Assembly: GCA_028753945.1 (NCBI GenBank)
Contig: JAPNXP010000005.1
Location: forward strand, 2,914,001-2,978,000
DNA length: 64,000 nucleotides
Direction: 5' to 3'
Source of the DNA: Hexactinellida sp. DTS-2022
Lineage: Eukaryota; Porifera; Hexactinellida
Within the stretch, counting starts at the first letter, position 1; every line of letters begins with the position of its first letter. Below the pieces are notes generated by a model. That model did not search any database, was not told the DNA's origin, and saw only the letters and a program-made list of their open reading frames with translations. This document shows, one piece after another, positions 1 through 64,000 of the stretch. The translations under genes and the position numbers were made by a program.

Positions 1-1668
1 AGCTGAAAGATTCGTATGAATAGTGATAATATTATCTCTACAATTAGCTGGAATTAAAGAGTTTACATAAAATATAAATTCGTTTTTGTTGGAAAAACAT
101 TGCCTAGTAACATTCCCTGTTGAAGTGGTGCCACCATCACTCGAAGATTGATCAATACGAATACCAGTTTTTTCGCATAAAAATTCAGAAACAAATTTTC
201 TTGCTTTATCGATTTGTAAAGATGTCGGAGACCATTTACTTTTGCCGGACTGTAAATGATACACAAGAATCATGAACCATCTAAATACACAGGTATAGCT
301 GTGTAGTGGCGAAGCAGATAGGATATTAATATCAGAAACTGGCTCATGCGTAATACCTAACCTTTTGATCGATGGTAACGACAAATATTCTTCTTTATCA
401 ACATAGGAAAATTGCTCTTTCGCTTCACAAATTATTCGATTAATAGGAAATCCAGCTCTAACTAATTCCACGTCTTTGAGTTCCTTGAAATTTGCAGTGC
501 ACAGTTGACAGTTTGCACCTCCCGCACCGCTCAAAATTCCAGACATTTTTCCGTCGAGCATACTACGAATTATATGTGTTCGGATAGTACCTTGAGAAAA
601 TATTAAACCTTCTTGTTCAATTGATTTGACCTCCGGGTTAATTATTTCGTCCATTATGAATTTTACGTTTTCGAGGCACTCTTTCTGAGCAATTAATACT
701 ACAGGCCTAACACCATAAGAAGAATTAGGGCTATTGTTTACCCAAACTATTTGATTAGCTGAATCATGGATTGATAGAATTTTAAAAGCAAATAATAAAA
801 AAATTGTATTTGGAGAAGGGTTAAGCTCAAATTGATTATAAATTTGATGACAACCTGACCCATCAAGGCCATCTGCAATTTTTAAGATTAACGGAAACTG
901 GGTATCTTTAAGTGAAGGTATTGTTTGAAGAGTACGTAATACGGAATGGTGTAAAATTCACTTGTAAGATAACGCGATCCCTATTGTGTTTACTTGTTTA
1001 TTTTTAATGAACACAAATTCGTTATTTAGAACAATTTCATTACGATACTCCGATAATCTGGAAAACGATGGAAAAGTAATATTTCTGATTTGCAAATACG
1101 ACGAAAGTTAGTATATTTTCTTTTTCCGATTTCGAGCAGATCAAGTAATAAAGAAGCTTTATCAATCGGAATCATTTGAGAATGTGGGGAAAAGGAACCC
1201 AGGCTGATAATATCGTTACAAAATTTTGCTGTAGATTGATCTTTCGATTCGTTGGCTAAAAGCTTTAATGCGTAAGCAGCTACTGTTTTTGAATCGACCT
1301 CTTCTTTTTCAGCTATTGCATTAATTAAATTAAGAAGAGGTTTAAGGCGGTTCCTTAAACCTTTAAGTGTGAGTTGGGAAATGGTTTCCTAACTTCAATT
1401 GAATTGTCAAGTTCAATTATTGTTTTTCCCTCCGACATTCTCTTTTTGGAAGGATTGCCTGAATTAAAAGAATAAAATAGCATATTTTCCCAAACAAGAA
1501 TATCTTGAGATTTATTTGAATTATCCCGGCTTGATTTTAAACTGTTGAATTTATATCTCACAGAGTTCACTTCGTTTTCGCCAAGATTAAATTCACTAAC
1601 AAATGAGAGAGCGCATCTCTTTCCGATTTTCTGGATGTAAGGTACTCCCAAGCTTCACGATTATTCAT
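1..1668 (-). pseudogene. RAG1/Transib-superfamily transposase, N-terminal and core part, broken
   Basis: Encodes a DDE recombinase of the RAG1/Transib superfamily; it runs off the left edge. From 957 down to 1 the frame is open for 319 codons. Landmarks against the RAG1 core: a first-Asp block ADGLDGSG (Asp codon at 871-873), a block resembling the PNS...RP segment (VWVNNSPNSS..VRPV), a second-Asp block MLDGKMSG (Asp at 553-555, 15 residues before the zinc pair, as D708 precedes C727 in RAG1), the zinc pair CQLC, then SPLHSY and SSDGGTTSTGN. The catalytic Glu and zinc His pair would lie beyond the edge. Upstream of an in-frame TGA at 958-960 the homology continues to a start MNNREAWEYL at about 1668, but with frame changes near 1080, 1357 and 1615, so the copy is dead. 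The superfamily call rests on motif order; I cannot say which RAG1-like family it is. Confidence 0.75.
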
Positions 1669-2199
1669 TATTCGGAAGTAATAAATTATTGCAAAGTTTC
1701 TAAAATTCAAATAAAATGCATAATAAAACTTTAATAAATAGATAACTGATATTAATTAGTTATTAGTTAAGAACTTAATATGATTTCAGAATTGAATTGT
1801 ACACTAATTAGTGTCAGCATGGACTTAGATTCGCTAGAGTGGCACTTCGGTTGCGGTTAATTAATTATAAAAGTCATATGAACAAAATATTTATTGAAAC
1901 TATGGGTGTGTGACAATCAAATGACGTCATAACTAAAATATGTGAAGCCGTACGAGTTGTTTGAGTATGTCTGTCAATCCCAGCTATTGATAACGCATAT
2001 GTAAATAATACATTTCATAGGCGTATCTGCTCTGTAAATGCCTATTTCGTGTGAATGGTCAAAATATCCCACTGTGTAATGAATTAAGTGTTAATTATCT
2101 CATTATCTCAAAGATTATTGAATATAGGCATAGAAAATGTATTGTCGGTGAATAGGAGGTTACCTATTCCGGATAGATTATGACCAGCCTAGTTTACAT
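1669..2199. other. No gene seen
   Basis: AT-rich spacer upstream of the RAG1-like start. No open frame or repeat structure that I can support. CTCATTATCTCAAAGATTAT near 2099 recurs near 41620, so a dispersed repeat may begin here. Confidence 0.4.
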
Positions 2200-2645
2200 A
2201 ACATTCATAGTTTTTGAGTTATGGCACATTTTAGGAAATCTACATTTACATGGCAACCGAGGAATGTGTAACATTCCATTTACAATTCCGATATATTTTA
2301 TTCTACTACTTCTGGGTATAACCATGTCCCAATTTATAACATTTATAACGCGTTTAACTATGTTAAAAGTATGCTAGAAAAACAAGATAATTCGCAACCA
2401 AAATTAACAAAACTTCATCAGATGATGACATATCACAATTCTGGAGGGTGCTATGTATACCTGGATACCATATTCCTATATAATTATAATACACTTTTCT
2501 TCTCTATCATTGCTAATTATTGGAATAAAGATCAATTCTCCATTTTTCCATGCACTTTAAGTAATCCATGGTACACAAATTTTCGCTTAGCACTCAGGCC
2601 TTTAATATCGAAGGTCACGCTTGAAACTATTTTAGTAATTCAATC
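2200..2645 (+). repeat. Dispersed repeat, copy 1 (partner at 26.5 kb)
   Basis: Collinear with 26535-26990 in the same orientation. Shared blocks include GGCAACCGAGGAATGTGT, ATAACGCGTTTAACTATG and the segment around 2441 (GGGTGCTATGTATACCTGGA). The two short open frames lying on it are not conserved between copies, so I read it as non-coding repeat. Superfamily unknown; I saw no terminal inverted repeats. Confidence 0.6.
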
Positions 2646-2658
2646 ACGTTAAATAGTG

Positions 2659-3281
2659 CCGTAAACTGGGGTGACTTTGTCCCATTATTCCACGTTTATC
2701 AATGTATTTCTTTAAATAATATCTGGGAATATTTTACTTGTCAATTAATTTAATTGGTAGCACATAACATGTTCAAATAATGAGATAGCTAAACTTTGGG
2801 GTACTTCTAACCAATTATTCTAAAAGTTTATCTTGGGCCAAAGCTACCTATATCATGGAGTTGAAATTGTCCCATTATGTTAAACACGTGAAATAAAAGC
2901 ATTTCATAAGAAAACGATATTGACAAATCTTACAGTATGCACTTATTTGATTGGTTTAGAAAAGGATTACTTTATACTGGAATCCATGGAAGACTTGGTG
3001 AACTATATGCATATTGATGTATTTCCTCGAAAATTCCAAAGAAGTTCTAAACATAATATCTTTGTTGAAATATACTCTAAATACTCAAATGAATAAAACA
3101 ACAATATCATACTTCACCAAATAATGAATAAATGTGATCATATTGATAATATGTTGAATGAAACTCACAATATATTAAAAGGTATTTAAACCGCAATATT
3201 TCTTGTATAAAAAATATTTAATTAAAATTGCTATTGTGGGACAAAGTAACCTCCTAGGGTCAAAGTCGCCCCAGTTTACGG
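2659..3281. mobile_element. MITE with ~25-bp terminal inverted repeats
   Basis: The left end CCGTAAACTGGGGTGACTTT (2659 on) and the right end AAAGTCGCCCCAGTTTACGG (to 3281) are inverted repeats of about 25 bp with two differences. Length 623 bp, no coding capacity. Internal TTGTCCCATTAT and GGGACAAAGT words add subterminal inverted similarity. I could not identify a target duplication with confidence. Probably a mariner-like non-autonomous element. Confidence 0.7.
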
Positions 3282-3932
3282 AGATCAAATCAATAAATAG
3301 TGGTTAGATCAAGCCATTAAAATTAAATATTGTTTGGACCAAGCCATTGAATAGTGGTTAGATCAAGTCATGCTAGTTGTATTTTTGTTGCTAATTATTG
3401 AATTGACAGTATTGTACTTTTACGGCATATGTGTATTGTACTTTTTACGGCACATGTGTATTGTACTTTTTAATGCACATGTGTATTGTACCTTAGGCAC
3501 ATGTGTATTGTGCTTTTTAATACCTCATTATTGAGCTTTCAAATAAATAAAAACTTTCGTCTGGAGATAATGAAGAAATTATTTATTAAGACAAATTAAA
3601 TGTTATGATTTCATTATTAATTCCTATCCAAAGATGTAGCCTGGCTGTGGGGACCATGTTCTCAAGCTCCCCCATTTGGAATTTGGTAATATTGCATAAC
3701 CTTAAACATAGCTTAGTCAGATGTCTTAGCAAATTAACTAAATTCAGTTCCATATAAGTGCTTCAGTAATAGCTTATATAACTTTGACTTACTTTGCAAT
3801 TAATTGGTTTTATTATTTTTTTAAAATCGTGGTTTACGAATACTTTTGGTGTTCAGTGTATATTGTACGACTTTTTAATAACTTAATTAATTAATTTAGC
3901 TTATTTATATATCAATTATACCTTGTATTCCA
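3282..3932. promoter_or_regulatory. Upstream region of the SIN1 gene
   Basis: AT-rich stretch before the SIN1 start codon. It holds a near-duplicate segment (TAGTGGTTAGATCAAG at about 3299 and 3353), the ~25-bp tandem repeats at 3412-3522, then unremarkable sequence. The promoter must lie here or in an untranslated exon further upstream, but I see no TATA box or initiator I would defend. Confidence 0.3.
3412..3522. repeat. Tandem repeat, ~25 bp x 4-5
   Basis: Successive copies of TTGTACTTTTTACGGCACAT followed by GTGTA, starting near 3412, 3437, 3462 and 3487, with a degenerate fifth at about 3509. The later copies lose part of the ACGGCA segment. It sits about 400 bp upstream of the SIN1 start. 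Confidence 0.8.
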
Positions 3933-5369
3933 ATGGCTTTTTGGGATAACGAATCACGACTTGTTCAGCATCTTTGCCATTCATTTGTTATCAGTGATGA
4001 CACAGGATATTCAGACAGAATTTTTATAGATGATGAAGATTCTATAGAAGAAACTGACCAAGGATACCATATTAATCAAAGAAGCTTGACAGGTATCGGT
4101 ATAATGTGGGTTAAACACACTCACAGTATGATTAAAACAGAATTGGATCAATCAATCAAGGATATCGAAAATGCTTCAAAATGTCGTTCTCGACATTGTG
4201 ATAATATAATCAAATTGACAGATAGTAAACAATCTTCGTGCTTTCCAAATCTATATTTCTCTAAGAAAGTATCTAACCGCCACAATCCTAACCCTTCATT
4301 GCTCACGCAACAAATTTCACAACTTGCTATTGAAAATTTGCCTTATTTCCAATTTTCAAAGTTTGACGCAAATGTTACTAAAGATAAACGAACTTCATCT
4401 GTTACTATTATTTTCGAAGTAAGCAAAAAGTTTTTGCAAGTTACTGCTACTTTTAATGTTCGTATTTTTGAATTGATAGGTTTATCACTTTATTTATATC
4501 ACTATAATAAATTAGGAAAACCTATTATTGGATCGGTTGACGATTTTAAGCTGTACATCGCAGATGAGAATGGGGATATAGATCAAGATTTTCCTGCACT
4601 TGACCATTCAAATTTTTTTCAAAAATTTCATTTTAGTCATCTGGGCCTAGTACGTGTAGAAAATAATGAAAAACAGAGACCAGAAAAAATTAATGATAAT
4701 AAAGAATGTGTTATTATCTACTATAAACTTGGTGATTATCCAGTTGAAGAGAAAACTATTACTATCCCACGTGCTGCAATTGATATTCAAATGATAGAAG
4801 TATTGTCGTTAGCAATTCGGAAGAAAGGTCTTACACCAAATGAAAGTTATATTCTATCTGATAGTGATGACAATTTTTATCCCATTCTCCACAATCGCTA
4901 TTTGTCCGAATTCGTTGATAAAAAGTTTTGGTTTTTGAAACAAGAACGTTCATCTGTTTCAGAAGTTTTTTCTAATACTTCAGAATATGATAGATATTTT
5001 GATCCTTCGATTCCTCAAGCATTTGAACATTATGAAGCGTATTGGTTGAATAAGAAGAGTGAGCCAATTACACAAATCTTAATTAATGATCACCAGATAA
5101 CTTTAAAACCATTAATTTTAGACTCAAAACACATTGGTAAGTCTAAATTTAAAATGCATCCCACACTTCCTAAAACTGAATCATTTGATAGGAATTCTGT
5201 GTTACGGTGCGAAATCATGTCAAGATTACCCTCTATTGAAGGGAGGAAGACATTTATTATACTTGCTTTGAAAGGGAATGAGAAGAGGATCTACGAGTTT
5301 GAAGCAGAGAGTTCAACTGTTTATAATATAATAAAGAGTTTGTCCTTAAAAAAGGATATAAAAAAGTAA
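3933..5369 (+). CDS. SIN1/MAPKAP1 homologue, TORC2 subunit
   Basis: 478-residue uninterrupted frame. The family's role is to serve as the TORC2 subunit that presents AGC-kinase substrates such as Akt to TOR. Seen here: an N-terminus MAFWDN...SFVISDDTG matching the animal SIN1 start (MAFLDN...SDDTG); a conserved-region-in-the-middle domain at about residues 136-243, opening PYFQFSKFD and carrying the acidic loop IADENGDIDQDFPALD that recognises substrates; a Ras-binding-like region at about 256-340; and a C-terminal PH-like domain at about 363-472 ending near YEFEAESSTVYNI. Human SIN1 is 522 residues, so length is normal. The start is fixed by the family N-terminus. Odd points: the gene has no intron and stands among transposons, so it may be a retrocopy, although the frame is intact and I see no poly-A tract after the stop. 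This is the only convincing host gene in the window. Confidence 0.93.
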   Translation: MAFWDNESRLVQHLCHSFVISDDTGYSDRIFIDDEDSIEETDQGYHINQRSLTGIGIMWVKHTHSMIKTELDQSIKDIENASKCRSRHCDNIIKLTDSKQSSCFPNLYFSKKVSNRHNPNPSLLTQQISQLAIENLPYFQFSKFDANVTKDKRTSSVTIIFEVSKKFLQVTATFNVRIFELIGLSLYLYHYNKLGKPIIGSVDDFKLYIADENGDIDQDFPALDHSNFFQKFHFSHLGLVRVENNEKQRPEKINDNKECVIIYYKLGDYPVEEKTITIPRAAIDIQMIEVLSLAIRKKGLTPNESYILSDSDDNFYPILHNRYLSEFVDKKFWFLKQERSSVSEVFSNTSEYDRYFDPSIPQAFEHYEAYWLNKKSEPITQILINDHQITLKPLILDSKHIGKSKFKMHPTLPKTESFDRNSVLRCEIMSRLPSIEGRKTFIILALKGNEKRIYEFEAESSTVYNIIKSLSLKKDIKK

Positions 5370-5500
5370 TTATTAATATTTCACATTAATTTTTATCATT
5401 TGACAATTTTTCCTACTCACTGCTATATGAAACAAAATATTTTTTGTGGTAACAATTTCTAAATGTTGTGACTTGTTTTGTACCTTTATTATACCTTTTA

Positions 5501-5872
5501 CTGTACATATGGATATAGTGATGATGGTGTTGACAAGGGTTTTGGCCAATATATCACTATATGCACTATCCCTGCATCTAATATAAGATTGTATGCATTG
5601 TCAATCTTTTATTCTCCTAAGTATGATCTAATTCCTTATCGAATTCAACTCGTCACGAATTTATACTGTAGAACATGAATTCATGGTGGCCAAGGTAGGT
5701 AAAAATCCATTATTCTTGTATAATCTGTGCACAAATAGCCCTTTATCCCATTATGATATCACTAACCAATATAATTTGTATGGAATTTGCTCGGGACACT
5801 TCAAAAGCTGCAAAATTATCACTATATCCAATATATCACTATGTTCAATTTCACTATATCCATTATGTACTG
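5501..5872. mobile_element. TA-flanked MITE (partner family copy at 38.5 kb)
   Basis: Ends CTGTACATATGGATATAGTGA and TCACTATATCCATTATGTAC are inverted repeats of ~22 bp. TA lies directly outside each end (5499-5500 and 5873-5874), the target duplication of mariner/pogo-type elements. The interior (ATATCACTATATCC words; GGAATTTGCTCGGG near 5783) recurs at 38531-38950. No coding. Confidence 0.7.
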
Positions 5873-6544
5873 TATTTGCTTCATTATAAATATATAGGGA
5901 TAACGCCGACACAAAGACACCCCTGAGGCCACTTTTATAACAATCTAACTACTATAGATGAATACTTACTTGGTTGAACTAAGTATTAAACAGTTACATG
6001 TGCGAATAGGCGTCGGAAATGGGTCCGCCGGCCCTTCGGGGCCGGCCCAATCGATTCTGGGACTCTATTTGCTTGTAAATAAATAGTGTTAGTCAGTGCT
6101 CGACAAAATGAAATTTTGATGGTGGGCTAATTAAGCCACCACCTCACTTTCTTTGGTGGCTTAATAATAAGCAAAGTACAGTTTAACAAACGACAGATAA
6201 CTTAACAAAGTTCTGATGCCGTAAAACAACACTAATGTTGATAACAATTGATATAACGAAAAATAGAATCTACACAAAGTAAGTAAAATTAATTACAGTT
6301 ATAATTGAATCCAATAAATACTATGAGTAGGTAGATGGCTGAGTACTGAATGCTCAATATTTACGTATATACCCTCATTATTACAAAGAGAAGCCATTTA
6401 TTCGTGTAAAATCAATCCCCTATTAGAAGTGTAGCAAAAATGTCAAACCAAGCCATACTGGTGTCTAATAATTTATATTAATAAATGACTGTTTTTAAGA
6501 ACAATTTGTTACAATCAAAATTTCCAAAATAGATTAGTCCTTTA

Positions 6545-6672
6545 TAATTACAATTACAATTACAATTATAGGAATTTGTGTATTTCAATTACAATTACGA
6601 TTACAATTATAGGGATTTGTCTTTTTCAATTACAATTACAATTATTTCAAAAAAGGAATTAATTACAATTAT
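6545..6672. repeat. Simple repeat (AATTAC)n, interrupted
   Basis: Three blocks of AATTAC/AATTACG hexamers separated by GGAATTTGTGTATTTC and GGGATTTGTCTTTTTC. The spacers resemble each other, so this is a higher-order repeat. Confidence 0.8.
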
Positions 6673-6727
6673 GATTGAACCCAACCCTGACACAGGCAGT
6701 GATGGATCTAGACTTTTACCTCATGGT

Positions 6728-6744
6728 GGGGGGGGGGGGGGGGG
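6728..6744. repeat. G17 homopolymer
   Basis: Seventeen consecutive G on the plus strand in an AT-rich context. It could fold as a G-quadruplex; its length may also be a sequencing estimate. Confidence 0.85.
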
Positions 6745-7654
6745 TGAAACGAAATATCCATATTTTTCTGCAGTACACTATAGGTATTAGCTACCCTGAA
6801 AATTTCAACTTAATCGGGCTTCTAGGCTTTTGTACCAGCCTTTTGAAAATCGAAAATGTACAGGACACCTTGGAAAGTTAATTTTAAAAAGCACCTATTA
6901 TTCAAAATGAAATATCTAAACTTATATTATAGCAATAACGTTGTTATTGATACTGAAGTTTGTTTTCATTGTTTTTCAGGGACAGAACCTATAAAATGCA
7001 GGGTCAAAAATTCATCCCTTTGAATGCAAAAGAGGGGAGGAAATCTTGAATATTTTATTGAAAAAATCGTTTCTCATCGCCGTATGAAGTCACCACTCAC
7101 CAGAGCAGTAAGATTACTAAAAGTAGGTTGAGTCGCTGCATTAATATGTATATTAGCTTTGTTCCATGTATCAATTAATTTTGAATTATACTCATCCTCC
7201 TAGAGCATTTCAATGACCAAAAAGTATTCAAGTATTAGACCTCGCACTATTATGACGGAATTTTAAAGTGATTAATCAAAATCAACCCATGTGAACAAAT
7301 GAAGTGACACAATTCAATTACCTATTTAGGTTGTCTACTTATACTACTATTCAAAGTGATTACAGTCAATTCCTAGTTCATTTGCGTTTTTGCTCAGTTA
7401 CATAATAAAATACTCAATTTGTTTATACTCCCACTCCAAAAGTAGAGGTCCGATTGACATGAATATTTTAGCTAAACGGATATACTATCCTAGTATTAGA
7501 AACAGCATTAATGTCAATCTTTTTTTTCAACTTGAGGAAAGAGAATCCCATGAGGCCTTACTAATATGCACTGATTGACTCAACCAGGCATTACTTAAAA
7601 TCTAATTTTTTAATAACCCGAAATTGTAAATTCATACTTGCATGTTATTAGTAG

Positions 7655-8565
7655 TTGAGACTTATTTACCTTTGTATGGTAGTATATATTTCATTATCAT
7701 TCAACATACTTACCTACAGATTATATGAATATTTGTATATCAGCGGTTCGCCGGTTCCTAAACTGAGGCGCAAGATTCCTAATTATATTATTGTTAACGA
7801 AAATCTGCTGAAGTTATTCAATGATGTCACACGGAGAGATGTCAGAGGAAGAGCAATTACATTTGCGAAATGTGAATCACTGATGTATCGCGCTAGAAGA
7901 CAACTTCAGCCAAAGATACCCCAAACCTCATTCCAATTAGAAAATTCATTATCAGGTACCTCTTATGGATTATATTTGAAGGATATCGTAACAGTCGGTG
8001 ATAATCAAGCTTTCATTTTTTTTTCTGATGAAATTATGGTTTTACTGGCTGAAATTTTAGAAATATCCTTTGATGGTACATTTTATACTGTGCCCAAACA
8101 ATTTTACCAGCTGTGACAAAATATTTATTATTGTTGATCAGCACGTCCTCCCAGCTATACACTGCCTTTTAACTGGTAAATCTCAAGAACTCTATGAGGC
8201 CGTATTATTCAAAATACAATCTATAATTCCTCAATTTAATCCACAAATATCTATCTCAGACTGGGAAATTGCACCACGAAACGCGTTCAAAACAGTATAC
8301 AATGGTATCAAGCTACAAGGTTGTTGGTTTCATTACACCCAGCGTTTTGGAAAATGGTTCAAGTGAAATTTGGTAAATGCATATGCTCATAATGCTGCAT
8401 TTCACATATTTTTGCGTCACGTTATGGTCCTCCCTTTCCTGCCACCAGAAACAATACAGCCTGTTTTCAATGAAATTACAGTCCCAGGTCCTAACCTAAC
8501 TGATAATCAATTTGTTAATATTGCTGAATTTCTTATCTTTCATAATAATATTTCTTATTCTTATT
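7655..8565 (+). pseudogene. Mutator-like (MULE) transposase fragment
   Basis: Remnant of a MULE DDE transposase. Frame 1 reads through ...FDGTFYTVPKQFYQL, the family's first catalytic-Asp block (Asp at 8072-8074). The next frame continues IHCLLTGKSQELYEAVLFK and then SDWEIAPRNAF, the second Asp block (Asp at 8259-8261), followed by GCWFHYTQRF, the usual C-x2-H region. A third segment, VMVLPFLPPETI, matches the helical region before the final Glu. The frame breaks at about 8110 and again at 8364, and homology ends in a TATTATTATT tract near 8560, so the copy is truncated and dead. Frame, motif order and spacing all fit; assignment to a MULE subfamily is not possible here. Confidence 0.75.
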
Positions 8566-9290
8566 CTTATTATTATTATAGTAATCTTCAAAATAATAAT
8601 CAGGATTAAAATAAATTGTAGAATGCTATATAGGACAAAGTATTATAGGAAAGCAAATTAAGAAGTTGACGGACAAATGCCAACATAGTACAAAAGTTGT
8701 CGGACAAATGCCAACATCTAAAATTCGGACAAATGCCTACATACGGTGTCGGACAAATGTAGGCTCTCCGATCCAAGTAAGTTTTGACCAGTGTAACGAG
8801 TTAAAGATAGTTAGAGATTAAGATCCATACAGAATAATAGTTAGAGAATTGTCTTGAAGCTTCGGGTCCTAACTGGATCAAGCTGCCACAATTGTAAGCT
8901 CGACGGTACAAGTCGTGTCGCCAACCACTCAAGGTAATTCGGCCCTCCATAGACATCGGGAAGACGGTCCAGTACTCTAACCTCGGTAAGTTCAACCATG
9001 ACCGCTGTGTAGTGCCCTGCGACCTGCCAGTCCTGGCGCATCTACACACCTATGCCTGTTCTGTCTCGTAGTCCAACAGCTCCAGCAGCACCTAGACCTG
9101 AAGGTAGTGATTGACCATATGCGGATCACACACTGCTATGTCACAGATTCATACTTAGCATAAACTTAGAATGTCCAGTTGCGATCATCATTCTGTTTGT
9201 TGTACACATCACATTATCTTGAGAAGAGTCAGTAGACAAACAGAGGGGCTCAGGATGTGTGCCTATACAAATGATGGTAAATTAAATTGT
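8566..9290. other. Gene-free stretch
   Basis: Apart from the CGGACAAATG array at 8668-8765 I see no gene or element with defined ends. Around 8850-9060 the sequence is less AT-rich and has overlapping open frames on the minus strand (ending near 8801 and 8841), but they match nothing I recognise. Confidence 0.4.
8668..8765. repeat. Interspersed word array CGGACAAATGCCAACAT
   Basis: Four copies of the 17-mer or a close variant starting near 8671, 8701, 8727 and 8750 at ~25-30 bp spacing. The last diverges to CGGACAAATGTAGG. It resembles in style the arrays at 23985-24085 and 32265-32460. Confidence 0.75.
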
Positions 9291-10254
9291 TAAATTTAAG
9301 GGAAAATTCCAAAAATACTCAAGTTTTTCAAAATAATCCCAATTATCTCAAGTTTTTGCATTAAATTCCAAATCTACTCAACTTTTCAATAAATTCACAG
9401 ATCTACTCAAGTTTAGTAAACCTATATTTGGTCTATCTTATATATTAAATCACAATGTGTTTGTGTTTGTTGGTTTGTTTAGAATTGATTGAGGAACTTG
9501 TAAAAGCTGCAGACTTTAAATTTGGCAGGGGGTTGGGAATACTGTATGTACAAACACGTTCAATATCTAAAAAATTCACATCTTCCATCACAAAAGGTGT
9601 CAAAACCTTTAGCCAATTAAATTCTAGGGTTCCAGTATGGATTAGCAGCTAGCATTCAATTAGTATAATTGAATGCTTTAGTCTTTGTCAAATGTTAAGT
9701 GTGTATTATAGAATACTGAGACAGTAAACTAATTGGTTGAGAGGAAGTTTAGGCATATAATCAGTTATTTGTGTTCTGTCTGTCTAGCCATATATTTTTA
9801 ACATTCCATTGTGTTATTTGATATAAAATTATTACCAATTATTACCAATCAATACAATAACTTCTCTACAACCCAAAGTTAGGGGTCCACTGGTACAGTT
9901 TCTTAGTGACATATCCCTATGGGTTGGTGTCGGAAAGGGCGTCTAGTCTCCATACTAGGACTTGACCTCAGCTGAATCAGCTCATAACACTAGGATCCAC
10001 GGATATGAATAGACAGTTAGGGGCCACTCATCAAGAAGGTCATTTAATTTGAAAAGGAACATGCTTGAAATACAAGCGAAGGCTGCAGGTCCGAGTACAA
10101 GTTGTAAGGACGCGCGTAGAGCAGACGAGCAGCTTAAACTAATAAATATTTTTGGTTGGAGCACCATACTAGTTTCAATAATCCAATAGAACTTGAGCAT
10201 ATTTGGAATAATCCAATAAAACTTGAGTATTTTTGGAATTTTCCCTTAAATTTA
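9291..10254. mobile_element. Non-autonomous element with perfect 37-bp TIRs
   Basis: 9291-9327 and 10218-10254 are exact reverse complements of each other, beginning TAAATTTAAGGGAAAATTCC. Just inside the left end are further degenerate copies of the AATTCCAAAATCTACTCAAG word. The interior (964 bp total) has short open frames but nothing recognisable. No target duplication is obvious, so the superfamily is open. The perfect TIRs suggest a recent element compared with most in this window. Confidence 0.75.
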
Positions 10255-10432
10255 TTGATAGTATAGTATATGTTATAAGTAGAGCTTATATAGAGCCAGA
10301 ATTAATATTTAACATCGATGTGTAAATTAGGAAATTATGTTACTAGTTATGGATTTTTACTAATACTGATCTATTGGCATTTGTTGAACTACCTTAGATT
10401 AATAATAGTTCAGCTCTGTGTAGTATTTTGTT
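10255..10432. other. Spacer
   Basis: AT-rich, nothing recognised. Confidence 0.3.
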
Positions 10433-10830
10433 ACTGTGCCGACTATACTACAGTATAGTGGCCCAGTTCTAATCTTACTGCCTTGGTAAGTTATTATTAT
10501 TATTACTGTGCCGACTATACTATAGTATAGTGGCCCAGTATTGGAATCACTGCCTTTATTATTATTTTTTTACTGTGCCGACTATACTATAGTATAGTGG
10601 CCCAGTTCTAATCTTACTGCCTTGGTTAGTTATTACTGTGCCGACTATACTATAGTATAGTGGCCCAGTATTGGAATCACTGCCTTTATTACTGTGCCGA
10701 CTATACTATAGTATAGTGGCCCAGTTCTAATCTTACTGCCTTTATTATTATTTTTATTTATATTTTTACTGTGCCGACTATACTATAGTATAGTGGCCCA
10801 GTATTAGAATCACTGCCTTTATTATTATTA
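10433..10830. repeat. Array of ~60-bp palindromic units GTGCCGACTATACTATAG
   Basis: Six copies, beginning near 10435, 10506, 10575, 10636, 10689 and 10769. Each reads TACTGTGCCG, then the 18-bp perfect palindrome ACTATACTATAGTATAGT, then GGCCCAGT and an ATT-rich tail ending in TGCCTTTATT. Two tail types alternate (TTCTAATCTTACTGCC and ATTGGAATCACTGCC). The first copy has ACTATACTACAGTATAGT. Further copies sit at 14893-15010 and 16237-16405, and inverted at about 31900-31935. Every cluster abuts a large hairpin unit. Confidence 0.9.
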
Positions 10831-13800
10831 TTTTTTTTTTCTCCGTAGACGGTGCCCTGGCCTGAGCTTAATAGTTGATGGGCTGAAACTTGGCATGTAG
10901 GTGCGATGGGACCGTCTAATTTGCACCTGGGGTTACGATTTTTGATTAACAAATTTTTGACACATCTTTAACACCTTTCAAAATTTGTCTGGTCCATAAC
11001 ACAAAATATGTTTTACTAAACCCCAAAATTTTATTTCACATTTGGATTCACCATAAAATTCTGCGTCTGAAGGGAGAAGAAACTTTCAATAAAGAGTTTT
11101 ATTTCTGCCATAAATGGGGGTTGAAATTTCTTTGTTTACTCACACTTCAGTTTCAGTATAACTGTTAAATCTAATTCCATTGTTTCAACTTGTAATAATT
11201 ATATTGATTTAACTTGTTAAATCTTACTCTATTGATTCAACTTGCGATAATTTAATTGATTTAACTTATAAATTGCAGCTGGCTTCTATTTAATTTACCA
11301 TACAATGGATTAAATAAAATAATATAATATAAGGAATTTGTTGACTTAATTCAACTCAACCGTGGATAACAATGCTAATATAAATAACTAATAATATAAT
11401 TTATTATCAATACATAATGAATGAATGGCATCAAACTCAAGATGGTTTAAGATAGAAACAAACTTCAAGTTTATCCACCGTTCCTTGTGACCCGGACCAA
11501 TTAACAAATGCTTCTTCACACCTTGGGCGTTGATGACTTGGCGAAAAAAAATCCAAAATTGCAGCCTGCGCCGACAGCATGTTCCTTTGGAGGCACTATC
11601 AATAAACAACCAACAAAATATAGTGCCACCAAAGGAACATGCGTCGGCACAGGGTGCAATTTTGGATTTTTTTTTTTTCTCCGTAGACGGTGCCCTGGCC
11701 AGAGCTTTATAGTTGATGGGCTTAAACTTTGCATGTAGGTGCGATGGGACCGTCTAATTTGCACCTGGGGTTACGATTTTTGATTAACAAATTTTTGACA
11801 CATCTTTAACACCTTTCAAAATTTGTCTGGTCCATAACACAAAATATGTTTTACTAAACCCCCAAATTTTATTTCATATTTGGATTCACCATAAAATTCT
11901 GCGTCTGATGGGTGAAGAAAATTTTCAATAAATGGTTTAATTTCTGCCATAAATGGGGGTTGAAATCTCTTTGTTTACTCACACTTCGATTTCAGTAAAA
12001 GTGTTAAATCTAATTCCATTGTTTCAACTTGTAATAATTATATTGATTTAACTTGTTAAATCCTACTCTAGTGATTCAACTTGCGATAATTATATTGATT
12101 CAACTTATAAATTCCAGCTGGCTTCTATTTAATTGTAGCATTACTATACAATGGATTTAATTAAATTAATTTATATAAGGAATTTGTTGACTTTACTCAA
12201 CTCACCGTGGATAACATTGCTAAAATAAATAACTAATAATTTAATTTATTATCAATAAGTAATGAATGAATGGCATTAAACTAAAGATGGTTTATGATAG
12301 AACCGTTAAGATTTTACATTCCACAACAACGATAGATTAAGTGATTATATTTATTTCGGCGAGAATATTCTTTTTGCACAATTAATGTACTGACGTAATT
12401 TATTATAATTAATTCCTTTTGTATTTAACTTATAGAATTTTCCAATTGGATTATTGGGGTTATCGAGTGCGCTGAATTCAAATATGATAGTGAAATTCGA
12501 TTTAAATTAATAATAAGTGCAAATAATTGAACTTTATTTATTTTGCTGTACATAATAATGGTGTTAAATTATTAATTTATTAATTTAATATTTATACTAA
12601 TTAGGTAAATTTCATTAATCTCAGAGATGATACAAGATAGAAACAAACTTTCAATTTATAAATTGGTCCTTATGCCAGGTACCACCTATACAAGTGGGTC
12701 TTGACACCTTGAGGTGATGATGACATCGTCAAAAAAATGTATTTTTACAATTTTGTGAATTAAATAATTCGCATGGGTTGGTTGGAGTTGGGTGAATACC
12801 CAACACGCACTTTAAAAATGCTGAGTCATCACAGATTATATTCTACTGAAACTTGAATATCTCTCAAATGAAGTGAGCTAAATGGAAACTTCCACCACTC
12901 TAAGGGTCGTTGCATACTGAAACACCTTTCTGAAATATTTTAACACCTTCATAGTGATGATGACTAGGCGAAAAAAAAAATCCAAAATTGCAGCTGTGCC
13001 GACAGCATGTTCCTTTGGAGGCACTATCAATAAACAACCACCAAAATATAGTGCCACCAAAGGAACATGCGTCGGCACAGCTGCAATTTTGGATTTTTTT
13101 TTATTATTTTTTCTCCGTAGACGGTGCCCTGGCCAGAGCTTTATAGTTGATGGGCTTAAACTTTGCATGTAGGTGCGATGGGACCGTCTAATTTGCACCT
13201 GGGGTAACGATTTTTGATTAAGAAATTTTGACACATCTTTAACACCTTTCAAAATTTGTCTGGTCCATAACACAAAATATGTTTTACTAAACCCCCAAAT
13301 TTTATTTCACATTTGGATTCACCATAAAATTCCGCGTCTGATGGGAGAAGAAAACTTTCAATAAAGAGTTTTATTTCTGCCATAAATGGGGGTTGAAATT
13401 TCTTTGTTTACTCACACTTCAGTTTCAGTATAACTGTTAAATCTAATTCCATTGTTTCAACTTGTAATAATTATATTGATTTAACTTGTTAAATCTTACT
13501 CTATTGATTCAACTTGCGATAATTAAATTGATTTAACTTATAAATTGCAGCTGGCTTCTATTTAATTTATCATACAATGGATTAAATAAAATAATATAAT
13601 ATAAGGAATTTGTTGACTTAATTCAACTCAACCGTGGATAACAATGCTAAGATAAATAACTAATAATATAATTTATTATCAATACATAATGAATGAATGG
13701 CATCAAACTCAAGATGGTTTAAGATAGAAACAAACTTCAAATTTATCTACCGTTCCTTGTGACTCGGACCAATTAACAAATGCTTCTTCACACCTTGGGC

Positions 13801-14892
13801 GTTGATGACTTGGCAAAAAAAAATCCAAAATTGCAGCCTGCGCCGACAGTATGTTCCTTTGGAGGCACTATCAATAAACAACCAACAAAATATAGTGCCA
13901 CCAAAGGAACATGCGTCGGCACAGGGTGCAATTTTGGATTTATTTTATTTTTATTTCTCCGTAGCAGGTGCCCTGGCCACACCTATATACATAGAGGGCT
14001 GAAACTTGACATGTAGGTGCGATGGGACCGTCTAATTTGCACCTGGGGTTACGATTTTTGATTAACAAATTTTGGACACATCTTTAACACCTTTCAAAAT
14101 TTGTCTGGTCCATAACTCAAAATATGTTTTAATAAACCCCAAAATTTTATTGCATATTTAGATTCACCTTAAAATTCTGCGTCTGATGGGAGAAGAAAAT
14201 TTTCAACAAAGGGTTTAATTTCTGCCATTAATGGGGGTTAAAATCTCTTTGTTTACTCACACTTCAATTTCTGTAAACTGTGAAATCTAATTCCATTGTT
14301 TCTACTTGTAATAATTAAATTGATTTAACTTGTTAAATCTTTTCACTATTGTTTCAACTTGCGATAATTAAATTGATTCAACTTATAAATTCCAGCTGGC
14401 TTCTATTTAATTGTAGTATTACTATACAATGGATTTAAAAATATATAATAATTAATTGTAGTATTACTATACAATGGATTTAAAAATATATAATAATATA
14501 AGGAATTTGTTGACTAAACTCAAATCACCGTGGATAACATTGCTAAAATATATAACTAATAATATAATTTATTATCAATACATAATGAATGAATGGCATT
14601 AAACTCAAGATGGTTTATGATAGAAACAAACTTCAAATTCAACAATCGTACCTTGTGACTCTGACCACTTAACAAATGGTTCTTCACACCTTGGGCGTTG
14701 ATGACTTGGCGAAAAAAAAATCCAAAATTGCAGCCTGCGCCGACAGCATGTTCCTTTGGAGGCACTATCAATAAACCACCAACAAAATATAGTGCCACCA
14801 AAGGAACATGCGTCGGCACAGGCTGCAATTTTGGATTTTTATTATTATTATTATTATTATTTATCCGTAGCCACTCCACAGAACAGAGTTTT

Positions 14893-15010
14893 TACTGTGC
14901 CGACTATACTATAGTATAGTGGCCCAGTTCTAATCTTACTGCCTTTAATATTATTACTGTGCCGACTATACTATAGTATAGTGGCCCAGTATTGGAATTA
15001 CTGCCTTTAT
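14893..15010. repeat. Palindromic 60-bp units, second cluster (2 copies)
   Basis: Two copies of the GTGCCGACTATACTATAG unit (near 14895 and 14958) between the fourth hairpin and the next CTCCGTAG unit start. Both tail types are represented. Confidence 0.88.
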
Positions 15011-16236
15011 TATTATTATTTCTCCGTAGCAGGTGCCCTGGCCACACCTTTATACATTGAGGGCTGAAACTTGGCATGTAGATGTGGAAGGTCCTTCTAA
15101 TTTGCACCTGGGGTTACGATTTTTTATTAATAAAATTTTGGACACATTTTTAACACCTTTCAAAATTTGTCTGGTCCATAACTAGAAAAATGTTTTACTA
15201 AACCCCCAAATTTTTTTTCACATTTGGATTCACCATAAAATTCTGCGTCTAATGGGCGAAGAAAACTTTCAATAAAGAGTTTTATTTCTGACATAAATGG
15301 GAGTTGAAATTTCTTTGTTTACTAACACTTCAGTTTAATTGAAAGTGTTAAATCTAATTCTATTGTTTCAACTCGTTATTATTATATTGATTCAACTTGT
15401 GAGATCGAGTAGGCTTCTATTTTCCAATTGAAAACCGAGATTTTACATTCCATAACAACGACAGATTATGTGATTATATTTACTTCTGCGAGAATATTAT
15501 TGCACTGTTAATATACTGACGTAATTAATTATAATTAATTCAGTCAGTATATGACTTATATAGATGCTCCCAATTTGTTTATTAGGGGTTATCGAGTGTG
15601 CGGAATTGAAATTTGATAGCCAAATTAATTAATTTATTATTTATGACAAAATAATTAAACTTAATAAATATAAGTTGACATTGAAATTGGTGTTAAATTA
15701 TAAATAATATTAATAATTATATATACTAATTAATTAAATATCTAAATCTCAGAGATCATAGAAGATAGAAACAAACTTTCAATTTATCAATTGGTCCTTA
15801 TGGCACGTGCCACCTATACAAGTGGGTCTTGACACCTTGAGGTGATGATGACATCGTTAAAAAAATGTGTTTATACAATTTTGTTAATTCGATATTTAAA
15901 ATGGGTTAGTTGATGTTGGGTGATGACCCAACACTCACATAAAAAATGCTGAGTCTTCAGCTATTATATTCTACTCAAACTTGAATATCTCTAAAATGAA
16001 GTGAGCTAAATGGAAACTTCCACCACTCTAAGGGTCGATGCCTTCTGAAACACCTCTAGAAATAATTTAACACCTTCATAGTGATGATGACATGGCGAAA
16101 AAAAATCCAAAATTGCAGCCTGTGCCGACAGCATGTTCCTTTGGAGGCACTATCAATAAACCACCACCAAAATATAGTGCCACCAAGGGAACATGCGTCG
16201 GCACAGGCTGCAATTTTGGATTTTTATTATTATTAC

Positions 16237-16405
16237 TGTGCCGACTATACTATAGTATAGTGACCCAGTATTGGAATCACTACCTTTATTATTACTGTGC
16301 CGACTATACTATAGTATAGTGGCCCAGTATTGGAATCACTGCCTTTATTACTGTGCCGACTATACTATAGTATAGTGGCCCAGTATTGGAATCACTGCCT
16401 TTATT
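16237..16405. repeat. Palindromic 60-bp units, third cluster (3 copies)
   Basis: Three copies (near 16237, 16294 and 16350), all of the ATTGGAATCACTGCC type, again between a hairpin and a CTCCGTAG unit start. The first has GTGACCCAGT for GTGGCCCAGT. Confidence 0.88.
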
Positions 16406-18320
16406 ATTATTATTATTTTTTTTTCTCCGTAGACGGTGCCCTGGCCAGAGCTTTAGAGTTGATGGGCTAAAACTTGGCATGTAGGTGCGATAGGACCGTC
16501 TAATTTGCACCTGGGGTTACGATTTTTGATTAACAAATTTTTTACACATCTTTAACACCTTTCAAAATTTGTCTGGTCCATAACTCAAAAATTGTTTTAC
16601 TAAACCCCCACATTTTATTTTATATTTGGATTCACCATAAAATTCTGCGTCTGATGGGAGAAGAAACCTTTCAATAAAGGGGTCAATTTCTGCCATAAAT
16701 GGGGGTTGAAATTTCTTTGTTTACTCACACTTCAATTTCAGTAAAGTGTTAAATCTAATTCCATTGTTTCAACTTGTAATAATTATATTGATTTAACTTG
16801 TTAAATCCTACTCTAGTGATTCAACTTGCGATAATTATATTGATTCAACTTATAAATTCCAGCTGGCTTCTATTTAATTGTAGCATTACTATACAATGGA
16901 TTAAATTAAATTAATTTATATAAGGAATTTGTTGACTTTACTCAACTCACCGTGGATAACATTGCTAAAATAAATAACTAACAATTTAATTTATTATCAA
17001 TAAGTAATGAATGAATGGCATTAAACTAAAGATGGTTTATGATAGAACCGTTAAGATTTTACATTCCACAACAACGACAGATTAAGTGATTATATTTATT
17101 TCGGCGAGAATATTCTTTTTGCACAATTAATGTACTGACGTAATTTATTATAATTAATTCCTTTTGTATTTAACTTATAGAATTTTCCAATTGGATTATT
17201 GGGGTTATCGAGTGCGCTGAATTCAAATATGATAGTGAAATTCGATTTAAATTAATAATAAGTGCAAATAATTGAACTTTATTTATTTTGCTGTACATAA
17301 TAATGGTGTTAAATTATTAATTTATTAATTACATATTTATAATAATTAGCTAAATTTCATTAATCTCAGAGATGATACAAGATAGAAACAAACTTTCAAT
17401 TTATCAATTGGTCCTTATGCCAGGTACCACCTATACAAGTGGGTCTTGACACCTTGAGGTGATGATGACATCGTCAAAAAAATGTATTTTTACAATTTTG
17501 TGAATTAAATAATTCGCATGGATTGGTTGGAGTTGGATGAATACCCAACACGCACTTTAAAAATGCTGAGTCATCACAGATTATATTCTACTGAAACTTG
17601 AATATCTCTCGCTAAAAGGAAGTGAACTAAAACGAAACTTCCACCACTCTAAGGGTCGATGCCTTCTGTAATACCTTTTTGAAATGATTTAACACCTTTA
17701 TAGTGATGATGACTTGGCGAAAAAAAAATCCAAAATTGCATCCTGTGCCGACAGCATGTTCCATTGGAGGCACTATCAATAAACCACCAACAAAATATAG
17801 TGCCACCCAAGGAACATGCGTCGGCACAGGATGCAATTTTGGATTTTATTATTATTATTATCGATATTATTTCTCCGTAGACGGTACCCTGCCCTCACCT
17901 TTATAAATTAAGGGCTAAAACTTGGCATGTAGGTGCGGAGTGACCGTCTAATTTGCACCTGGGGTTACGATTTCCGTTCAAATTTTCTTAACACCTATTT
18001 AATCTAATTATCCTTCATAACATTAAATAATAAATAGTGAGCTTCATAAAATGTACATATTTGGATAGAGAATTAAATTCTACACCTTTTCACAGTGCAC
18101 GAATTTTCAAATTGGGTTTAGATTGTGCCACTATTGAGTTTCAAATTTCCTTTGTTTACACACACTTCAATTTCAGTAAAACTGTTAAATCTAATTCTAT
18201 TGTTTCAACTTGTAGCAATTATATTGATTTAACTTGCTAAATCTTACTCTATTGATTCAACTCGCGATAATTATATTGATTCAACTTATAAATTCCAGCT
18301 GGCTTCTATTTAATAACGGT

Positions 18321-18928
18321 ATCCCTTATAGGAAACTGATAAATCACTGTAGAACATGTCTATAGATTCTCTGAATACTTCTAAGTAATAACACAAGTTG
18401 ATCAGCTTAAAAATAGCCAAGAATTTATTCATTCAAGTGCATATTGAATTGTTTTGACTAGGTATGGATTCTTTTAATATAAAGTTATGTGCGTCTATTC
18501 AATATAACATAGATAGTGTCAAGCTTCTATATAGTTTCTGAATTGTTCTAGAATGTTCTCTAGCTCAATTCAACTATATAAAAGCAATATCTTTCGGAGC
18601 TATTTCGAATAAAATGAGATTTCGAAATTTCTTCAACGAATATGAGGGGGACAACGTCTGAGGTAGGGATATTTGAATATTTATTTAGTTTTGAGATTGT
18701 TTATCTCTTATTAGTAGAATTATGGTGTTTTTTGCTTATTCAATCACTCGTAGCTAAATGTTAGTGGTCTAGAACTTGTAGAAATTTTTCGAGCTCTTAA
18801 CCTATCTTGATTTCGTCTAACTCCGTGACATTAGTCACCAAACACCGGCATTTATATTATTTTGAGAAAAAGGCCGCAAAGAATCCCCACACGATTAAAT
18901 TTACGAAGTAGTATTCGATAACTATACT
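18321..18928. other. Gene-free stretch
   Basis: AT-rich sequence between the hairpin-unit array and the CAACTCATT element. No open frame or repeat recognised. Confidence 0.4.
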
Positions 18929-18936
18929 ATCTAACT

Positions 18937-19596
18937 CAGGGCTGTATCAACTCATTTTGAGTTGGTAAAAAAACTCATTTCCTCGGAACCAACTCATTCA
19001 TTTATATTGTACCAACTCATTCAACTCATTCATTTGGATGTAACCAACTCATTCAACTCATTCAATTTATCCAGTTTTATGCAACCAACTCATTTCAACT
19101 CATTTCAACTCATTCAACTCATTTCAACTCATTTTAAAACTCGTTCAACTCGACTCATTTAATTACACATTCAAATGCATGTAACTCACATGCAATTAAC
19201 TCATTTAAAAATTGTATACATATGCGATGCAAGCCACTGTTGCTAAAAAACTTGCTTCAGCACTATTTTCATGATTTCGAGTATTTTTCGAGTATTGAGA
19301 TGGGATCTGCATCTCACTATGGGTTGACGCAAATACTACTTATGCCACATGGCAGGACAATTATTGTCTATGATATATATTTTAACCAATTTTAGAAATG
19401 AGTTGGTTCAAACCAACCATTTCTAAAATGAGTTGATTCAACCAACTCATTTCTAAAATGAGTTGAACTCATTTCAACTCATTCAAGTGAGCTATCAACT
19501 CATTCAACTCATTCATTTAGACCACTACCAACTCATTCAACTCATTCAGAAAAATGAGTTGATTTTGCCAACTCAAAATGAGTTGATACAGCCCTG
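18937..19596. mobile_element. hAT-type MITE filled with CAACTCATT words
   Basis: 660 bp. Ends CAGGGCTGTATCAACTCATT and AATGAGTTGATACAGCCCTG form inverted repeats of at least 28 bp. The target duplication ATCTAACT is perfect on both sides (18929-18936 and 19597-19604). An 8-bp duplication and CAG/CTG tips are hAT hallmarks. Both halves consist largely of the word CAACTCATT, direct in the left half and inverted toward the right end, probably transposase-binding sites. No coding. Confidence 0.9.
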
Positions 19597-19604
19597 ATCT
19601 AACT

Positions 19605-20372
19605 TAAAAAGGATTATTGATGTTACTAGGAAGTTGGAACTAAGCTCTAGCTTATTATTTAATTTCAAAGTTCATGGTTTCATTTCTGAAATGACACCAC
19701 CATATATGGGTATGTAAATTTATAGAAGTGTGACCATTTGATTATGAGTCTCATTTGTACTTTCAATGAGTTTGTAGTAGGATATTGATGTGAATAGAAT
19801 GTTAGAGCTAAACTCTAGAGTTTATACTTTCGTTGATATAGATTTTGCTGTGTCATCAAAATTGGGCACATTGCATGCCCATATAGGGATCATTTTGAAA
19901 ACGGAGGGTGTTAGGGTCCCAAAATGTATTATGCACGTATAGGAAGTTGTGTATTGCGAGCATTTTGAGACGTAATTGTTGATGCTAGCTGCTCGGGTGC
20001 CTGAGATAGAAAATGGACAAGAAAACGTACCCTCGAATGAGATTATAGACCATAAATGTTTAGATTTTCACTTTTTGCGAATTTTTTTTGATCAATTGTT
20101 GTTTATTTTCGTCATTGATTGCTAGGATAGAGTTATGATACCCCCAATCTTACCATTGTTGAGGAATACAGTACTGATAATAGTTCAAAGTGGAGAAACC
20201 CGTGATACGCTGTACAAAATAGCTAATAACTCTGAAAATACGCGTGGACGTGGCTCAAAACCATATACAAACGTTAGTTATGGTCCTTCGGCAGTGTTTG
20301 GTACAAAAAAAAAAATTAATTTATGTTGTTTTTTGGAGAGAAATTTCGATTTCTTTCCCTATTTAAATAATT
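19605..20372. repeat. Dispersed repeat related in inverted orientation to 55.5-56.0 kb
   Basis: Matches include the ATGTTACTAGGAAGTTGGAAC / TAGAGC region against GAGCTTAGCTCTAACTTCCT at about 55904, GGGCACATTGCATGCCCA against the 55690 region, and GCTCGGGTG against CCCGAGCAC. No element ends resolved. From about 20135 an open frame of 95 codons is present but has no recognisable homology. Confidence 0.5.
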
Positions 20373-21087
20373 GTAGTGTTTTGACAAAAACTGTCCGCCC
20401 GGACAGTTTTTGTCAAATTTAGCAAAAAATGTTTGGCTACAAAAACTGTCCGGCAGGACAGTTTTTGTCAAACACTAAATACAATCCTGAATATCCGGAT
20501 TTTTGATTATCCGGGAACCCTTGGTTGATTTATTACAATGTGTTTATCCTAAAAGTTAGATTTCTCACTTGTCATTTTCTAGTATACATATTTACTGTAT
20601 TATCACAGATTCGCTTTATTGCGTAATATGCTTACACATATAACTGGCAGGTATTATTATGGATCCTGTTACCCCATATTTTTGTTGCCGTACACTATTT
20701 CTTTAAAAAAAATGTTTTCTACGACTATATTTCCCTTGGATCTAAGCAATGTACTTTTATGTTCCATCTCTGAGGACACCCTAACCGAAGCAGGGCATTT
20801 TAACCGAGGCAATTAAAGAAGATTCCCTAGAGGAGGGGAAAAGTCTTCCCTAGGAAAATTGTTTGGAGAACATTTTTTCAAGGGGAAACAGGATCTCCTC
20901 TGACAACGGCACTTATCTTGACAGCATATTCCCAAGAATATTTTTGAACATCGCTTATTATTCTTTCATTATAGTCTATATCAAATACTCTACGTATTTT
21001 CTGCCTCTTATTAATTAACTATGCTTTTTAACAAGTTCTGTGTAAATAGATTTACTTAGTTTTGACGCTTCGTCAATCCAGATTTAA

Positions 21088-23720
21088 ATGGACTCAACCG
21101 AATATGATATTATTTTGAAATACCTCAAATCCAACTCATACCCTATATCTGCAACAAACAATGAGAAGAGAAAGATCCGCAGGCAATCTGCTAACTACCA
21201 GATTGTAGGAGATAAGCTTTACAGAGTAGCTGACAGTAGTCAGTTATTGGTGATCCAAGCCAATCAGTTGGATGATATCTTAAAAGAAGTACACGAAAAC
21301 TCGGGACATCAGTGTACTAGATACACTTACAAACTTACGAAAGATCGCTACTATTGGCCCAGTATGTATAAGGATATTGAAACTTATGTGAGTACATGCT
21401 TGAGATGCCAGAAGAATCAGCCTAGCCTCAAAGCTCCAATAGATCCTCTAAAACCATTGCCTATAATATCGAAAGTTTGGTATCGCGTTGGCATGGACTT
21501 AACGGGTCCACTTATTGAATCCAATGGCTTCAAATACATTCTAACGATGATAGACCATTTTACCAGATGGATTGAAACGCGCCCACTCCGCTCTAAAGAA
21601 GCCTCAGAGGTTGCCCGAGGTCTATACTCAATCTATTGTAGGCAGGGAGCTCCAGTCCAAATCATCAGTGATAATGGGACCGAATTCAAAAACAAATTAT
21701 CAAAGGCTCTGCATGAAGCTTACGACTGTAAGCTCATCTTCTCGACACCTCGCCATCCTCAGACTAATGGATTAGTGGAATCGTCTCACAAGTCGGTCAA
21801 GCGATCTTTGGTTAAATCTTTAGATGAAAAACATGAAAATTGGTCTGATTTCCTTGAGGAAATTACATTTTCAATAAACATTAGACCGAGAATAACTACT
21901 TCTTTCTCTGCATTCGAGTTAATGCATGGATCTCGCAAACCACGACTACCTATTCAGGCACAAAATCTTGACATCAGTACCCAGAAAACTCGTCAGTAGA
22001 CGAGTGGACTACAGAGGATCAGATTGACGAACTAGTCGATTTCATGCAAGAATCCCAACAATCTAATATAAACGTTGCCATCAAACATCTTACTCATTCC
22101 CAAACACTGATGAAACAGCAATATGACAAAAAGCTTAATAAAAAAACTATATGTAAACCTGAAAAGGGGGATGATGTACTAATTGAAAATACTTACCAAA
22201 ACCAAAAAGGTGGAAAACTCCAAGATCAATGGCTTGGTCCTTATCCCGTTGCTAAGGTGACCCAAAGTAATGTTCACGTCCTTCGAAATAAATCTACGCA
22301 GCGAGTCAAGAGGTCGAAGGTTAAATTGGTGAAAAGGCCCCTTGATCAACAAGAATCACCTCCTAGCAAGTACCAATGCTTGTCTAATGAAAATTCCGAG
22401 GATACTTTGACCAATTGTGACGATGGCCTGTTTATTCCGTCTTCTCAATTTCAAGGAATTGAGGAAACAACTTTTGAGACTAATGTAGTAAAAAAAACAA
22501 GAGAGGAAGTTTTAGAATTCCTCAATTTGATGAAAGATAGAACGATACATTCTAAAAATGAAACTCCACTGTCCGAACTCCATCGCCAATTACATATGAG
22601 GATAGACCTTCCATTTCGACAACTATTCGATTGGAGAGAAGAGCATTTCCCTCAAAAGGAATTTCCAGAGATGCGATTGATGCATTTTGAGACTCGTCAG
22701 GAGATGGCAGATATCTTATCTCAATGGTATTTAGAATGTCATTCTATCAAGATTCCTATTTACCAACACAGTGAGGAAGATTATGAATATTCATCACATT
22801 GGCAACAAAAAAGCATGGATTACGCGACTAAAGTACTACAACCAGTTCTAAATGAATTGATTTTGCAAGTTCCTGAAATAGAAATTGACTTGACCACACA
22901 GAAATCCTCACGACATTTAGTGAGGACATGTGTGTTACATGGGGCGGACACCTCGATGGAATTGAATTATTAAACACATGTTCAATCGACAATTTTATTA
23001 CTTTGCTTAGCTTGCATCATGACACTATTTCTGAAGCTCTCGAACTCCTTCAGAGAACCCTAGCCTCCCCTTCCGGAATGCTTTATCATTGATAAAAACT
23101 CGCCGTTTTGATCAACTAAAGGTGTGGATTGCTCAAATGCTCGGAATGACAGTCTCCAATTATCAGTATAACTTCTTGGGTTATGAAGGACTAACTGTTC
23201 ATCTTTTATGCAGGGATTTAGTCTTATCTTCAGACTCATACCAAATTTCTTTCAATGTTGGAATTGTTGTTACCAGTCCGAAAAGAATCTCACTATCACT
23301 TCACTAACTTCATTCAATTCCAATTGTCAACTTTCTATCAATGAGCATATTAACTCTAGTTTTAGTTGTTTAAAATGCCGAGATCCAGTTAAAAATATTG
23401 AACGGTTATCATTTGGCTTTAACAAGCTATCTCCCCTCTTGATCCTTGAAGTAGGACATATTATAAAGGGAGTTCAGGTGGACGACATCAATGAAACAGT
23501 TACAATACAACACAATGATCAAGTGGTAGAATATACCCTTCTGGGTTTTACAGTTCATTTTGGAATACATTTTTCTATGAGAGTTAAAAGGGAAGATAGT
23601 TGGTACTCTTATGATGGAATGGAACGACCGAAACTAAAAAGTCTAGATAACAAAATGATAAACTTTTGTGGCCGCATTAATTCTATTATTTATGTAGTTA
23701 GTAAAATCACGAAAATGTAG
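21088..23720 (+). pseudogene. Transposase of element A: integrase, GPY/F, USP-like protease
   Basis: Domains in order: an HHCC zinc-binding module (H-ENSG-H ... CLRC) with YYWP; the integrase core with Asp in GMDLTGPL (21496-21498), Asp in ISDNGTEF (21670-21672) and Glu in GLVESSHK (21778-21780); a GPY/F module (WLGPYPVAKVTQSNVHVL); an uncharacterised ~200-residue helical region; then a cysteine-protease-like domain. That domain has a Cys box LLNTCSIDNFI (Cys 22979-22981), two C-x2-C pairs (CWNC and CLKC), LLILEVGHI, and a His box TVHFGIHF...WYSYDG. This order of Cys box, Cys4 finger and His box is that of ubiquitin-specific proteases. Frame breaks near 21990, 22960 and 23210 inactivate the copy. 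No introns, unlike elements B, C, D and O. Integrase assignment is firm; the protease subclass is inferred from motifs. Confidence 0.85.
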
Positions 23721-23984
23721 GCTTGTGTGTTGTTATAATGTTCGATTGATTTTGAAATAAAAACGATCGAGTTTCTATGTGACGAGCCCTTCAGTCTTGG
23801 TTGCTTTGCGACGGATCGACCCTATGCACCTCAAGTTAACGGCTGCTGTGAGGCCTTACTTCTCACCCTTTCTACCATGGAAAATTGTAGAAAGGGACGC
23901 TATATACTATATCCCTTTATAATATTTCCATAGTTTTAACTTGTTTTTCATATTCTAAATTTATAACGGCTTACTTATATGGCG

Positions 23985-24085
23985 GCCGCCTACAATGTCG
24001 GCTAGCCGACATATAAGCAAATTTCGCCGACAAATAATGATTTGGCCGACATATAAGCAAAATCTCGCCGACATATAAGGAATTC
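23985..24085. repeat. Word array CCGACATATAAGCAAA inside element A
   Basis: Three or four copies of GCCGACATATAAG (near 24008, 24050 and 24067) with a related CGCCGACAAATAATG, preceded by its inverse near 23970 (CTTATATGGCGG). Possibly a small nested MITE or subterminal binding sites of element A. Confidence 0.65.
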
Positions 24086-24289
24086 ATCTAAAATTGAACG
24101 AATTATAGGAAAAGTCCCAGCAAGATTCAAAATAAATAATCTATTATGGAGGGAAAATAACCTAGCTACTAAGAAGCGACAATGTATTGAGAGCGAACCA
24201 AAAGCCTGAACTTTTAAAGTGAGTATTATGGAGTAAAACTGTCCGGGCGGACAGTTTTTGTAGCCGGACAGTTTTTGTCAAAACAGTAG

Positions 24290-25060
24290 TATTACTATAC
24301 AATGGATTAAATAAAATCTAATAATATAAGGAATTTATTGACTTTACTCAAATCACCGTGGATAACATTGCTAAAATAAATAACTAATAATATAATTTAT
24401 TATCAATACATAATGAATGAATGGCAGTAAACTCAAGATGGTTTATGATAGAAACAAACTTCAAATTGATCTACCGTTCCTTGTGACTCGAAACAATTAA
24501 CAAATGGTTCTTGACACCCTGGGCGTTGATGACTTGGCGTAAAAAAAATCCAAAATTGCAGCCTGTGCCGACAGCATGTTCCTTTGGAGGCACTATCAAT
24601 AAACAACCAACAAAATATAGTGCCACCAAAAGAACATGCGTCGGCACAGGCTGCAATTTTGGATTTTTTTTTTCTCCGTAGACGGTACCCTGACCACACC
24701 TTTATACATAGAGAGCTGAAACTTGGCATGTAGGTGCGATGGGACCGTCTAATTTGCACCTGGGGTTACGATTTTTGATTAAGAAATATTTGACACATCT
24801 TTAACACCTTTCAAATTTTGTCTATCCATAACTCAAAAATTGTTTACTAAACCCCCAAATTTTATTTCACATTTGGATTCACCATAAAATTCTGCGTCTG
24901 ATGGGAGAATAAATTTTTCAATAAAGGGGTCAATTTCTGCCATAAATGGGGGTTGAAATTTCTTTGTTTACTCACACTTCAATTCAGTAAAGTGTTAAAT
25001 CTAATTCTATTGTTTCAACTTGTAATAATTATATTGATTTAACTTGTTAACAATGAATAG
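24290..25060 (+). repeat. Hairpin-unit copy outside the main array
   Basis: Partial unit of the 10.8-18.3 kb family. The 24290-24548 part is the unit's 3' half, ending in the hairpin at 24549-24663. A new unit start CTCCGTAGACGGTACCCTGA follows and runs to about 25050. Element A interrupts its left side. Confidence 0.88.
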
Positions 25061-25092
25061 AAAGTTACAATTGCGGATAGATCAGGGAAACC

Positions 25093-25828
25093 TGAATAAG
25101 ACCGAATGGAATAAGATCGAATGGAATAAGACCGAAAAAAAATCAGTACTGGAATAAGACCGAATGGAATAAGACCGAAAGGAAATCAGTACTGGAATAA
25201 GACCGAATGGAATAAGACCGAAAAAAAATCAGTACTGGAATAAGACCGAATGGAATAAGACCGAAAAAAAATCAATACTGGAATAAGACCGAAAAAATAT
25301 AAGGGCTGCTTTTCACCCTGATCAATATTAGACACTTAGAAAGGCGAGCGTTTTAACCATTCTCCATAAAAGACAATTAGAGTGGCCAGTGTTTTCTCCA
25401 TGATACATATATCACACTTAAAAAGGCGAATATTTTCTCCATTAATACATAGTCGGGTGTTTTCTCAATGAACCATAATTCACGCTTAGAAAGTCGAGGT
25501 TTCACTTTTATTCTTACCAATAGATACGTATTTCAGAGTAGTCCTTATATTATTCGGTCTTATTCCAGTACTGATTTTTTTTCGGTCTTATTCCATTAGG
25601 TCTTATTCCAGTACTTATTTCCTTTCGGTCTTATTCCATTCGGTCTTATTCCAGTACTGATTTTTTTTCGGTCTTATTCCATTCGGTCTTATTCCAGTAT
25701 TGATTTTTTTTCGGTCTTATTCCATTCGGTCTTATTCCAGTACTCATTATTTTCGGTCTTATTCCATTCGGTCTTATTCCAGTCCTGATTTTTTTTCGGT
25801 CTTATTCCATTCGGTCTTATTCCAGTCT
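25093..25828. repeat. Large inverted array of GGAATAAGACCGAA words
   Basis: Left arm (25093-25302) is built of GGAATAAGACCGAATGGAAT units with AAAAAAATCAGTACT spacers. Right arm (about 25550-25828) is the inverse, CGGTCTTATTCCATTCGGTC with AGTACTGATTTTTTT. The ~245-bp centre holds three to four degenerate copies of CACTTAGAAAGGCGA...TTTTCTCCAT at ~60-bp spacing. No coding. Probably a TIR element with multiplied subterminal words; target duplication not resolved. Confidence 0.8.
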
Positions 25829-25893
25829 TAGAAAATCAGATTTTCTGCCTAGATTTTCGGTCTAATTCAGTCAACTCATAGATCAGTACTAGC

Positions 25894-26505
25894 CAGGGAA
25901 TGAAAGGTTCACGAACGAACTTATTGAACTCGAATTGAACGAACTGAACGCAGGGCATTTAAGGAATTAACGGTGAACGAACTGAACGAACGCCAACTGT
26001 TTCTAAACGGCAATTGAACTAACTGAACGAACTGAATTGAACGGATTGAACGAACTGAACTGAACGAACTAAACTGAATAAATATAAATTATAAATATTA
26101 ATTTATTAAATATAATAGGTGACTGCAAAAGTGGTAATTCCGGACATCCCTAGTGGACTCATGCCTCTTAGCTTATATTCTAGCTTCTTAACCTGAATTT
26201 CAATAACAGTATGGAGGATCATCGAAAAGTCTATCATAAACGGAATAGTTCGACCCACTCACTGTGCACTGAACGAACTGTACTAAACGAATTGAACTAA
26301 ACGAATTGAACGGATTGAACGAACTGAACGAACGGAATGAACTTAATCGAACGGATTGAACGAACGCGGGTTAGCCCATGAACGAACTGAACGAACGTTA
26401 GACGAGCTGAAGTTAGGAGGTGAACTTGAACGAACTGAACGTGCGTCAATTTGAGATGAACTGAATCGCGTCAATTCTGTCCGTTCGTGAACCTTTCATT
26501 CCCTG
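25894..26505. mobile_element. hAT-type MITE filled with GAACGAACT words
   Basis: 612 bp. Ends CAGGGAATGAAAGGTTCACG and its inverse CGTGAACCTTTCATTCCCTG. Perfect 8-bp target duplication GTACTAGC at 25886-25893 and 26506-26513. The interior near both ends is an array of GAACGAACTGAAC-type words. No coding. Same architecture as 18937-19596 with a different word. Confidence 0.9.
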
Positions 26506-26534
26506 GTACTAGCATAGTTTACTTAAAATAGATA

Positions 26535-26990
26535 GTTATTGAGTTATGGCTCATTTTAAGAAATATGCATTTCCCTGGCAACCGAGGAATGTGTCAACAT
26601 TCTATTTATATTTTCGATATATTTCATTCAACTAGTTATGGACATCCTCATATTCCAATTTTGAACATTTATAACGCGTTTAACTATGTTAAAAGAAGGC
26701 TATAAAAACACGATAATTCCCACGAAAAATAGCGATTGCTTAATCAAATGGTTATATATTACAATTCTAAAGGGTGTTATGTATGCCTTGATATCATGTT
26801 CCTAACTTCCTATATAGTTATAATGCATTTCTCAGGTATGTCATTACTAGCTATTGAGATAAAGATATGTCAGCTAATAACAATGGCCTTTAAGTAATCC
26901 ATGGTTCGGAGTAGTAGTAAGGCCTTATATAACCAAGGTCACGCACTGTAGAATTTCTAATAGCACATCCATGGTTTGCAAATACAATGT
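26535..26990 (+). repeat. Dispersed repeat, copy 2 (partner at 2.2 kb)
   Basis: Collinear with 2200-2645 as described there (GGCAACCGAGGAATGTGT, ATAACGCGTTTAACTATG). Ends at the word CTCACGCGTCTCAAAATATC, which also occurs at about 46230 and 53460, suggesting a common element boundary. Confidence 0.6.
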
Positions 26991-28017
26991 CTCAGAATCT
27001 CACGCGTCTCAAAATATCATGCAACACACCTTATGTTGCTGCTCTCTTTGGTATACAAGGCTATAATGCAGTTACTATTCAGCAACACTTTAGTAATATG
27101 CGGCTTAATTACTCGTTGGGAACTGTGAATGAACTTATTATGTTTGGAATCTTAGCGGGTATTATAGTGAGTTACATTAATGCTGCTGACAAAGACACGT
27201 CTAGATGGGTGAATACTGATGTGTATACTGAGAATACTATAGGTAATAGGTATACCCAGTAATAAAATATTTTGTGTTAAATCTTTTATTGTGTTAATAT
27301 ATAGCATCATTTTTTCTGGATCATCAGCTAACCACTTTGATGCGCTATATCGGGTTCATTAGTTTTATGAATATTACTTTGTGTGTTACATGTGCCTTGT
27401 GTTTTAGAGCGAATATGAGTGTTTATTACATGTTAGTGATGTTACACACCTAACAAAAGTATATGCAGACTATTGCAGTAGATTGTTATAGTATGTTATA
27501 ACAAGCGCATATACAGCTGGCTTGTTTTTAAAGTGTTGAGGATTTCAAGCGTATGAGAATTAAGCTGTGCACAAGTGTGTAACTTGCACATTGTTTAGAT
27601 GCGATAAAATTGATTATCCAATATACGTATATGCAAATTGGCTCATGATGAACGATTTACTCACTGGCATACTATTGATTACATTTATTTATTTATTGAG
27701 GGGTTAAATCTGAGAAAGGTACTCACTGATTGTTATCACCAGCCCTGAGGGACATATTTACATGTTGGTTTACAATTATTACAATATAAGAAGTAGAGGG
27801 TATTACAATAGTTTATTTGTTTAAGCTATTGTATTAAAACTCGGATGATTTGTTTTTCTAAACAAATTGTACTAGAGACAAGGGGAGCTATACATTCCAT
27901 ATGAATTACAGTTGCGATGTAACTCCAAATATTCTTGAGCGTAAACAAGCGTGGATTAAGGTTAAATTACGTGAAGATATTAAAAATTCTTGCAGAAATC
28001 TGTTATTGTGAGACATA
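26991..28017. other. Gene-free stretch
   Basis: A 91-codon open frame starts at 26987, inside a repeat word, and matches nothing I know. The rest is AT-rich without visible structure. Confidence 0.4.
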
Positions 28018-28019
28018 TA

Positions 28020-28220
28020 CAGGTAAACCTCCCAAAGCGGCACCCATCGGGAAATGATTTTGTGCCGCTTCTCGGAGGTTGCCGCTACTCGGAGGTTGCT
28101 CGTACAGGTAAACCTCCCAAAGCGGGACCCATCGGGAGAATAATTTTGTGCCGCTTCTCGGAGGTTGCCGCTACTCGGAGGTGCCGCTACTCGGAGGTGC
28201 CGCTTTGGGAGGTTTTACTG
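28020..28220. mobile_element. TA-flanked MITE with internal duplication
   Basis: 201 bp between TA dinucleotides (28018-28019, 28221-28222). Ends CAGGTAAACCTCCCAAAGCG and CGCTTTGGGAGGTTTTACTG are inverted repeats, a pogo/Tigger-like CAG-TAAACC terminus. The interior is an ~84-bp segment (AAACCTCCCAAAGCGG ... CTCGGAGGTTGC) present twice in tandem, with extra GCCGCTACTCGGAGGT words. Confidence 0.8.
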
Positions 28221-28222
28221 TA

Positions 28223-29267
28223 TCCCTATACAATAGAAAGCAATAAATCAAAAAGAAAATCTCTTTATCTATTATACTTTATATTTTTTGCGGGTTTCAA
28301 AACTTGGCTAATGGAAATCTCCCATAGGGGACTTTCTGTAATATTTGCAATGTGGATATCTATGGTTGTTCTCAGAATCAATAATTAAATATTATAAGCG
28401 TACGCAGTTGGTAGTCGGTTTACTTTCTTGAATAATGACCGATAATTTTTTTTCAATCATTTTAACAGAGATGCCACCAGAAAATGACCTTTAAATGTGT
28501 TTTTTGTTTTCAAAAGCTCACAATTTTTTATTTTGGTTGATTCAAAATTCTAAACCGGTCACCTTTCTCCGATAACGATGATCTATGTGATCAATCACTT
28601 AGAATATGTATTTAACAAATACTGATTTTCAAATCCACTTTTCTATCAGGTGGAGTAAATAGAAATCCCCCAATGGGGCTTTGTATTAGGATAAAACTGC
28701 AGGCCCCATCAAATCGAGGTTATGGTCGAAAACTTTTGATTTCGTTTTCATTTTGGATCTAGCTATAATGTCTTCTATCATACATGTGAATATAAATACA
28801 GTGCACTTCGCCTAATTGGAGACCGGTTATTCGGGGAAGCCTCTTAATTGGGACAACTCCCCAAGAACCGAATCATTTCCATAGAAGCTAATATTAAAAA
28901 TTTCGGTTAATCGGGACAAACTCCGCATATTTGGGATAAACTCAACAAATTGGGTACAAAATTGTGCTAGCTTAATAGAAAATTAATATTGATCAAAACA
29001 AATTTAAATATTATTTGTCAATTCTGATTAAGGCATGATAAAATATCGAAATAAGGCCAATTTTATTATTGAATTCCGTAAATCGATATTCACAAAAGAT
29101 TATGAACTTTGGTTCATTAAAACGGTCCACATATAAATATTAAAGGTCATACTATGTGTTTGAGTAGAAACTAGTGTCCGCTTGCATTGGAGGAATCGTT
29201 GTAACATGTTTAAAACTAAATTGTTGTGAATCGTAGGTAGATCACTACTTTGCAGAATATTTTCGCT
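28223..29267. other. Gene-free stretch with a pogo-like end
   Basis: Nothing coding. At 28799 the sequence TACAGTGCACTTCGCCTAAT with following TTATTCGGGGAAGCCTCTTA and TCGGGACAAACTCC words looks like one end of a pogo/Tigger MITE; I did not find its other end. Confidence 0.4.
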
Positions 29268-30300
29268 TTAATCGCAATTAATACAATTTGATCTCCAGAT
29301 ACCAATATCATCATCAATTTCCATGTATATCAAGGTGAGTTCTACTAATAACCTTCTAGAGGGACCGTCTACAAGCATAGTCAACAGCTGATTATTGTTT
29401 CTATTGCAATCAATATCTTCCATAAAGTTATAACTTAAGTAAGAACAGATGGTAATTCGAAGTCCAAAATGGTGTTCCAAAGGGTCAGTTTGCAAAAGGA
29501 TGAAAATACACGGGCGTCGCACAGATCTGAAAAACTCCGGCCAAAGAGTTAAAATGCCCGGCCTAAACCTGAACGTCCTATATAATACTAGTAAATAAAT
29601 GAAAACTGCTCCGGGCCATGGCCGGACCAGCCAGGTGCGTGCTATGCCTATGCAACACGTAAGAAAAGCCACAATATTCAGTTATATGGTTAGTTATAAG
29701 TGGTAAGGCAGTACAGGCGTGTCTAAAAATAATATACGTTTGCTTACTTAATTTACCCGTTTTGTCAGGTAAATCCTTCCAAGCATCTAGCCAAAATACA
29801 ATACGTGTCAAAAATTAAGATCATTCATCGTTTAAGATCAACCGTCCTGAGAGGCTATCATTTAAACGGGTCCCTTTGAATGGCGTATTGATATTGAATA
29901 TTTTCCAAACAGTAAGAAGGATACTACGAAACTAGATGCATTATTACGATACTCCGGACAACAACTTTCATTTTGGATTTGGAGAGCAGATAGTGTAAGC
30001 TCGCTAACAACCTTCAAAACCAATTTGACATTTTGCCTTTCTAAACTAGAAGGAAACAAGCTTTACAGTCAAGTGGGGGGATAGTTTTGAAAAAATGTAT
30101 CCTTCAGAATTGTAGAGAAGGCGTACATCTTGAAATGAAGCAGAATGGACACTGAGGGGTATCTGCATTTATCAATGTCAATATGTTCAAAATATGGAAA
30201 ACTAAATGTTTTATCAAAAAAAATCTGATTTAACCGATTATTACGTGTACTTTCCAATAATGGACAAAATCAAATGTAAGGAAGAGAGGTATATTTTCAT
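29268..30300 (-). pseudogene. P-element/THAP9-like transposase, central and C-terminal part
   Basis: Pieces in order on the minus strand resemble P-element transposases of the THAP9 type: TRNNRLNQIFF (near 30250), then ...ILKDTFFQNYPPT; SLERQNVKLVLKVVSELTLS (near 30040) as in the family's LEKQNVKL segment; then WLDAWKDLPDKTGKLSKQT (near 29785), RHACTALP, GFSYVL, and LQTDPLEHHFG (near 29490), the family's TDPLE..FG motif. Frames change between pieces. Between FSYVL and the TDPLE block an insertion of about 140 bp (29510-29645, GC-rich) breaks the reading. Catalytic residues are not all identifiable. The family call rests on three independent motifs in the right order. Confidence 0.7.
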
Positions 30301-30439
30301 CAAAAGGGTGGGTACTCTATTTTCCAGCTTTCCATTAAGGGAAAACAATTTAAACAAGTTTACATTCAATGGGTAGTTATCGGTGCAAATTATTTGGACC
30401 TTTAAATGCGTAAATTCGAATCTATAATGTTGAACGAAT

Positions 30440-31935
30440 AGAAATAATCCAAAATTTCAGCTGTACCGACGCATGTACCTTTGGAGGCACTATATTCTGT
30501 TGGTTGGTTAATTGATAGTGCCACCAAAGGAAATGCATGTCTGAAAAGCTGCATTTTTTTTGACATGTCATCACCACTATGAAGGTGTTAAACCATTTCA
30601 GAAAGGTGTTTCGGAAGGCAACGACCCTTAGTGAGTTGGAAGTTTCGTTTTGCTCACTTCATTTCAAATATATTGAATTTTCAGTAGAATTTAATAGGTG
30701 ATGTGTCAGCATTTTCTATGTGCGTGTTGCATGTTGGGGGGATCACCCAACACCAACCAACCCATTCAAAATATTGAATTCACAAAATTGTAAAAAAACA
30801 CAGTTTTCTGACGATGTCATCACACCTCAACTTTCCTCAAGGTGTCAATCCCGATTTGTAGAGGTGTTAAGTGGCATAGGATCAATTGATAAATTGGAAG
30901 TTTGTTTCTATCTTGTATCATCTCTCAGATTAATGTTATTTACCAAATTAGTATAAATAATTATTCAAATGATTGATAAATTAACACCAATTTCAATGTC
31001 AATGTAAATTTATTAAGATTAATTATTTGTCATAAATAGTAAATATAATAATTTGGCTACCATATTTCAATTCGCACATTCGGTAACCCCTAATAAACAA
31101 TTTGGAAGCATCTATATACCGTATTGCCTTGAATAGTAGCCGGGGCGATTATTGATTTCAAGCCCCATTTTGGCCCAAGAAAATTTTATGATTTTCGAGA
31201 ATGGCGAATATTTGTGGAATATAATCATTTGAGAGAGTCAATAATTGAAGGGAGGCGATTATTTGATATCAACGGTTATTCTAGGCTGTGTCAAAAATAA
31301 TTAGGACCTATTTTGGGGTGGCGATTATTCAAGGGGGGCGATTATTCGAGGGGGGGCTACTATTCAAGGAAATACCGTAAGTCAAAATACGAACTAAATT
31401 AATTATATAATTAATTACGTCAGTATATTTATAGGGCAACGGTATTCCTGCAGAAGGAAATATAATCACATAATCTGGCGTTGTTATGGAATGTAAACTA
31501 GGTCTCATAAGTTGAATTAATATAATAATCACGAGTCGAAACAATAGAATTAGATATAACACTTTCAATTGAACTGAAGTGTTAATAAATAAAGGAAATT
31601 TGGAACTTAATTGTTGCACAAGCTAAGACAAATTTGAAAATTCGTGCACTGTGAAAAGGTGTAGAATTGAATTCTCTATTTTAAGCATATATATTCAATA
31701 TTCGGGCACCATTTAATGTTCCGGTTGTGACATTAAACAGGTGTAAAATGTGCCCCAAAAATGTAATAAAAAATCGTGACCCCAGGTGCACATCTGTAAC
31801 CCATGAGACACATATCCTGAAAATTTGGGCTCTTAGTTAATTAAACTCTGTTCTGTGGGGAGGATACGGAAGGAAAATAATATACCAAAGCACTAAGATT
31901 AGAACTGGGCCACTATACTATATAGTATAGTCGGC
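30440..31935 (-). repeat. Hairpin-unit copy, inverted, long form
   Basis: Minus-strand copy of the 10.8-18.3 kb family. Read on the minus strand it runs from a GTGCCGACTATACTATATAG palindrome (31935-31900) through the TGCACCTGGGGTCACGATTT block (about 31790-31770) and the long-form module to a hairpin at 30448-30557. More diverged than the array copies, and interrupted by the MITE at 31119-31377. Confidence 0.8.
31119..31377. mobile_element. TA-flanked MITE, CCGTATT...AATACCG
   Basis: 259 bp between TA dinucleotides (31117-31118, 31378-31379). Inverted ends CCGTATTGCCTTGAATAGTA and TACTATTCAAGGAAATACCG. GGCGATTATT words near both ends. Mariner/Tigger-type, inserted into the hairpin-unit repeat. 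Confidence 0.85.
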
Positions 31936-32880
31936 ACAGTATAAAAAATTTGCCATTTGCCTGGTTAAATATATCATGCCTACACAAAGAGTCAAAGTTA
32001 TGGATACAATTTGTAAATTCAATTTCTGAAAAACCACAAATATCTATTTTTAGCCAACGCTGCTATAATTACTTATGCTTAATCCTTTGATAATTCAAAA
32101 CTGATATTTATGTGTATTCTTATACGTACATTATTTGATAGATTTTAACAAGTTTTCAAACTGAACTAAGGCCAGTGTTAATGCTAATATAGTTTCAGCT
32201 CCTTACGAAATCTATCAGAGGATACGGGCGGCCGGCATCTCATTATCATTATCTCATTATTTGAAGACGACATAGTTAATAATTGGAAAATCAATTCCGA
32301 CAAAGTCAAAACTCGATAAAACTATTCTGACAAAGTCAGAAATCGACAAAAACGATTCTGACAAAGTCAGAACTCGATAAAAACTATTATTACAAATGCC
32401 AGAGATGAAAATTCTGACAAATGACAACTTCAAAATTCTGACAAATGCAGCGCTCCCATTTGGGAGATAGTGTTCGAAAGCTTCAAGGGCCAGAGCATGA
32501 GGGAGAGAAGGGTCATGGTGAAAGATTTGGGGAGGGGGGGGCATAAATTGAAAGTTGGGCTATAGATTCATAAATGTCATTGGACAGGAGGGGATGGGAT
32601 TGGATTATAGGGATAAGATAGGTGGAAAGTAGGGAGGAAATAGAATAAAATGGTTAGTATTGGGGCGGACAATGGGAGTGATGGTGTAAGGGTCAAGGGG
32701 AAATATATTTGTGTGAACTGTAGGTACGAGGGGAAGGAGGATTTGTTGGTTTTGACTATAATATAAAAGGTGGTGGGGCGATCGTCGGTGGTAGAGGCTT
32801 TTATGGTTTGGTCTAATTTGAAGAGGGCAAAACTGAGGTTGGTAGTTATGGAGAAATACCGGTGTTGGAGTAGGTAGGTG
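31936..32880. other. Gene-free stretch with G-rich second half
   Basis: Up to ~32230 featureless AT-rich DNA. 32265-32460 is a word array (separate entry). From ~32460 the plus strand is strongly G-rich and C-poor, continuing into the unknown coding remnant on the minus strand. Confidence 0.45.
32265..32460. repeat. Word array ATTCTGACAAAGTCAGAA
   Basis: At least six copies of TTCTGACAAA(GTCAGAA) alternating with CTCGATAAAA or ACGAT spacers. The core is itself palindromic (TTCTGAC...GTCAGAA). The later copies change to ATTCTGACAAATG, recalling the CGGACAAATG array at 8.7 kb. Confidence 0.75.
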
Positions 32881-33480
32881 CTATAAAGTACTTGTAACTC
32901 GGTGTCTTAAATAATGAAGTAACAAATCTGTAGTGGCTCTCAGCATATTCTGGGCGCGAGGGGTGATGGTTACCTCGTCAAGTCTCCAGATGCTAGGATT
33001 AAATGAAGGGATGTGTACAATGTCCTGCTCGACAGGCGGGAGTAGGTCATCTGGGAATTTCTTTGGTCCGGGAGAGCATCGGGTATGGGCGGCGGCAATG
33101 GCAATGGTTTGGGGCCGTCCGCATCGTAAACAGATACTGTGCGCATTGCAGGCTTCAAGAAGGCATTTAGAAATAGTCGCCTGCTGGTATTGGATTAAAG
33201 CGTGAGGTACCGATTGGGCAAAGGCCTGTATTTTGTCGGGGCTAGGGGAAAGGGGGCAGTGATTTCGTTCTGAGTGGCCAGTGAGGCTGCAGGTTAGTGC
33301 TGTGAAAATATCCATAAATTGAGGGCGGAGTGGGTAGGGAAATAAGCGTCGGCAAATTCTTGAGCGGTTTTCCCTTTAGTAAATTTTTTATTGCTGCCGT
33401 GTATTTCGAGGAGGTAGTGGTCAAGATGGCAGCCGAGGCTATGCAGCGAACAGTGGAAGATTGACCCTGTAGAGGTTTGT
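32881..33480 (-). pseudogene. Unidentified protein-coding remnant
   Basis: I do not recognise this gene. A 144-codon minus-strand frame (33315-32881) follows, with one frame change near 33330, a region reading GCHLDHYLLEIHGSNKKF and KTAQEFADAYFPTHSALN, which looks like real protein. The main frame has ICLRCGRPQTIAIAAAHTRC, a C-x2-C with a further Cys and His that could bind zinc, and IPSFNPSIWRLDEVTITPR. Base composition is GC-richer than its neighbours and the strand is C-rich, so it may come from a different genome or a recent element. No terminal repeats or neighbouring transposase genes help to place it. Confidence 0.4.
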
Positions 33481-33539
33481 GTTTTAAATTAATAGTATAG
33501 ATGTTTTACACAACAGTATAATTGATCAAAAGATTTATA

Positions 33540-34240
33540 TTAATGATTCCCTCATTATTAATTCAATTTCTGAAGGTTCCGGTGAAACTATATCAAGGGT
33601 AGGACCAGTCATCAAGATTTCAAAATCGACCAAGAGGCTATGGCAAATACATATGTTATGCAGCACCAATGGTAGCCAATATCATTCTGTAACATATTTC
33701 AGGGCTATAACAAGGGTTCCTACTCTTTTATCCATTGATCTCCAACGGCTCTTTCATATTCCGAAGGTACACTCAATGGTTTGGATAGCTTTAAAAAAGT
33801 CCGATTATACCTTCTTTCCCCAGGAGTAATTGGAGATGTTATAGGAACTACTAGATTTTGTTTTAATCCATAACAGTATTGCCCAAGTACCACCCATATA
33901 CAGTTTTGATCTCACCAGTTGTTGTCTTTTGGTTTATGTCTGATTGTCGCCATATGAAAGCATCATGAATACATCCAGGTCATTTAACAACAGCATTAAT
34001 AATGTGAAATTCGAGATTACAAATCGCTTGTATGTTAATAAAATGAAATCCTTTTCGGTTAACATAGATATCCTCATACAATATTGGCGCATGGAAGGAA
34101 AGATGTGAACCATCAATCAATACAGCACAAAGAACTAGTATAAACTTGTTTTTTCCAGGAGATTTTCTTGACTGACTTTTCGTAGAGATGTATTTGGAAA
34201 TTGAATATACGTATATAGGAGCAATAGCTGTCAATTCACT
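33540..34240 (-). pseudogene. PIF/Harbinger transposase (HARBI1-like), broken
   Basis: Minus-strand frames carry the family blocks in order: VLIDGSHLSF (first catalytic Asp; near 34110), YVNRKGFHFINIQAICN (the family's RKG-SINVQ block), PGCIHDAFIW (second Asp, near 33970), YLGNTVMD in place of the usual LGDSGY region, IECTFGI then KSRWRSM (third acidic block, near 33755), and a C-terminal LHNICI. Several frameshifts and stops occur between blocks, notably near 33980 and 33870. It is a complete-length but dead copy of the catalytic region; the Myb-like partner gene was not found. Confidence 0.75.
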
Positions 34241-34327
34241 TTTTATTATACTAGATAGATATATTTGTCAAATGTATTTGGTTTGGTTGTTAAGTTACAG
34301 AATGTGACAGAAAACTTCCCTTCCGAT

Positions 34328-35217
34328 CATAGGCGTAGGGACGGCGCCAGCACAGCCAACTTGGGAGGGGGGGGCGGACCAATGCACTCTTGGGGCAAAC
34401 CCAATAGTTGTAAACATTCCAAAAACATACATTCAAACCAAAGTCGATAAATTTAATGACAAACTAAGTTAAATAATGTGTCCTATAATAGTATGCGGTG
34501 GGGCATCTCAGCAAAATGGCTAATTATGGACTCCCTGTCCAAAGCGTATAGCGTTTCCGCATTAAATTAAGATCTCCTATATCAGACAAGCGATTCCCGC
34601 CCCCCCACGAGGGGAGCGGTTCAAAAGCACAGGGGGACGGCCGCCGCCCCGCGACACCCCCTCGCGCCGCAACTGCATTGGCGTCGCAAATACGAGGGAT
34701 GGACTTTCTGCCCGCCCGGATACTGAAATAGTGGGCCGCCCCCTTTGGCAACGTTAATGAAGGTTGGATCTTCGGGCCTCCCGGCCAATAAATCCCCGGC
34801 AGTAGTTCAAACTACTTCTAGGTATCATTAAGGTATCATTATTATCATTAATAATTTCCGACTGTACAGGGATTTTAACTATTTTTGCTGTTCTGTACAG
34901 GGATTTTAGATTGGACAAAATTACTGATTGTGAGTCAATTTTAAGAGATAAATTTGATTTATGTGAACCTTTATAAATATAAATAGCATTATTGTATGTA
35001 TTCCCATGCTGTCTGCATTGACAACATGAATGCTGGACTTAGTGTAATTACTCTTAGTAAAGAGATTCCCCAAGACGTGGGAGAAAAACTTTTTGGGTTG
35101 CCCATAGATTTTTGCCAACTAAATAAGTTGGCAGGTATTACTTTTACCCGGACTTTACCCAGCTCCTCTGGGCCGCCCGGAAATTCCCGGGTGCCCGGGT
35201 TGTTTACGACGCCTATG
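34328..35217. mobile_element. GC-rich element with CATAGGCGT ends, composite
   Basis: Ends CATAGGCGTAGGGACGG and ...GACGCCTATG are inverted. Flanks CTTCCGAT (34320-34327) and CTTCCAAT (35218-35225) form an 8-bp target duplication with one mismatch. The interior has CpG-rich islands (for example around 34640-34700) inside an otherwise AT-rich window, and a nested CCTGCCAACC-family MITE at about 34860-35141. Related to 40125-40286 and the fragment at 6005-6070. No coding recognised. Confidence 0.65.
34860..35141. mobile_element. CCTGCCAACC-family MITE, partial left end
   Basis: Contains TGTACAGGGATTTTAAC and TTCTGTACAGGGATTTTAGA as in the complete copy at 60194-60555, and ends AAGTTGGCAGGTATTA. 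The left terminal inverted repeat is not clear. Confidence 0.6.
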
Positions 35218-35225
35218 CTTCCAAT

Positions 35226-36499
35226 CTAAGGTCTCTAACAACAAAAGCCCTTTGAACTTTAAAATTTACTAGAATTAGAAATTTAGATTATAATAAATCT
35301 TTTGATGTTCCCAAAATTTGATTGTTTCTAATGAACAACAATGTAGCTTATGATAATTTAAGGTAAAATCCATTATTCACACAGAAACTTAGTAATTAAT
35401 TATTGCCTTTGAAATTTCAGTGGCATAATATGTGTCTTTCGAATTTTAGCACTACAATTGACAACTATCTACCAAGAACGAGCAAGGTTTCCAAAGAAAA
35501 ATATGACCTGTGATAGTTTATCTCAGCATCTATCGACTCTCTTAAATTCAATGCAATATCATTTTATCCTAGAATATGAGGCCCCTCTGTATTGGACAAG
35601 GAACCTCTGCGCTGGTCGAGCTAAAAGCTGAGTTTAATGTACTTTATAATACTAGTGTAGTATTTCATTATTCACTGAAGGTTTCAATTCAATCGGCCAA
35701 CTTATTTTTTAGAGGGTCAACCAATAGAAATTCACCTTTGATCAAGTTTTTTGGGCGTCTGATTATATACTAGCCAAACTTCCAGAGCCTAGCCAATTCG
35801 CATATTGAGTAGTAATTGATTGAATTCGCATATAATACTTAGTAATCACATCGAATAGTTAGCTATCAGAATGAATGCGTCACACAGATTGTTTACACGA
35901 GCCAATTTTATCAGTGTCTGGAATTCCGTCATCAGAGTGGGGTATCCTCGAATTAATTAAAATAAATTTTCGTTAACTTGCGTCATTTGAATTGCTCAAG
36001 CAGGATGAGTACTTTCAGATCAAATGAAAGTTGAAACACAGCTAATATATATAAATTTCTAAGAAGTGAATCTACATATTCAAATCTAACTGACCTGGGG
36101 ACCTCACAAAAGGGTGACGAAGTAGATTTGGGGAAAAACCTACACCATGTTGTAGGTTTTAGCCTACTTTTGACTTCAAAGGCCTAAATTTTTCAAGTTT
36201 TGCATATTCAGAATTAATACCTGCCAACCGTACAGGATTTCCTGCATTTTGGCTGTTCTGTCAGGCGCACAGGGATTTATTACATTTGTGAAGGGATTTT
36301 TTATTTACTAATTATGAGTCAAGTAATGCTTAAAAATGTCTACAGTGATGATAGTATATTCTGCCAAGCATTGTATTCTGCATTGACCACATAAATCACA
36401 ACTGGTTTATATATTTATTCAAGTGTACAGGGATTCAATCCCTGTACAGTATATAATTCAATGCTTTCTTCCTTTCCAAAGTGCTAATTTTGATATGTA
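35226..36499. other. Gene-free stretch
   Basis: AT-rich; short open frames only, none recognisable. Contains a fragment of the CCTGCCAACC MITE family from 36217. Confidence 0.4.
36217..36445. mobile_element. CCTGCCAACC-family MITE fragment
   Basis: Left end TACCTGCCAACCGTACAGGA, then GGCTGTTCTGTCAGGCGCAC and ACAGGGATTTATTACATTTG as in the 60.2 kb copy. The right terminal repeat was not found; a nearby ACAGGGATTCAATCCCTGTA is a local palindrome. Confidence 0.6.
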
Positions 36500-37354
36500 A
36501 TTGATAGTCCGGTTCCCTATGTCTGTCGGAACGTTCAAAATCAAAACAGTTTCAGAAGTTGCGAAACTTCTCAGGATCTATCAATCCCAACCGGAAACGC
36601 GATTTGTAATTTGGAGGTATTGTCTCTTATCTTTACACAGCTCAATTGTATTGACAGGACATGTTCCGATCGACTGAAGTTGTATGAACGTCTCTTACAA
36701 GATGAACTTCAACGTTTCTTTCTCCTAAAATATATACTTCCAGCTGGGAGGGCTTCAGATTGAATTGCAGCCTGCTTGATTTGAAACCTCCTCAAAAAGA
36801 TATTTCAAAGACCCACCTCACGAAGTTTATGGATGCCTCTAACAGTGTTGTCATGATGTCAATGCAATTTACTGGAGAGCAGGTATACTCAAATGCACCT
36901 CCTGTTGATTACTATCTTCCTGATATTCGAGAATGTGTTGTGAGTGTATTCTAACCACTATTCGAACCAGGGTTTTGAGGCAGCAATTGATATAGATTAT
37001 AGCTAGGTACTCGACTATACATTGTACGACAGGGTTTGCTATTCTTGTTCTAAGTGGCAGAAAGTCGACGAAGCTCTTGTCCCGCAGAGTAAGATTACTA
37101 CTGGATCGCTCACGAAGAACATTGTACTACTACAAATTATACGGGAAATTCTCAATCGATGGAGTCTTTCTTCTTCCTTCAAGAATCTAAAGCAATCTGG
37201 TCCCTACAACGCCCAAGTGACGATAAGAAATGAAGAGTGTTTAGGCCATGTCCAAAAGATACTAAAGCAACGGCGAGTAAAGAAATCAGTATTTCGACTT
37301 TATCACTGTATTGAGACTGCAAAAATATTTATGTCGCCTTATGTCGCCCCATGA
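36500..37354 (+). pseudogene. Mutator-like transposase-domain remnant
   Basis: Fragments in changing frames: LKLYERLLQDELQRFFLLKY (near 36670-36740), SVVMMSMQFTGEQVY (near 36850), VCYSCSKWQKVDE (near 37040), and the strongest block, SGPYNAQVTIRNEECLGHVQK (37196-37260). The last resembles the YG..V.I..EECIGHVQKR motif of the large Mutator-like transposase domain common in invertebrate genomes. Order and spacing fit; catalytic residues are not preserved in a readable way. It is a decayed copy. Confidence 0.55.
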
Positions 37355-37541
37355 ATTTTTTATTAAAGCCTCTCTATTTACAATATATTTTGCATTTACG
37401 TATATAGCCCCGCCCAAGACCGCCCAGTTACTTTTTGTTTGTTTATTCCAAAGATTCGGAGAAAATTATATTTTGAAGATAATTTTAGACTATATTTATT
37501 CTTAAATATTCTCATTGTTTTTCTATTATATTGTTGTTAAA

Positions 37542-37735
37542 ATGAACAACCGCGACGCATACGAGTTCCTAAACTCAAATTTTCTATCAGAACTTGAATA
37601 ATTTATGAGCAATCTACCAGTAGAATCAGAGAGAATCTTCGTTGGACGTCACAGATTTTCTCGACTTAGGCCGAGGGGATTCCTATCGAAAGCGAAGCCA
37701 TCTTTCAACCTAAAGTTATTGTGCATGCGATAATT
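37542..37735 (+). pseudogene. Possible RAG1-like N-terminus (MNNRDAYEFL)
   Basis: The start MNNRDAYEFLNS resembles MNNREAWEYLTS at 1668 and MNNLEAWDYLST at 39934, the proposed N-terminus of the RAG1/Transib-like family here. A stop follows after about 20 codons, then an open segment (FMSNLPVESERIFVGRHRFS). The similarity is short and could be chance for this one copy. Confidence 0.3.
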
Positions 37736-38063
37736 GAACTCCGTAACAATCTACCGTCTTAATATCAAATGTAATATAATAGTCCCCAAGGTATAACTTG
37801 ACTTTAGTTATTTTACCATGTTTAAAATTTATTACCAATATTAATGGGTGATTAATATTGGATTGTTTACAATCCAAAATAAAATACTTAATGAAATTGT
37901 TAGAGAATGTCCGGAATTACATACATCATTTTAACTGATGCCATTCAAAGTCGATACTTTCATTTAAAGCCACTGTGAACTTTCTTTCAATGGCGGATCT
38001 ATATCTTACTCACGAGTAATACAAGAATTAGGGCTAACGATTAGTCACCAAACTCTTGTATAT

Positions 38064-38415
38064 TTGTCCAGGAGAGAACGATTGAGGAATCGTGAGAAAG
38101 CCCGTAGTTTAAAAGAATCTCAAAAGAGGCGGAGGAGACATGTCAGCACATACACTGTGGCTGAATCTTCTAGGAAACCAAGTTCTAAGAATAACTATTT
38201 ATCTGACCGTTTCGGTTCAGAACTAATTTCTTCCTCAGACGAATCAGAAACCCTCTGTTCAAAGTGTAACAGCAGACATTTCCACTCAACGCAAAATCCA
38301 AGATGGACAGTTGAATATCATGTGAAGGGTGTGACAATTGGTACCACTGGCCGTTTGATGGGATAAAGTCCAAGAAGTCCGTCTCCCAATACTTCTGTGA
38401 TAGATGTAGCAAGTA
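38064..38415 (+). pseudogene. Basic region plus C-terminal PHD finger, frameshifted
   Basis: A 100-codon frame starts with a very basic, probably helical segment (RRERLRNREKARSLKESQKR), then ETLCSKCNSRHFH, the first Cys pair of a zinc finger. After about 38310 the other frame reads CEGCDNWYHW...KSVSQYFCDRCSK and stops at 38415, supplying the remaining ligands of a PHD-type finger (C-x2-C ... W-Y-H ... C-x2-C). A tail of this kind, basic region plus PHD at the extreme C-terminus, is common in transposon-encoded proteins. An AATAAA lies near 38460. The element it belongs to is unclear: the Mutator-like and MNNRDAYEFL fragments lie just upstream. Confidence 0.5.
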
Positions 38416-38530
38416 AAATCATAATATTTCATTTTGTTTGTGTGTTACTAAAATATATAATAAATAATCTTTAATCATCATGGCCTATAACAAGTGGTGT
38501 TGGCATGCTCTTTTATTGTTGCAACCTGTA

Positions 38531-38950
38531 AATTAAACGGGATATAGTACATTATGGACATAGTGATAATGATGGGGACATTAGATTTTTCTCCAAATTA
38601 TCACTATAACCAATATATCTCTATATCCATTATATAACTGTATCCAGTGTATCACAGCATCTAATATATGACTGAATACATTGTCAATACTTATATTCTC
38701 ATAAGTATAATCAATTTCCTCATCGAAATTAACTGGAACGATATTTATACTCAAAAATATGAAATTATGGGGCCAACAAAGGTCAAAAATCCAAAATTAT
38801 ATTGTATAATCGTGCACAAAATATCACTATATCCAATAAGATATCCCATAACAAATAAAATTTGTATGGGATTTGCTCGGGGGGACATATAAAGCGGCTA
38901 AAATATCACTACGTATATCCAATATCAATATATCTATTATGTACTGTTAT
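38531..38950. mobile_element. MITE, second copy of the 5.5 kb family
   Basis: Ends ATAGTACATTATGGACATAG and ATATCTATTATGTACTGT; interior GGGATTTGCTCGGG, ATATCACTATATCC and ATACATTGTCAATACTTAT as in 5501-5872. TA-type ends are less clean than in the first copy. Confidence 0.7.
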
Positions 38951-39785
38951 GATGACCATGAAGAATATATTGAAATATTTGACAACTTTGAAGCACGATT
39001 TTCTCAAATTATTGATTTTGGGAAGAGTGTCAAAAGTGTGGTGAAGGTTGGCCGTTTGAAATTAAGTGTATCATTAAAGAATATATATATCTTATTGTCA
39101 GTTTAATATATTTGCCGAATTCTACGTACCAAACATAGGGGGTGAATAATAATTTGAATATTAATGTGAATAATTCAAAAATGTGCCCAAGTGAGGGTAA
39201 ATTACGAAAATTATAGAACTAGACTGCTAGTTCTAAATTGGTCTGGCTAGAAGACTTCCACTCAGTAAGTATAAGTTAGATAAGCCATATAAAACTTGCA
39301 TTAGAACACATTGTATGAATCCATACTAGTAATATCAATATAGACGCCTATAATACAGCTATTGCCACACACCAACGCGAAGTGACCTAGCAAGCGAAGC
39401 GCGCGCTAGTATTCTATTGATCTTTGCTTATATATGCGAGGAGTTCTCCGGCTAACAGTCTTGTCCAAATGGTCCACAGTGGTCAATTTGGATCATTCAC
39501 AGGAAGTAGGTATTTCCAGAGCGGATAGACCTATCAAATGTATTATATACCCATGGGTTATCGATACCTGTGAATCCATTTATCGACTCAGAAAATTAGT
39601 ACGGCTTCAAATTTTTAAGTTATGACGTCATAGTGTTTCTATTTATTCCCATAATTCCACAAATATTTGCTAAATTAGTATTTTCAAATAAACTAGAGCT
39701 AATTCATTTATATGCATCTCTAAATAAATGCATGGTGTAGATATAAATTAAGTTGATAATGTAATTCGAGAGCCTAGGCCAGTCA
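38951..39785. other. Gene-free stretch
   Basis: AT-rich. Holds one mini-hairpin-like GCAAGCGAAGCGCGCGCTAG near 39391. Short open frames are not recognisable. Confidence 0.4.
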
Positions 39786-39789
39786 AATA

Positions 39790-39934
39790 ACCAGCTTTTT
39801 TAACATCAACGGTTCGACCACTTTTTCTTGTTCCAATTTTGGCATTTGATCACCCTTGCATTTTCTATTACATTTACAGCAACCCGTATAGTTTCCTTGG
39901 TTGAAAGGTAATCCCAGGCTTCTAAATTATTCAT
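39790..39934 (-). pseudogene. RAG1-like transposase N-terminal fragment
   Basis: Minus-strand start MNNLEAWDYLSTKETIRVAV aligns with MNNREAWEYLTSRKSERDAL at 1668, including position of the start codon. The frame continues through a lysine-rich segment and stops after ~42 codons. Only the N-terminus is present. Confidence 0.5.
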
Positions 39935-40124
39935 TTAGTTTACTAATTAATGAAATTTTGAAAAAAATATTAAAATTTTCGTATATAAATCTTCAAAGCC
40001 CCCGTATATAGACAAGTAGATTTTATTTTGCGCGCGGTTGCGCGGGGCTGGAAAGTGGTTAAAATTCAAGCTATATAGTTAAACTTTATATATAAATAGG
40101 GCTAGTAAAACGACACGACACGAC

Positions 40125-40286
40125 CATAGGCGTCGGATCCACCCGGCCACCCGGCATGGGCCGGGCAGCCCGAAGGGTCTACCCGGCCCATAGTTGTGTT
40201 AGTGATGCCGTGAATGTAGCGGCCCTAGAATCGTTTGGGCCGGCCCCGGAGCATTAGGGCCGGCGGGCCCATGTCCGACGCCTATG
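40125..40286. mobile_element. Small GC-rich MITE, CATAGGCGTCGGA ends
   Basis: 162 bp. Inverted ends CATAGGCGTCGGA and TCCGACGCCTATG. Perfect 8-bp target duplication GACACGAC (40117-40124, 40287-40294). Interior is rich in CCGGCCC/GGGCCGG words; the segment TCGTTTGGGCCGGCCCCGG matches, inverted, the fragment at 6005-6070. Confidence 0.88.
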
Positions 40287-40619
40287 GACACGACAGTTTA
40301 CGCAATACCAATACATGGAATTTAGCAGTTCGGACACTTCCAGCGAATCATAATTTGCAATGATAATTATACTAAAGGACAAATAATTCCATGAAGAGTA
40401 TTCAACATTTTTAGGATGATATAAACTATAATTAAACACTGTGAAAGTATTAGCTGATTGTGATCGAAACCTAATGAGATACACGAGCATGAAATGATTC
40501 ACAATAGTTAACTACAAAATTTCTTCAATTTTATTTAGCCATTGAAACTATAGACACTGCATCATATTTCTAATTCTACTTGGAATTTTTAACTGTAAAA
40601 ACAGTTACCTAGGTTCTCG

Positions 40620-40975
40620 ATTATGCTGAACACGATAAAGACGTTTTTGAAGAGATCAGAATAGGTAAAAAATTGTCCAACTCCCTGTCAATGAACCACT
40701 GTGCATGGTCTAGATATTCCTTTTGTATGTAATTGATCACGTAATTCGGAAGTAGCCTTCTTTCTTGGCCTGGTATTAGTCCAAGATTGCTGCTTACAAG
40801 ATTTTGCTATTCCTTTTAAATCGGAAGCAGATCCAATTAGGCCGCTTTTCAACTTGCACACAGTCGCCCAGACTCATTAAATGTGTGATTCACGTACAAA
40901 GATTATTCTTCGATCTTTGAGACTCCCTGGATTATTTGGCATTGCCTCAATCCACCTATTCCGTTCATTTTATTT
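40620..40975 (-). pseudogene. THAP-like N-terminal region of a P-element-type transposase
   Basis: One minus-strand frame, with two adjacent stops, reads NRWIEAMPNNPGS, FVRESHI, LIGSASDLKGIAKSCKQQ and RPRKKATSELRDQL. This is the usual order in THAP9/P-like proteins of invertebrates: a W-I-x-A-[ML]-P-N block, a C-x-x-H-like segment here decayed to VRESH, a GIPKSC-QQ-like segment and an S-E-x-R helix. The zinc cysteines are not intact. It may belong to the same family as the pieces at 29.3-30.3 and 63.3-63.7 kb. Confidence 0.5.
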
Positions 40976-41084
40976 AGTATGAAAACGGATTATAAACTAT
41001 TGCACACCTATACAATTATACCCTACCCAATGCTTTGGATTACTTCGTATCCTGATGTCAGTCAAGACACTTCAACTTACGTAA

Positions 41085-41510
41085 ATACAAAAAAATTGCA
41101 GCCTGTGCCGACGCATGTTCCTTTGGTGGCACTATATTTTGTTGGTTGTTTATTGATAGTGCCTCCAAAGGAACATGTTGTCGGCACAGCTGCAATTTTG
41201 GATTTTTTTCCCGACAAGTCATCAACGCCTCAAGGTGTCAAGAACCATTTGTTAATTGGTCCGAGTCACAAGGAACGGTAGATAAATTTGAAGTTTGTTT
41301 CTATCATAAACCATCTTGAGTTTAATGCCATTCTTTCATTAGGTATTGATAATAAGTTATATTATTAGTTATTTATTTTAGCAATGTTATCCACGGTTGG
41401 TTGAGTTGCGTCAACAAATTCCTTATATTATATTAATTAATTTAATCCATTCTATACTAATACTAGAATTAAATAGATGCCAGCTGGAATTCATAAGTTA
41501 AATAAATATA
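41085..41510 (-). repeat. Hairpin-unit copy, inverted, partial
   Basis: Minus-strand partial unit: hairpin at 41092-41202 (arms with GCCGACGCATGTTCCTTTGG and CCAAAGGAACATGTTGTCGG) followed by the 3' half of a unit (GAACGGTAGATAAATTTGAAG ... CAACAAATTCCTTATATTAT) to about 41510. Arm order is the reverse of plus-strand copies, as expected. Confidence 0.85.
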
Positions 41511-41879
41511 ATTATGGCAAGTTGAATCACTAGAGTAGGATTTAATAACATTTTCTAGGCCTAACTTCAACAATCTATGAGATAACGAGATTATTAGACT
41601 TAATTCTTTATATGGTAATACACTCATTATCTCAAAGATTATTTGAAGTAAGGATGCACTTAAGTGCTTTTATGTTCACTCCCATAAGATTATTCTATAC
41701 CTAAAGTCCATCTATTTCCGCATCCATGGTACATCTACTGTTAGGCCTTATATAGAGTAGGCTATGCCTGAGGCATCTCAAGCTTCACGTCAGACAAAAT
41801 GGAACTACAAAAGAAGATTGTCTTCCTATTTTATTGGAGATACCAACAGACTTTTCAACGTAATATTGACTTCCTTATT

Positions 41880-42998
41880 CCCCTAGACCATTTTTAAATA
41901 TCCCATGGTTTAATTGAATTCTCCCTTTTGAGAGTAAAAGTGGAAGGTACAAAGACAGATTTGTAAGTTCCATTGCAGTCTGAGTTGGACAGCATCTATG
42001 AGAAGTTACATGACGAAGTCGGTCATCCCGGAATAAATACGACCCTACATTCAGATCAGCGAAGATACAGATGGGCAGGCGTTTCCGAAGAATATGTGAG
42101 TTTAATTATGCGGTATACTTTCCTAGGTAGCACGTGGGTCGGTCATGGCCGGACCACTTGCCCTTTTTAGTGACATTATTATAAAGGATAGTCCATCTTT
42201 GTCCGGCATAACATTATGATTTTAAGTAATGTTTATCCAATAATTATCCATGAAGTGCCATCTGTATCTATGTGACGTGCTACTTGTGGGACAAGTGGCA
42301 CATAAGGAAATGTGGCTGTATCTCAGTGGAAAGTAATAGTCGAAGCGCACAACAAGATTCTGAAACAGTTAGTATTTTGTAATATAATTTTAAGACCCAT
42401 TTACGAATTATCCATATAGAAAACTGATAAAATGGAGAGTCAGGTAGTGGATCATTGGTCCAAACTGCTGAAACAGGCTGTGCTTGCAATGAACTCCAGC
42501 TGGAAAGATCCCTCGGACAAACTCCATTCAAGGTTATGTGGGGAATAGAGTCCCGGTGTAAGCGTGCTTTGGGAACTCCCAGCGTTTTAGGGATCCCATC
42601 CCTAAAGCCCCAGCGTTTTAGGGACCCCCGTTCCTATATCGCGAGTGTTATAAAGCCCAGGGGTCCAAAACGCTAACGATTTAGGGACGGGATCCCTAAA
42701 ACGCTGGGGTCCCCTAACGCGCTTACACCGGCATCAAGATCTCTTGTCCACCATTAACGACCTGCATACCAACGATGAGGAAGACTTTTATTTGGAAGAA
42801 TCGATTTTCTCTGAACTCACAGATCCACTAGATGATATTGAAGGTATAAACGACATTTTTTGCCCACCTCCTGATAATCCCCTCGAAGCAGTTAGCAACA
42901 TCGATGAATCTCGAACTTCTACACAGCAATCAGCTATGGACTGCATCAATTTTGAACAACTCAAGCAGAAGATAAAATATGATAAGAAAGTTAATTAA
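41880..42998 (+). pseudogene. Ginger-like integrase gene, element D, internally deleted
   Basis: Exon-like pieces match elements B and C. First, LHDEVGHPGINTTLHSDQRR ... SEEY ending at a GT donor at 42096, the same splice position as C (57472). Then, after a gap lacking the whole DDE core, VEAHNKILKQ ending at about 42366, HWSKLLKQAVLAMNSS (near 42450), and GQTPFKVMWG (near 42520), the segment after the catalytic Glu. An 84-codon acidic frame (42744-42998) follows, corresponding to the acidic linker before GPY/F in other copies. A CCGG-flanked Ginger-type MITE interrupts it at 42557-42727. Catalytic core absent, so inactive. Confidence 0.75.
42557..42727. mobile_element. Ginger-type MITE with TGT...ACA ends and CCGG duplication
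   Basis: 171 bp. Left end TGTAAGCGTGCTTTGGGAAC; right end closes ...TAACGCGCTTACA. TIRs extend about 50 bp, sharing CCAGCGTTTTAGGGATCCC. Flanked on both sides by CCGG (42553-42556, 42728-42731), the target duplication described for Ginger1 elements. It sits inside the coding part of element D. Confidence 0.85.
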
Positions 42999-43139
42999 TT
43001 AATTAATTAACACTAATCGGTTAGTTGAACTGATGACGATATTTAATTCATACATAACACACAGTGTACAAAAAAAAACTCTCAAAGGAAATTAGTTAAG
43101 TTACACTTAATACTCAAACTATAAAATTACACTCTATTA

Positions 43140-43370
43140 CAGTGAACTCCAAGTCGGCTATAAATCGGCTTATAACAAAGTTCAATGGTCCGGACATCCT
43201 TATATTTGACTAAACTATAGTCAAATAAATCGATATAATGAAATCTCTTTTTAACGAAGATATTTCTTACCCTATAAATTTCTGAGTTATTAATTTTAAT
43301 CAGCTTATAACAAATTTGGTTTATACTAATATGAAATCTATGTCCGCACTTCGTTATACGGGAGTCACTG
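43140..43370. mobile_element. TA-flanked pogo/Tigger-like MITE
   Basis: 231 bp between TA dinucleotides (43138-43139, 43371-43372). Ends CAGTGAACTCCAAGTCGGCT and TTCGTTATACGGGAGTCACTG; the terminal CAGTGA-CTCC is the pogo/Tigger style. Subterminal CGGCTTATAACAAA words. No coding. Confidence 0.8.
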
Positions 43371-43470
43371 TACTTAATAATATACGATATAACAAAGTTA
43401 CATCGTGTATGGTGGACATACTTCGTGTATGGTGGAAATACTACATACTAGTCTTCCTACATACTAGTCG

Positions 43471-44940
43471 TCAGTCTTTTGCATCGGAGATCGTAGATAA
43501 CAGCTCGTCTTTCGCCACTGGGGATATGCCATTGCAGGTCACGTTTCCATTATCTGGGCTCGCCATGATTGGGATTACCTTGCCTGAATAACCTCGAGCA
43601 AAGGTCCCCACAAAGTTCGATGTAACGAAAGAGTGTTGTGAGCTGTTATTCAATCGTTTGGACATCATCTGAAATAGTTCCATAAGTCTTGTAATCCGTG
43701 CTCAGCATTGATACGACAGGTTGATAGTGATCGAAGTAGTTTGGGATATAAAGGATGGCTGCAGGGTAATCTGTGGCTCTGTGTAAACTCCAAAGAACCT
43801 CGCGAATTACTGAGTCTTTCGTTCTGTATAAGTTATTGGCAATGTAGACATCGGCATCAAGAATAGCAAAAGTAGCATAAATTTCCACATCTGTTCCCCA
43901 AATGGATTCACGATTAATAAGTCGTTGTGTGCTAAGGTATTCACACGGTGTCGTTCGTTTGGTTTTAAAATACAATCCTAGTTTCCTTGTTTCTTCACTG
44001 GCGATAAAGCGAGAGATGATGGAGAGAAGATGTAGTTGGCTGTTTTCACTCCCAGTAATTAATTTGGATATGCATCGAAATAAACAATTACCATCTCCTT
44101 CGAAATGTTCCGCTTCGCAAGGTTCAAAATCGATAAGTAACTTCCCAACGCTATTATATGGTTATCTACAAACTGATTCAAATGATATCCCCAACATAAC
44201 ACATTTACTACGCTGACAATTTTCATCTATCACTGTGATCCTTGGGTCGATCGGTGTGTCGTATGGATTACGGAGCGGAACTGCGTCGTGAAATGATTCC
44301 CATACATTGTGTTTAGATACTGCATTCCCTAAAATATTAATTTGTTTACAATTTAATAAATTTTAGAATTATTTTAATGTCATAACCTGCTTTGATATAT
44401 TAAACAAATATATACTAATATTAATTCAATTGAGTTATATGAGTTGTATTGTTAGATTATTTTAACTTACCAATAAATACAGAACTTTGTGTATGTATCT
44501 AGCAAGTTGGCAATCTGTATAGCTGGGGTAGATATCTGATGTCCATCCGAGTATAATATACATACCGTAGAAAAACCGAAAAGATTCTGGTACATCTAAA
44601 AATGGAATATTTTACTATTAAGACTATTTTATCTTTTAAATAACTCAATCACAATGAATTTATCTGTGAGGTGTTGATTCATATGCTAGTTTCGAGGCTT
44701 ACTTTGTTCTTAGTATTCTTGAGACTAGATGATCTTTCGAAGTAGGTTCTTGTGATATGGAATCTTTTTGTCCTTCGTTCCTAAGTCTGGTTAGAAATTG
44801 TAACATGGCTTTCTGTTACTTTCGACACCGTGTAAGGCCCAAGATGTTTCGTTTGTTTCTTTGTTTTGCGCATGTGTTTTAGTTTGGGCATGTTGGTATA
44901 GATTATCTTATCATCCATCTTTAGAGATGCACTAATTACA
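43471..44940 (-). pseudogene. Ginger-like element O, 3' part: GPY/F module plus OTU protease
   Basis: Minus-strand exons. (1) About 44920-44740: DDKIIYTNMPKLKH and HLGPYTVSKVTESHVTI, a GPY/F module aligning with B (FLGPYTVSEVTPSHLV), preceded by an acceptor at the same position as in B. (2) About 44600-44475: IPFLDVPESFRFFYGMYIIL, ending in a GT donor. (3) From about 44330: an OTU cysteine-protease domain with the active-site block FEGDGNCLFRCIS (about 44110-44075), NRESIWGTDVEIYA and the His block YFDHYQPVV (about 43735). The frame then changes near 43660 and continues as GTFARGYSG...IPIM...PDNGN...CNG to a stop at 43471, a tail shared with element B. A stop also interrupts before the OTU block. 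The integrase core was not found upstream. The OTU call is firm. Confidence 0.8.
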
Positions 44941-46425
44941 GGAGACTAAAAAATATGAAAATAATTATAATCGAAAGAATGAATACGCATCAATGCGATG
45001 CTCATTCTGTTATGTCGTTACACACATACGAACGAAGGCTAATTTAATTAAAATTGGGGCCGATTGAATGGATATAGATGTGCGGTTTCCACTGTATGAA
45101 TGGAGAGGTTAGGGCGGCTGTGTGGAGAAAAGGAGGAGGCCCCCAAAAAGTAATTGGCTAATACAATCAATATTGATTGAAAAATAGTTTACCTATTATT
45201 TATGTTATAAATATATATGTATATCTCTTTCTAGACATTCTCCTAGTTTATTAAGTATGATACATTAAGAAATAAGTTAATCGTTGTGATTATTTCTTTT
45301 TAGCAATTAAATTGGTAGGATAGTAACCATAAGTAGTCAGAAATCTAGGAATATATTATTGAAATTCAGGAGAAATAAGAAGGTTTAAATATTAAAAAAT
45401 ATTTCACAAAAACAAATTTTGTTAGAAATATTTTGCTTGCATTATTTTGTTAATCGTAATCAGATAAGGTAGTGCTGGCAATTGACGTAATTCACACTGT
45501 GTATTATAATTTCGTAGGTTGGCTATGAAAAATAAATAACTATTAGTAATAGCTAACAAAGCTACATAATTTAAATGTTGATATTATATTTATAATTATT
45601 TTATTTTCGGAAGTGGGAAGGGGAGAGAAGGGCGTTGTGGACCGATGGGAATACTAAATTAAGGGGTTATTGCGGGAGAGGAGGAGCAGGAGGTGGAGGA
45701 GAAGGGAGGTAAGGAGGAGTAGGTTGTGGAAGAGAAGAGGGTATTGTTGGGCATATTATAATAATTTGTTGAATGTTGAGTTTTTTATTTGGTTTATGTA
45801 TTTATTATTAGGTTTCTTTTAATTAATTTAGTATATTTATTCTGTTTGTTTGTAATAGTTGTTTTTGTTTTAATTAAAGTTGTGTCTCTGCAATTGTTAG
45901 TATTATAACCATATGCTGAATTTGGAAATTATTAGACTAGGAAAACCAGTCAAATCAGATATACATTGGAAATTTGGCTACTGGTTTAACTTGATATTAT
46001 TATCAGTAATTTAAGTTAATTTGATAGGGATACATATTGCAGAGAATATTAAATATATTGAGACGTTCAAAACAGTTAAGCGCTCAGAAATTGTTATATA
46101 CCAGCGTGTCAAAACAATATATAATAGCACATCTATGCTCTGGTATATCTTTACCAGCGTCTAAAAATTGTTAGAATCTTAAATTCATAATGAAAAAGTG
46201 ATATTAAGTAGAAAATTACTTTATAGTAGTGTCTCAAAATCTCACGCGTCACAATATATCACTATAAACGGGCACCCTTATTGATTTATAATCAAACTAA
46301 ATATGTACTCATTTACTAATGATCACGTTAATGATAAAAATATGGACAATACACTTTCTGAGATGCGGGGAAAATCCCAGTTACGGGCACCCTTCGTTAA
46401 AAAATGACGGATATGGGAGGTTTGT
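44941..46425. other. Gene-free stretch, purine-rich at 45.6-45.76 kb
   Basis: No coding recognised, and none of element O's integrase exons. 45600-45760 is a G/A-rich tract (GGAGAGGAGGAGCAGGAGGT style). The word CTCAAAATCTCACGCGTCAC near 46230 recurs at 26985 and 53460, and GGGCACCC at 46270 and 46397 brackets a small segment. Confidence 0.4.
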
Positions 46426-46845
46426 GTATTTGGGAATAACTAATTATTTTTGCCCGAATCGCCCACAATTTTAGATGTCAAGGCAGCATAAAATGAAGCA
46501 CACGTTACGATTTATGGGATTATAGCCTCACGTAGGAACTTATTTGGATTTACTCTCACAATTTTGATTCAGTCGACACAAATTTGTCACATTATACTAT
46601 ATACTATTGCATTATATAAGTCTCCAAAATTTAACAATTTTCACTTTTAAATGCGCCAGGTATTATCAAAAACGTCCTCCAACTGCTTCCTCATTGCTCA
46701 AATTGTGTTTTGGAGATTTAATCTTCACCTACATTTTTCCAAGATTGCATACTTTGATTAATCCGGTTTGGCCTCCATCAGTTTACTTCTATTGGTGATT
46801 TATCTATGCTTACATCAATTACATAATTATGCATGATATTATTAT
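46426..46845 (+). repeat. Dispersed repeat, copy 1 (partner at 58.2 kb)
   Basis: Collinear with 58200-58650: ATTTGGGAATAACT, CGCCCACAATTT, TTTATGGGA, TGATTCAGTCGACA / GGTTCAATCGACA, ATTTAATCTTCACCTACA, ATTAATCC-GTTTGGC. No ends resolved and no coding conserved. Confidence 0.7.
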
Positions 46846-47404
46846 CAAAGATATTCAACGATTTACCTGGCTATATCTTCTGCATTGTAAATGACATATT
46901 GATCTAACAATTTATTGTCAGGAGGAAAATCTTGGTATTAAATGCATTTTAATTCATAAGTATAACTACCTTGACGTCCAAATTGCGACAAACTAATCTG
47001 AATTAAATTAAGCACGTGTAATTTACAATTCACAGACTTAACTTATTTATTATGAGAGATTTTTTGAGGCTGGTAAAGTCGCGAAGCGTTCCAAACGCTC
47101 AGCGCCCCGATTTTAGGGAGTGCTGTTTCGACGGATTTTGAGTACCGTCGTATTTTGAGTACTTACATTATCCAAACCATGGATAACCAATTTATCGACG
47201 TATTTTGAGTCTGTCGTATTTTGAGTACTGTCGTATTTTGAGTATGTACAATTACCTTCAGTGTTTATTGCAAAGTAAATACTCCATAACAATGACATTA
47301 TTTATTAATTCGAATGGTATTGAAACAACTTTTTCAAGTGTTTACTAACTAAATGTCTTTGTATTTGCTTTAGGAAATTACCTGTCAAACCCAATTTGAA
47401 ATAA

Positions 47405-50400
47405 ATGGATACAGTCGAACTCGAACAAATCCGTGAATATCTGAAGAAGAAAACTATCCCTTCAGAGTTGAAGAAGCAAAGGAGGAACAATTTCATTCGT
47501 AAGTGCAGTGTGTATAGAGTTGAAGAAGGAGACAAACTATTCAAGGTTAGCTGTTCTTTACGTTGTAAAGTTGTTTATGGTTGCAACCGTTCCGCGTAAT
47601 GCGTAAAATCCTCTCTTTTGTCAAGCTTTTTGCACAAGCCTTAGTTATCACACTTTACTAGTCACCCCCTAACGTGTTGGCGTAATGTAACATTTTAAAG
47701 AACCCTTCCAAACATTTATGCATGTTTGTGTTCCGTTATTAATTAATTAATAAATGAATTGCGAGTTAATTAATTAAAAAATAAGTATTTTTGATCTGAA
47801 CACAAGAATTGGGTTTGAAATTCTGACGATCTGAAAAATTAGTTATCTCATATTAATTTTTCAGTGTGTTCGCGATTCTAACGGTGGGGAAACATTCCTC
47901 CAAGTACCAACTCAATCTGAAGTTTTGGAGATTATTCAGTACTACCATGATGTAACCCATGCTGGAATGCGAACCACTATTCATGCTATTCGCTCTAAGT
48001 ACACTTGGATGGGATTATACAAAGACGTTGAAAATTATGTAGGCAATTGTGATCAATTATTTAAAACTATTGCCAGTATTTTTAGTTAAGTTTATTCCTA
48101 GATCAAAACCTGTCATCAGTGTCAAATAACTGCTTCACTGCCACCCTAACCTCAACGAGAACTTCAACCCATTTCATCACCTGAAGAACCTTGGAAACAT
48201 TGTGGAATCGACCTTGTATGTGACATGCCGGCAAACTCCTTTGGATTTCACCACATGCTAGTTATCGTATGCTATCTAACTAAGTTTGTGGTTGCTCGTG
48301 CTCTAATGACCAAGATAACCAAAGATGTATTGAGCAAACTGCAGGAGATCTATCTTACCTATGGTGTTCCTCACGTCATTCAACACGACTAGGGCCCAGG
48401 ATTTAGCAGCAAGGTGATATTCAATTTGTTAATTTGAGTAATTGAATCTTATGGAGTTGGTTGTATCCTATCACTTTAATTAATTGATAATATACTATCT
48501 GGACAATCAGATATACGTATTTGCATACAATAATCAAGTTCAATAGATTTAATTTAGAATTAAGATATAAATAAATTGCCTTATAATGTCTATCATTTAA
48601 AAGGAATTCCAAAACTACCACCAAAAATTGAACGTAGACAATCGTAAGACCACCGCCTAACACCCTCAAAGTAATGGACTAGTAGAAGCGCACAACAAAA
48701 TCCTCAAAACGTAAGTGAAATTCAGTTTTCACTAGTGAATTCCAATTTATTACAACGTATTTAATTAGCAAAATCAATAAAATGAAATTCGAAAAGGATG
48801 CTGAGTGGCCAGACAAGCTTCAATCTGCTGTATTTTCTATCAACACTCAGTTCAAGAGAGCAACAGGCTCCACAGCATTTCGACTCATGTTTGGAAGAGA
48901 GTGCGATCCATTTCCCCTTCTGAACTTGATATCTGGAGCTCATGAGGACACTCAAGGTCAACAAAATCATTTTTTTGATGATGAAGAAACGGTAGGTACT
49001 AATTTATGTTCTATTATTACACATTTTAAAATTAATATTTTAACGTCAATTCCAGACTGGATCCATAGAAAGTTTAATTGCAGTTATTATTTACGTTTCT
49101 AGACGAACGATTATCCAATGGAAACACTATGTCCTTTTCAATTACCTGACTTTGAAGATAATGGATCTATCAGATTGAAGATAATCGTACTAGTGAAAGA
49201 ATGTCAGCGCGGAATAACATCATGAAAGAGCAAAAAATACAGAAGAATATTTTCGATCGCAAAGTCAAGCGTAATAGGTAGTGATATTTGTTATGTGATT
49301 TGCTTACTTAAATTGGAACTAAACCCGGATGTTATTGAAATATACTTTCTAACTACTATTGTAAATAATAACATTAAATTATTCTGTATTACGTAATTGA
49401 TTATACGTATTACATTGTGAAATAGATCTGAGTTTGAGGAAGGTGATTTGATTCTTGTTCAGAACATCAAGAAATCAAAGAAACTACCTGGGACGAAAAA
49501 CGAACAAAAGTTTCTTGGTCCATATACGGTTTCCGAAGTAACTCCTAGCCATCTAGTTACACAGAAAAATCCTGCTAGTGACAAAATGACAAAGATTCCA
49601 ATTCACTTGTCACGAAAGTATCGGCAGAAAGATATCAAAGTAAGTTAAAGTTGTTGATTACTTATTCAGTAAACTATTATTAGCAGGGTCAAATACGTCC
49701 TCTTGTATACTTATGTATGAATATATATAACTTCGATAGGTTAAACCACAATCTTATGGACATAGGAGATCAACAGCGAGAAAACCTAAATATGTCAACA
49801 TACAATCTGGTGAGTAGAATAATCTTGATCAGCAGTTAATATAAAGCAAACTAATATTCCTGAGATATTCCCGAATAAGTTACTATAATTGATGTATATT
49901 ATTATTTATTAATATATGTCTCATTTCTGTCTGCCTGTCTCTCTGTGTGTAACACTTTGTTTCGCATTATAAAACTCGGGTACCAATCTGAAATAATGAT
50001 AGTAAATAATCGAACAAAAAATAACACTCCACTGGGGTAATCGAGTATGCTCATTTTGAATATAAAATTCCAGCAACATATGTGATTATTTGATGCAAGT
50101 AATCGATTTACTCGACTAAATACGAATTGAAACCGAGACGGGGTCTCAAGCATTTCGTTATAACGGGAGAATTTAGTTCCTTAAAACATATATAGGCACC
50201 AGGAGAGCGTCTCATGCGAATGCAAACCATTTGCAATTCTAAAACCGTTTAAATTTTGGGTAGAACTTAACCTAATGTTTGTCATTTGATAACTTAGGAG
50301 AAGTAATCGATGAGCTTTGTTTGGGCGCAACTGAAGAAACATTCGGAGATATGAATGAACAGAGTATAATGACACCAGAAATACTATCATAAAAACTCAA

Positions 50401-51640
50401 TTCGCTCAAATCAGAGGTCATTTCAGCTCTACAAACATGCACGTACATTACACCACTTCATAGAAAACTCGCAACAAAAGCTTTTACATTAAGATCAATG
50501 GATATTCTTTTTGAATACAGTTCAAGACTCGAAATAAGCTCCGAGTTCAAGCAGCAAATAGGACTTAGCGTTGCCTTATGGTATGACGAATATGCCGAAG
50601 CTGAATTTGGTGCCAACATACCACGGGATAAATGGGAACGAGACTACCCCTTCGCTGTCCTTCTACCAGTGGTGATGTTGTTGATTTTCCCCGAAGAAGT
50701 GATTCAAATCACTCTAGAATCACCTCCTAAGACAAACTCGGAAAATAGAGTGTTAACGCGAGATGACTTTCATTTACCAACAGCAAGGGGAATATAATAA
50801 CATTGCACAAACTAACACCTGCCCCCTCGACAATATCATCGCCGTATTAAGTCTGTCACTCTACACCATCTGATGCGAAATTCCATGAACTTATTACCCT
50901 TGTCAATGAGTTTAATTTCGATAAGCTCAGAGACTTCATTGCTAAAGCGATTGGAATGCAGACTACATACTCTGACCTGATGGAACAATACGACTTTTAC
51001 GGCTCTGAGGGTACAACTATTAAATACCTACAAAGTATTAACCTCTGCAACGACAAATACACATCCACCTTCTACTGCCATCAATGTCATAGCACATTCA
51101 CCTGGACCTGTATGCTTGGAATAATCGGTTCTGTTATCACTAACATCGAGCATTCAATATGTGCCAAACTACTCCCATCAAAATGCAATAAATGTGGTTG
51201 TAGTCAGACCGATAAGTTTGAAATAAGCTCCAGCCAATTTGATTCTATCCCTCCACTTCTCACCATTGAAATTGGACACCTTCCTAAGTCTAGTCTACTA
51301 CTACCTGACATCAATACACTCTTTACCATCAATCACAAAAACAAACTATTGCGGTACGAGTTAGCCGGCCTCTCGATCCATCTCTCAAATCACTTTTACT
51401 CACTAATTCGCCTCGACAACCAATTCTATAAATTTGACAGCATACGCGAATCACCACTCGAATTATACCCCAATTCTTCATTCATCGGAACAGTCAATAC
51501 AGTATACTACACACTGCACTCGCTGAATAACTCCTCCTATTTTCGAAAGCGCTCAAAGACAAGGTACATCGAACCCTGTGGCCTGTGGGGACCTCTGCCC
51601 GAGGCTATTCAGGCAACGCAATCCCTATCATGGTGAGCCC
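47405..51640 (+). pseudogene. Transposase of element B: integrase, GPY/F, USP-like protease; intron-containing
   Basis: Predicted exons: 47405-47545, 47865-48038, 48102-48413, 48604-48710, 48769-48991, 49103-49277, 49426-49639, 49740-49809, then 50298 to about 51640. Content in order: VELEQIREYL; YYHDVTHAGMRTTIHAI and CHQC of the HHCC finger; the core with Asp in CGIDL, second Asp in QHD (next codon a stop), Glu in NGLVEAHNK; FRLMFGRECDP; FDRKVKRN; GPY/F FLGPYTVSEVTPSHLV; a helical domain; Cys box TNTCPLDNIIAVLS (Cys 50820-50822); CHQC and CNKC finger; LLTIEIGHL; His box LSIHLSNHFYSLI...FYKFDS. In-frame stops in exon 3 and frameshifts near 49180, 50755 and 50865 disable it. Introns are 62-490 bp with GT-AG ends. 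The downstream tail GTSARGYSG...CNGMSP is shared with element O. Confidence 0.85.
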
Positions 51641-51832
51641 AGATAATGGAAACGCGACCTGCAACGGCATGTCCCCAGTGGCGAAAACGCGACAGAACAC
51701 TACACCAACACTCAACAATCTAAAGTGTATTGCGGGAAAGGCAACGCAACTGACGAGTCCAAGCCGGGACGAAACACAAATAAAATCAGTTGAGTTGTAA
51801 TTAATTAATTATTTCAGCTGAGAGTGTCCGTT

Positions 51833-52290
51833 TATATAGTTTAGTATTATAATTACAATAGTTACGCTATATCTGAGTACCTGCTATCTGGAATTCACCA
51901 CCAGCTTAGGGATAGGAGAGTAATATTATCAGCTAGGTAATAGCGGTACTGGTATAGTGTAGCTGTTGTATTGTATGTGTCTGGTTTATATAGTTTAGTA
52001 TTATAATTACAATAGTTACGCTATATATGAGTACCTGCTATCTGGAATTCACCACCAGCTTAGGGTTAGGAGAGTAATATTATCAGCTAGGTTATAGCGG
52101 TACTGGTATAGTGTAGCTGTTGTATTGTATGTGTCTGGTTTATATAGTTTAGTATTATAATTACAATGGTTACGCTATATATGAGTACCTGCTATCTGGA
52201 ATTCACCACCAGCTTAGGGTTAGGAGAGTAATATATCAGCTAGGTTATAGCGGTACTGGTATAGTGTAGCTGTTGTATTGTATTTGTCCT
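51833..52290. repeat. Tandem triplication, ~153-bp unit
   Basis: Three consecutive copies starting near 51833, 51985 and 52138, each containing TTTATATAGTTTAGTATTAT, CTGCTATCTGGAATTCACCA and GCGGTACTGGTATAGTGTAG. Near-identical, so recent. Located in the 3' non-coding part of element B. Confidence 0.92.
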
Positions 52291-52550
52291 GTCTAAGTTG
52301 TGTGTATTTACAGGCTAACTAATAATTCTATCCCTCTAGCCATTAATTTTGTATATGCTTTTGTAAATTGTATCATTAATATAGTGTATTTTTGTAATAC
52401 ATTTCCGCTGATTTCGCATTACAAACTTTGTTATATAGTATATGTATAAGCATATATTATATATATAGTTATGTTTAGTTTTGAGTTGGGTTTAGTATTC
52501 CACATTTATTTAATCTGATCGGATCGTATTAACAGTAAACATGTTCAGAC

Positions 52551-53338
52551 CAGTGATGTTTTCCAGGGGGAACGCGGGGGAACGCCGTTCCCCCACTATT
52601 TTTGCTGGGGGAACGCCGTTCCCCCAATGGCAGTAATGTTTTCCATAGGGAACGCGGGGAAACGCCGTTCTCCCACTATTTTCTCTGGGGGAACATCGTT
52701 TCCCAATGAGAAAATTCAAGCCCGGAGGGAACAGCGTTCCCCTAAAGATCACTCAGTTGTACAACTGTTTGTTTACGTGTTGTTTGAACTTTGATGTCTT
52801 TTTTAATCAGACGAGACCGTCAATCTAGGGCTCAACGAGGGTTTGTTAATAACATACTTAACAAGAATGAAATAGAATAGTTAAATTATATGATGCTTTG
52901 TTTAATACTAGTGTCATCAATTGTTAAAGGGAGCGAAGCTCCTGTTTAGCCTAATTTAGAAGTTTTGTATAGGATGTCTTTATTAAGTTCGTCAATAAGC
53001 TCCAAACTTACTTTACACTTGCTGGAAGATCATAATTAGTCGTTGAGAATTAAATTTGGAAGATTATATGGTATATACTTGTCAGGAAAGTCAAAATTTC
53101 CCAAATGCAACCCCTGCAGGTTGCAAAATTGGGCAAACAAAATAAGTGCCTCAAATTCACTCATATTCCTAACCACTTTTGGATTTAGACCAATTAGAAT
53201 GACTCACAACAGTACACACTCGAAAATTCGCAATTCTGCAAATTTTATTTTTTTTTGATCATATATGGTCATGTGGATGTTTCCAATTTTGATTTTCATG
53301 AGCGTTCCCCCACTTCAAAAATTGGCAAAACATCACTG
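52551..53338. mobile_element. hAT-type MITE nested in element B
   Basis: 788 bp. Ends CAGTGATGTTTTCC and GGCAAAACATCACTG. Perfect 8-bp target duplication GTTCAGAC (52543-52550, 53339-53346). The left part is an array of GGGGGAACGCCGTTCCCCC palindromes; the right end has a single AGCGTTCCCCCAC. No coding. Inserted after element B. Confidence 0.92.
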
Positions 53339-53646
53339 GTTCAGACCGTATGGAATAGTATATTAAAATACTTTGAAAGATACCTGGAGCAGAAAGAAAT
53401 ATTATCTAAAATATAAAGATAAATTGTAAAATGAGTAGGAAATTGCATTCATAGTAGCGTCTCAGTCTATCAGAGCGCCTCAAAATATCACAGCATAATT
53501 TGTAATAGAAAAAATACTAATAGAAAATAGAATAGATAGAATAGGATACAAAAAATAGAAGAAATAGAATAGAAAAAAATACTCAAATACTCAAAATACG
53601 CCAGTACTCAAAATACGACAGTACTCAAAATACGTCGAAACAGTGC

Positions 53647-54112
53647 CCCGATATGCGGGATTCTAAGAGAACACCAATATGTTTGGTTAAAACAATTAAG
53701 TTAGCACCTACATAACAAATCATACACATATAGTCAAAACCTAGAGTTAAGGCTGATATTTAAGAGGTACTATACATTACAATTTCACATTATACTTTAC
53801 GGGTATCTACACAAGGAGTCACAAAACTATGATATTCACGGAAATTTTGTTTTTGAAAAACTCCCTCGATACCTCAGCACGAGTCTCTAGCGTGAGTGGG
53901 TGACGCTTAGCGGCCATTACAAAGAATACTAAGCTGCTCAAAAGTAAAGCATGTTACTCAAGAGAAAATATTCTTCGGAGTGCCCAGATAAGTGAATGGC
54001 GCCCCGATACGCGGGGTTATTTTTAAAGGGAAAAAACAAATTCTCAACTTACTGCCCCGTTACGCGCATGCCCCGATATGCAGGATTCTACTGTAATAGC
54101 AAATAGTTAATA
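53647..54112. mobile_element. Remnant of a pogo/Tigger-like element with GCCCCGAT words
   Basis: GCCCCGATATGCGGGATTCT (53645), GCGCCCCGATACGCGGGGTT (54000) and ATGCCCCGATATGCAGGATT then CTACTG|TA (to about 54096). Reversed, the last is CAGTAGAATCCTGCATATCG, a Tigger-like tip beside TA. The left flank of element B also has GCGCCCCGATTTTAG (47102), so B probably inserted into this element. Confidence 0.55.
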
Positions 54113-54770
54113 GTAATATGGAAGAAAAAGTGTTATTTCATTGTTTCTGCTTAAATATGTAAAGTAGTGACTATCATTGGAAAAATCAAGGATATAAAAA
54201 TAGGCCCAAAATAATAACAGCCCTAGGCCCATAACACCCTAAATCCGGCACTGGCTACACCCCGTTGTCTCCGACAAGTTCGTTAGGTGGCGAGTTTTCC
54301 TTCATTAATATTGTGTCGCAACATCTGATGGTGCGACATCTTCCACTCCTCAAACTTCTCGTGGCAAGTAATATGTTAAGAAAAGGGTATACTCTGTCAA
54401 AAAGGACAACAAATTCCTCGTCCTAAGCTTGTAACAGAGAATCCTCAAATGAAGAAACTTAAAGTAGAGCGTCGCAAATCAGCGCTGTTTTCCGAAATAA
54501 TTCCCTAGGCCAGCTAGAAATTATTTTGGCAGGTATACAGTGATTTTGGCCAATGTACATGGGAAAATTGTAACCCTTTACAGGGACATGACTCAAATAG
54601 GTTGGCAGGTATGTAATCATACTGGTAATTTAGGTTCACTCCAAGGGTAACTATGTTAACAATCCTCATAATTATTGACAATGTTATTTCTAAAATATAA
54701 TATTCCCTATTCCGTCCCTAAACGTTGCTTTTAAAAAATGATGTAAATGGTGTTCTGTAGATTGCTTTTT
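54113..54770. other. Gene-free stretch with a MITE fragment
   Basis: 54530-54613 is the right end of a CCTGCCAACC-family MITE (TTTACAGGGACATGACTCAA ... AGGTTGGCAGGTATG). Otherwise nothing recognised. Confidence 0.5.
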
Positions 54771-55960
54771 TCAAAAGGCTGGCATACAAAAACTAGATGT
54801 CCGATTGAGCTGAGATTTTCTTCGCAGGTAGTACATGGTATAATATGCTATTCATAACACTCTAATCTCAATTTTGGGCTTTATACTATTTTTCCACATT
54901 TTAAGATTATGATAAATAATAATGAGCGAATAATAAAGGATTGTTATAAAACCATAAATACAATTAATGATCAATTACCATCGATCGTCCAAAACTAATG
55001 TTTTGAGATATGTAGATACGATTCGGTTTGGGGATCTGTATACCTATAGGTCAATAATACTTCATTAGAGGCTATCTGCTACCAAAATGTCTATTTCCCC
55101 TAACGGTGTCAGTACAGGGTTCAAATTGGTATTTCACTTGAAAATACCTCAAATATTTGTTTCATCCAAACACTGGATAAGAATAATATCTATCGTTGAT
55201 TCATTTTCCCCTAAGTGTCAGTATAGGGTTCTAATTGGTATTTAACATGAAAATACCTTAAATATTATTTCATCCAAACACTGGAGAAGAACTATATCTA
55301 TCGTGGACTAATTATTGTTTCTTTTCAATGATTATTAATCTATTTTGTAGAGCGGACTATTGATTTTGCGGAGTTTCAGGACTTCAAAGGTGTTGATTGT
55401 TACAATGAAGAATATTATATTTGATAGTTTAATATTTATACTCCAAATGTGATACTCTATGGGTTGAACTGAAAAAATTATCGATAAAAATAAAAGAGAA
55501 ATTTGCAAATTTAGGGCCCATCATCCCCACTAGGGGTACAATTTTATATCTAATCGCAAGAAAATGATTCTAAGAGACCCGAGCACATATATTCAAAAAT
55601 ACCAGTCAAAAATGCTCCCAATACCCGACTTCCTATGCCTATTACATTTTGCCACCCAAAAATTCACCGTTTTCGAAATCACCATGTATGGGCATAAAAA
55701 TATGCCCACTTTTAATTTCAAATTTAAAGTTCCTTAAACTATATAATGTAGAGCTCAGCTCAATCCTCTTGTTACACTATATATCAATAAGATTCATTGG
55801 ATATGAAATTGGACCCTTATTCAGATAGTTGCCATTCTATAAAATACATGCCCATATATGGAGGTGCCACGTGACAAAAACTAATAATAGTCAAATGAGT
55901 TAGAGCTTAGCTCTAACTTCCTAACACCATCAGTGATTCATTTCAGGAAGGACAACTTAG
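54771..55960. repeat. Dispersed repeat with internal ~115-bp duplication
   Basis: The 3' half (55500-55960) is related in inverted orientation to 19605-20100. At 55090-55315 a ~115-bp segment is present twice (TTTCCCCTAA...GTGTCAGTA, TTCATCCAAACACTGGA). No coding seen. Confidence 0.6.
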
Positions 55961-55981
55961 AATAAGTAAAAATATTGACAC

Positions 55982-56151
55982 CAGTGGCGGCGCTAGCGCG
56001 GTACCACTGGTGGGGCACAGCCTGCCTCAGGAGGGGCACACTAACATTAATTTAAGCATGTGCAGAACCTCAGGTGGGGCAGGAGTTGGGGCACGCTCAA
56101 TTCAGGTTGGGGCGCAGGCTCCACCTGGCCCAACCCTCCCGCCGCACCCTG
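55982..56151. mobile_element. hAT-type GC-rich MITE
   Basis: 170 bp. Tips CAGTGGCGGCGCTAGCGCGG and ...CTCCCGCCGCACCCTG, imperfect inverted repeats. Perfect 8-bp target duplication ATTGACAC (55974-55981, 56152-56159). CAGTGGCGGCGC is a common hAT-MITE tip in animals. Interior GGGGC words. Confidence 0.88.
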
Positions 56152-56159
56152 ATTGACAC

Positions 56160-56384
56160 TATCACACAAATATTCATATCATTTTAAAACGCTTCGTTCT
56201 CAGAATATTAGAGTAGGAAATAGGGATGGGACGGATGGGAATTTTACCACATCCGCGAATACGGATGTGCATGCAGAACTCAAACCTATTGTCAATTTTT
56301 TTACAATAGTTTTACAATAGTACTCTATTTAGTATAATCGTTTATGATATTATCGTACAAAATATTGATTATAAACTTGTGTAA
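56160..56384. other. Short spacer with GGGACGGATGGG words
   Basis: Contains GGGATGGGACGGATGGGAAT and ATCCGCGAATACGGATGTGC near 56223-56265. The GCGGATGC style also occurs in the centre of the adjacent foldback, so this may be part of the same composite element. Confidence 0.35.
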
Positions 56385-56902
56385 AGTACTCCTAATGTAT
56401 TTATTTTTAATAAGTCTTGGAATTTAGAGCATTACTTTAATTATTTGGGCAAACTAGTACAACTTGAAAATTATGAATATGGTTGAATAACAATTATGTT
56501 AGACAATTAGAGTAGTGGACTATTAGATAAGTGGAGAAGTGGGCTATTGGAGAGAACTGACTGTAAATTGGAGGGGACAGATGTGAAATTCATTAACCCC
56601 GCGGATGCAGAGCTCCGCACCCGCATCCATTACCGCGGAGCTCCGCATGATTTATCAATTCCGCCTTTACATTTGTATCCTCGGAGTTAATCAATTTCAC
56701 ATCCTTCCCCTCCCATTTACACTCTGTTCTCTCTAATTGTCCACTTCTCCACTTATATAATAGTCCACTACCCTTAATTGTCTAACATAATTTTGTTATT
56801 CAACCATATTAAAAATTTTTCAAGTTGTACTAGTTTTCCCAAAGAATTAAAGTAATGCTCTAAGATACAAGACTTATTAAAATTTAATACATTAGGAGTA
56901 CT
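56385..56902. repeat. Foldback element, arms ~250 bp
   Basis: AGTACTCCTAATG at the left and CATTAGGAGTACT at the right begin two arms that are reverse complements with roughly 85-90% identity by eye across their length (TAATAAGTCTTG, GAGCATTACTTTAATT, ACTAGTACAACTTGAAAA, GTGGACTATTA, GTGGAGAAGTGG). The centre near 56600-56650 carries a smaller GC-rich palindrome (GCAGAGCTCCGCACC / GCGGAGCTCCGC). No coding. Confidence 0.88.
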
Positions 56903-57983
56903 GTTGCGTGGGATTTTGACCCGCAAGTCGGAATTGTATTTTTGGATTATAATATTTCATTCTTAGTCCACTCCACTATTCTTCAGTATAAATACAACAC
57001 TATCAATACTATATTTCGCCACTAACATTTCTTTCTTTCTAGATTTTCTCAACTATCTATACTTACTTTCAACATTTGACGTTTTTGAGATCATGGTGCT
57101 ACTGAGTACGAACAGATCCGTGACTACCCTCCAGTAAACTAAATCCTGATGAAATTCAATCTGATCGGTGTCAAAAGAAGAATTTTGTCAGGAAGTGTAA
57201 GAGTGTATCGGTACAAACTAACAAGCTGATGAAGGTAATTTTCGGAGTCACTCTCGTTAGTAGGAGCAAATTATTCATCAATCTTATTGAATATTAGAAT
57301 ATCAATATGAAAAACCGAGGAATAAAATATGTTGAGATTCCTATGGACACCGAAGTTAATAACATTATCAGTTTCTATCACGATGTCACTCATCCCGGAA
57401 TCAACACAACAATAGACTGTATTCGTACCAATTACGACTGGATAAGAATCCACGAAAATGTTTCAGAATATGTAAGTTTATCATCATTATCTAAACTGTC
57501 CCTTACGATATCTAATCAACATAATTATTAGGTCCGAACTTGACACGTATATGCCAAACAAGTGCTGTTCTACTTCCTCAACCCCAGCGATAACTGCAAC
57601 CCATTCCACCTCCCCAACAACCATTGTATCACTGTGGAATCGATCTAATTTGCAATATGACACCAACCTCTTTTGGATTCCAACACATCCTGGTAATGGT
57701 CTGCTACTTGAGTAAGTTTGTAATTGCACGGCAAATCAAAACTAAAACGATATCCGAGATTCTAGAACGCCTCAAAGATATTTACCTAATATTTCGTGTA
57801 CCTAAAGTTATCCAGAGTGACCAAGGATATGAATTTTCCAGCAAAGTAAGTTATTAATAAAACTAACAAATTCTTAAGTGAATTTCACGATTTAATTAAT
57901 TTGGCTAATCTAGCTATTAACTACTACTATATGAATGTTCTAATGTTCTGCAAATCTGTATATTAAAAGCGGAATTGTTGTGG

Positions 57984-58086
<103 letters not shown>

Positions 58087-58199
58087 TTTGTCCAGAATTA
58101 ATAGGAAAGACTACGAGTCCTAGAAAGCTGAAAATTGGCATGCAGGGGTAATTTTACACGCTGACAACGATCTATTGGTTTTCTAAGCGAAATAACGGG

Positions 58200-58650
58200 A
58201 TTATGACGTCATAAACGCACATATTTGGGAATAACTCTTTCAGTTTTTATTCGATTCGCCCACAATTTGAGATGACAACACAGCATACAATGAGACACAC
58301 GCATACCAATTTATGGGAATGTGACGTCCCGTGGGAACTAATTTGGATTCAGCTCTTACACTTTTGGTTCAATCGACAAATAATTTTGTCACATTATAAA
58401 ACAGAATGTATTGCATGTCTCTAGAAATTTTCATAATTTTCGCATTTAATCTGAGCCAGGCAATAACAAAAATGTAACCTCCAATTGCTGCATCATGCAT
58501 ATATTGAGGTTTATGATTTAATCTTCACCTACAATATTTCCGAAATTGCATACTTGATTAATCCAGTTTGGCTTTTATCAGTTTATTTCTATTCTTGATG
58601 TATTTAGCTTGCGTCAATGACATAAGTATGCATAATATTACTATAAATCT
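58200..58650 (+). repeat. Dispersed repeat, copy 2 (partner at 46.4 kb)
   Basis: Collinear with 46426-46845 (see there). Here it follows the (TG)n tract and AGACTACGAGTCCTAGAAAG ... TTGGCATGCAGG, so the microsatellite may be the element's 5' boundary. At 46.4 kb the microsatellite is absent. Confidence 0.7.
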
Positions 58651-59299
58651 GATTTGTATGGTTAATTAACAAGAATGCGCTTAGAGTCTCTAATGCATTG
58701 TTTATTTAGTACACCTATATTGGCTTCTATAATAAGACTATCAATGGAACCTAGGATTTCTACCAGAAATGAATTAAGTTAAGTAATCTAGGATTTTGGT
58801 TCTGCCTAACGATGAGATTTATTATGTTAATTATTGCTATCAATTAAATTAAATAGTAATTCACTAACCCAGCTCCTGCAAAATGAATTGTTTATGGTGA
58901 GATGTATAAATGTTTATTACTATTAAATCAAATATTTTGCAACCCTGATTTACCATTATTATGAGAGATTACACCCAGAGTTAGTAAATTACTTTGCAAT
59001 ACAATTTACTGAAATAATTAATTGCGTATAATTTACAAACCACATGTCTCAATTTAATTGAGCTAACAAGCTAACCTTTTAATATAGCTGAACGAGCTAC
59101 GCTTAATTTTAAGAACTATTGAGCTTTTAATTAACTAATAATTAATAACTAATGAGCAATGAGAATAACTTACTCAACATAATTCCCAAACAAATTACAG
59201 TAATCACAACCCAAATGAATTTAGGCACGCGTTATTTTGTAATAGTGTGTAATTCACTAGCCACAGGTGAACTCATTAGTAATATTATAGCTTTTTGGG
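58651..59299. other. Gene-free intronic stretch
   Basis: AT-rich sequence in the expanded intron of element C; short frames only, nothing recognised. Confidence 0.4.
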
Positions 59300-59420
59300 A
59301 AGGGAAAGGCCGCGAAGCGGCCGTTAATTGTATCGCGTAGTGCCTAACACGAACGAACAAAAGTCGCGAAGCGAGTTTTGTGAGAGAGTGATCTGTCGCG
59401 AAGCGACCGAGACCGAAGGG
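59300..59420. repeat. Cluster of GCGAAGC mini-hairpins
   Basis: GGCCGCGAAGCGGCC (59310), AGTCGCGAAGCGAGT (59364) and TGTCGCGAAGCGACC (59393) followed by GAGACCGAAGGGCTCG. GCGAAGC is known to form an unusually stable DNA mini-hairpin. Related single motifs at 47074 (GTCGCGAAGCGTTCC), 52931 (GGAGCGAAGCTCC) and 39391. Confidence 0.8.
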
Positions 59421-59763
59421 CTCGTTGTATTAATTATTCAATTATAATATTACTTGAGCTCATATTTATTCCAAACTAATGTATTATACAGCCGTTTCTA
59501 AATATTAGCCTACTCCTGGTATGATCCAATTCCAGTCCGCCTAGGTGACAAATTAGTGGTTTACGGTAAAGGAGGATAATCAAAATTTTCGCCCTCCTAA
59601 ATAATTTTTTCAAAAATCATACTCCCATTGGAGCGTCTCGCGCTTCAGGATAATTCCTTTTCACAAACACTTGTCTATCGATTAATTAATTTGTAGATTT
59701 ATTGATTTACCCCTACTGTTTTATGATGTACCTTTACCCCTTAATGTTTTATGATGTATCTTA
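59421..59763. other. Spacer
   Basis: AT-rich; nothing recognised apart from a repeated TTTTATGATGTA near 59720 and 59747. Confidence 0.3.
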
Positions 59764-60176
59764 GTGAAGGCAGGGACTTCTTTAATATTGGGACTGTAAA
59801 CTTATTTACGGTAAAATTAGCGTAGACCTATAACATTGTTGTTACTTATTAATATCCCGTAATCCGCTAATGGTAGACACAGGAAATGTATTATTGTCGT
59901 ATAGGAAGTCATATTTTGGGAGTCCAACGGTCACATTGGTTTATCGAAAATATTTGTGGAATGTAAATTATGCGATGTTCACATCTTTCCATATTTGGTA
60001 TTATTGTTAAAATCTCGAGATTAGTTATCTTTATCCATATGAAATTTATTATTGGCGAATGGGATATGGGAATTCATATTTAGGGACTCAGTAGATCACA
60101 TTGATTGACCTAAGGTGTTCCCCTTAGCCTATATCATTATTTTGGCACTCTCCACAAGAGGATTGCCCAGACCATG

Positions 60177-60789
60177 GCCTACTATATTATACGCATACCT
60201 GCCAACCGTACAGGGATTCCCTGTACAGTACAGGGATTTTAACCATTTTGCTGTTCTGTACAGGGAATTATTAGATTTGTGCAGGGAATTATTAGATTTG
60301 TACAGGGATTTTATTTCGGTACAAAATTAATGATTGTAAGTCAATACACCTTAAAAATGTCTTTACTCTCAAAATGTAGCATTTTGTTAAAGTAACAATT
60401 CCTAATCAAGCGTATAGTGTTTGTCTCGCTAATTTAGGGTAATTTCCCAACATGAGCAAGATATAAAATTTCGCGGGTACAGGGATTTTTTCCAATGTAC
60501 AGGGGAAAATTGGAGCTCCGTACAGGGATACGACTCAAATAGGTTGGCAAGTATGTATACGGCTAGATAAGTCAAGCATTTGCCATTTTATTTGATTACG
60601 TCATTGTGGTTAAATCCGATGATAAATCACTCTCAAACGTATTTTAGATGTTTCTGGCGTATTTGAAAACCTAAGTTTAGTTTATTCCATGAAGATAGGT
60701 AATTCATTTACGAGCAATTAGAATGTAAACACCGGCCTGGAAATAAAATGGCAAATACTTGACTTATCTAGCCGTATAATATAGTAGGT
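60177..60789. mobile_element. TIR element inserted in the left arm
   Basis: Ends CCTACTATATTATACGGCTA (interrupted by a MITE) and TAGCCGTATAATATAGTAGG are inverted repeats of about 50 bp, extending to AAGTCAAG.ATTTGCCATTTTATTT. CATG flanks both sides (60173-60176, 60790-60793), a possible 4-bp target duplication. The right arm of the surrounding palindrome lacks it, giving an empty site near GGGGCAATCC (61112). Confidence 0.75.
60194..60555. mobile_element. Complete CCTGCCAACC-family MITE with empty site
   Basis: 362 bp. Ends CATACCTGCCAACC and GGTTGGCAAGTATG. Target duplication TATACG (6 bp, 60188-60193 and 60556-60561); the inverted partner end at 60761-60789 shows the uninterrupted sequence. 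Interior TACAGGGATTCCCTGTACAG and TTGCTGTTCTGTACAGGG. Other members: 34.86, 36.2 and 54.5 kb. Confidence 0.85.
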
Positions 60790-62835
60790 CATGCCCCGAC
60801 CCTGACTTGTAGTTTAGCTAATTCTTACCTATCAGATATCTGTCATTATGTTGTTTATTAAAAATCTTGATTAGTTTCTTTCAAATATATTCCCTTAAAT
60901 TCTGACTAATCCTAATGATTATGATAAATAAATTCAGAGTATGGGATTATGTATGGGATTATTTATTATCTTAATGTATTTATCATAATCATTAGGATTA
61001 GTCAGAATAAAAAGGAATAGATTTGAAAGAAACTTATGAAGATTTTTTAATAAACAACATAATTACACATATCTGATAGGTACGAATTAGCTAAACTACA
61101 AAACAGGGTTGGGGCAATCCTCCTGTGGAGAGTGACAAAATAATAATATAGGCTAAGGGGAACGCCTTAGGTAAATCAATGTGATCTACTGAGTCCCTAA
61201 ATATGAATTCCCATTTCCCATTCGCCAATAATAAATTTCATACGTATAAAACTAACTAATCGCGAGATTTTAACAATATTACCATATATGGAAAAGTGTG
61301 AACATCGCATAATTTACATTCCACAAATATTTTAGATAAACCAATATGACCGTTGGACTCCCAAAATTTGACTTCCCTATACGACAATAATACATTTCCT
61401 GTGTCTAGCATTAGCGGATTAAGGGATATCAATAAGTAACAATACTGTTTTAGGCCTACGCTAATTTTACCGTGAAACGAAGTTTACAGTCCCTATATTA
61501 AAGAAGTCCCTGGTGAAGGTAATTACAGTCTGCACATCTAAGCTTTATATATTAGTCAATGTTTTATCTGATTCTTATCCACATATTAGGAATTTCAAGA
61601 ATTCCACAAGAGATAGATGTTGACCTTAGGAGAACCACTGCCTACCACCCACAGAGCAACGTGTTGTTGAGGCCCATAGTAAAATCATTAAAACGTATGT
61701 TTATTATCATTGCAATTATAAACGACTAGTTGATCAAATTTGACAAAAAAATTGACAAAATAAAATCTCTAATATTATAAAGTACTGATTATTGAACTTG
61801 ATGTATACAGACTAATACAGTATATAATTGAATTGAGTGTTATATTCAATACTCTTCAGGAAATTAGACAGAATGAGAAGCAGTGCAGATATAGAATGGA
61901 CTGAATAACTACAACCAGTTGCATGCACTAGCGGTAAATACCCAGGTGAAACGATCCACAGGACACACTGCGTTCTTTCTGATGTTTGGTAGAGAATATG
62001 ATTCATCTAACCTCCTCAATCTCATAACCTCTACTTCTACTTCGGAACCAAGTCTAAACTCACAAGAAAACATTGAAGATCCCTCAAATCCCGAAATACT
62101 TGAGAATACAACCAATGAAACAGATCCTTATCAACAACCAACAAACGATAATGAATTGATCAAAGTGATAGATGAGAATCGGACTACAGACAGGAAGTTA
62201 GCGAATTGAAGTATCAAATAAGAACAGAAGACTCAGAAAATAATCTTTGACCGCAAAGTAAAAGGAAACAGGTTAGTTATGTAATCATGTTTACATGATT
62301 TACTATTTCTTACATTTGCGTCATTATGTGATATACATTTTTCTTTGATTTTACCTATTGCATTAATATGTTATTGTGGGAATTGGCTAATAGCAATAAT
62401 ATATTGCCAGTAAGCTACTTCGCGTTTAATCAATGCTGATTCCGCCTTATAGTAGCAAATTCGGTGCCAATCTACTGATTACACAATCAGAATTGAAACC
62501 TTCACAAAAATAGTTTAATTGCGACTTGCGACTTAGTATGGTATTATAGTAATTATACACTGTATTGCAAGAAACCTGATAATAATATTCACACTACAAA
62601 TAATACTGCTTACTCCTTACATTCCTCGATCGGAATTTGAAGGGAACCAAATACTTGTACACAACATAAACGACTCCCCGGAACTAAGAATGCAAATAAA
62701 TACTAAGGGCCTTATTTGGTAGAAAAGGTAACGCCAAGCCACATAATTGCACGAAGAATACCACCAGCAAGACAAATAAGATACCAATTTACCTATCTAA
62801 AGTTCATCATGAACGCAAACAATAAATATTTAAGT

Positions 62836-63289
62836 TATTCCTTGGTATTTAAATATTCATTAATTCAGTAATCTATACTGTGTGCTGGAGTAATTTATAT
62901 ACAATTTAAACAAACATGAAAAACGACCTTCAACTTGACATCAACTGACGAAAACGATTCACTTAGTTAAATTAAATTATAACCCTGCTCTATTTGTTAG
63001 CTATATACGTATGTAGTATCTATCAATCATAACATTATGAAATTCAACTGCTTTTATACTATACCGTGAACTACGAAATAAAAGGACATGCCTCTGAATT
63101 AAATAAATGGACCATGGATATGTTAGAAGTGCCAAATAGCGTTCATTCATTTATGTACAATTAATGCTGTTCGAGTATAAGTTTTATAGTAACTGTCCAA
63201 GAAATGGTTTTTCATGAGTTATGAGATCATTTATTAATGAATAATACTCATCAAAACACAAATGCATGAAATTTACAAGTTAAAATTCA
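62836..63289. other. Gene-free stretch
   Basis: AT-rich sequence after the last recognisable exon of element C. Minus-strand frames here (for example FMHLCFDEYYSLI near 63255) might extend the P-like remnant, but I cannot support it. Confidence 0.35.
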
Positions 63290-63725
63290 TTTTTCTATGG
63301 CAAATATGCTATCCATTAAGCTTGCATCACAACCTATATAGTACTTGAATAGATGAGTACTTGTATTTTTAATTTTGCGATTTTCACTGTTTGAATTTGC
63401 AAGTTCTCTGAGTCTTGAGTTAACATTCCTGACTTTATTGGCTAGAATACAGTTTGCTGCAACTGATATTATTGTACGGAGATAGTCCATCCTTGTTGAT
63501 TACAGGGTCCGCAAGTATTTCTCCAGCTGACACATGTGTATCCTCTATGTATGTAATAGCGAGTTGTATTAATATCATTCTTGAAGGTGTGGCCAAAATC
63601 TGCTGCATCAAGTTAAAATCACCTTCTATTGTTATATAGATCTTCAAAACAATAATAATAGCATCTATCACAATATGTGATGGCCATTTGAGGGCACCTC
63701 GATCGATAAGCTGAATGAATTTGTA
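63290..63725 (-). pseudogene. P-element/THAP9-like transposase, C-terminal fragment
   Basis: Two overlapping minus-strand frames. The first reads DTYKFIQLIDRGALKWPSHI then VIDAIIIVLKIYITIEG..., like the [YN]-x-R-G-x-L-x-x-P-S segment in the C-terminal part of P-type transposases. The second (to 63290) continues SVAANCILANKVRNVNSRLR and ends STHLFKYYIGCDASLM.., like the family's last helices. The frame changes near 63470. Homology is moderate; it fits the other P-like pieces at 29.3-30.3 and 40.6-41.0 kb. Confidence 0.45.
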
Positions 63726-63779
63726 AGTATCCTTTTAATCCACAATTTCTAGCTCTTTATCTTGTGTCAGCAAGGACAA

Positions 63780-64000
63780 ACAAGCTTTGCACTTACTAGA
63801 TTGTTTGAAATACGTATGGACTGCTAAGTGTAAATGCATTAGGAGAATTTGAGTGACCATTTATTATTGGCCACTCTTTAAATCATAGATGCTTCAAGAA
63901 TATTCCAACATACCAATTACCTGTGACCTATCGTGCTAACAAGAAAGATTGGATGACTAGTCAGCTATATCACGAGTGGCTAAACGTATTTGACACAAGA
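63780..64000 (+). pseudogene. pogo/Tigger (jerky-type) transposase fragment, runs off the right edge
   Basis: Plus-strand frame with one stop reads GHSLNHRCFKNIPTYQLPVT then YRANKKDWMTSQLYHEWLN and FDTR at the edge. This matches the DDE domain of pogo/Tigger transposases and their jerky/CENP-B-like relatives: G.S..PRCFK, LP..Y..N..AWMT...F..WL..FD. It is the part just before the second catalytic Asp, which would be beyond the window. An in-frame TGA (near 63853) suggests decay. Confidence 0.7.

Follow-up and report, generated by a model that had tools for sequence, protein, structure and literature searches.

Does the integrase-type transposon at this glass sponge locus end in a protease of the ubiquitin-specific kind? 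In the window, i.e., the whole 64,000-nt stretch analyzed, a preliminary description had placed in two elements, A and B, a domain downstream of the integrase and GPY/F regions whose boxes follow the order seen in ubiquitin-specific proteases (USPs), and had suggested that it could protect the transposase or its target complex from turnover. Taking the profile comparisons and a predicted structure together, we consider it very probable that the domain is a divergent cysteine isopeptidase of the USP fold, equipped with a Cys-His-Asp triad and a candidate four-cysteine zinc site, that it forms the C-terminal part of a Gypsy-integrase-related transposase and that it is likely catalytically competent.

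Element A occupies positions 20377-24285 on the (+) strand (3909 bp), as defined by its inverted repeats and mapped ends, with the termini TGTTTTGAC...GTCAAAACA on the (+) strand, an inverted repeat arm of 48 bp and an unstranded 4-bp target site duplication, GTAG, to its left (20373-20376) and right (24286-24289). A perfect 32-nt inverted repeat (24541-24572 and 24640-24671) lies just beyond the right end. The integrase, with its H2C2 zinc-binding and rve core domains (Pfam E-values of 4.2e-19 and 8.9e-13, respectively), spans 21088-21996 (+), and the next stretch (21972-22970, +) comprises the end of the integrase with the GPY/F stretch WLGPYPVAKV, recognized by eye, and then a linker without a Pfam family. 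A SYP...NY...LYR stretch, which may correspond to the Ginger1 motif YPYY that precedes the zinc finger, was seen by eye in element A only. Element B extends from 47124 to 53642 on the (+) strand (6519 bp), with 17-bp repeats of the CGTATTTTGAGTACTGT type at both ends, an inverted repeat arm of 41-52 bp and an unstranded 4-bp target site duplication, GTGC (left copy, 47120-47123; right copy, 53643-53646). It retains an integrase remnant at 47862-48473 (+; matching the integrase of A-type elements at 25% identity, E = 1.7e-12), an H2C2 match in the frame at 47835-48086 (Pfam E = 1.8e-13) and, at 49427-49618 (+), a stretch that aligns with the GPY/F region of that same integrase (28%, E = 1.3e-6). 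On the 3′ side of its domain, a 154-bp unit occurs three times and an 80-bp unit twice (51830-52288 and 52551-52708).

A profile built from 24 domain copies of this genome, when compared with all stop-to-stop frames of at least 20 aa in the window, yielded five domain pieces at E-values up to 1, all on the (+) strand. Three belong to element A: piece 1 (22922-23062; profile positions 1-47, E = 2.5e-18), with the candidate catalytic Cys codon at 22979-22981; piece 2 (23056-23256; positions 46-111, E = 2.6e-18); and piece 3 (23247-23705; positions 109-260, E = 4e-59), which holds the C-x2-C pairs and the candidate His (23568-23570) and Asp (23613-23615) codons. Taken in order, they span profile positions 1-260 and are separated by two frame changes inside the domain. 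Element B shows one such frame change, between piece 1 (50781-50867; positions 7-35, E = 3.2e-10; candidate Cys codon, 50820-50822) and piece 2 (50863-51522; positions 46-260, E = 1.6e-82; candidate His codon, 51391-51393, and Asp codon, 51436-51438). The domain is thus present in both elements, with coordinates slightly wider than first noted (22922-23705 and 50781-51522), and the A pieces align directly with those of B (28% over 116 aa, E = 6e-17). The window copies of elements A and B are dead, and other copies in the genome are intact, with the domain motif in a single continuous frame.

All of the boxes initially reported were recovered, namely the Cys box (NTCSIDN in A, NTCPLDN in B), two C-x2-C pairs, LL.[EI][VI]GH and the His box. 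The candidate catalytic His is the H of [IN]HF, not that of the conserved "GH." In profile alignments, this H of [IN]HF lines up with that of the USP box GGHY and the Asp of WY.YD with the first D in W..FDD, and NTC aligns to the USP GNTC box in the global profile alignment only, the local ones stopping short of the Cys box. In the predicted model, Cys20 opens a helix and His217 a strand, and Asp232 comes after the strand that succeeds it. By profile alignment and predicted secondary structure, the candidate residues appear in register with the USP triad. Residues were counted in 77 unique sequences (from 84 rows), with rows that do not cover a site left out. The Cys was kept in 61 of 61 sequences, the His in 51 of 58 and the Asp in 51 of 52, and the four zinc-type cysteines in 64/65, 62/65, 67/68 and 66/67; all four cysteines of the two pairs are present in each of 24 domain members and may bind zinc. 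The seven His changes, found among others in the otherwise open copies L041 and L047, lead to five different residues, and some copies are therefore probably inactive. Two USP boxes are altered, G[YS]EG standing in place of QDxxEF and xHF in place of GGHY.

To which protease class does it belong? No Pfam family calls the domain in 24 members; the Pfam UCH profile, whose cut-off is 23.9 bits, matches two of them beneath that level, L034 (16.7 bits) and L046 (14.7 bits), with residues 131-236 aligned to profile positions 116-234. The genome has 61 places that match UCH, and comparison by eye shows no overlap of any of them with a listed domain copy. To compare three candidate classes on an equal footing by profile-profile alignment, control profiles were made from hand-picked host proteins of the same genome (11 of 61 UCH matches, 5 of 17 Ulp1 matches and 7 of at least 150 OTU matches) and domain alignments from hand-picked intact or nearly intact copies (15, 24 and 17 sequences from at least 151 matches). 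The 11 host USPs all score above the UCH cut-off, and their profile finds USP structures in PDB. The domain matched five of these USPs with an E-value of 8.4e-8 and all 11 with E-values of 3.3e-5 (local) and 3.9e-7 (global); the other six USPs alone gave 0.0086, and three of those gave 0.16. The A-type and B-type subsets each matched the five USPs (1.2e-5 and 1.1e-5, respectively), and L043 alone matched USPs weakly (0.0025-0.0048, local).

The preliminary description had named three outcomes that would speak against its reading, namely a best match to Ulp1, a best match to no protease, or a Cys and His that do not superpose; none of these emerged, the Cys and His being placed by profile alignment and predicted secondary structure. 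Ulp1 (C48) was rejected at E = 0.45 and OTU (C85) at E = 0.41, its strongest value being 0.026 for the A-type profile in global mode; the margin in favor of USPs thus exceeds six orders of magnitude with five USPs and is about four with 11. The split Ulp1 and OTU control profiles recover their own kind (1.7e-5 and 1.1e-22; 8.8e-24 and 1.7e-39), and no cross-match arises between the Ulp1, OTU and USP profiles (0.23-0.62). With profile-profile scores of 59.8 (five USPs) and 42.5 (11 USPs), where 200 column-shuffled versions reach 30.1 at most and reversed profiles 13.6 and 17.5, the resemblance to USPs is, at the level of these profiles, beyond chance, since the real scores exceed the shuffled maximum. 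Several sequence searches were negative within their scope: Pfam OTU and Ulp1 matched neither the 10 proteins of one set nor the 24 domain members, NCBIfam gave nothing related (best E = 0.014), and the 15-sequence profile, run against PDB sequences, brought up chance-like matches only (best E = 0.26). The Pfam C98 profile is silent in this genome, its controls being equally silent. Josephin was rejected, two of the 24 members giving a weak match to it (best E = 0.026).

The predicted model, which is of high confidence, matches USPs along its whole length. Among 995 chains pre-ranked by Foldseek, the best 50 structural matches were all USP or USPL1, which supports the USP/USPL1-like reading proposed at the outset; Ulp1 and OTU are absent from these 50, which come from the preselected chains. 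USPL1 (solved with SUMO), USP46, USP12 and USP1 are among them, trailing the best match by no more than about 1 Z unit. In the model-based comparison the domain is USP-like, and the matches do not separate C19 from C98 (USPL1). Since this fold evidence is independent of the weak USP subset, our confidence in the identification is kept.

A search of the assembly (112.4 Mb, 18 contigs) with the element B domain gave at least 151 domain matches, a lower bound, with identities from 100% to about 24%, and larger stretches were taken around 20 places, two of which are the window elements A and B. In A-type copies, a single stop-to-stop frame runs through the integrase, the linker and the domain (e.g., 883, 885, 886, 897, 922 and 931 aa). 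Pfam H2C2 and rve were found in the intact copies L032, L034, L035, L036, L039 and L041, and L043 has a weak rve match only. Among the 13 ORFs of at least 700 aa, all five integrase motif patterns occur in six (L032, L035, L038, L039, L040 and L041), with one to three patterns missing from the rest, and the GPY/F pattern W[LVI]GPY occurs in nine, being absent from L036, L043, L044 and L045. The ~150-aa linker between GPY/F and the domain (window 21972-22970; L039:4430-4880) is conserved between A- and B-types in a 17-sequence alignment and has no convincing Pfam family. Among seven B-type loci, five match the A-type integrase in short stretches (25-45% identity), and no match was found at L024 and L029, from which only short flanks were available.

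We found a 4-bp duplication beside matching inverted repeats in 18 of 19 loci (the exception is L046; L047 lies outside the 19), with those of L044 and L048 also readable as 6 bp, and none of the 18 is CCGG, CCGT or ACGG. The inverted repeat arms measure about 72-260 bp in most loci taken and 416 bp in L048, and the 5′ ends read TGTTT in A-type elements and window element B, and TGTTG in L048. Pairs of near-identical copies (L037/L038, 99.7%; L039/L040, 99.9%; L043/L044, 99.9%) indicate that the elements moved recently. Trees of the integrase and of the domain agree on the closest A-type groups (L032 with L037/L039, L033 with L036, and L035 with L031 or L045); the grouping of L041 differs between the two trees, and the L043 branch is too long to place. 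The open 972-aa frame of L043 and L044 (L043:2707-5622 and L044:2736-5651) encodes an integrase that has diverged much further (rve E = 8.8e-5), two stretches recognized by eye, one PHD-like and the other CXC-like and rich in cysteine, and a domain 33% identical to the A-type reference domain. Based on this frame, the USP-like domain may have moved between transposon lineages.

Two further observations concern host USP genes. Two pieces of a domain copy (C7:240571-240864 and 241108-241422) lie amid exon matches of a host USP gene (C7:238559-243996), where the copy is probably an insertion, and nine host USP matches with open frames of 394-605 aa stand in a row within 45 kb at C1:15023836-15068355.

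Is the domain maintained? Selection was assessed in 11 hand-picked pairs, some sharing members, by NG86 with Jukes-Cantor correction. Eight pairs gave a dN/dS value for the domain, which ranged from 0.09 to 0.27 in seven of them, several of the low values being rough because synonymous distances are near 2 or more; the close pair L012/L015, with 17 differences, gave 0.87. In many pairs, synonymous sites are at or near saturation. The other three pairs yielded no value (saturated synonymous sites in two, zero synonymous change in one). In comparison, dN/dS was 0.20-0.27 for the integrase (three pairs) and 0.12-0.51 for the linker (five pairs). By this measure, most comparisons indicate purifying selection on the domain, which is for the most part preserved with a stringency similar to that of the integrase. 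Among 5.8 billion proteins, 36 different ones (P0001-P0036) matched (5, 7 and 30 per search), in searches that need shared 5-residue words and, in two of three, similar length, so that distant or full-length relatives may be missed. The named matches, P0023 and P0033, are hypothetical proteins of the glass sponge Oopsacas minuta, and the others are unnamed ENA sequences; in P0033, GPY/F stretch, linker and domain follow one another continuously, as judged by eye. In viral contigs, none of 88 pattern matches was confirmed. According to PMC10280926, the Oopsacas genome contains 15.44% DNA transposons and 18.01% unclassified repeats; the words "Ginger" and "ubiquitin" are absent from the main text of the Aphrocallistes genome paper (PMC10282587).

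What could such a domain do for the element? In the mechanism we propose, the integrase part would carry the USP-like domain to the transposon ends and the target chromatin, the domain would strip ubiquitin or SUMO from the transposase or surrounding proteins, and the complex could thereby escape degradation or silencing until insertion and repair finish. This cis-protection of the transposase complex, which we offer tentatively and at a little under an even chance, would be the simplest role, the alternative being removal of marks from chromatin or repair proteins. The latter would have the domain act mainly in trans, taking ubiquitin or SUMO off histones, silencing factors or repair factors at the insertion or excision site and so opening the target or steering repair; we regard this as possible, if on balance doubtful. 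That USPL1 (solved with SUMO), USP46, USP12 and USP1 score so near the top match, among the best 50 of 995 chains, is consistent with a trans role, as is the DNA-repair role proposed for the Ginger OTU/Ulp1 domains (Bao et al. 2010, PMC2836005), but the sequence carries no substrate information and a common fold is no proof of substrate.

A domain that has lost catalysis and keeps the USP fold as a ubiquitin/SUMO-binding or structural module appears improbable: the His replacements in 7 of 58 sequences and the degenerate USP boxes outside the triad would agree with it, but Cys (61/61) and Asp (51/52) are kept in the unique sequences that cover these sites, and five different replacements in seven sequences look more like scattered loss than one inherited change. 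Catalytically dead USP-fold proteins do exist. Since a cysteine-protease-like domain closes a long single frame, a protease that processes the transposase polyprotein, as in viruses or Mavericks, might also be considered; however, Mavericks use the Ulp1/adenoviral-protease type, the fold predicted here is that of a USP, no match to host Ulp1 was obtained, and we judge this role very unlikely. There is hardly any chance that the resemblance reflects a zinc-ribbon or motif coincidence in an unrelated zinc-binding fold. Pfam Zn_ribbon_3CxxC does match 6 of 24 members weakly (best E = 0.0079), the PDB profile search was unconvincing and the profile signal is weak with one USP subset, but the high-confidence model matching USPs over its full length and the shuffled controls have largely refuted this explanation already. 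With moderate confidence, we lean toward an undescribed family of transposon-borne USP-fold isopeptidases, between C19 and C98, that is fused to Ginger-like transposases, is common also to the divergent-integrase element L043/L044 and would strip ubiquitin or SUMO at the insertion site to evade host turnover or silencing.

How do these elements compare with known systems? The label "Ginger-type" used at first holds insofar as they are Gypsy-integrase-related cut-and-paste transposons and fails for the published Ginger1 target-site rule. As described in the available text of PMC2836005, Ginger1 shares the cut-and-paste mode, a Gypsy-type integrase with H2C2, DDE and GPY/F, terminal inverted repeats (about 40-270 bp in Ginger1), 4-bp target duplications and a ubiquitin/SUMO-type cysteine protease domain after the integrase, a candidate in our case. 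However, Ginger1 elements carry OTU or Ulp1, as had been stated beforehand, and one has a PHD, whereas the fold predicted here is that of a USP; their duplications are CCGG in 75% and CCGT/ACGG in 24%, compared to none of 18 here; and their ends follow TGTNR, which L048 (TGTTG) would fit, unlike the TGTTT of A-type elements and window element B (PMC2836005). The host here is a glass sponge, and the word "sponge" is absent from the main text of that paper. Target-duplication lengths of related superfamilies (PMC10045372) and giant transposons (PMC6431247) have been covered elsewhere.

Among open-licence PubMed Central papers, with Repbase outside the search, none came up that places a USP-fold domain in a transposon of the Gypsy-integrase type, in line with the suggestion that this version may be new, nor did any combine USPL1 with a transposon and an integrase or deal with USP-domain transposases. 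Transposases with ubiquitin/SUMO-type proteases are already known; this protease class in this transposon type was not found described in the literature searched. If our reading is true, such transposons have recruited a further class of ubiquitin/SUMO protease independently, after OTU and Ulp1. If the domain is a USP-fold enzyme, ubiquitin/SUMO proteases of different structure would have come to occupy the same terminus of one kind of transposase, and such repeated recruitment would be a strong hint that tag removal helps transposition. The domain, which lies below the Pfam calling level, would add a family to the USP-like proteases. In this genome, several of the at least 150 OTU-domain matches have identical scores at dispersed places, and other transposons here thus probably carry OTU; in one 1.4-kb OTU stretch, two frames exceed 100 aa, one of them OTU-type (203 aa).

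Compared with USPs (peptidase C19), the domain has the same predicted fold over its whole length, with a Cys box, two finger C-x2-C pairs, a His box, then the Asp and a last strand. It differs in that GNTCYMN is reduced to NTC[SPA]xDN, in its xHF and G[YS]EG boxes, in its length (~260 aa, compared to about 300-400 in host USP matches) and in its best UCH score of 16.7 bits, against the cut-off of 23.9. USPL1 (peptidase C98) is described as lacking the zinc site, unlike the domain described here, in which four cysteines are conserved.

Two other systems offer parallels. Helitrons carry VTD and OTU domains, for which shielding of proteins needed for transposition has been suggested, and in this respect likewise combine a deubiquitinase-type domain with their mobility protein; they are, however, rolling-circle elements with herpes-tegument-like (Asp-x-His) or OTU folds, whereas the present case is an integrase-type element with a predicted USP fold (PMC9741609). 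The other is the Trichomonas protein XP_001314237.1, a DDE transposase that also contains a peptidase C19 domain; it is mentioned as a single protist protein of the transposase_11 type (pfam01609), whereas the domain described here belongs to a family of Gypsy-integrase elements (PMC2836005).
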